A stretch of DNA of 36,450 nucleotides from Candidatus Woesearchaeota archaeon (lineage in GTDB: Archaea; Nanobdellota; Nanobdellia; Woesearchaeales; GW2011-AR9). The notes under the pieces are model-generated. The model worked only from the letters and a program-made list of their open reading frames with translations, searched no databases and was not told the DNA's origin. The position numbers and the translations under genes are program-made. The stretch lies in assembly GCA_018302605.1 (NCBI GenBank), contig JAGVZN010000001.1:1-36450 (forward strand), read 5' to 3'. This document shows positions 1 to 36,450 of this stretch, piece by piece; the stretch's first letter is position 1; every line of letters begins with the position of its first letter.

Positions 1-319
1 CGGCAAATTCGGGAGGAACTCCGATATAACACATTATTCGTTTGTAGGCATCCCGTCCACGGGTTATTCTCCAGGGGAGCATTCCGCGAATCGCCCGGCG
101 GACAAACCGGTCAGATAAGCGCGGCCGCTTTTGGCTTTTGAGAGGGTATCCCCGGCGGTCCCAGCGCTGTTTCTTTTCTGTCATGACGACAATCTTTTTT
201 CCGCTGACAACGACTTTTTCACAATTGATGACCGCAACTTCTTCTCCGAGCAGGGCATCTTTAGCGACGTATCCGGCTAATCGGCCCAGTACCATTCCCT
301 CGCCATTGTAGATTTTCAT
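1..319 (-). CDS. rplM: Ribosomal protein uL13 (partial, runs off window start)
   Basis: Reverse strand reads MKIYNGEGMVLGRLAGYVAKDALLGEEVAVINCEKVVVSGKK...KKQRWDRRGYPLKSQKRPRLSDRFVRRAIRGMLPWRITRGRDAYKRIMCYIGVPPEF, typical archaeal L13; order after eL18 fits the archaeal operon. Confidence 0.9.
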   Translation of the reverse strand, partial: MKIYNGEGMVLGRLAGYVAKDALLGEEVAVINCEKVVVSGKKIVVMTEKKQRWDRRGYPLKSQKRPRLSDRFVRRAIRGMLPWRITRGRDAYKRIMCYIGVPPEFA

Positions 320-343
320 GGTATTATTCTTATTTTTAGGGTA

Positions 344-655
344 TTATCCTAATATCCTCACTTTTTTCCCATCGGGATTTTTTTGGAGTAATTCCTGGAT
401 GGAAAGGACGGTCCCTTTTGCCGCTTTGATCTTTTGTTCTGCTTCTTTGGAAAAAGTGAAGGCGGCAACGGCAACTTTCTTGCTGAGATGGCCAACACTT
501 AACACTTTTCCGGGAACGACGATAGTTTCCCCGTCTCGGGCGAATTGTTCGATCTTATAGACATTGACGGTGCGCCGTTGGCGGGTTGGCTTCTGCAGAT
601 CGGCTGCAATCCTTCTCCAGAACAGACTGGTACGTGCTTTCATCTCCAGCTCCAT
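344..655 (-). CDS. rpl18e: Ribosomal protein eL18 (L18e)
   Basis: ARTSLFWRRIAADLQKPTRQRRTVNVYKIEQFARDGETIVVPGKVLSVGHLSKKVAVAAFTFSKEAEQKI; position between RpoD and uL13. Confidence 0.92.
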   Translation of the reverse strand: MELEMKARTSLFWRRIAADLQKPTRQRRTVNVYKIEQFARDGETIVVPGKVLSVGHLSKKVAVAAFTFSKEAEQKIKAAKGTVLSIQELLQKNPDGKKVRILG

Positions 656-691
656 CAGTTCATCGGGCCTGTGCGTAGGGTCATTGTTGTT

Positions 692-1480
692 CTAGAGCGC
701 TTTCTCCAAAGCCTCCGTTTTTTCGATCAGGATCTGGGCAGCGGTGTCCAGCATTTCTTTACAAGAAAGCTGCCCCCAACTTTCAACGGTGAAGATGATG
801 TTGTTGGTATATTCCAGGGTAATACCATTGTCAAGATCAGCGTAATATTCCAATAAGAGAGAATCGCCCATCGCTTCTTTGTTCAATTCCAGCTTTCCAT
901 TCTTAAATGTAAAGACGCCGTCTGTCGATTGGCGGGCAACGAGTTCCGGGTTTTTGACTTTTCCCACATTCACTAACCCTTCTTTGCGGTAAAACGCCCA
1001 CCCCGGACTCCATTTTGTATGGTTCTTTCCCTGGCCCATGGCTGCGGTCATGGTCACATCGACTTTCTGTTTGGCAAGAAGCTTGACGACCGGCATATTA
1101 GCGTAGACAAATGTGCATTTTGGATCGGCACTTTCTGCTTCACCGGCATAGACATACCCTTTCTTGCCTGCTTTGAGTTTCAACTGTAATGTACAGCGGG
1201 CGCTTTTCTCGGTTATTTCTGCTTCATTTTCCGGCAGACGGTAACTCTTTAAGTCGGTCTTGATCGGGATCAGACCCAGACGTAGGGCAAGCATCTCATC
1301 ATAAAGTGCAGAATTATTTTCTTTGATTTCAACATCTTCAACAGCCAGGGTCGGAACTTCTTCGATAATCAGGCGGCGGATGGTATTGACAAATGGCTCA
1401 GAACTGCCTTTGACGAGAAACTGTAATTTGTTCTTCTTTCGTTCTTCCTTTATCTTTTCGAGTGAAAGCGCCATGATCAT
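692..1480 (-). CDS. rpoD: DNA-directed RNA polymerase subunit D
   Basis: EPFVNTIRRLIIEEVPTLAVEDVEIKENNSALYDEMLALRLGLIPIKTD; alpha-like dimerisation motif; archaeal operon context. Start may be at the internal Met (MALSLEK). Confidence 0.95.
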   Translation of the reverse strand: MIMALSLEKIKEERKKNKLQFLVKGSSEPFVNTIRRLIIEEVPTLAVEDVEIKENNSALYDEMLALRLGLIPIKTDLKSYRLPENEAEITEKSARCTLQLKLKAGKKGYVYAGEAESADPKCTFVYANMPVVKLLAKQKVDVTMTAAMGQGKNHTKWSPGWAFYRKEGLVNVGKVKNPELVARQSTDGVFTFKNGKLELNKEAMGDSLLLEYYADLDNGITLEYTNNIIFTVESWGQLSCKEMLDTAAQILIEKTEALEKAL

Positions 1481-1482
1481 TC

Positions 1483-1926
1483 TTAGACGCGTCGTCCGCG
1501 TCGTCCTCCTTTCATCCGACAGCCGTTATGCGGCTCCGGTGTCACTTCTTCGATCTTCCCGATCCGAATCCCTACCCGGGAAAGAGTCCTGATCACCGCC
1601 TGCGCACCGGGACCGGGACTACGCGGCCCATTGTGTCCGCCGCGCGCTCGTACTCGGATGTACAGACCATTAATCCCTTTCTCCCGGCAGATTTCAGCGA
1701 CTTTCTTAGCGATGCCCATGGCCGCCGTCGGTGAACTCTCCAGGCGATCTGATTTTACCATCTGTCCGCCGCTGGAACGGGCGATCGTTTCGCTGCCCGT
1801 GACATCGGTGACGGTAACGATAGTATTATTATAGGTGGAAAGGATGTGGGCGATTCCCCAGCGCATTCTCTGATCAGAGCGTGGACCGGATTCACGTTGG
1901 ACTTGTTCAACGATTTGTTTTTTCAT
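1483..1926 (-). CDS. rps11: Ribosomal protein uS11
   Basis: [48 protein letters not shown]...[48 protein letters not shown]. Confidence 0.97.
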
Positions 1927-1930
1927 GTTT

Positions 1931-2578
1931 TTATTCCTCTACTGCAACCACTGGGATTTCGGTGGCAGGCACACTGCTCTCTGATTTCTGGCCTGCTGCT
2001 GCAGCCATCTTTTTTGCTGGAGTTTTCTTCAATGGTTTCTCTTCTACAGCGGGAGCCTCAGCAGTTTCTCGCGTGCGCTCGGGATGATCTTCTGTCGCTA
2101 ATGGTGATACCGTTTTAAATGTAAGTATGCTTTCCTCATCTCGTGATACAAGGAAAGATGGTGATGTTATCTCTTTGCCATCGACAAGGATATGTCGATG
2201 GGTGATAAATTGCCGCGCCTGCTTCATCGTTCTGGCAAGGCCTTTCCGACAGATCTGGCTTTGCAGGCGCCGTTCCAAGATGTCTTTTAATTCCAACCCC
2301 AGGATCTGATCAAGCCCCGCTCCCTGAGCGATGATCCCGGTTCGAAATAATTTATCGAGAATCTGTGATTTTTCTTTTTCTGCTTGGGCGGTTGTTAAAG
2401 CAGTGAATTTCTTTGCCAAAATTTTGTAGCGCCGAAGAAATGAACTGGCAATGTAGATCTCATGTTTATTCTTTAACCCATATTCCCGGACAAGGACTTT
2501 TTCTGTTTCGATAGCTGTCTTATTCCAAGGATGCAGTGGTGTCTCGTACTTCCTTCGATATTGTTTTGGGTCTCCCAT
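1931..2578 (-). CDS. rps4: Ribosomal protein uS4 with low-complexity C-terminal extension
   Basis: [42 protein letters not shown]...; S4 domain [31 protein letters not shown]; Ala/Lys/Glu-rich tail. Confidence 0.95.
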
Positions 2579-2655
2579 GTTTTTTGGTTAGGCTGTTTAT
2601 TTTGAGATTATGTTTTTTATTTTCTGATTTTGCTCTTTACTTTATCTTAAAGATA

Positions 2656-3156
2656 CTATTTCTTCGCTGCCGGTGCTGCTTTCTTCTTGGATACTCCGAC
2701 AACTTTACCTTTATTTCGGCGGAAATTAGACCGCGTGCGCTGTCCGCGCGTTGGCTGGCCATGGATGTGCCTCCAGCCACGGTAGGCTTTGATCTTCTTC
2801 AATCGTTTAACATCATTTTCCTGAACAAAATGAAGCGTGCCGGTCAGGAGATGCTTATCTTCCCCATTCTCATAATCTTTTCTGCGGTTAAGCATCCAAT
2901 CAGGGAAACCATAGGCTGTCGGGCTGGTCACGATTTTGTCGAGCATGCTGATCTGTTCAGGAGAGAGGGTACCTGTCTTGGTCGATTTGCGCACTTTTGC
3001 CGACGTACAGACTGCGTCAGCAAAGCGCAGACCGACACCTTTGATATTAGTCAAAGCAAAACGGACTGCTTTTTCCCCAGGAAGGTCGACATTGGCAATA
3101 CGGACAATGTGCTTGAAATTTGCGGGTAATGCTTTCTCTTGAACTTTTTCTGCCAT
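2656..3156 (-). CDS. rps13: Ribosomal protein uS13
   Basis: FKHIVRIANVDLPGEKAVRFALTNIKGVGLRFADAVC...HLLTGTLHFVQENDVKRLKKIKAYRGWRHIHGQPTRGQRTRSNFRRNKG. Confidence 0.96.
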   Translation of the reverse strand: MAEKVQEKALPANFKHIVRIANVDLPGEKAVRFALTNIKGVGLRFADAVCTSAKVRKSTKTGTLSPEQISMLDKIVTSPTAYGFPDWMLNRRKDYENGEDKHLLTGTLHFVQENDVKRLKKIKAYRGWRHIHGQPTRGQRTRSNFRRNKGKVVGVSKKKAAPAAKK

Positions 3157-3313
3157 TTTTGTTATAATTTTAGGTAATCAGCGAGAGAACGATTTAAAAC
3201 TTACACATGGTAAGTCCTTTGCGCGTTAACTCGGACTTGGTGGAGAGTGGAAAAGGGGGTGATTTATAAAGGTTTCGGCGGAAGTGATTTAAAGCAGTTT
3301 GCTACTACTTACT

Positions 3314-3697
3314 ATGATGAATTTAGATCGGAATGTGGATCGGTTGGTTAATCAGCTGAAGCGTGATAAAAGCGTGCTTGCGGTGTATCTGTTCGGTTCT
3401 CACGGCACCCGCCGGGAAACCCCGCTTTCTGATGTCGACATTTGTGTTTTTACTAAAACGACAACTAAAAGCGATATTTTAAACATCAAGTCATTTGGTT
3501 CGGATAAATTTGATATCTCTCTTTTTGATACGCTTCCTATTTATCTCAAGTCGGAAGTGTTTAAAGGAAAACCATTGTTTGTCCGGGATCGTTATTTTAT
3601 CGCAGAAAAATTCGCCCAATCTTTTCGTCAATATCAAGATTTTAAAAAATATGAACGGGGCTTCTGGGATGCAGCGCGAAAAAAAGCTTTAGCATGA
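3314..3697 (+). CDS. mntA: MntA-like minimal nucleotidyltransferase (predicted antitoxin)
   Basis: GSX10DXD motif LFGSHGTRRETPLSDVDICVF; TTTATAAA box about 40-50 nt upstream; 4-nt ATGA overlap with the HEPN gene. Start moved from TTG 3299 to ATG 3314. Confidence 0.85.
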   Translation: MMNLDRNVDRLVNQLKRDKSVLAVYLFGSHGTRRETPLSDVDICVFTKTTTKSDILNIKSFGSDKFDISLFDTLPIYLKSEVFKGKPLFVRDRYFIAEKFAQSFRQYQDFKKYERGFWDAARKKALA

Positions 3698-4092
3698 AAA
3701 AAACAAAACTGTTCACGGATATACAGAAATATCTCGACGATCTCGAAGAGCTTCTTCCTGCGACTGAGGATGATTTTCTCAATGACAAAAAAGCGCAGTA
3801 CGGTATCCCCATGCTCCTGCTAAACATCATCAATGCTTGTATTGACCTCGCCAATGAAGTGATCACTATCCAGCAACTGGGTTATCCAACCAGTTATCGT
3901 GAATCTTTTCAGCTATTGGAGAGAAGAAAGATTATTTCCAAAGAATTGTCTCAAAAGATGCAGAGTTTTGTTGGCTTGCGCAATCTCCTGGCTCATGAAT
4001 ATGGAGACATTAATTTTGAGATCCTTTACGAACAAGCGCAAGACCTTCAGGTGATCGAGCAATTCAAAAAAAAGATGGTTGTTCATTTCTAG
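3694..4092 (+). CDS. hepT: HepT-like HEPN ribonuclease toxin (DUF86 type)
   Basis: RX4HXY motif RNLLAHEY; overlaps the upstream MNT gene by 4 nt. Confidence 0.87.
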   Translation: MKKTKLFTDIQKYLDDLEELLPATEDDFLNDKKAQYGIPMLLLNIINACIDLANEVITIQQLGYPTSYRESFQLLERRKIISKELSQKMQSFVGLRNLLAHEYGDINFEILYEQAQDLQVIEQFKKKMVVHF

Positions 4093-4151
4093 TTCTTGCT
4101 GACTGCGTCCTGGCTTGCCGGATTACCTTTTGAGAAGTTCGGATAATTCAA

Positions 4152-5621
4152 TTATTGATCTACAAACCTTTCTTTCATATCTTCTTTCATCTCTTCTCTT
4201 TTCACTTTGTTCATCATCTCTTCTCCTTTTTTGTCTCCTTCTCTTTTCACTTCAACTTCTTTCTTCTTCCTTCCCCGCTTTCCTTTCTGTTCTTCCTCTT
4301 CCCGATCCTGCAGGTAGCGTTTCCAGCGGATGAGCGTATAATTTACCGGATTCCTGATCTTCTTGCAGAGGCTATCCGGCCGGCATACACCCAATCCCAA
4401 ATAATACGCTTCGTTATCGCAATTAGGCGGCAATCTCTCCCCCGGCTTGAGATGCTGTAATTGTCCTTTGAGGTACACTTCCCGCAGCGGCGGCTGGTTT
4501 TTCTCCGTATTCCAGGCGTGCAGAAATTCTTCGATCTGTTCTTTATTCCAGCCCAGTTTTCCCAGAAAACCACTCATGCAGAAGATTGCCCGCTTTTTTC
4601 CATCGGCCAGCCCTTGCAGGATCAATTTCATGCAGGGAGGAAAAAAATCTTCTTTGATCGGGCTCTGGATCACTAATTCATCATACTCTCTTTCTTTCTT
4701 CTTCTCTCTGGGCTCTTCAAATTTAACCTGATAATCTAGGGCTTGGACCAGCAGGCGTCTTCCACTTTCTCCTTGTACGTTTTGTTCCAGGAAGCGATAG
4801 TGTGGAACGACTAATTCGGGCTTGGCCATTTCTTTTTCAAATTGCATGACCTGATCTGGGGCGATGGGCAGCGAAACCAAACCTGATTTTTCATGCAAAC
4901 TATAGGGCATCCGATAGAGATGGCGGGACGAAATTAGGATAGTATCGATCTCGAGGAATTTATCAACCTGCAGTTTGCCGACCTTGCTTCCATCTTTCTT
5001 CTGAGTATAACGGATGATCTCTTCTGCGGGGAGATGTACTTTTTCTTTCACGGCACTAAAATCATTATCTTCCATAATCATGATGCGCCGTCCCAATTCA
5101 TCCGCAATATGCTCTTTAACATAATAGGCGATCTTTTTTGCTGCTTCGGGAAACAGCATCTTTGTTGCTATTCCTCCGACTTCTTGTGGAAATGCCTCAA
5201 AAGGCACGCCGATATGGAAACCTTTGTTGCCGCTAAATTTCACCGAAAGATCTTTCACTTCACAATAACGCAGAAACTTCACGATTAAATCAGCGCAGAT
5301 CCGGCTGTATTCAAAAATCTTGCAGTCAATATCGAGAACTAAATCCCAGCCGATGCGCAAATGGTCTAACTCTTTCTTGGGCAGAGTACTGTCTAACGCT
5401 AAAGGGTTTGCCCAGCGTTCCTCACTGGCATGAAACGAAGTGGCATTCTTCAACGCCAGTTCCAAGATTTCCCGGGGATAGGTCAGCGTGTCCGGCCGTT
5501 TGCCGAAACTATCACCGAAGCGCACGCCGATTTCTTTATCCCGGGCATGATCAACAAGCGCATCCTCGATCTCTTTCCGTTTGTAATATTTAAGCAGGAT
5601 GCTTTTGGTCAGAAGAGCCAT
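4152..5621 (-). CDS. priS: Archaeal/eukaryotic-type DNA primase small subunit
   Basis: LRIGWDLVLDIDCKIFEYSRICADLIVKFLRYCEVKDLSVKFSGNKGFHIGVPFEAFP; catalytic VLDID and SGNKGFHI motifs; K/E-rich C-terminal extension. Confidence 0.93.
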   Translation of the reverse strand: MALLTKSILLKYYKRKEIEDALVDHARDKEIGVRFGDSFGKRPDTLTYPREILELALKNATSFHASEERWANPLALDSTLPKKELDHLRIGWDLVLDIDCKIFEYSRICADLIVKFLRYCEVKDLSVKFSGNKGFHIGVPFEAFPQEVGGIATKMLFPEAAKKIAYYVKEHIADELGRRIMIMEDNDFSAVKEKVHLPAEEIIRYTQKKDGSKVGKLQVDKFLEIDTILISSRHLYRMPYSLHEKSGLVSLPIAPDQVMQFEKEMAKPELVVPHYRFLEQNVQGESGRRLLVQALDYQVKFEEPREKKKEREYDELVIQSPIKEDFFPPCMKLILQGLADGKKRAIFCMSGFLGKLGWNKEQIEEFLHAWNTEKNQPPLREVYLKGQLQHLKPGERLPPNCDNEAYYLGLGVCRPDSLCKKIRNPVNYTLIRWKRYLQDREEEEQKGKRGRKKKEVEVKREGDKKGEEMMNKVKREEMKEDMKERFVDQ

Positions 5622-5693
5622 GATTTGTCAGTGGAAGCGATGTTTAAAATAGTTTTCCATTCATTTTATATAGGAGTGCTTTCCTCAGCCCAA

Positions 5694-7373
5694 ATGATGA
5701 AATCGTATCCCCTACCTTCCGACAGCCTGATCAAGTGGGAAGTTGCTCCGCGAGACATATCCGATTTTACGTTTCAGCATCCTCTGCGCCAGACGCGCTG
5801 GGATGATCTGGAAATACATTATCGGTCTAAGCGGGAATCCAAGGTGCATGATCCGTTGTTTAATCTCCAGTATGTCCGAGATATAGAGGCGCGTTACTTC
5901 GCTCATCTGTTTAGTTTTTCAGAAGCGTCCCTCCCCGGAGGATCGCGGTTAGACCCTCAGTTTGCACACATGCTTACAAAATCTGCTCAGGGAGGGGTTA
6001 TCGAACTCCTCGACTTTCCGTTCAAAGATGTTAATACAATACATCAGTTTCAGGACGGCGTGGAAGAAGTACGCGCCAATGCCACGCTGAATAACCTCAC
6101 ATTTTTAACGAATCTCGGTCGTGTCATGGGGGCCCTACAAGTGGCCGAAGGCGCGAAGTATGATCAGATAATCCAAGCTGAACGAGAAGTTTATCGGGTG
6201 GTTGATGCCGTTGTTGAACAATTTCCGGATGTTTCTTCAAAACTGTGGACAGACCTCCGCCTCTTTCTCCTCTCTTCACAGATGAGGGACAGTCCTTTAG
6301 ATGATTATCGCCAACTGCTTCATGCCGAGAAGATCACGATGACTGCTTCTTTGAAAGGAGTGCCTGTTTTTGACATTGCGGTCGGCGGTAGAGAACATCA
6401 ATGGGAGCAGCTTGACTCGTATTGGCCGTCTCGGGTTCTTCAGGGAAGTTATCAGCGCTGGAAAGCGTTTAGCCTGATCAAAGATGTTGTAGCTCTGGCG
6501 ATTACGACCATCGGCGTTGCTCACACCGTTGACGCATACGGGCTGGCGCGCGCTGAATTTGGCAACCCTCTTTCACTTACCGGACTAGGACATCCCTTGC
6601 TATACTATCAGGCAAAATATGGTCGAATATCCGGTTTTCAACCGAATGATGTGCGCTTCTCTCCTCAGGAACAATTACTGTTTGTTACCGGTCCGACGGA
6701 AGGGGGAAAGACAACCGTCGCAAGGAGTGTCGGCACAGCCGTGCTTATGGCGCATGCCATTGGCTATGTTTGTGCTGAATCTGCCCGTGTTCCCTTGTTC
6801 ACAAATATGCTGAGTTCGTTTGTCCACACTGATGATTTTGCTTCGGGTATCTCAACTTTTCGGGCTGAAGCAGAAAGCCTTAATGCACAATATGCGGTCA
6901 TGGATGACCAGACTTTTTTTGTTGGCGATGAGACTTTGCGCACTAGTGAACCCTCCGTCGGTCCCGAACTGCTTCCACCAATCACCCGGGCGCTCTTGGC
7001 AAAAGGGATTACCGGCGTTATCGCCACGCATTATCACGATGCCATCAGGCAATTCGAGGGCCATCCCCAGATAAAATGCCAGCAGATCAAGCCGGAGCGC
7101 TTCTTTGCGCTAGAAGATGGTGTTTCTCCGGGCGGATATGCGTTTGAATCGGCGCAGCGGGCAGGCCTTCATCCGGAATTACTCGGCGAACGGGCGCGGG
7201 ATGAATATGTTTCTCCAGAAAAACCATCTCAGTCTTTTACTGTCCGCCCCACTGTGCTTCATGACAAGAAATTGCCTCCGCATTCGTTGGAGGAACTAAT
7301 GCAAGCCACAGAAATTCCCCACACAAAGGTTCTCATCAAAACACGATTGACCCCTTTGCCGAAAGAAAATTGA
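5694..7373 (+). CDS. MutS-family ATPase-like protein
   Basis: Walker A GPTEGGKTT, Walker B FFVGDETLRTSEP, GVIATHYHD, similar to the MutS C-terminal ATPase; no recognisable mismatch-recognition domain I. ORF track starts at 5430, but TTTTATATA at ~5664 and ATG at 5694/5697 suggest a start outside priS. Confidence 0.75.
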   Translation: MMKSYPLPSDSLIKWEVAPRDISDFTFQHPLRQTRWDDLEIHYRSKRESKVHDPLFNLQYVRDIEARYFAHLFSFSEASLPGGSRLDPQFAHMLTKSAQGGVIELLDFPFKDVNTIHQFQDGVEEVRANATLNNLTFLTNLGRVMGALQVAEGAKYDQIIQAEREVYRVVDAVVEQFPDVSSKLWTDLRLFLLSSQMRDSPLDDYRQLLHAEKITMTASLKGVPVFDIAVGGREHQWEQLDSYWPSRVLQGSYQRWKAFSLIKDVVALAITTIGVAHTVDAYGLARAEFGNPLSLTGLGHPLLYYQAKYGRISGFQPNDVRFSPQEQLLFVTGPTEGGKTTVARSVGTAVLMAHAIGYVCAESARVPLFTNMLSSFVHTDDFASGISTFRAEAESLNAQYAVMDDQTFFVGDETLRTSEPSVGPELLPPITRALLAKGITGVIATHYHDAIRQFEGHPQIKCQQIKPERFFALEDGVSPGGYAFESAQRAGLHPELLGERARDEYVSPEKPSQSFTVRPTVLHDKKLPPHSLEELMQATEIPHTKVLIKTRLTPLPKEN

Positions 7374-7405
7374 TCTTCTGAAGAAGATTTCGCTAGTGAA
7401 GATGA

Positions 7406-8014
7406 TTAGATCTCAAAAGTGATGATTTTCTGCAAATCTCTTAATGATTCACTGCTCTTGATCAAGAATGTCTTAAAGCCAAGACTCCTCGGAATTTCTC
7501 CATCTTCAATCGGATCATCTCCCACAACTAGGCTTTCTTCTGGGTTCAGCTTTTCTTTCTGGATCAATTTCTTCCAGAAAACAGGATCGTTCTTTCTGCA
7601 TCCTGCGTCATTTTGAGAAAAGATAAAATCGACGAAAGGAAGCAGATTGTACTTCTGGAGATAAAGCTCAATAGTCCTACGCATGGAATTGGAGACAACA
7701 CCAATCTTTTTCTTCTTCTCCCGTAATTTGCTAAAAACGTCTAAGACGGAATCGCGAAGAACGGGGACCATCTCAATCATTTTTTCCAATTCTTCATAAT
7801 ATTCAGCTAACAGGCCGAGTTCCCGGCAGAGATCTCCTGTATCCCATCTTCCATACTTGTTTTTGGTCAAGCCAAACTCAGCTGCTTTTTTATCCAAACT
7901 CTTTCCGGTCAATTCTCTCTTTTCGACAATGAGGCGGAGAATTGGTTCGTATAACTGAGCATAGATTTTTGTATCAATTAACGTGTCATCCAGATCGAAG
8001 AGAAAGACATCCAT
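7406..8014 (-). CDS. HAD-superfamily hydrolase
   Basis: FLFDLDDTLIDT (motif I), VVSNSMRR (motif II), VVGDDPIEDGEIPRSLGFKTFLI (motif IV). Confidence 0.9.
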   Translation of the reverse strand: MDVFLFDLDDTLIDTKIYAQLYEPILRLIVEKRELTGKSLDKKAAEFGLTKNKYGRWDTGDLCRELGLLAEYYEELEKMIEMVPVLRDSVLDVFSKLREKKKKIGVVSNSMRRTIELYLQKYNLLPFVDFIFSQNDAGCRKNDPVFWKKLIQKEKLNPEESLVVGDDPIEDGEIPRSLGFKTFLIKSSESLRDLQKIITFEI

Positions 8015-8073
8015 CTGTCTAAAAGAATGCCTAAACTATAAAAATCTTTGCTGTTCCTTAACTTCTAAAATCT

Positions 8074-8343
8074 TCACAATCCTTTAACTTCTTTCTTAAA
8101 TTCTTCCGCTTTCTTGCGCAGGCTTTTCAGCGCCTCTTTCAATGCTTTGCGCGGCTCGACACCACTTGTCTCCAGCATGAACGTCGGAATACCAATCAGC
8201 GGGTGATCGATTCGGTAGGTGGCTACTTTTACACCTTTGACGGTATATAATTCTTCTTTCAGAACATTACAAAAGGTGTGCGTTTCCCCTTTCAGCTGGA
8301 AAACCAGCTTGTTTTTACTTTCCTCAAGGACAGTGAATTCCAT
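8074..8343 (-). CDS. rpoL: DNA-directed RNA polymerase subunit L (Rpb11-like)
   Basis: KLVFQLKGETHTFCNVLKEELYTVKGVKVATYRIDHPLIGIPTFMLETSGVEPRKALKEAL; TTTATAAATA box about 25 nt upstream of ATG. Confidence 0.92.
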   Translation of the reverse strand: MEFTVLEESKNKLVFQLKGETHTFCNVLKEELYTVKGVKVATYRIDHPLIGIPTFMLETSGVEPRKALKEALKSLRKKAEEFKKEVKGL

Positions 8344-8389
8344 AAGTCCAGAGTTCAGGCTCTTTATTTATAAATGTTTCTCTGTGTTC

Positions 8390-8561
8390 GGCTCTGGAGA
8401 AAAAGTCAGCTGCCTGGCCTGAAGTTTGACCGTGGGGAGCGATTTCCAGGAACAGGTGCGAAAACAATCAGCTTAAATGGCTGGTTCTGCTGTCATGAAC
8501 ACGGCCGGTTTTCGCCACGGTCAATGGCCAGGCTGACTTTTTCGAGATTTTCCACAGAGCC
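8390..8561. repeat. Hairpin element, family 2 copy 1
   Basis: Left arm GGCTCTGGAGAAAAAGTCAGCTGCCTGGCC; right arm (RC) GGCTCTGTGGAAAATCTCGAAAAAGTCAGCCTGGCC; inner arms TGACCGTGG/CCACGGTCA and GCGAAAAC/GTTTTCGC. Confidence 0.8.
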
Positions 8562-8572
8562 CTGCGTGGTTC

Positions 8573-9235
8573 CTATTTCAGCAAATCCAGATCTGAACAG
8601 AAGAGCGCATCCAATTCGTACAGCTTCTGAATTCGCAGCGAGGCATTGACCTTCGGTGGTTCGTGCTCGCCACGCAGGATGAGCACGTCCAGCACGCCGG
8701 CGTTCTGTGCTGCTAAGACATCTTCATCACCATTCCCCACATACAGCGCTTCTGCGGGCGAGACACCCAATTGTTGCAAACAGTACAATAGTCCAGCGGG
8801 ATCCGGTTTTGATCGGAAGAGGGGAAGAGCAAACGGATTGGCGCAGACAACGGCATCAAACAGCTGACTCCCCAGAAGATTAACATTAACATCTTTCACG
8901 TGAGGCGAGCCGCCCGTTACGACACCCAGGCGATAGCCTCTTTCTTTTAACTTATGGAGATAATCAACATCATCAAACATTCGGGTATGTGTTTCACGTC
9001 TTTCTTTGGTGTCATGGCTCTCCCATAATTGAAAAAATGATTCTGGTTCGATTCCCAACTCTTCTCTTATTCTCTGCGAACGATTGCCATAAAACCAGAA
9101 TTGATCGATAAACCCCAGCGGATATTCTGTAATCCCTAACTCAGCCAGAACACCAGTAACAACCATCTGACGGTATTTCGGAAGAGTGTACACTAATGTT
9201 CCGTCAAGGTCGAAGATTGCTGCTTTGAGGTCCAT
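8573..9235 (-). CDS. HAD-superfamily hydrolase (phosphoglycolate phosphatase-like)
   Basis: MDLKAAIFDLDGTLVYTLPKYRQ..., VVTGGSPHV, YVGNGDEDVLAAQNAGV. Start shortened from 9283 to 9235; AT-rich TATA at ~9250. Confidence 0.88.
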   Translation of the reverse strand: MDLKAAIFDLDGTLVYTLPKYRQMVVTGVLAELGITEYPLGFIDQFWFYGNRSQRIREELGIEPESFFQLWESHDTKERRETHTRMFDDVDYLHKLKERGYRLGVVTGGSPHVKDVNVNLLGSQLFDAVVCANPFALPLFRSKPDPAGLLYCLQQLGVSPAEALYVGNGDEDVLAAQNAGVLDVLILRGEHEPPKVNASLRIQKLYELDALFCSDLDLLK

Positions 9236-9373
9236 AGTATTTCGGGGAGCAAATTTATTATAAATCTTGCGGACATTTAACATAATCTGAAATCTGTCTC
9301 AGTTCAGAGGATATGCCACCTCACAATTTATTAATACTAAGCTTTTCTCCATAGGCAGGAGGTCATCTTCATA

Positions 9374-9727
9374 ATGTCTTCAGGTATCAAAGAACTAGTG
9401 CTTCGGGACTGCGCTTCAAGACCGTTGTGCTATCAGGTAAGATATTTTGCAGGAGAACCAGAAGGGGGGTTCGCGCGGGAAGTGGGAGAAGTCTTTGCTA
9501 ATAAAACCGATGAACATTATGTCCTCATTGAGAAAAGATCATCTAGCGCGACGGGGCCGCCTGATGAACTTGATATTTTTGCGGTGGTCCATACCTTAGA
9601 AGAAGCAGATGGAAAATTATATGCCAAAGCGAAGGGACTTGCCGAAGAACTGAGAAAAAAATATCAATTGGCCATATTTGAAGATAGGACAAGGCATTAT
9701 CAAAATGGGCCTGACGAAGGTATGTAG
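9374..9727 (+). CDS. Hypothetical protein (117 aa)
   Basis: ORF with ATG; no family recognised. Confidence 0.55.
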   Translation: MSSGIKELVLRDCASRPLCYQVRYFAGEPEGGFAREVGEVFANKTDEHYVLIEKRSSSATGPPDELDIFAVVHTLEEADGKLYAKAKGLAEELRKKYQLAIFEDRTRHYQNGPDEGM

Positions 9728-9892
9728 TTTCTTTTAATCTTCCTCTTACTCACGGCCAGCCAGAAGAGCTAAACAAATACGATTCCTGGGCACAATTCGA
9801 AAAGTGAGTGATATATAAATAAGTAGAACAACCCTCTTAATGTGTTTCCACTAATTTTAGCTGTAATTTTATGGCTGTTTATTGGCTAAAAT

Positions 9893-10699
9893 TTATTTCA
9901 AATATACTTCCATCCGCGCTACTAATTTCAAAAAAGCAGCTTCGTCGGTAACCGGGTCTTCTGCGCTTTGAAAAAAATGGTCGTCTAAGTGAAATAGCTG
10001 CCTATTTTTCCGAAGAAATGGCAGCGACTTATGAAATACACGCTGAACACCGGCATGGGAAAGAGTGCGTACCGTGTCGTAAGTATTTTCTTTTGTGAAT
10101 TGCTCCTTTTCAGCAAAATAATCTGCTGGAAGGAATCCGGCATATTTTTTTTGGACTGTCCGCAACTTTCCCCCCCATTGTATACTTTCACGGCAGGTAA
10201 CAGTACAAGGAAAATGTGGTGCTGTAGTTCTCATCATTAAGAATTGAATAAAAAGGTCTCTGCTTTTTCTGTCTTTCTCCACCAGAAATCTTTTTAATAT
10301 ATTATAAATTGAAAATGATAATAAATTAGGGCTATTATTCCAGGCAGTTTCACAGCATATCGGGTATCCTAAAAAATAGCTGCCTTTCTGGTTTCTCTTA
10401 AAATAAAACGTAATGGTGCTGTTCCAATTTTGATATAATTTTCTATCGTACGTAATATAGCCACCATGTTTATAGCTAATAAATAATCCTAACCCTTCCA
10501 AGAGGGGAGCTATTTCTTTCTTGAAAGTATAGATTATTTCCCGCTTATGTTCCTGGTTATCGAAACCAATTAAATAGCCCAGTTTGACTCTCTCATATAC
10601 ATACATAATATCCATAAAATTGTCAGGCTTATCATATTGAACCAGAATTGTTGCTAACTGCTGAATTAAGTTTTGCTTTGTAAACACCATAAAATTCAC
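9893..10699 (-). CDS. Cysteine-motif protein, possibly DUF483-like
   Basis: GYPICCETAW and HFPCTVTCRESIQWG motifs. Confidence 0.6.
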   Translation of the reverse strand: MNFMVFTKQNLIQQLATILVQYDKPDNFMDIMYVYERVKLGYLIGFDNQEHKREIIYTFKKEIAPLLEGLGLFISYKHGGYITYDRKLYQNWNSTITFYFKRNQKGSYFLGYPICCETAWNNSPNLLSFSIYNILKRFLVEKDRKSRDLFIQFLMMRTTAPHFPCTVTCRESIQWGGKLRTVQKKYAGFLPADYFAEKEQFTKENTYDTVRTLSHAGVQRVFHKSLPFLRKNRQLFHLDDHFFQSAEDPVTDEAAFLKLVARMEVYLK

Positions 10700-10837
10700 T
10701 TTTCACTTATCTTTGACTTTTTAGTTATTATTGTATTCGATACTTCTATATATTCTTTTTGTTTTCATTTATAAAGAGAGATGAGATTTTAGGCATGTTT
10801 GTTCAGCAAGGATGGGAAGTCATCCCCCAATAATCCT

Positions 10838-11155
10838 CTATCCTCTTCGATAAACCAGCTTCACGTTTCTACTTACTTCATACGCTAGGACGGCCTCTTG
10901 TTGATAATGGTCTAAAGTTAATTGAACTATTCGATCAATACTCTCTTCATCACAATAGACACGTACCGGAATCATCTCTTCGCTAAATAGTATAGCATCT
11001 GAGTTTAGCCATTGGCCTTTTGCCGGCTTTAAGATTGTCAATCCAGCACCGATCTCACGAATTTTCGCATCCCATCCATGATGATGATCCAAAGAGTATT
11101 TCGTTCCGTCATTAGAATAGTTGGGGACGAGGATTTCCCAAAGTGATTTGGCCAT
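10838..11155 (-). CDS. Conserved hypothetical protein (105 aa)
   Basis: MAKSLWEILVPNYSNDGTKYSLDHHHGWDAKIREIGAGLTILKPAKGQWLNSDAILFSEEMIPVRVYCDEESIDRIVQLTLDHYQQEAVLAYEVS; TTTATAAA box just upstream. Confidence 0.75.
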   Translation of the reverse strand: MAKSLWEILVPNYSNDGTKYSLDHHHGWDAKIREIGAGLTILKPAKGQWLNSDAILFSEEMIPVRVYCDEESIDRIVQLTLDHYQQEAVLAYEVSRNVKLVYRRG

Positions 11156-11192
11156 CAGCGGAATGAATGAACTATTTTTATAAACATTTCCC

Positions 11193-11345
11193 CGGCTCTG
11201 TAAAAAATCTCAAAAAAGTCAGCCTGGCCGTTGCCTTCGTGCTTCTCCAGCTACGAGGAGGATAGTTAAGAAGCACCAATAACTTTGGGAGATTACAGTT
11301 CTCAGGCAACTTCTTGGCCAGGCGGCTGACTTTTTTGACAGAACC
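11193..11345. repeat. Hairpin element, family 2 copy 2
   Basis: Left arm GGCTCTGTAAAAAATCTCAAAAAAGTCAGCCTGGCC; right arm (RC) GGTTCTGTCAAAAAAGTCAGCCGCCTGGCC; flanked by 8-bp direct repeats CATTTCCC (11185-11192 and 11346-11353). Confidence 0.8.
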
Positions 11346-11390
11346 CATTTCCCAAAACATTTAACTACTCAAAACTCTTTATCCGAAACG

Positions 11391-12881
11391 ATGGATCGTT
11401 TAGTGCTGCTCATCCTCGACGGCTGGGGCATCAGCCGAAAAAAAGAGGGAAATGCAATCGCTTTAGCCAAAACACCAGTTCTCGATTCCCTTTATCGACA
11501 ATATCCCCATTCTGTCCTCAAAGCATCCGGTGAAGCGGTCGGTCTTCCCAGAGGGATCATGGGCAATTCTGAAGTTGGACATCTCACTCTCGGCACCGGC
11601 CGGATCAACGCTACGGATCTAGTGAGGATTAACAAAGCCATCCAAAACAGATCTTTTTTCAGAAATAAAGTTCTTCTTGCTACAGTCCGCCGCGCCAAAC
11701 GACAACGGCAAAAATTACATCTCATGGGCTTATTAAGCGATGCCGGCGTTCATTCAAACCTCAATCATTTGTTTGCTTTATTGGAATTAGCAAAGAAAGA
11801 AAACGTCAAAGAAGTATATGTTCACGCTTTTCTCGACGGAAGGGATACGCCGCCGCAATCCGCTGAAAAATATCTCAGCCAATTACAGCAGAAAATGAAG
11901 CAGCTTGGCATAGGCCAATTGGCGACGATGATGGGTCGTTTTTATGCCCTTGACCGTGATAATCGCTGGGGCCGTGAACATAAGGCATACAACTGCATGG
12001 TCAACTGCAAAGGGAGAAAAGAATCAGACCCCATCACCGCTTTGCACAAAGCTTATGCCCGCGGCGAAACTGATGAGTTTATCAAGCCGACGATCTTCAC
12101 CAACAAGTGTGTCGTTGACGAAAACGATTCCATCATCTTTTTTAATTTCCGTTCCGATCGCGCCAGGGAATTGACCCGGGCATTTGTCTGGGGAAAATTC
12201 AAAGGGTTTCAGAGGGAAAAAATCATCGGCCTACATTTTGTTTCACTGACTCAATATGATTCACTGGTCAAAGTTCCTGTCGCGTTCCCCCCAATTGCAT
12301 TGAAACAAACTCTTGGCGAAGTGATCTCCCAAGCAGGAATCTCCCAGCTTCGTCTTGCCGAAACAGAAAAATGGGCGCATGTTACCTACTTCTTTAATGG
12401 CTTATGCGAATGTATTTTTCCCCATGAAAAAAGAATTCATGTTCCCAGCCGAAAAGTGACGACCTACGACAAGACTCCGGAAATGAAAGTCAAAGAAATA
12501 ACAGCAGAACTTTTAAGAAATAGCGGCAATCACCAATTCTTCGTCGTGAACTTCGCCAATGCCGACATGGTCGGCCACAGCGGGAATCTACAGAAAACGA
12601 TCAAAGCAGTGGAGGCAGTAGACAGAGCAGTCGGCATCCTCGTCACAAAATTTCCCGGAAAGATACTGATCACCGCGGATCATGGAAATTGCGAAAACAT
12701 GACCAGTGAAATGATCACCAGCCATACCTGCAATCCCGTTCCACTCCTCGGCGTGCGTGTCAACAGGGCGTTAAAAGATGGAGGATTGGCAGATGTTGCA
12801 CCAACAATCTTAGACATCTTGAAATTAAAAAAGCCGAGAGAGATGACCGGAAAAAGCTTGCTGTGTAAATCTTGGCAGTAA
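11391..12881 (+). CDS. gpmI: 2,3-bisphosphoglycerate-independent phosphoglycerate mutase (GpmI type)
   Basis: VLLILDGWGISRKKEGNAIALAKTPVLDSLYRQYPHSVLKASGEAVGLPRGIMGNSEVGHLTLGTGRI; ITADHGNCENM. Confidence 0.97.
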   Translation: MDRLVLLILDGWGISRKKEGNAIALAKTPVLDSLYRQYPHSVLKASGEAVGLPRGIMGNSEVGHLTLGTGRINATDLVRINKAIQNRSFFRNKVLLATVRRAKRQRQKLHLMGLLSDAGVHSNLNHLFALLELAKKENVKEVYVHAFLDGRDTPPQSAEKYLSQLQQKMKQLGIGQLATMMGRFYALDRDNRWGREHKAYNCMVNCKGRKESDPITALHKAYARGETDEFIKPTIFTNKCVVDENDSIIFFNFRSDRARELTRAFVWGKFKGFQREKIIGLHFVSLTQYDSLVKVPVAFPPIALKQTLGEVISQAGISQLRLAETEKWAHVTYFFNGLCECIFPHEKRIHVPSRKVTTYDKTPEMKVKEITAELLRNSGNHQFFVVNFANADMVGHSGNLQKTIKAVEAVDRAVGILVTKFPGKILITADHGNCENMTSEMITSHTCNPVPLLGVRVNRALKDGGLADVAPTILDILKLKKPREMTGKSLLCKSWQ

Positions 12882-12913
12882 TATTTTTAAAGAAAGTACC
12901 TATTTTTAATGTT

Positions 12914-13795
12914 ATGATTTACGCTTCACGTGAAGAAGTATCGGAAAGCATGGCTTCCTTAGCACTAGCTTTACAGGGCGGCTCTGGTGCTCGGCTCTCC
13001 CCCGAGGAATCTGCAAACAATATCGGAAGAAATGTTGTCATGCTCGTTCGCGCAAATACTCTGGAATCCGTTATTGATTCACCGCGTCCAGGATGTGCGG
13101 ATTTTTTTATTGATTCAGTCGGCTGCGGATTACAGATTACTGCTGATGGATTTATTCTCACTGCAGCCCATATCATTGAAGACTGGATTGAGGATTGGAG
13201 AAACTGGTGGAGTGAGCGGTCGCCATCGCCTTCCGAATTTGCGGGTATTGCCCTCAAATCTGGTTACCTCTACTGGGTCATCCGGCAAGATGATGCTGGA
13301 TATATCAAAGCAAGCCCAATCGACGGCACAACCATTTGTTATGATCTAAAATACGATGTCGCCTTGATCAAAGCAGTGAACGGTCTGAAACCATCACCTC
13401 TTGATTTCAAAATTGCGGAGGGGCTGGAATCCTCAGATGATCTTCGCCTGCTGACCCGCAATAAAATGGATGTTTCTCTTTATGCTACAGAGGGCGGCAT
13501 TCTTCGTCTTTCACAATCTCTCCCGATGCTCATCGAGGGTCATGAAACCAGAAAAATAAGATTGGTCTATGATTTCTTCCAAACAGACATTCCTGCAAGG
13601 AGTGGTAATAGCGGCAGCCCCATAATTAATCAGGATGGCGCCCTCGTCGGTCTCGTTTCCGCTGTATCAGTCCCAAAGCTCTCCGACCAGGAGAATCCTG
13701 AGAGAGAAGGATATGCTACCTGTTCAAGAATAACCTATGCCCTTTCGCTCGCTTACAAACTGAGGCGGCAGGTCGGGCAGTTCTTGACAGGATAA
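12914..13795 (+). CDS. Trypsin-like serine protease
   Basis: GCGLQITADGFILTAAHII (His), YDVALIKAV (Asp), ARSGNSGSPIINQDGALVGLVSAV (Ser). Start moved to ATG 12914. Confidence 0.82.
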   Translation: MIYASREEVSESMASLALALQGGSGARLSPEESANNIGRNVVMLVRANTLESVIDSPRPGCADFFIDSVGCGLQITADGFILTAAHIIEDWIEDWRNWWSERSPSPSEFAGIALKSGYLYWVIRQDDAGYIKASPIDGTTICYDLKYDVALIKAVNGLKPSPLDFKIAEGLESSDDLRLLTRNKMDVSLYATEGGILRLSQSLPMLIEGHETRKIRLVYDFFQTDIPARSGNSGSPIINQDGALVGLVSAVSVPKLSDQENPEREGYATCSRITYALSLAYKLRRQVGQFLTG

Positions 13796-13834
13796 TATCT
13801 TTAGAGTAGATTATTTCATCTCAGAGGAGATTAT

Positions 13835-14224
13835 TTATCTTTTCCTCAATTCCATCACCGTCTGAAATTCTTTCTTCAACGAGAGTTTTTCGCTGAAGAA
13901 CTGTTTGATCTTGAGGAATTCTTCAATCTCTTTGTCAATCTTTTTCAAGATAAAAATCCCCGCATTGGTGAATCGGATCATCCTGTTTTCATAGGTGATC
14001 AATCTTTTCTGCTCTAACATCTCCAGATTCTTGTACAAAGCCCGTTCTTGCTTCGCCACAATTCCCGAATGCAGTAAAAAAGTGATAAACACCACTTTTG
14101 ATGTCCGTAATTGCACTGGTTTTGCTTCCAACGGCTGGTTTAGTTGTTTATAGAATTCTCCTAACGCAAATAATATCTGCCGTTGAGCTTTTGTGACGAT
14201 CATTTTCAACTCATATTTCTTCAA
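13835..14224 (-). CDS. Hypothetical protein, possible winged-helix regulator
   Basis: Helical pattern LFALGEFYKQL...LLHSGIVAKQERALYKNLEMLEQKRLITYENRMIRFTNAG resembles wHTH. Confidence 0.6.
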   Translation of the reverse strand: MKKYELKMIVTKAQRQILFALGEFYKQLNQPLEAKPVQLRTSKVVFITFLLHSGIVAKQERALYKNLEMLEQKRLITYENRMIRFTNAGIFILKKIDKEIEEFLKIKQFFSEKLSLKKEFQTVMELRKR

Positions 14225-14264
14225 CTATAAAAAGATTCAGGATCAGACATCGCACTGCGGATAG

Positions 14265-14397
14265 GTACGTATTAAGTCTGTGCTTGGGCAGGTCGGCCTG
14301 CCTCGTCTCGCTTTGCTTGTTTTCTTGCTTCTTTTGAGAACTGTATGAAGAAATGCGCGAGAAGACCCTGCCCGCACAGACTTAACTTAATACGTAC
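14265..14397. mobile_element. MITE-like element, family 1 copy A (133 bp)
   Basis: TIR GTACGTATTAAG...CTTAATACGTAC; flanked by perfect 8-bp direct repeats GCGGATAG (14257-14264, 14398-14405). Confidence 0.88.
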
Positions 14398-14459
14398 GCG
14401 GATAGCAAACCTTTAAGAACTTCAAATATTTCTCCTATCATTGAAAAAAAGGTGATCAC

Positions 14460-15170
14460 ATGAAATTAATTCTGACCAAAAAACCAAAGAACGTTACCAT
14501 CATTGAAGGTTTCCCCGGCTTCGGCTTGATCGGCACGATCGCTACTGAATTTCTCTTAGAACACCTCGATACGGAGAAAATCGGTCTGGTGGAGATGGAA
14601 GAGATTCCTGCAATGATCGCCATCCATCAAAATAAAGTTATTGAACCGATTTCTTTGCATTACAGCAAGAAATATAATCTTGTCCTCGTACATGCGATTA
14701 ACGTCGGGAAAGATATGGCTTGGAAATTAGCCGATGTTGTTCGTGAACTCGCCGAGACCTTAAGTGCTAAAGAAATTCTCTCTTTAGAAGGCGTTGGTTC
14801 CCCGAATCCAGAAGAAGGCGGACGAATCTTTTATTACTCGACCGCAAATGGTGAAGTCAAGAAAAAACTATCTAATATCGCCGCACCACTACAAGAGGGG
14901 ATCATCGTCGGTGTGACGGGCGCATTACTCGCCAGGCATGTGAAGACCCCAATCGTTGCCCTTTTTGCCGAAGCGCGCAGCGGCTTGCCGGACAGCAAAG
15001 CGGCAGCCCATATCATCGAAGCGTTGGATGCCTATGCTGGTTTGGATGTTGATATCAAACCATTGCTCAAACAAGCAGAGGTATTTGAGAAGAAGCTGCG
15101 TGGTTTGATTGACAAAGGGAAGAAAGCAGAGCAAGTAGAAGATGAGAAGCATTTGAGTTATGTGGGATAG
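14460..15170 (+). CDS. PAC2-family (proteasome assembly chaperone-like) protein
   Basis: NVTIIEGFPGFGLIGTIATEFLLEHLDTEKIGLVEMEEIPAMIAIH...LSLEGVGSP. Confidence 0.88.
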   Translation: MKLILTKKPKNVTIIEGFPGFGLIGTIATEFLLEHLDTEKIGLVEMEEIPAMIAIHQNKVIEPISLHYSKKYNLVLVHAINVGKDMAWKLADVVRELAETLSAKEILSLEGVGSPNPEEGGRIFYYSTANGEVKKKLSNIAAPLQEGIIVGVTGALLARHVKTPIVALFAEARSGLPDSKAAAHIIEALDAYAGLDVDIKPLLKQAEVFEKKLRGLIDKGKKAEQVEDEKHLSYVG

Positions 15171-15186
15171 GCTTCTCTTTTATTTG

Positions 15187-15235
15187 TTTGATACCCCACC
15201 GCTTGTGGTGGTTGGGATTTTTATTTCTTTCTCGT
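15187..15235 (+). terminator. Hairpin with T-rich tail after the PAC2 gene
   Basis: CCCCACCGCTTGTGGTGGTTGGG followed by ATTTTTATTTCTTTCT. Confidence 0.4.
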
Positions 15236-15377
15236 TTGACTTTTTCTGAATCTAATTGAAAAATATCCCAATTAAAACATTCAAACAATAATCAAAAAAG
15301 AAATAAGTAATGGTTAAACAGTTTAATAATAACTAAGTTCAACTAATCTTAAAAGTTGATAGTTAAAACTAAATATT

Positions 15378-16163
15378 TTATTTCTTAACCCGCTCCTGCA
15401 CCGCATCAAATAGTCCTTTCTCCACAATTGGTTGATGCACACCTTTACTACTTTCTCTCGCAAAAGTAACTTCTCCTAAATATGTTCTGTTTTGCAGTAT
15501 CTTCTTGATTCCGTTGACCGAAAACCCCCCCTCTTTGGCAAGCTTATTTAGGCTCATCCCCTGCAGGAATAGGGCATACATTTCTCGTACCTGCTCTGCA
15601 TCTTCTTCTACGACAACTAACTTTTTATCAATCATCTGATACCCAAAAGGTGGCTTTGTCACCGCACCCCCTTCCTTATTCTTTCTAGCCATGCCAAATG
15701 TTGTCCTTTCGCCGATAATGTTTCTTTCAAACTCGGCAAACGCTGAAATAATGTGGAACATCAACTTTCCTGACGCGGAAGCGGTTTCAATCTTATCCTG
15801 TAAAGAGATAAAATCAATATTCCACTCTTTCAGTTTGTCGATAGTAAGAATCAAATCTTTTAAGCTTCTACTAAATCTATCTAACTTATAGGTGAATATA
15901 GCGGAAAACATTTTCTTTTCAGCATCGCTTAAAAGTTCCTGCAGCGCTGGACGATGCTTCATGTCTTTTGCGGACTTGCCTTCGTCTTTATACACCCGAT
16001 GGATAGTATATCCCATCACTCGCGCATAGTTCTTTAATGATTCTTCCTGCGCCGCTAAAGAGAAACCGTGCTGGACTTGATCTTCGGTAGAAACACGCAC
16101 ATACACTGCTGCTTTGGGTATATCTGCTTCATTATTTTGTGCACTTAGGGTCATCGCTTTCAC
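15378..16163 (-). CDS. Serine recombinase (resolvase N-terminal + recombinase domain)
   Basis: AAVYVRVSTEDQVQHGFSLAAQEESLKNYARVMGY...FTYKLDRFSRSLKDLI...AEFERNIIGERTTFGM; short C-terminus (261 aa) without a Cys-rich zinc-ribbon domain. Confidence 0.93.
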   Translation of the reverse strand: MKAMTLSAQNNEADIPKAAVYVRVSTEDQVQHGFSLAAQEESLKNYARVMGYTIHRVYKDEGKSAKDMKHRPALQELLSDAEKKMFSAIFTYKLDRFSRSLKDLILTIDKLKEWNIDFISLQDKIETASASGKLMFHIISAFAEFERNIIGERTTFGMARKNKEGGAVTKPPFGYQMIDKKLVVVEEDAEQVREMYALFLQGMSLNKLAKEGGFSVNGIKKILQNRTYLGEVTFARESSKGVHQPIVEKGLFDAVQERVKK

Positions 16164-16173
16164 CTCTCTGTGA

Positions 16174-16191
16174 ACTTAGGGCTCCCTAAGT
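16174..16191. promoter_or_regulatory. Perfect palindrome ACTTAGGG-CT-CCCTAAGT at the recombinase promoter
   Basis: 8-bp perfect inverted repeat directly downstream of TTTATATA (minus strand); third half-site ACTTAGGG at 16143-16150. Confidence 0.7.
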
Positions 16192-16426
16192 ATATAAAAT
16201 TTGTGTTTTCGTGGGCGTTTTTGGACGAGAACCTCCCGGAGAGACACTCGCACTTTAATTTTCCATAGTTTCCCGTTTCGTTTGTTCCATAACATATTAT
16301 CTCTGATTGAATATTTTTGTTTCGAAATATTTAATTTTAAATTGAACAATTAAACAATTAAAGTAAATTAGTAATGCTTGTTAACAAAAACATTTAGGAT
16401 AGAATAATTCAATCAAAGTTTAAAAA

Positions 16427-16951
16427 TTATCTTTTAAAAAATTCTGCTACCTTTGCCTCGATGTGTTCTCGGGGAATCAGAAAACAATTACTAATCGAAC
16501 GTGGATATTGTTCACGCTGATGTAAATGTCTGCTAAACTTGGTCAGGAAGAGCGGCCATTCGGTCTGTTCATCGTTGATCTTGCTTTGTGTTCGCCATGC
16601 TTTTCGTACTCTTTCATGGACATCATCGTCATGGACAGTGCGCCAGAGTGGTCGTTGTTCTATCTGACGGACAGATTCCAGAAAATCTTGTACTGCTGGA
16701 AAACGCTGAGAACTCTTGTTCAACGCACGTTTTACAGAGTGAAACATACCATAACATTCCCGCAGGACAAGCTGACTTCCATAGCGCTGGTGAATGTTTT
16801 CCAAATGACGCACATCTACCCCGGCTAGAACCCGTAATTCCCCGCGCGCGTCAGCACACTTTATGCTCTCCATTTCCTGCCGCACTCTGCCCCCTGCATG
16901 GAGAGCGAGATGAATGTCAATTAAAAGTCTCTCATCATATGCCGGCATCAA
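16427..16951 (-). CDS. Hypothetical protein (174 aa)
   Basis: Open reading frame; TTTATAAA box upstream at ~16973; no family recognised. Confidence 0.5.
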   Translation of the reverse strand: MMPAYDERLLIDIHLALHAGGRVRQEMESIKCADARGELRVLAGVDVRHLENIHQRYGSQLVLRECYGMFHSVKRALNKSSQRFPAVQDFLESVRQIEQRPLWRTVHDDDVHERVRKAWRTQSKINDEQTEWPLFLTKFSRHLHQREQYPRSISNCFLIPREHIEAKVAEFFKR

Positions 16952-16994
16952 CTGTCTGGAAAGGATTGTATCTTTATAAATTTTTGTTTTCTAG

Positions 16995-17137
16995 GTACGT
17001 ATTTAGTTTGCCGCTCGCTCGGCGTTCTTCAGCGATTTCTTTGGAAGTGAAAAAGCTATTTTTCTGAATAAAAACGCACCAATCTCGTCTGACGAGAAGA
17101 TTCCCTCGCTCGCTTCTTGGCGAAACTAAATACGTAC
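16995..17137. mobile_element. MITE-like element, family 1 copy B (143 bp)
   Basis: TIR GTACGTATTTAGTTT...AAACTAAATACGTAC; flanked by perfect 8-bp direct repeats TTTTCTAG (16987-16994, 17138-17145). Confidence 0.9.
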
Positions 17138-17227
17138 TTTTCTAGTGATAGTATTATTTTTCATTCTTATCGTCTTATCTTTTTCACTTCAACAAATTAT
17201 TTAAACCACACTGTTCTTCAATCTAAA

Positions 17228-17488
17228 ATGGTTAAGCAAAAAAAACAGGAGATGACAGAAATTACTGATTTTGTCTGTGCTTATCGACAGAAATATGATG
17301 TTACACCTACAACGCAGCCAAGATCTTCTTTATCTGGTGAGGGGTTTGGTGAAGCCTACGTTACTTTATATCAGGAATTGATCCCTACGCGGGAAGGTTA
17401 TGGTGTCTGGAATGCTCTTGAAGACGAAGCCGTACGTAAGATGGTTCTTGGACAAGTGAGAAAAGACCAAAATGTACTTCGGAGATAA
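17228..17488 (+). CDS. Hypothetical protein
   Basis: ATG 17228; AT-rich ATTATTTAAACC promoter-like sequence upstream; overlaps the next ORF by 17 nt. Confidence 0.5.
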   Translation: MVKQKKQEMTEITDFVCAYRQKYDVTPTTQPRSSLSGEGFGEAYVTLYQELIPTREGYGVWNALEDEAVRKMVLGQVRKDQNVLRR

Positions 17489-17777
17489 CATGATCATTGG
17501 CGAAGCCGTCTATCGATGCAGTACTTCGGGAACAGAAACATATATTCTCCGGTTACGCCAAGCGCATCAACAGCAATTTGAAGGAGCAACCATGGCTGCT
17601 CTCGCACTACTCATTGCTGAACATGAAAAGGAATCTGGCCTCATCAGTATTGAAACTGAGGGATCATACGTTCAGACAATTCAAGGCGTGCAAAGATCTT
17701 TGTTAGGATACGAATGTGATCTTCTAGAAGCGCATGTGCAGGCGCAGAGGGAGGGAAGAGAATTTTATCGGCATTGA
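17472..17777 (+). CDS. Hypothetical protein
   Basis: ORF overlapping the upstream ORF; probably co-transcribed. Confidence 0.45.
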   Translation: MYFGDNMIIGEAVYRCSTSGTETYILRLRQAHQQQFEGATMAALALLIAEHEKESGLISIETEGSYVQTIQGVQRSLLGYECDLLEAHVQAQREGREFYRH

Positions 17778-17789
17778 ATGGACGATAAT

Positions 17790-18170
17790 TCACTCTTTTG
17801 GAACCAATTCTCTTGCCACCGTAATTCTTTCTATCTTTAGAATGTCATCTAGTGCCTGAAGATTCTCTCTTTGATTATCTGGAATAGAAATAGAACAGAT
17901 AACTTTATTTCCTGCTCGTTGATAAAAAGCACGGATTAAAGGTTCATTATCATCGAATACTCCCGTTTTGGGATCTATCTGTCCAAGATACATGACGCCG
18001 TGCTGTGGGAAAAAGGCAAGTAGAGCGTACTGGGTTTCTCCGCCGTCAGGCGTTGCCATTGAAGAAACATGTGCGTAGACTACAGGCGCACGATGCTCAA
18101 ATATCGGATCACGGGCTCCTCTCAATTCCAGAACCTTTTCTATCTTCAGTAGTTTGTATGTTTCTGGCAT
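17790..18170 (-). CDS. Hypothetical protein (126 aa)
   Basis: Open reading frame, convergent with the preceding ORF. Confidence 0.55.
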   Translation of the reverse strand: MPETYKLLKIEKVLELRGARDPIFEHRAPVVYAHVSSMATPDGGETQYALLAFFPQHGVMYLGQIDPKTGVFDDNEPLIRAFYQRAGNKVICSISIPDNQRENLQALDDILKIERITVARELVPKE

Positions 18171-18273
18171 TATTCTTTACTTGGGAACTTGTTTTATAAA
18201 ACTTTTGATAAAATTACTCAAAATGAACCGATACATTAAATCTATTTATTCACTCAAAAAGATAATCGCTAAA

Positions 18274-18762
18274 TCACTCGACGATCACTTTTCCCTTTGC
18301 TTTCAATGCTTTGGTTTTCGGCCAATAGGAAGTTATCTCAAATGATTTTTCTGCCGTAAACGTGACCGTAGTACTCTGGCCTGGTTTTACCGTTCCCGTG
18401 TTTCCCCACGGTTCACCCCAGAAATCCAATCCTCCATAATAAACCCCTTTGCTTCTGGCAGCAAATGTTATCTTAATCAAATCACCAAGTTTGACGGTAA
18501 TCTCTTTTGGATAAAGCCCGGCATCATCTCCTTCGATGGTAAATTCTGTCACGGGAGGAAACTGTGGATCCTGTACTTTCGGGACTACTTTGACTTCTTC
18601 TGTTTTCATTACTTCTTTTATTTCTTCAACTTCAGCTGTCGGCATTTCCACCGCTACTGGTTGTGCTGTGCTTTCTTCCGTAGTTTTTGGAGTTGGCTGA
18701 CAGGCGGTAATCAAGAGCAGCAGCAGAGAGAAGAAGAGTATGCTTATTTTTATCTTTACCAT
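18274..18762 (-). CDS. Lipoprotein with cupredoxin-like fold, copper ligands apparently lost
   Basis: Lipobox LLITAC; FTIEGDDAGLYPKEITVKLGDLIKITFAAR...TVTFTAEKSFEITSYWPKTKALKAKGKVIVE. Confidence 0.72.
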   Translation of the reverse strand: MVKIKISILFFSLLLLLITACQPTPKTTEESTAQPVAVEMPTAEVEEIKEVMKTEEVKVVPKVQDPQFPPVTEFTIEGDDAGLYPKEITVKLGDLIKITFAARSKGVYYGGLDFWGEPWGNTGTVKPGQSTTVTFTAEKSFEITSYWPKTKALKAKGKVIVE

Positions 18763-18806
18763 TTGTAAAATGAAAATAATGAAATTAATAAATGTATCTT
18801 TTCTGG

Positions 18807-18858
18807 GTACGTATTAAGTTTCGCCAAGATGCGAGTGAGTGGCAAACTTAATACATAC
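18807..18858. mobile_element. MITE-like element, family 1 copy C (52 bp, minimal)
   Basis: GTACGTATTAAGTTT...AAACTTAATACATAC; flanks TTTTCTGG (18799-18806) and TTTTCTGA (18859-18866), 7/8 identical. Confidence 0.82.
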
Positions 18859-18867
18859 TTTTCTGAT

Positions 18868-19470
18868 TTATTTCTTAATCAAAGAATACCGCAAAGCGAC
18901 ATCTTTCCAATTGATCAGCTTCACAAAATTATCTACCCACTCTGCCCGCCGGTTTTGATATTTCAGGTAGTATGCGTGTTCCCAGACGTCACAGACCAAC
19001 AGCGGCGTCAGGCCAGGCACAAAACAATCCTGATGTTTCTCAACCTGAAAGATATGCAGATGGCCATGCCCGTCTGCTGCCAATACACCCCAACCGGAAC
19101 CTTCTACGGCAACAGTCGCAGCTTTGAATTGAACTATGAATTTTTCCCAGCTGCCAAAAGATTTTTCTAAAGCAGCTAACAATTCACTTTCCGCTTTGTT
19201 ATCTTCTTTCCCCGGGCACATATTCTCCCAGAACAGACAGTGCAAGGCGTGTCCCGCGCCGTGGAAGGCCAATTCTCGTTCCCAATGCTTAATCAAAGCA
19301 AAATTACCACTTTCCCGTGCTTCTCTCAATTTCGCCACGGCGTTATTCAGGCCAGTTACATATCCAGCGTGGTGTTTTGTGTGATGTATTTCTAGCGTTT
19401 GTTGATCATAATACGGCTCCAAAGCGTCGTAGGTGTAGGGCAGTTTTGGTAATAAAAATTCTTCAGTCAT
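18868..19470 (-). CDS. sodA: Fe/Mn superoxide dismutase
   Basis: LPKLPYTYDALEPYYDQQTLEIHHTKHHAGYVTGLNNAV...WEHAYYLKYQNRRAEWVDNFVKLINW. Confidence 0.97.
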   Translation of the reverse strand: MTEEFLLPKLPYTYDALEPYYDQQTLEIHHTKHHAGYVTGLNNAVAKLREARESGNFALIKHWERELAFHGAGHALHCLFWENMCPGKEDNKAESELLAALEKSFGSWEKFIVQFKAATVAVEGSGWGVLAADGHGHLHIFQVEKHQDCFVPGLTPLLVCDVWEHAYYLKYQNRRAEWVDNFVKLINWKDVALRYSLIKK

Positions 19471-19542
19471 GGTAGATCATCCTCCTATTTTGGGATATAT
19501 GGAAAAAGAATAGTTTAAATATGTTATGATTTTAATGTCAAT

Positions 19543-20169
19543 ATGATTAAGCTGGTCGGTTTTTTTATCTTATGCTTGATCGCTGTGTCCGGCTGCTTAC
19601 CAATGACAACAACAAAAACAATTGACAAGACAGCAGTAGCTGAAAAGACAGAGATAGCTACCTTTGCCGGCGGCTGTTTCTGGTGCATGGAAGCAGCTTT
19701 TCAGGAAGTGCCCGGCGTTCTTACAGCTATTTCTGGATATACTGGCGGGAAAATAGATAATCCAACGTACAACGATGTACTTTCCGGTAAGACCGGCCAT
19801 CAGGAAGCTGTGCAGCTGACCTACGACCCGCAGAAAATTTCTTACGGGGAGCTTCTGGACATCTTTTGGCAGCAGATCGATCCGACTGATGCTGGCGGCC
19901 AATTTGCCGATCGCGGTTCAGAATATCAGACAGCGATCTTTTATCATAGCGAAGAGCAGCGGAAATTGGCAGAACGATCAAAAAAAGATTTGGCCGAGTC
20001 TGGAAAATTCGAGAAACCGATTGTCACGGAAATCCTTCCAGCTGCAACATTTTATCCCGCCGAAGAATATCATCAGGATTATTATCTGAAAAGAACAGCT
20101 CAATATCAAGCCTATGCCGAAGGTTCGGGAAGGAAAAGCTTTATTCGGAAGATGCGGGAGAAAGAATGA
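19543..20169 (+). CDS. msrA: Peptide methionine sulfoxide reductase MsrA with lipoprotein signal peptide
   Basis: ATFAGGCFWCMEAAFQEVPGVLTAISGYTGGKIDNPTYNDVLSGKTGHQEAVQLTYDP; N-terminal LIAVSGC lipobox. Confidence 0.95.
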   Translation: MIKLVGFFILCLIAVSGCLPMTTTKTIDKTAVAEKTEIATFAGGCFWCMEAAFQEVPGVLTAISGYTGGKIDNPTYNDVLSGKTGHQEAVQLTYDPQKISYGELLDIFWQQIDPTDAGGQFADRGSEYQTAIFYHSEEQRKLAERSKKDLAESGKFEKPIVTEILPAATFYPAEEYHQDYYLKRTAQYQAYAEGSGRKSFIRKMREKE

Positions 20170-20324
20170 AAGAGCTTGTTGCATTTTTCATCGAATCCTG
20201 TTATGCTCTTTAACCATACGAAGTGTGGTCAAACTTCGTCCAAATATTTTTTTTGGGAAAAATTATTTCAAGAACGAATTTCTATCAAGTTATAAGAATC
20301 GAGGGCAAGAAGTATTGTGTATTA

Positions 20325-20810
20325 TTATTTAGTGGGTCTTTGATATCTTTCTCGGGCATATTCTAATGCATCAACAATTCCCGTGAAATTGTGTGCATCA
20401 GCTAAAGACCTGGCCCTAAATTGAATTTTCGTGTATGGAACATTACTGTCATCAATCGTTTGTTTTAATGCTTCGGGTGTAACATCTGTTTTTTTAGCTT
20501 CAGATTCATGACCAAACTGTCTAGCTTGAATTTGTTGCTCTAAAGTAAGAGAAGGAGTACTTCCTAAAGCATAAAACAGTAAATATTTATCAAAGACCGG
20601 TGTTCGAGCAGTATTTCGACTCCAATCCATAAAAGCAGAATAATTTGTAACAACACTCAGTGATTTCCCAAAAGCAGCAAATAATTCTTGACCCCAAACT
20701 GCATCTTGAGGAGATTGAGTTTCGACTGTTCTCCTAAATGATTCATACAATTGATCGGTTTGGAAATCAAGTGCTTCTATTTGTTCATTTGATAATGTTC
20801 TGCTTGTCAT
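20325..20810 (-). CDS. Hypothetical protein (161 aa)
   Basis: ORF with ATG and AT-rich promoter upstream. Confidence 0.55.
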   Translation of the reverse strand: MTSRTLSNEQIEALDFQTDQLYESFRRTVETQSPQDAVWGQELFAAFGKSLSVVTNYSAFMDWSRNTARTPVFDKYLLFYALGSTPSLTLEQQIQARQFGHESEAKKTDVTPEALKQTIDDSNVPYTKIQFRARSLADAHNFTGIVDALEYARERYQRPTK

Positions 20811-20923
20811 TTTAATCTGAATAATAGGGGGTAGTATTTAAATCTTTGGTTTCTTAGTCTTTTATGAGTAGTAAAATTTCTTCTTGCCACTTCCGCCATT
20901 TTGCTCCAAAAAAATTGGGACCA

Positions 20924-21328
20924 TCATTTCTTTTCAAACCGTTCTTTATCCCTACCGTAACATTTTTCCATCACTCGGTCAAAAGATTCATCAAGATTTA
21001 TCCCCTGAGAATTAGCAAGACAGCAGAGAGAAAATATAACGTCGGCCATTTCTACGCCAAGATGATGTTCCCCTTCTCCTACTTTCTTCTTTTTCGGACC
21101 AAATTGGTGGTTTAATTCTCTTCCTATAACGAAGGAACAAAATAATTAATAAAATTTGTTTGTTCCTTCGAATATAATAGCGGAACTGATATTAATCACT
21201 TACTACCGCTATTATACTTCCCCAGCTTCCTCCGCTAGACGAGCAAAGATTTCGTGTGGTTTCCAGTATCCAATTTTATACTGCTGTACCCATTCATCAA
21301 CTTGGTCTTGTAATTCTTTCAAAGACAT
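20924..21328 (-). pseudogene. mazG: MazG-like nucleotide pyrophosphohydrolase interrupted by an 88-bp element
   Basis: 5' part MSLKELQDQVDEWVQQYKIGYWKPHEIFARLAEEAGEV then stop; 3' part GRELNHQFGPKKKKVGEGEHHLGVEMADVIFSLCCLANSQGINLDESFDRVMEKCYGRDKERFEKK*. Start codon overlaps the peroxiredoxin stop (TGATG). Confidence 0.88.
21127..21214. mobile_element. 88-bp double-hairpin MITE-like insertion at a TA site in mazG
   Basis: Hairpin 1 CGAAGGAACAAA (21130-21141)/TTTGTTCCTTCG (21159-21170); hairpin 2 ATAATAGCGG (21174-21183)/CCGCTATTAT (21206-21215); TA at both borders. Confidence 0.82.
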
Positions 21329-21903
21329 CAGATCTTTCCGACCAAGTCTAATCCTGGCTTCAATGTTTTCTTGCCTGGCTGCCAGCTTGCGGGGCAGACT
21401 TCGTCGCCATGCTCACGGACAAATTGTGCCGCTTTAATCTTTCTCAGCAGTTCTGCAGTACTTCTTCCAATACTATTATCATGTATCTCCAATGCTTTCA
21501 GTACGCCATCGGGATCGATGATAAACGTGCCTCGTAAACTAATCCCTTCCATGGGGATGATCGTTCCATAGGCCGTACAAAGCTGAGCAGCCGGATCAGC
21601 GACCATCGGGAAAGTGATTTTCTGGATTGTTGCCGAGGTATCAGCCCAAGCTTTATGGACAAAAGCGGTGTCTGTACTGACACTGAACACTTCCACATTC
21701 AATTTTTTTAACTCTTCATATTGATCTGCTAATTCACCCAGTTCTGTCGGGCAGATGAATGTAAAATCTGCAGGATAGAAAAAGAGGACAACCCATTTTC
21801 CTTTGTAATCTTTTAGTTTGACATCGACTATTTTCCCCTGGTGATATGCCTTTGCTTCAAATAGTGGTGCCGGTGAACCGATTGCTAGTTTATTTTCGTC
21901 CAT
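21328..21903 (-). CDS. Peroxiredoxin (AhpC/Prx family)
   Basis: FFYPADFTFICPTELGELADQYEELKKLNVEVFSVSTD...HGDEVCPASWQPG (two cysteines); AAAGGAGGT ribosome-binding site before ATG 21903. Confidence 0.96.
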   Translation of the reverse strand: MDENKLAIGSPAPLFEAKAYHQGKIVDVKLKDYKGKWVVLFFYPADFTFICPTELGELADQYEELKKLNVEVFSVSTDTAFVHKAWADTSATIQKITFPMVADPAAQLCTAYGTIIPMEGISLRGTFIIDPDGVLKALEIHDNSIGRSTAELLRKIKAAQFVREHGDEVCPASWQPGKKTLKPGLDLVGKI

Positions 21904-22050
21904 TGTAACTACCTCCTTTACGTCGTTGATGACGATCAGAAATGATTGGTATTTTAAAGAATGACATTCATATATAAACATTTTGGAATAAGAAACTAGT
22001 GTTTGTTTAGAGAGGTTTGAATAATTCAATTATTGATTTACAAACTTCTC

Positions 22051-22088
22051 TTTAGCTGGCGGTGCGGCTGACTTTTTCTCCAGAGTCC
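22051..22088. repeat. Partial copy of hairpin family 2 end
   Basis: GGCTGACTTTTTCTCCAGAGTCC compared with GCTGACTTTTTCTCCAGAGCC of copy 1; directly upstream of CATTTATATA box. Confidence 0.55.
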
Positions 22089-22132
22089 ATAATCCCAGAA
22101 CATTTATATAGGTGTTTTGGTTTGCAAAGAGC

Positions 22133-22708
22133 ATGGGCTGGTTATCAAATACGACAAGTTGGGTTAAAAAAAATGTTCTGCGGATAGAACCGCCGCCAAA
22201 AGGACTTACTGTCTATCAGCGAGATCGTGATCGGCGCGAAGCTCAGCGCAAAGCACAGGTCGATTTGTCTACCCGAAACAAAAGTAGGGAGTTAGGTGTA
22301 CTTCTCAAAGAAGCATATGATAATGGTAACCATATCTTGGTTAATACACAGGCATTCCAACGTCTCTGTAACCGACAGCTGACGCCTTACAATACTCCTG
22401 CCTGGAAAGAGAAGATTGGGACAGAAATTATCGTCCCGGCGGTCAAGTATTGGGAAAAGATCGAGCGCATCCAAGTTCTTGCACCAGAACGGATACCCGG
22501 AAAACCAAAAAAGGATGTTGTGAAGATGCAGCTCTATCGCCGCACGCTTTCTGCCGTTGCTGACAAAGATTTTAAAGAATCCGCAAATAAGTTCCTGAAT
22601 ATGCTGCAAAGTGCAATCAAAGCCAGGCAGGAACAGCTAATTAAGCTGGGCTACGAAATTGAAAGAAGAGCGAGGATAGAAAAGCAGGGGATAATATCGA
22701 AGCTATAA
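22133..22708 (+). CDS. Hypothetical protein (~191 aa)
   Basis: ATG 22133 about 25 nt after CATTTATATAGG; no family recognised. Confidence 0.65.
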   Translation: MGWLSNTTSWVKKNVLRIEPPPKGLTVYQRDRDRREAQRKAQVDLSTRNKSRELGVLLKEAYDNGNHILVNTQAFQRLCNRQLTPYNTPAWKEKIGTEIIVPAVKYWEKIERIQVLAPERIPGKPKKDVVKMQLYRRTLSAVADKDFKESANKFLNMLQSAIKARQEQLIKLGYEIERRARIEKQGIISKL

Positions 22709-22797
22709 TCATTCTCACGTCCAAAATGTCGATTTAAATGGATAAAACCATATAACCGCCACTTCTCAAATAAGTAAAGTACTATTTTGAGCAATTT

Positions 22798-24906
22798 CTA
22801 CCTTAACTTCAATAGCTTCGCGTTAATCGCTACAATAACCGTACTTAAAGACATAAATACCGCCCCGACAGCGGGACTTAATAACAGATCGTATTTATAC
22901 AAGACTCCGGCAGCAAGAGGAATAGCCACAAGATTATAGCCTGTCGCCCAGAGGAGATTTTGTTTCATCTTAGAGTATGTCGTTTTAGCCAAACCAATAA
23001 TCGAAGCAACATCCCGCGGATCATTTCTCACCAGAATAATATCAGCAGATTCTATCGCCACATCTGTTCCAGCACCGATCGCAATACCCGCATCTGCCTG
23101 CACTAACGCCGGCGCATCATTGACACCATCGCCGACCATCACTACTTTCATCCCTTTTGCTTGCAGTTTTTTGATAGCATCCGCTTTTTGATCCGGCAAG
23201 ACTTCGGCAAAGAAATCATCTAGCCCGAGTTCTTGGGAAACCCACTCCGCTACTTTTTGATTATCTCCGGTGAGCATCATGCACTTGATATTCATCGCTT
23301 TTAACTTTTGTATTGCTTCTTTTGATTCTTCCCTAATGATATCAGCAAGAGCGATGAACCCAAGCACTTTATTCTTCTCCAGAACAAAAATAACTGTCTT
23401 TCCTTGCTTTTCTAACCTGGCACTCTTCTCATTTGGTTTGATCTGATGCTCTTTAAGATACGACGGCCCAACAACGGTGATTACTTTTTTTCCGATATTT
23501 CCTTGTATTCCCTTGCCAGGCAGAGCACGAAATTTCTGGACTACCGTCAGCTTGATTTTTTCCTCAGCTGCTTTTCGAGTTATTCCTTTGGCAATCGGAT
23601 GTTCCGAATTTCTTTCAAGGGAAGCAGCATACGACAGAATTTGTTGAGAGGTAAATCCTTTTTCAGTGATAATATCAGTCACACCAAACTCGCCTTTCGT
23701 CAGCGTTCCCGTCTTATCAAAGACGATCGTATCGATATTCCTGATACTTTCAAACGCAATCCGATTTCGAATCAAAAAACCATTTCTGGCAGCAATCGAA
23801 GTTGAGACGGCAACGACAAGTGGCACCGCCAAGCCTAAAGCATGCGGACAGGTAATAATCATAACCGTGACCATTCTTTCCAACGCAAAAGTAAACTTTA
23901 AACCGATAGCAAGCCATAACGCTAAGGTTAATGTTCCTACAGAAACGGAAATGATCGTCAGCCACGTTGCCGCCCGATTTGCCAAGTCTTGTGTCTTTGA
24001 CTTTGATTCCTGCGCTTGTTTGACGAGATTGATAACTTTTGCCAAATAGGTGTCTTCACCAGTATGGGTTATTTTGACTTCTAATGCGCCTTCGCTGTTA
24101 ATCGAACCGCCGATAACTTTATCTCCTTTTTTCCGGCTGACTGGTTTCGATTCACCAGTGAGCATGGACTCGTTTAGACTGCTTTCGCCTTTGATGACGA
24201 TGCCATCAGCAGGAATTTTTTCTCCGGGGCGGACGAGGACAATATCCCCCATTTTTAATTGAGATAATGGAACGTCTTTAATTTTATTCTGATTAGTGAT
24301 CAAATGCGCCTCAGCAGGCATTAATTTTACTAGTGCTTCTAATGCACGAGAAGCACCAAGAATAGATCGCATTTCGATCCAATGGCCGAGAAGCATAATA
24401 TCGATCAATGTTGCTAGTTCCCAGAAAAAGATCTCTCCTTGCAAGCCAAAGACAACTACGGAGCTGTAGATAAAAGCTACGCTAATCGCCAAAGCAATAA
24501 GCGTCATCATCCCCGGTAATTTATTTTTTATTTCTTCAACAATACCTTTGAGAAATGGCCAGCCCCCATAAAAAAAGACGATTACCGAGAACGCAAATAA
24601 AAGATAGGTATCGCCATTAAATTGAATGTTAAATCCAAATAGATCATGGATAAATGGGGAGAGAAAGAGGATGGGGATAGTAAGAATGATTGAGACCAAA
24701 AATCGTTTCTTGAAATCACGAATCATCATTTCGTGATGCTGGCTGTGATCGTGATTTACCGGTTTGTGTTCACCATCTTGAGATGAATGAGGAGAAGAAA
24801 CGGGAGGGGATCTTCCCCCCTCGGCAACAAGCACTGCACCATCCATCGTGCATCTTCCCGGCTTGCTAAACGTCATCCCGCATTTTGGACATTGGTATTT
24901 TGCCAT
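22798..24906 (-). CDS. copB: P1B-type heavy-metal ATPase, CopB type (CPH motif)
   Basis: N-terminal YQCPKCGMTFSKPGRCTMDGAVLV and His-rich HSSQDGEHKPVNHDHSQHHEMM; TGES, TCPHALGLAVPL, DKTGTLTKG, GDGVNDAPAL. Confidence 0.94.
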   Translation of the reverse strand: MAKYQCPKCGMTFSKPGRCTMDGAVLVAEGGRSPPVSSPHSSQDGEHKPVNHDHSQHHEMMIRDFKKRFLVSIILTIPILFLSPFIHDLFGFNIQFNGDTYLLFAFSVIVFFYGGWPFLKGIVEEIKNKLPGMMTLIALAISVAFIYSSVVVFGLQGEIFFWELATLIDIMLLGHWIEMRSILGASRALEALVKLMPAEAHLITNQNKIKDVPLSQLKMGDIVLVRPGEKIPADGIVIKGESSLNESMLTGESKPVSRKKGDKVIGGSINSEGALEVKITHTGEDTYLAKVINLVKQAQESKSKTQDLANRAATWLTIISVSVGTLTLALWLAIGLKFTFALERMVTVMIITCPHALGLAVPLVVAVSTSIAARNGFLIRNRIAFESIRNIDTIVFDKTGTLTKGEFGVTDIITEKGFTSQQILSYAASLERNSEHPIAKGITRKAAEEKIKLTVVQKFRALPGKGIQGNIGKKVITVVGPSYLKEHQIKPNEKSARLEKQGKTVIFVLEKNKVLGFIALADIIREESKEAIQKLKAMNIKCMMLTGDNQKVAEWVSQELGLDDFFAEVLPDQKADAIKKLQAKGMKVVMVGDGVNDAPALVQADAGIAIGAGTDVAIESADIILVRNDPRDVASIIGLAKTTYSKMKQNLLWATGYNLVAIPLAAGVLYKYDLLLSPAVGAVFMSLSTVIVAINAKLLKLR

Positions 24907-24912
24907 GTTTAT

Positions 24913-25083
24913 TCACCCGGTTTTTTCCTTTTTGACGGCATGTTGAGTGATCTCAAGATTGCAATTATTATACTTTCTACACCACGCTTCACACTTTTCT
25001 GCCCACTTTTTCTGGCTATAATAAAAGCCGCATTGGTTGCAAAAGTATTTCTTCGGTTTTATGCTTCCCGTTTTATCACTCAC
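24913..25083 (-). CDS. Small Cys-rich protein (56 aa), missed by ORF track
   Basis: GTG start; (V/M)SDKTGSIKPKKYFCNQCGFYYSQKKWAEKCEAWCRKYNNCNLEITQHAVKKEKTG*; CXXC and CX3C plus a further Cys; between copB and the DUF2892 gene. Confidence 0.75.
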   Translation of the reverse strand: MSDKTGSIKPKKYFCNQCGFYYSQKKWAEKCEAWCRKYNNCNLEITQHAVKKEKTG

Positions 25084-25093
25084 TACAACACGA

Positions 25094-25291
25094 TTAGCTT
25101 TTATTATTGATGTTCAGCAAGCTATGCAGCCAGCACCATCCCACAAAGCTTTCGATTAAAGCAATCCAGCCAAGAATAGCGATCAGCCAACTCGCCCAAA
25201 CTGCATTGTACTGCGGCATCCACGGGCCAAGCCACCAGAAAGCTAAGCCAAACCGCAGGATACGGTCTAATTTACCTAAATTTTGTTTCAT
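25094..25291 (-). CDS. DUF2892-like membrane protein
   Basis: MKQNLGKLDRILRFGLAFWWLGPW...WLIAILGWIALIESFVGWCWLHSLLNI, typical two-helix DUF2892. Confidence 0.82.
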   Translation of the reverse strand: MKQNLGKLDRILRFGLAFWWLGPWMPQYNAVWASWLIAILGWIALIESFVGWCWLHSLLNINNKS

Positions 25292-25381
25292 CTTTTCACC
25301 TCTTTGATAATATTGGTAGAATAATTTTATTGGTTATAAATGTTTAGGGATGCTGGCACAATCCCTCACAAACATTTAAAT

Positions 25382-25401
25382 ATATGAAACTTATTTCATA
25401 T
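25382..25401. promoter_or_regulatory. Predicted ArsR operator
   Basis: Perfect inverted repeat ATATGAAA-CTTA-TTTCATAT between AACATTTAAATA and the ArsR start codon. Confidence 0.7.
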
Positions 25402-25729
25402 GAAAATGGACTCACCTAAACCCAAAATGGGAAAAAGAGCGTATCAGCTCTTCTTCAGCACACTGGCTAATGAAACGAGATTAACGCTGATCAACATTCT
25501 CCGCCAAAAGCCATTAAATGTTACGCAGATCTGTGAGGTCGCAAATCTTGAACAAAGTCTGGTTTCGCATCATCTCAAAATGCTCGAGCACCACGGGATG
25601 GTGTTCAAGAAAAAAGAAGGAAAGTTTCGTTATTATACCGTAAACGAGAAAACGATTAAGCCGCTGCTGGAATCCATCGATGCGCATATGAAAGAATACT
25701 GCTGCAAGATACTCGCAGGGAAAAGGTAG
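25400..25729 (+). CDS. ArsR-family metal-responsive regulator
   Basis: FFSTLANETRLTLINILRQKPLNVTQICEVANLEQSLVSHHLKMLEHHGMVFKKKEGKFRYYTVNEKTI. Confidence 0.94.
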   Translation: MKMDSPKPKMGKRAYQLFFSTLANETRLTLINILRQKPLNVTQICEVANLEQSLVSHHLKMLEHHGMVFKKKEGKFRYYTVNEKTIKPLLESIDAHMKEYCCKILAGKR

Positions 25730-25739
25730 GAGAAGAAAA

Positions 25740-26441
25740 ATGGCGGCCCAAACAAGAGTTAAACCCACAACTAAACCAACAACAGAACAGAAAAACATCC
25801 AGGCAAACAAAACTTTTTTCGGCCGCTGGTCAAAGACTTACGATTCATTAGGAATACGCTTCTGGATGCGGCGATTTCAAATTCCGGCATTGCGCGAGAT
25901 TAAATTTCAACCAGGAATAAAGATTTTAGATTTAAGCTGCGGAACGGGAGAACTATTGCAGGATCTATACCGCAGAGGCAAAGGAAAGATAAAATTATTT
26001 GGACTAGATATTTCCGAGGAAATGCTGGAGATGGCGAGGAAGAAACTGCCCTTGGAAGTAACTTTAGTCCGGGGGGATGTGCACCGCCTTCCCTTCGACA
26101 GCGGAGAATTTGATTATGTTCTCTGCACCGAGGCGTTTCATCATTATCATTCCCAATATCAGGCTGTCACAGAGATGAAACGAGTTTTGAAGAACGACGG
26201 TAAAATAATCATTGTCGATATTAACTTCTTCTTACCCTCGATCCATTGGCTTTTCCAGAAACTGGAGCCAGGATGTGTTAAGATCAACAATCAGGGGGAG
26301 ATGGGCTTGTTGTTCAAAAAGAACGGCCTAAAGATAGCTAGACAACAGCGAAATTTTCTGTTTGCGATCATGACGATTGGACAAAAAGAGGAAAGAGGAA
26401 AAAAAGATAAAAATATGGAAAAAGAGGAAATCAGAAAATGA
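25740..26441 (+). CDS. Class I SAM-dependent methyltransferase
   Basis: ILDLSCGTGELLQDLYRRGKGKIKLFGLDISEEMLEMARKKLP...GDVHRLPFDSGEFDYVLCTEAFHHY. Confidence 0.92.
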   Translation: MAAQTRVKPTTKPTTEQKNIQANKTFFGRWSKTYDSLGIRFWMRRFQIPALREIKFQPGIKILDLSCGTGELLQDLYRRGKGKIKLFGLDISEEMLEMARKKLPLEVTLVRGDVHRLPFDSGEFDYVLCTEAFHHYHSQYQAVTEMKRVLKNDGKIIIVDINFFLPSIHWLFQKLEPGCVKINNQGEMGLLFKKNGLKIARQQRNFLFAIMTIGQKEERGKKDKNMEKEEIRK

Positions 26442-26977
26442 CAATCACACCTAAAAAATGGGGAATGATCCTATTGGTCGTAGGAATTATGCTCTTGGGA
26501 ATCCTCGCGCAGGTCAAAATCAATATCGATGAACGAAGCACCTTTCTCTGTACGATCGTCGCGGCCGATCCTGCCTTGACGATGGACGAATGTCCCGCTC
26601 ATAAAGATAGCACATCGTGGCTGTTGGTTGCCGCTTTTGGGATCGTCTTTCTTCTCTTAGGCAGTGGATTTTATCTCATCTTTACACCTGCAGAAAAAAC
26701 AGAAAAAAAAGCCTCATCTTCCGTATCTTCTACGCTGTCTGAACGGGAGATTTATCATAAGCCAAAAAAAGAGGTGGACATAAAACAACTCAGTTCAGAA
26801 GAACAACGGTTGTATACTCTCCTCGTCGAGAATAACGGTTCTCTCTATCAAAGCGATCTAGTCAATAAAACTGGCTTTTCCAAAGTTCAGATTACGCGTA
26901 TTCTTGACCGCATGGAAGGGGCGGGAATTATTGAACGCAAACGACGGGGAATGACCAATGTGGTTATTCTGCAATAA
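26438..26977 (+). CDS. Membrane-anchored winged-helix regulator
   Basis: Two TM segments then LSSEEQRLYTLLVENNGSLYQSDLVNKTGFSKVQITRILDRMEGAGIIERKRRGMTNVVIL; 4-nt overlap with methyltransferase. Confidence 0.85.
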   Translation: MTITPKKWGMILLVVGIMLLGILAQVKINIDERSTFLCTIVAADPALTMDECPAHKDSTSWLLVAAFGIVFLLLGSGFYLIFTPAEKTEKKASSSVSSTLSEREIYHKPKKEVDIKQLSSEEQRLYTLLVENNGSLYQSDLVNKTGFSKVQITRILDRMEGAGIIERKRRGMTNVVILQ

Positions 26978-27015
26978 TTGTATGGGGTTTCCGGAGGTGG
27001 GGGTTGAAAAAAGAA

Positions 27016-27743
27016 GGGGCTCACAGACTATCTATTAATTTAAGAATTTCAACGGCTTTTTTAGGGTCTCCTCTTCCTACCGGAAAATAGCAAGGAATTA
27101 TCTTTGTCTTGAAACCATTATATTCCATATCAAAAACCCTCAGTTTTTGGCTTTTGATAATCTCTGAATAATAATCTATCAATTTTATTTTTTGATGGGT
27201 CATATTTTCAAATGGAATGAGCCCAAAAGTGACTATATATTGGGGTTGAACAATCTCAATTTCTCTTTCCAAAATTGGCAAAAATATCTTAATTTTCTCT
27301 GAATTTGGCAGAGTTGCATCAGGACCGGTCCATTTTACAATATTAGTAAAGTAAAATGATTTTAACTTGAGAAAATTAAGCACTTTATCTGTAAATTCTA
27401 AAGACCAAGATTTTGAATTATTTATTTTTTCAATAAGCTCATCGTCAAACATTCCAGCATGATGGAAAATTCTCCAAATTGGTTTTGTTCCAATAACAGG
27501 AAATCTTGGTCCTTGCCAATTTTGGTCTGAACTAATGTTTACGTGGGTTGGATTTATGAATACAAACATCACTTTTGGACGAAATGTTTTACCATTGCCT
27601 AGAATTGGTTTCAAGCTATTTTCCGGGAAAAGTTCTTGATTCAATTCATTAACAACATTCCATAATTCTTCTAATGTCTGATACTGTTGATACATATATC
27701 ATTAAGGGGAGTAGGCCATTTTAAATACATTTCTGTGAGCCCC
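27016..27743. repeat. 12-bp perfect inverted repeats bounding one gene
   Basis: GGGGCTCACAGA at 27016-27027 and TCTGTGAGCCCC at 27732-27743. Confidence 0.8.
27021..27695 (-). CDS. Uracil-DNA glycosylase superfamily-like protein
   Basis: VMFVFINPTHVN...FYFTNIVKW...YIVTFGLIPFENM...IIPCYFPVGRGDP, the UDG-family arrangement. Confidence 0.7.
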   Translation of the reverse strand: MYQQYQTLEELWNVVNELNQELFPENSLKPILGNGKTFRPKVMFVFINPTHVNISSDQNWQGPRFPVIGTKPIWRIFHHAGMFDDELIEKINNSKSWSLEFTDKVLNFLKLKSFYFTNIVKWTGPDATLPNSEKIKIFLPILEREIEIVQPQYIVTFGLIPFENMTHQKIKLIDYYSEIIKSQKLRVFDMEYNGFKTKIIPCYFPVGRGDPKKAVEILKLIDSL

Positions 27744-27767
27744 GAGCAATATTGCACATAACTACTC

Positions 27768-29222
27768 TCAAACCACCCTAAACATTCCCGGTCCAGCCAT
27801 GCCCATTGAACAGCTGAATTTTATCTGACCAGTTTTCGCTGGCGTAAACGTAATCACTGTCGGGTTTCCTTTCGTCAACCGCTCCGTGATACCGAGTGAT
27901 GGTACGCTGATGATTTGAGCACAGCCTTGCGCCCCATCTCCATTTATCCGCCATTCCACAGGCACTCCTTGCTTCAACGTAAATGTATCTGGAGAATAAT
28001 CGAGGCCGATCACTTTCATTTCCACGATTTGTTTTCCATCGACTAATTTTACGTTGGAATCGGCCTGTTGCGCTGGAAGATTTTGAGAGGGGGCGTTTTG
28101 ATCATTCAATTCGGGGATATTATAGGAATCGAGATTAAAGCCAATGGTGGCTCCAGTTAGAGTCCAACCGCTGGGCAAGTTCATGATGCCGAGAATGATA
28201 ATTAATACCGCCGAGAATGTCTTAAAGTAGCGCTGAAATGACCCTTTGCTCAGGCTGGAAAGCGCCCCCACAGAAAGAAGGCCGGGGAGTGTGCCCAGAG
28301 CGAAGAACAACATGGTTAAACCACCAGAGAACCAATCTCCTTTTCCCAAGACATAGAGTTGTAATGCTTGGGTAAAACCACAGGGTAAAAAGAAAGTTCC
28401 GGCACCAAATAAAAACGATTTTAACTTTAGCTTGCTTTTTGATTGCGAACCCTGCTCTCGGCTACTCGCATCATAGAATTTATGGGCAATACTCTTGGGC
28501 ATTTTTATTTGAATACGATCCAAGAGCGGGAAAATGTGGAGGAGCTGCAACCCAACGATGATCATCAAGGCGCTGGCAACGATCGTAATGACTCCCGTAA
28601 TGACCGGCGAGAGCGCCAATGTTGAGCCGAGAAGCCCGATTGCTGCTCCGAGAACGGCATAAGAGATAATCCGGCCGATGTTAAAGTAAAGATGCGACTG
28701 AAATTTTTCTGCTTTCGTAGCATGGGGATATTTTTCGTTATATTTCCCCGCCAGCGCCAGTAAAAGACCGCCAGATACGGCTAAGCAGGTTGAAGTTGCA
28801 GCGATTAAGCCCAGAACAAAGACAAAGCCATAACTCATGTTATCGCTAACGCCGAAGTTTTCTGGAAAAATGTTAAATTGTTGCAAGAGCAGATAGACTG
28901 CAAAAATAAAGACGAGGACAGCGCCGATCTCTTGATAGTGCTTTTTCTTTGTTTCTTGCTTTCTCTTAGTTTCTTCTGATAAAGTGAAGCTTGTTTGTGA
29001 TGAATAGGGAGAATTCTTTTCTGTCAGAATGTAGCCTTTCTCTTTCACTGCCTGCTGCAGTTGTTCGAGTGTAACGCCCTCGGAACATTCAACTACGGCT
29101 TTTTCTGCAGCTCGCGAAACGTGAACATTCTTCACGCCAGGGACTTGTTTGAGAGAACGTTCAATTAACACTTCACAACTAGAGCAGGTCATCCCTTGTA
29201 CCTGCAGTTCAAGTTTTACCAT
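27768..29222 (-). CDS. HMA - UreH/TauE-like transporter - cupredoxin fusion protein
   Basis: N-term GMTCSSC HMA domain; six or so TM helices (sulfite exporter TauE/SafE-like); C-term EMKVIGLDYSPDTFTLKQGVPVEWRINGDGAQGCAQII...IKFSCSMGMAGPGMFRVV. Confidence 0.88.
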   Translation of the reverse strand: MVKLELQVQGMTCSSCEVLIERSLKQVPGVKNVHVSRAAEKAVVECSEGVTLEQLQQAVKEKGYILTEKNSPYSSQTSFTLSEETKRKQETKKKHYQEIGAVLVFIFAVYLLLQQFNIFPENFGVSDNMSYGFVFVLGLIAATSTCLAVSGGLLLALAGKYNEKYPHATKAEKFQSHLYFNIGRIISYAVLGAAIGLLGSTLALSPVITGVITIVASALMIIVGLQLLHIFPLLDRIQIKMPKSIAHKFYDASSREQGSQSKSKLKLKSFLFGAGTFFLPCGFTQALQLYVLGKGDWFSGGLTMLFFALGTLPGLLSVGALSSLSKGSFQRYFKTFSAVLIIILGIMNLPSGWTLTGATIGFNLDSYNIPELNDQNAPSQNLPAQQADSNVKLVDGKQIVEMKVIGLDYSPDTFTLKQGVPVEWRINGDGAQGCAQIISVPSLGITERLTKGNPTVITFTPAKTGQIKFSCSMGMAGPGMFRVV

Positions 29223-29225
29223 ATT

Positions 29226-31412
29226 TCATAACCTCTTTCTTTTTAATAATAACGAATTCACAACGACACTGACGGAACTAAACGCCATCGCCGCGCCGGC
29301 AATGACAGGATTCAACAACCAGCCCGTAAAAGGATAAAGTACGCCTGCGGCAATGGGAATGCCCAAGACATTATAAAATAATGCCCAGAACATATTTTGT
29401 TTAATCTTTGACATGGTAAAGCGGCTGAGTTTTATTGCGCGTGGCACATCCATCAAATTATTTTTCATCAAAACGATGTTTCCTGTTTCCATGGCTACAT
29501 CTGTGCCGGAGCCCATGGCAATACCAATATCTGCTCTCGCCAGAGCGGGGGCATCGTTAATGCCATCGCCAACCATCGCTACTTTTCCTGCTTGCTGCAG
29601 CTTCTGGACGTATTTTGCTTTGTCTTCGGGCAGAACTTCAGCAAAGAATTTCTCGATGCCAACTTTTTGAGCGATGGCCTTTGCTGTCCGTACATTATCT
29701 CCAGTAATCATGTAAGGGATTATTCCCATCTTCTTTAACTCACGGATCGCTCGGGGAGAATCTTCTTTGATTTCGTCAGCAACGGCAATAACGCCAAGAA
29801 TTTTTTTCCCGTCAGCGACAACCATCACGGTCTTTCCCCCCTCTTCCAAACGGGAAAGAGTATCTTTCCATTTATTGAGAGAGATTTTGAGTTCTTCGAT
29901 CAGCCGGGGATTGCCGATATAATAGCGTCTTGAACCAAGGGAGGCTACGACTCCTCTTCCTGTTAATGCTTTAAACGATGTTACTGTACGCGGAGTATAG
30001 TTCGACGCTTCTGCTTTTCGCACGATTGCTTCCGCAAGGGGATGTTCGGATTTTTTCTCAATGCTTCCGGCGATGGCAAGAAGCTCTTTCTCATTGATTC
30101 CATCTTCTAGGAGGATATCGGTAACAGTGGGCTGGCCTTTGGTAATCGTTCCCGTTTTGTCAAAGATAACATATTTCACTTTGTGGGCGGTTTCCAATGC
30201 CTGCCCGCCTTTGATGAGGATGCCATGCTTAGCGCCTTTTCCCGTGCCAACCATAACAGAGGTTGGCGTTGCTAATCCTAGAGCGCAAGGACAGGCAATA
30301 ACAAGGACGGCGATAGTCGTGATGAGAGCGAATGAAACGGTGGTGTGAGCAAAGGAGAACCAAATCGTAAAGGTAATCAACGCAAGATAAAGAACAAGAG
30401 GCACAAAAAAAGCGGAAATTCGGTCGGCAAAACGCTGGATCGGCGCTTTTTGCGTCTGGGCATCTTCAATTAATTTGATAATCTTGGCGAGCGTCGTTTC
30501 TGCGCCAACTTTGGTTGCTTTAAACATGAAATTGCCCTGTTTGTTTATCGTTGAACCGATGACTAAATCACCTTTTTTCTTCTCGACAGGGATACTTTCA
30601 CCGGTGATCATACTTTCATCAATGGATGAATGGCCATCGACGATGATGCCATCGACAGGAACTTTCTGGCCGGGCTTAACGATAATCACATCATTCACTT
30701 TCACATCATCGATGGGGATCTGAATTTCGTTTCCATCTTTGAGAATAGTCGCTGTTTTCGCGCCGGTTTTCATCAATGTGCTAATTGCTTCACTGGTCTT
30801 GCCTTTGGCCACTGCCTCGAGATATTTACCTAGAATGACCAGCGTGATAATCACCGCAGATGCTTCGAAATATTGATATCCTCCTGTCGAAAAAAGAACG
30901 ACGTACATTGAATAAAAATAGGCCGCGCTCGTGCCGATGGCAATCAGCAGGTCCATGTTTGCAGACTTGTTTTTGAGCGCCGCCCACGCTCCTTTGTAGA
31001 ACGGCAGACCGATATAAAATTGAATCGGTGTTGCCAGAAGCCAGAGTAAATAGTCTTTTCCAGGGATCATCAGATCCATCAAGAACATGGCAATGATCAC
31101 AATCGGAGAGGCAAGAATGATACTGATGATCGCTTGTCTTTTTAATCGGCTGATCTCTTTCTTGCGGGAGATTTCCGCAAGTTTTGTCTGATCTTTGCCA
31201 TCAGCGATCATCGCGGCGTAGCCTTTACTTTTAATTGCGGCAATCAATGCTTGTTCATTTGCGGTGGTAGGATCAAATTCCACGGTTGCTTTTTCCGTGG
31301 AATAATTGACAATCACCGTTTTCACACCATCAACTTTCTGCAGTGCTCTCGTTAAGACGGTGACACAACTGGCGCAATGCATGCCGCTGACTTGAAGAGT
31401 TGTTTTTTTCAT
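29226..31412 (-). CDS. copA: Cu+-exporting P1B-type ATPase
   Basis: GMHCASC HMA; TGESIPV; CPCALGLATPT; DKTGTITKG; GDGINDAPAL. Confidence 0.97.
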   Translation of the reverse strand: MKKTTLQVSGMHCASCVTVLTRALQKVDGVKTVIVNYSTEKATVEFDPTTANEQALIAAIKSKGYAAMIADGKDQTKLAEISRKKEISRLKRQAIISIILASPIVIIAMFLMDLMIPGKDYLLWLLATPIQFYIGLPFYKGAWAALKNKSANMDLLIAIGTSAAYFYSMYVVLFSTGGYQYFEASAVIITLVILGKYLEAVAKGKTSEAISTLMKTGAKTATILKDGNEIQIPIDDVKVNDVIIVKPGQKVPVDGIIVDGHSSIDESMITGESIPVEKKKGDLVIGSTINKQGNFMFKATKVGAETTLAKIIKLIEDAQTQKAPIQRFADRISAFFVPLVLYLALITFTIWFSFAHTTVSFALITTIAVLVIACPCALGLATPTSVMVGTGKGAKHGILIKGGQALETAHKVKYVIFDKTGTITKGQPTVTDILLEDGINEKELLAIAGSIEKKSEHPLAEAIVRKAEASNYTPRTVTSFKALTGRGVVASLGSRRYYIGNPRLIEELKISLNKWKDTLSRLEEGGKTVMVVADGKKILGVIAVADEIKEDSPRAIRELKKMGIIPYMITGDNVRTAKAIAQKVGIEKFFAEVLPEDKAKYVQKLQQAGKVAMVGDGINDAPALARADIGIAMGSGTDVAMETGNIVLMKNNLMDVPRAIKLSRFTMSKIKQNMFWALFYNVLGIPIAAGVLYPFTGWLLNPVIAGAAMAFSSVSVVVNSLLLKRKRL

Positions 31413-31618
31413 GATAGAATCACTTTGTATTCACCTAATGATTCGATTTCTTGGCTGAGTTTTTTGATATTGATTGGTTGATCATGCTCGACCGTTGTTT
31501 TACCTGTCTTGAAATCAACAAGGCAGGATTTGATGCCTGTAAATTCAGTACAGACCTCTTCGATCAAGAGTTTGCAGGCGTTGCAGTGTGTTCCTTTGAC
31601 CGTAAATGTTGTTTTCAT
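31409..31618 (-). CDS. copZ: CopZ-like heavy-metal-associated domain protein
   Basis: MKTTFTVKGTHCNACKLLIEEVCTEFTGIKSCLVDFKTGKTTVEHD; 4-nt overlap with copA. Confidence 0.9.
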   Translation of the reverse strand: MKTTFTVKGTHCNACKLLIEEVCTEFTGIKSCLVDFKTGKTTVEHDQPINIKKLSQEIESLGEYKVILS

Positions 31619-31678
31619 AAGTGATCATCTCCGGTGTTTTGTGGGTATTTGGACTGCAACATCTTAAATAGATTACGT

Positions 31679-31690
31679 GAAACTAGTTTC
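31679..31690. promoter_or_regulatory. Predicted operator upstream of copZ-copA
   Basis: Perfect 12-bp palindrome GAAACTAGTTTC next to the CTATTTAAG box on the minus strand. Confidence 0.65.
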
Positions 31691-31930
31691 TGGGAGATGG
31701 AATATGTGAAGATCGAAGAACGAGAGATTCCCAAATTGAATGAAAAGTATTTGTTTAGCTGACGGCAAGGCCAAGCGGTGTATCCGCAGAGACTTTGTTC
31801 CTAGCTAGGTGCGGAAATCTTCTGGTTCACCGCGAGAGGCAGAAAATATCTTTGCCGATTTCCGCATCATTTAAACGAAACATTTAAATGGAACCCATTA
31901 TTTTTACATTAATTGTATAAGGTGAAAAAA

Positions 31931-32422
31931 ATGCAACTTGAAATCGATTTTAATAACCCCCGCATATTAAAAGGATATTTAGAACAGGCTCTTCCTCAAT
32001 ACGGATTAGAGGAGGTAGGAGTTACTGTTGGAAGAAATGGTGGGTTAGCCTATCTCTTGTTCAAGAATGATGATTGGCAAAGACTTCCCAGAGAACTAAA
32101 AGTGAATACAATGAATCAGATAGATGCTTTTAGAGGATATTTTGATGCAGTTCAATCTTACGTTACTGCCGCAAGTGTACACGCTGAAAGATTTGGTTTC
32201 GCGTTAGTAACAGTCGATGGATTCCAAGTATTAAGTCCGGGTCTGGGACGGGATTCATCTGTTTATCAATCAGGAATCGGAACTGTTTCGATTGGATCTG
32301 TCGATAGATTTGAGGATTTTTTGCGGATGGTGGTGGCCGCCCGGAAAGAAAATGGAATCTTAAACGAAAGATATGTTGAATTAGGAAAATCTGCTGGTGC
32401 TTTACAAGATTCACGACGTTAA
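31931..32422 (+). CDS. Hypothetical protein (~163 aa)
   Basis: ATG 31931 downstream of AAACATTTAAATGG; no family recognised. Confidence 0.65.
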   Translation: MQLEIDFNNPRILKGYLEQALPQYGLEEVGVTVGRNGGLAYLLFKNDDWQRLPRELKVNTMNQIDAFRGYFDAVQSYVTAASVHAERFGFALVTVDGFQVLSPGLGRDSSVYQSGIGTVSIGSVDRFEDFLRMVVAARKENGILNERYVELGKSAGALQDSRR

Positions 32423-32529
32423 TTATTTTTCTTTGAATATATCTTCTTTCTGTTTAGGTACATATTAAATGAGCAGAAATCAATACCGATCTAGAAAAGT
32501 TAATAAAGAGATTTACTGCTGTTCTCCTG

Positions 32530-33627
32530 ATGGAATCAGACAGCCTGGAAATAGAACTCTTCCTCAAAGCAATTGAAGAAAGCTTCACCGGCATCAACCC
32601 TAAGACTTTCTGGCCTTTAAATGGCGGGCAGATCGATGCGTACTTTGATCTAGATGAATCTTTAGATATGTATCATCGGCTAAATAAACTAAGAGAGAAG
32701 CTCAGTGTGGCAGAAATCGCTCAGATGATGCCCTCGGCAGATATCATGCGGATCTTTTTAGAGCATAATGCCATCATCGGATTGAAAGTTGCAGATAAAG
32801 TCGGGGTTGCTAAAATCAGTGCTGAAGAAAGGGTGAAATATACTTTATTCTTATTTGAAATTCTCAAACAGAAAGTTAAAAATGACATCTTTTGCTTAGA
32901 CGGGAAGAATCTGTTGTTAAGTGAACCTGAAGTAAGCAGGATTTTATCCCAAAGCGCATGGAATCAGCCCCATAACGAAGACGAAAAGAGAAAAATTGCA
33001 TCTCTGGTCGTTACAGCTAATAATCTATGCTATACTTTATTTTATGATATTTTTGTCGCGGGGGGATTCCATCTCCATGGACCTTATGATGCCAGTCGGA
33101 AATTTGGAACGGATACAATCCTCTTGGTCAGAGAGTATCATCATCTCAATCCCCGAGAGATTTGGCCTCATTTGGAGATGCCCTATCGGCAGCTCCGAAT
33201 GTACTTAGTGTATAAAAATCTTGATTTGAAGATCAATTTTGCCAATCATCCCACATCGACTACTTCGGTAGGAGACAAGTTGATTGCCTATCGGATTTAT
33301 TTAGATGATCGAGAGATTAGGTTAGAGGACATAGATGGATACAACATTGAGGCATTAATCAGACTTTTTGAGAAAATATCATCACTACAAATAAAAAAAA
33401 TTAATGGGTTGTCGGATTTAGATAAAGTCAGAAAAGGTGCTGAGATTGCTTATTTCCTCTTTAAAGATTTAAGAGAAGAGATGGGTGATCAATGGAAGCC
33501 GCCGCCGGAAATTGAACGAACAATTCAGAAACAGGGAGAGAAATATATTCAGCAATTCAAATACAAAGAAAAACCCTCTTTGGAATTTTGGAAAAAGATA
33601 TTTGATCCGCGTAATGATTATTATTGA
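32530..33627 (+). CDS. Hypothetical protein (365 aa)
   Basis: Long ORF; no family recognised. Confidence 0.75.
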   Translation: MESDSLEIELFLKAIEESFTGINPKTFWPLNGGQIDAYFDLDESLDMYHRLNKLREKLSVAEIAQMMPSADIMRIFLEHNAIIGLKVADKVGVAKISAEERVKYTLFLFEILKQKVKNDIFCLDGKNLLLSEPEVSRILSQSAWNQPHNEDEKRKIASLVVTANNLCYTLFYDIFVAGGFHLHGPYDASRKFGTDTILLVREYHHLNPREIWPHLEMPYRQLRMYLVYKNLDLKINFANHPTSTTSVGDKLIAYRIYLDDREIRLEDIDGYNIEALIRLFEKISSLQIKKINGLSDLDKVRKGAEIAYFLFKDLREEMGDQWKPPPEIERTIQKQGEKYIQQFKYKEKPSLEFWKKIFDPRNDYY

Positions 33628-33651
33628 AAAGCAAGAATTGAGTATATTCTT

Positions 33652-33766
33652 CTTCGATCAAGATTTTGCAGGTGTTACAGTGTGTTCTTTGGATAGTAAA
33701 CATTGTGTTCATGGTGGTTCATCACCAGTGTTTTGTGAATATTTGGACTGCAACATGTCAAAATAG
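33652..33766 (-). pseudogene. Degraded duplicate of copZ 5' end and leader
   Basis: ~80% match by eye to 31557-31671; minus strand reads MNTMFTIQRTHCNTCKILIEEEYTQF then diverges. Confidence 0.85.
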
Positions 33767-33780
33767 GCAGGGGAGCAATC

Positions 33781-34116
33781 TCAGTACTTAAATCGTTTTT
33801 CATACTCTTTATGGTCAAACCATTCTAAGATAATATTGGCTATCCTCACCTCATCAGTTTCAATAGTGTAAATTAATCTCCACGCATCAGGAAGATTATA
33901 CTTCCAGAGGTTTGTTATGCCGTATTTGTGGACGTATTCTTTTGGCCAAAGATTTTTTGGAATTTTTATCCCACAGGTTGGATTTGCTTTGAGATCATCA
34001 ATTGCTCTGTCAATAAATTTGTAGAGTTGTTTATCTTCAAATTTGCCCTCTTTAAGGGCTTCCCATTCCTGCTTCACTTTTGGATTAATGAAAGCTACAG
34101 ATATTTCTTTGTTCAT
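33781..34116 (-). CDS. RelE/ParE-superfamily toxin-like protein
   Basis: VKQEWEALKEGKFEDKQLYKFIDRAIDDLKANPTCGIKIPKNLWPKEYVHKYGITNLWKYNLPDAWRLIYTIETDEVRIANIILEWFDHKEYEKRF. Confidence 0.85.
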   Translation of the reverse strand: MNKEISVAFINPKVKQEWEALKEGKFEDKQLYKFIDRAIDDLKANPTCGIKIPKNLWPKEYVHKYGITNLWKYNLPDAWRLIYTIETDEVRIANIILEWFDHKEYEKRFKY

Positions 34117-34379
34117 CGTACAATTAAATCCTCTTTGATGAGTCTTTTTATTCTTGCAGGATTAAAAGTCCAAATAACACATCCCTCTTGATCTATAATT
34201 ATTTTTCCTGATTGCTCGAGATAGTCTAAAATTACTTGGAAGGTTTGATACATCATTTTTTTAGGAAGTTTTTTCCAGAGTTGATATTTGCCACATTCTT
34301 GGCTGTGTTTTTGGATAGTTTCTTCTACCATAAAGACTGATTCCAGTGTTGGACTATGTAAAATTGTTGCTTCTTGCAT
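34113..34379 (-). CDS. Putative antitoxin partner of the RelE-like gene
   Basis: Upstream with 4-nt overlap; 88 aa; wHTH-like; TATATAAG-type promoter directly upstream. Confidence 0.65.
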   Translation of the reverse strand: MQEATILHSPTLESVFMVEETIQKHSQECGKYQLWKKLPKKMMYQTFQVILDYLEQSGKIIIDQEGCVIWTFNPARIKRLIKEDLIVR

Positions 34380-34438
34380 ATTATATAAGTGTATATAAGA
34401 TTTCTATTTAAAGCTTTCGGCAGTTTTGAAGAAATTTT

Positions 34439-34680
34439 GTTAGACATAACGGTGTTAAGTCTGGGGAACTTTAGCGACCGAAAGTAAATCTCGTATTTTC
34501 GCCGTAAGGCGAAACAATATCAAATAGTGAGAGAGCGTAGTTCCCCCGAGTCGCAGTCGAGCAACGCAGAGTTGAATTTGAGTTTTTGTTAACAATCCTG
34601 CTTCAGCAGACATACTTTAGGGGCTTTCCGGACACGTCCATTTAGGGGGCTTTGGCGTCCTCAAACAAAAGTTTTAAATA
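34439..34680. repeat. Left inverted-repeat region of accessory module, with internal hairpins
   Basis: GAATTTGAGTTTTTGTTAAC (34574-34593), GGGGCTTTCC (34620-34629), GGGGGCTTTGGCG (34645-34657) match the right end in inverse orientation; GGGGAACT/AGTTCCCC and TTTCGCC/GGCGAAA hairpins. Confidence 0.75.
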
Positions 34681-34704
34681 GTAATGTACGTTATTCGTAC
34701 TAAT

Positions 34705-35307
34705 ATGTACGTTAACCATACTATGTTAAGTTTGCCGGAAGCGAAGATACTAGACGTATTTCTTGATCTTAAGAGGCATTATTTTGCTGAATTGTTAAAA
34801 GTAGCTAAATTGACTCGTCCAAGAACATTAAGAGTCTTGAGGAAGTTGGTTAAACAGGGGATTTTGGAGGTAAGAACGGAGGCTAACGTTAAGTATTATT
34901 CGCTAAAAAGAACTTCTTTAGTTTATGCTACGCTGGGAGTGGTAGAATATGGCCGTACAGTGCTTTTTTTTGTCAAAAACAAGACACTTTCAATGGCTTT
35001 AGAGATGTTTAAAGTGAAATATGCTGATTATTCGGTTATGCTTGTTTTTGGTTCGATTGTAAAAGGGTACGCAACAAAAGCATCCGATATTGATATGCTT
35101 CTACTAAAAGAAAATGTTTCTCAGGGAGATATAAAGAAAGTAGAAGATGTTATCGATTTAATAAACGGACGGACAGGCTTAAAAATAAGTCCCTATTTTA
35201 TGACTATGGATGAGTTTAAGAAAAAAAATGAGTTAGCTAAACAAGCAATAGAACATCATATCTTAATTGAAGGGGCAGAATCATTTTTTAAGATGGTGCT
35301 AACATGA
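34705..35307 (+). CDS. wHTH-nucleotidyltransferase (MNT) fusion protein
   Basis: N-term wHTH (YFAELLKVAKLTRPRTLRVLRKLVKQGILEV); MNT motif VFGSIVKGYATKASDIDMLLL. Start at 34684 or 34705 after the TTTTAAATA box. Confidence 0.83.
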   Translation: MYVNHTMLSLPEAKILDVFLDLKRHYFAELLKVAKLTRPRTLRVLRKLVKQGILEVRTEANVKYYSLKRTSLVYATLGVVEYGRTVLFFVKNKTLSMALEMFKVKYADYSVMLVFGSIVKGYATKASDIDMLLLKENVSQGDIKKVEDVIDLINGRTGLKISPYFMTMDEFKKKNELAKQAIEHHILIEGAESFFKMVLT

Positions 35308-35814
35308 ACGAAGAAAAACCAAAAAAGTGGCAAGTATGGTTAGAGAACACAAAAACTCTCAACAGGGATTTCAAGAAGTACGTCAGACAACATATTGTTC
35401 GTAAAATTGAATCTTCTCCATCTCTTTCAAAAATTCATTTTGATAAATCATATCATAATCTCGACTTCGCTAATTTTACTGTTCAAAATCAAGAAAACAT
35501 AAACAAAAGAGTAGGAGATGAAACGTATTATGATTGGGAAAATGGGCTACAAGGCAGGTACTCATCTGGCTACGATTTGTGTTCTCTGTAAAGAATGTCT
35601 AGGAAAAACATTAGAGAGGAAAGACATTGAAAATATTTCTGCAATTCTGGAATTAAGCGAAGAGGAAATCAAAGAAATGGGTAGAGCAAAGGAACGTCGA
35701 GAAAAAGCAAGTTATTCGGGAAGTGTCTCATTTGAGAAGCATTTGGCAGAAATGACGCTGGATGATGCAAGGAAATTTATTAACAAAGTGGCGGACATTC
35801 TAAATAATAAGTAA
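35304..35814 (+). pseudogene. Probable frameshifted HEPN partner of the MNT protein
   Basis: Frame 1 ...ENINKRVGDETYYDWENG then frame 2 GYKAGTHLATICVLCKECLG...ERREKASYSGSVSFEKHLAEMTLDDARKFINKVADIL, which look like the two halves of one HEPN protein. Confidence 0.65.
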
Positions 35815-35871
35815 CTTGCATGGAGTAGTAACAATAGAAAGGTTTATAAATAACGATGCCTAAAATAACCC

Positions 35872-36255
35872 ATGGTAAAAGTGTTGATATACGAAGATGG
35901 AGAAGATGATTTAGTTGCAAGATATGCTAGCTTGACTTCTCAACATGATGTCCACGTTAGACATAATAGAGCTGGTCCTATGTTTTGGGTTCATGAGCGA
36001 TTTCAGGAATTCGGTTTTAAGCCAGAAAACTTTCAAAATGGATATGGAAACCCAAAAGAAGAATCTGCGGATGTGTATTTTGTAGATGGATTAAATGGTC
36101 ATTGTTTTTATCTACTATCCGATCTTCCAAAAGAGAGAACATTCGTAAACAGCGATTCTCAAACCGTTAATCAAGAAGCAAAGAAGCGAGGCTTTAATGT
36201 TGTTGGTAATGAATCAGTTGATGCTATAGTTGAACGGATTATAGGAAGAAATTAG
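35872..36255 (+). CDS. Hypothetical protein, receiver-like N-terminus
   Basis: MVKVLIYEDGEDDLVARY...; TTTATAAATA box ~25 nt upstream of ATG. Confidence 0.65.
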   Translation: MVKVLIYEDGEDDLVARYASLTSQHDVHVRHNRAGPMFWVHERFQEFGFKPENFQNGYGNPKEESADVYFVDGLNGHCFYLLSDLPKERTFVNSDSQTVNQEAKKRGFNVVGNESVDAIVERIIGRN

Positions 36256-36261
36256 ATAAAT

Positions 36262-36367
36262 CGTCAAAGCCCCCCCTCGTCTTGTTTTTACTTTTCATAG
36301 TTTTTATCATCAAGGAAAGCCCCGTTAGTTTAAAACTCAAATTCAATTAGACTTAATGATGTTAGGC
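36262..36367. repeat. Right inverted-repeat region of accessory module
   Basis: CGTCAAAGCCCCCC, GGAAAGCCCC, GTTAGTTTAAAACTCAAATTC and TAGACTTAATGATGTTAGGC mirror the left region. Confidence 0.75.
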
Positions 36368-36450
36368 TTGTTTTTGCGGAAATTATGTCGAAGACAATAA
36401 AAGGAGCGAAAACCAAAAGGATTATGTTGAGTAGCTGGGAACGAAGTGGA

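Follow-up and report, generated by a model that had tools for sequence, protein, structure and literature searches.

The hairpin at positions 11194–11345 of the window (the whole stretch of 36,450 nucleotides that was analysed) is, judged by its anatomy, a non-autonomous transposable element (MITE) of the IS5 type. We consider it quite probable that this MITE was moved in trans by an IS5-family transposase, that it inserts upstream of promoters and that its interior is a folded module selected separately from its ends. The element, copy 2 of its family in the window, is 152 bp long and lies on the plus strand; R1, a covariance model built from seven close copies, recognised it with a score of 172.5 bits and, for the window, an E-value of 1.7e-42, and its fold has a z-score of -4.5. 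The sequence-only reading had placed a hairpin with flanking direct repeats at this locus, and both are there: immediately outside the element proper lie 9-bp repeats, CATTTCCCC at 11185–11193 and CATTTCCCA at 11346–11354, which are identical at 8 of 9 positions. The right-hand repeat abuts the BRE/TATA region of gpmI (11355–11367, plus strand), where an A-rich BRE position (AAACA) is followed by a TATA-like TTTAAC. The gpmI gene itself (11391–12881, plus strand; TIGR01307, E 3.4e-195) encodes a 2,3-bisphosphoglycerate-independent phosphoglycerate mutase, and its ATG at 11391 lies ∼30 nt past the expected start of the TATA box. The promoter is kept in the sister genome G002 (locus L217; AAAACATTTATCTACTCAAAACTC versus AAAACATTTAACTACTCAAAACTC), in which copy 2 is absent. 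Directly upstream of the promoter, G002 has different sequence that includes the remains of another element, so that it documents the absence of copy 2 and offers no clean empty site.

The two arms of the hairpin are not equal, as had been noted: in copy 2, ∼10 additional nt (TCTCAAAAAA) sit in arm A, and arm B has a 3-nt bulge and also a second bulge of 5 nt (YTYTT) that the earlier description did not list. Copy 1 (8390–8561, minus strand, 172 bp) scored 80.4 bits with R1 and 98.1 bits with R2, a broader covariance model, and is a mosaic that combines outer arms of the 152-bp type with the interior of a 163-bp subfamily. Its long arm resembles that of copy 2, as the sequence-only reading had seen, with agreement at 36 of 40 positions; the further statement that the interiors differ holds for the sequence of the stems, but the architecture is the same in both copies. 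The core motif recurs in a third element (16995–17137, plus strand), which has unrelated ends (GTACGTATTTAG; GTACGTATTTAGTTT...GAAACTAAATACGTAC) and an 8-bp duplication (TTTTCTAG) and is still recognised by R2 (24.3 bits, E 0.00096). The hairpin at 14265–14397, with GTACGTATTAAG ends and the duplication GCGGATAG, is at most a candidate member of the fold family, with an R2 score of just 10.4 bits; the TATA-like CTTTAAG that it adjoins precedes a gene at 14460 that resembles a proteasome assembly chaperone. A degenerate solitary right end (B arm) is present at 22058–22088 on the plus strand (repeat D5).

The window also holds a further hairpin with GTACGTATTAAG ends, a 52-bp remnant at 18807–18858; 8-bp-like duplications accompany it and the hairpin at 14265–14397. 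An AT-rich hairpin-like repeat with a AATAATTCAATTATTGAT centre occurs at 4128–4175, 16396–16435 and 22006–22053 (repeats D2 and D4), and a 127-bp direct repeat occupies 31542–31668 and 33636–33762 (80% identity, 2.1 kb between the copies). At 15378–16163 on the minus strand there is a short serine recombinase of 261 aa with matches to PF00239 and PF07508, which is probably truncated. The window is marked as archaeal by RNA polymerase subunit D, an archaeal S4 and a primase that matches both the PriS and the PriL types. Together with the small genome and its taxonomic neighbourhood, the primase points to a DPANN archaeon, probably one similar to Woesearchaeales.

The element is one of many. 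The genome to which the window belongs (1.16 Mb in 32 contigs, ∼90% complete) gave 28 matches with blastn, 41 with R1 and 70 with R2, the last of which correspond to ∼63 distinct copies once double matches on both strands are removed. These copies are 152–174 bp long, have no transposase gene and fall into three subfamilies of ∼152 bp, ∼163 bp (with the interior ATTGACCGTGGCGAAAAC) and ∼174 bp (with GGCTTTGTGTAAAA ends). Of 51 genomes in the same family, 20 also had matches to R1, and an order-wide search of 245 genomes, in which the best 11 candidates per genome were scored, found them in at least 7 genomes, a lower bound. Scanning for an exact pattern gave no match in the plasmid collection; its single matches in genome contigs (L039, Pseudomonas) and in viral contigs (L040) comprise only the 22 pattern bases with no element around them, and we rejected them as chance. 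Several hairpin elements (L016–L021, L126 and L127, on contigs C4, C29, C16, C14 and C27 of G000, the genome of the window) are split by a second short element of ∼90–100 bp, in which two hairpins stand side by side (for example, TATAGCAAATGTG...CACATTTGCTAT and then TAGTAATTGTGA...TCACAATTACTATA); on C16 and C29, sequence of the host element is missing where the second element inserted. In G241, which belongs to another family of the same order, L177, L182 and L188 are GGCTCTGTAGAAAG-ended elements with a different long interior stem and without the YTYTT bulge, and at least L182 among them has duplications near TATA boxes.

The signature of transposition recurs across the copies. Single copies viewed alone suggest a duplication of 8 bp, and alignment of many copies gives 9 bp (TSD). 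The left and right TSDs were identical at 9/9 positions in 34 of 88 copies and at 8/9 in 22 (together 56/88), while mismatched pairs of left and right flanks, searched in the same way, reached 8/9 or better in 0.9%. Two loci of G000 (L073, C29:8852-9413, and L080, C21:4156-4672) have the identical 9-bp duplication CAATACACC. Short, multicopy and free of a transposase gene, the element thus has terminal inverted repeats, TSDs and autonomous relatives with the same ends, as a MITE does. The sequence-only reading had offered a mobile hairpin as one of two possibilities and would have dropped it had these copies stood alone with irreproducible repeats; the ∼63 copies, the recurring duplications and the ends shared with complete IS5-family elements bear out the mobile element, of which that reading had missed both the position next to promoters and the link to the IS5 family.

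The autonomous relatives are complete IS5-family insertion sequences of 0.9–1.0 kb in genomes of the same family, which match the MITE in their ends (GGCTCTGTAGAAAA), 9-bp TSDs and insertion site. Two of them have perfect duplications: L154 (994 bp, ends GGCTCTGTAGAAAT, TSD CTAAGAACA, 9/9) and L151 (990 bp, ends GGCTCCGTAGAATT/GGCTCTGTAGAAAT, TSD GGAAAAAAC, 9/9). Three others are L153 (934 bp, GGCTCTGTCCAGAA), L145 (887 bp, GGCTCTGTCCTAAA) and L156 (920 bp, GGTCTGTCCAGAAA). The ends of these five IS match variants of the MITE end, and the CTGTCC variants have their counterparts in MITE subfamilies with AGGTCTGTCCAGAA ends and with GGCTCTGTCCTAAG ends. The three IS proteins that were scanned scored below the curated cut-off of NF033579 (IS5-family transposase), yet far above the next family, and above the cut-off of PF01609. 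As a group (NF033579), these IS share terminal repeats (GGCTCTGT...), the 9-bp TSD and the insertion position with the MITE; the MITE differs in having no transposase gene, in its length of ∼140–177 bp and in its interior fold, which is absent from the IS. The IS903 and ISH1 groups of the IS5 family likewise have duplications of 8–9 bp. The IS5 ancestry of the MITE is well supported by sequence comparison. The end sequence had also suggested IS6 and IS1, which we set aside once elements of the IS5 type had proved to share these ends, and ISL3 was ruled out as a source since PF01610 is absent from the genome.

The partner transposon was seen in relatives. The set of genomes that carry the complete IS coincides only partly with the set that carry MITEs, and no PF01609 (IS5-type) transposase was found in the genome of the window or in its sister G002. 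In addition, a scan of the complete IS5-family elements with R2 gave no match, i.e. they do not contain the interior of the hairpin. We infer mobilisation in trans from the relatives, given that neither of these two genomes yielded the transposase and that the IS lack the interior.

The interior has a conserved fold of its own. On the modelled strand, the outer stems P1 and P2 (the terminal repeats) enclose P3 (GGCC), then the 3'-side YTYTT bulge and P4; these are capped by a head that comprises hairpin P5 and the conserved unpaired motifs TTCGTGC...GCACC and GTTCTC. In copy 2, counted from the start of the element, the stems are P1 1–14/139–152, P2 25–31/131–137, P3 32–36/123–127, P4 37–43/111–117 and P5 46–53/76–83, with the 5-nt bulge at 118–122. 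As single strands, the two strands of copy 2 have stability z-scores of -4.5 and -5.0, and none of 200 dinucleotide shuffles was as stable. Among 91 aligned matches, 90.1% of the cells paired compared to 73.8% after shuffling, and the covariation score was 0.382 compared to 0.131 ± 0.005 in shuffled alignments and to at most 0.082 when the structure was slid along the alignment. Both sides had changed in 40 of 41 pairs (0 of 500 shuffles); all these figures lean toward the fold, since the alignment had itself been fitted to the structure. Separate minimum-energy folds of individual copies gave the same architecture. In P5, all eight pairs showed double changes and 92.8% of the cells were paired, and P4 occurs with many pair types. 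The covariation of P1 could arise from both ends serving one transposase, but co-evolution of the terminal repeats does not explain that of P5, since P5 is internal to one half of the element and lies outside the ends. The subfamilies agree in the 5-nt bulge and in the side on which each asymmetry falls, and those with unrelated ends (GTACGTATTAAG in L053, L059 and L104; GGGAAACGCC in L109) retain the core fold without the T-run. Rfam had no gathering-level match in the window, and its best match over 12 loci (E 0.064) was judged to be chance. The other possibility raised by the sequence-only reading, a structured RNA family, thus stands as far as the shared fold and its compensatory base changes (in the structure-fitted alignment) are concerned, and the folded strand may act as an RNA. 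Selection on the single-stranded form, whether RNA or DNA, is the best reading of the fold that the alignments offer.

We then consider where the copies lie. Away from the element, the flank runs through the 9-bp duplication and an A-rich segment to a TATA box. Matches to YTTWWAWA (≤1 mismatch), a pattern picked after looking at the flanks, were counted in the 63 copies with a good duplication. In 57 of 63 copies such a match began 4–7 nt past the TSD on at least one side (A side, 20 copies; B side, 41 copies), while other 4-nt ranges gave 2–10 of 63 copies per side; the distance peaked at +6, with almost all values within 4–8. As the pattern had been chosen post hoc, IS elements across the phylum were examined as an independent check: the +6 spacing was found in most IS5 elements of the same family, and in other families of the phylum, each of the six IS5 elements that had clear 9/9 TSDs showed the TATA box at +6 (one at +7). 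An ORF start was in range on 27 of 35 TATA-bearing sides compared to 12 of 34 other sides, and the start codons mostly lay ∼30 nt past the start of the TATA box, the distance expected for near-leaderless genes. The B side faced the promoter more often than the A side (37 versus 16, p 0.0055). The gap of +6 equals the size of the BRE, so that the insertion abuts the TBP/TFB site from upstream. A preference for sites directly upstream of BRE/TATA is thus well supported by the flanking sequences; we infer recruitment by TBP/TFB, to which direct sequence recognition by the transposase is an alternative, and the site pattern may owe something to purifying selection that removes disruptive insertions.

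Taken together, an IS5-family DDE transposase would recognise the ends of the MITE (GGCTCTGTAGAAAA and its relatives), mobilise it in trans and make the 9-bp duplications. For the insertion to fall directly upstream of BRE/TATA, the transposase would most likely recognise the promoter or the proteins bound to it (TBP/TFB). The interior would be no leftover of an IS but a folded module of its own, made of the GGCC-G stem, the YTYTT bulge and the multi-stem head with UUCGUGC...GCACC and GUUCUC, and would be kept by selection on the single-stranded form, probably RNA from read-through transcription. The copies, their duplications, the ends shared with the IS, the site preference and the covariation can be read directly from the genomes; movement in trans, the recruiting factor and a role as RNA are the steps put forward to account for them. 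A bolder version, which we offer tentatively, is that the IS5 transposons of DPANN archaea dock on the TBP/TFB complex, and that a folded RNA module rides on them across types with unrelated ends, keeping its fold and landing upstream of promoters.

Could the fold be without function, and the element an ordinary IS5 MITE whose covariation comes from ends that track one transposase or from hairpin-templated repair at replication? P1 and part of P2 are indeed terminal repeats that vary with the type of transposon, and long palindromes are prone to templated correction. However, P5 covaries although it is wholly interior, P4 has many pair types, and the unpaired motifs GTTCTC, TTCGTGC and YTYTT are conserved; moreover, copying from arm to arm would erase asymmetric bulges, which persist across subfamilies. 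We therefore regard a functionless fold as rather unlikely. A stronger contender, though still one that we would not favour, is that the hairpin is kept as a two-way transcription terminator or insulator between the upstream gene and the downstream promoter, with insertions that are harmless or useful. The GC-rich stem followed by TTTTT on both strands, the position upstream of promoters and the bias of the B side toward the promoter would all suit such a role. Yet the elements with unrelated GTACGTATTAAG or GGGAAACGCC ends keep the core without a T-run, which disfavours a pure terminator, and a terminator needs neither the multi-stem head nor its conserved loops.

The site pattern, for its part, might reflect survivorship, if insertion were random and only copies upstream of promoters persisted because neutral space is scarce in gene-dense genomes. 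The genome is in fact small and gene-dense, and the copies examined are mostly intergenic, but the distance to the TATA box is sharp where a spread over intergenic space would be expected, and different IS5 elements in other families also sit at +6; survivorship accordingly seems to us improbable, a little more so than the functionless fold. A coding role, as a small translated repeat or as a peptide insert of the kind seen in the Rickettsia palindromic elements, we rejected as extremely unlikely: 26 of 87 copies can be read through in one frame, but no frame is conserved as open, the lengths fall in all three classes modulo 3 and the copies sit upstream of promoters. Transposition by an IS5-family enzyme of a MITE with a selected interior remains the reading that we prefer.

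Known elements resemble this MITE in part. Other prokaryotic MITEs (Correia, QMITE and MITEAba12; SM1–SM4 of Sulfolobus; PMC10969869) are likewise short and non-autonomous, with terminal repeats and TSDs, and reach tens of copies with predicted stem-loop transcripts. They differ from the present family, in which compensatory changes preserve a single fold among genera and among subfamilies whose ends are unrelated, and in which insertion upstream of promoters is precise. The review of prokaryotic MITEs describes archaeal MITEs in few genera, with stem-loop transcripts and effects on promoters, and does not mention DPANN (PMC10969869). REP/REPIN and the Rickettsia palindromic elements are likewise dispersed palindromes with conserved secondary structure; they differ from the element described here, which has IS5-type ends and lies upstream of promoters. 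REPs are moved by RAYT transposases and are not known to have 9-bp TSDs, and the Rickettsia elements are located inside genes. The yeast retrotransposons Ty3 and Tf1 integrate at promoters, Ty3 via the TBP-containing TFIIIB. The parallel is functional and implies no kinship, as these are eukaryotic retroelements and ours is an archaeal DDE DNA transposon with a putative recruiting factor. In the literature we found no account of an archaeal IS at a fixed distance from the TATA box or of MITEs in Woesearchaeota, which is weak evidence of novelty as most subscription journals lay outside the search.

What sets this MITE apart is thus the combination of its site upstream of promoters with a fold conserved across unrelated ends. 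MITEs are normally viewed as passive transposon debris, and compensatory retention of a fold among MITEs with different ends is unusual; as far as the alignments go, it suggests a selected function of the RNA or of the single-stranded DNA. A DNA transposon that keeps a fixed distance to BRE/TATA, if true, would give prokaryotes a parallel to the retrotransposons that target promoters, and its natural insertions may directly mark where promoters lie in uncultured DPANN archaea.
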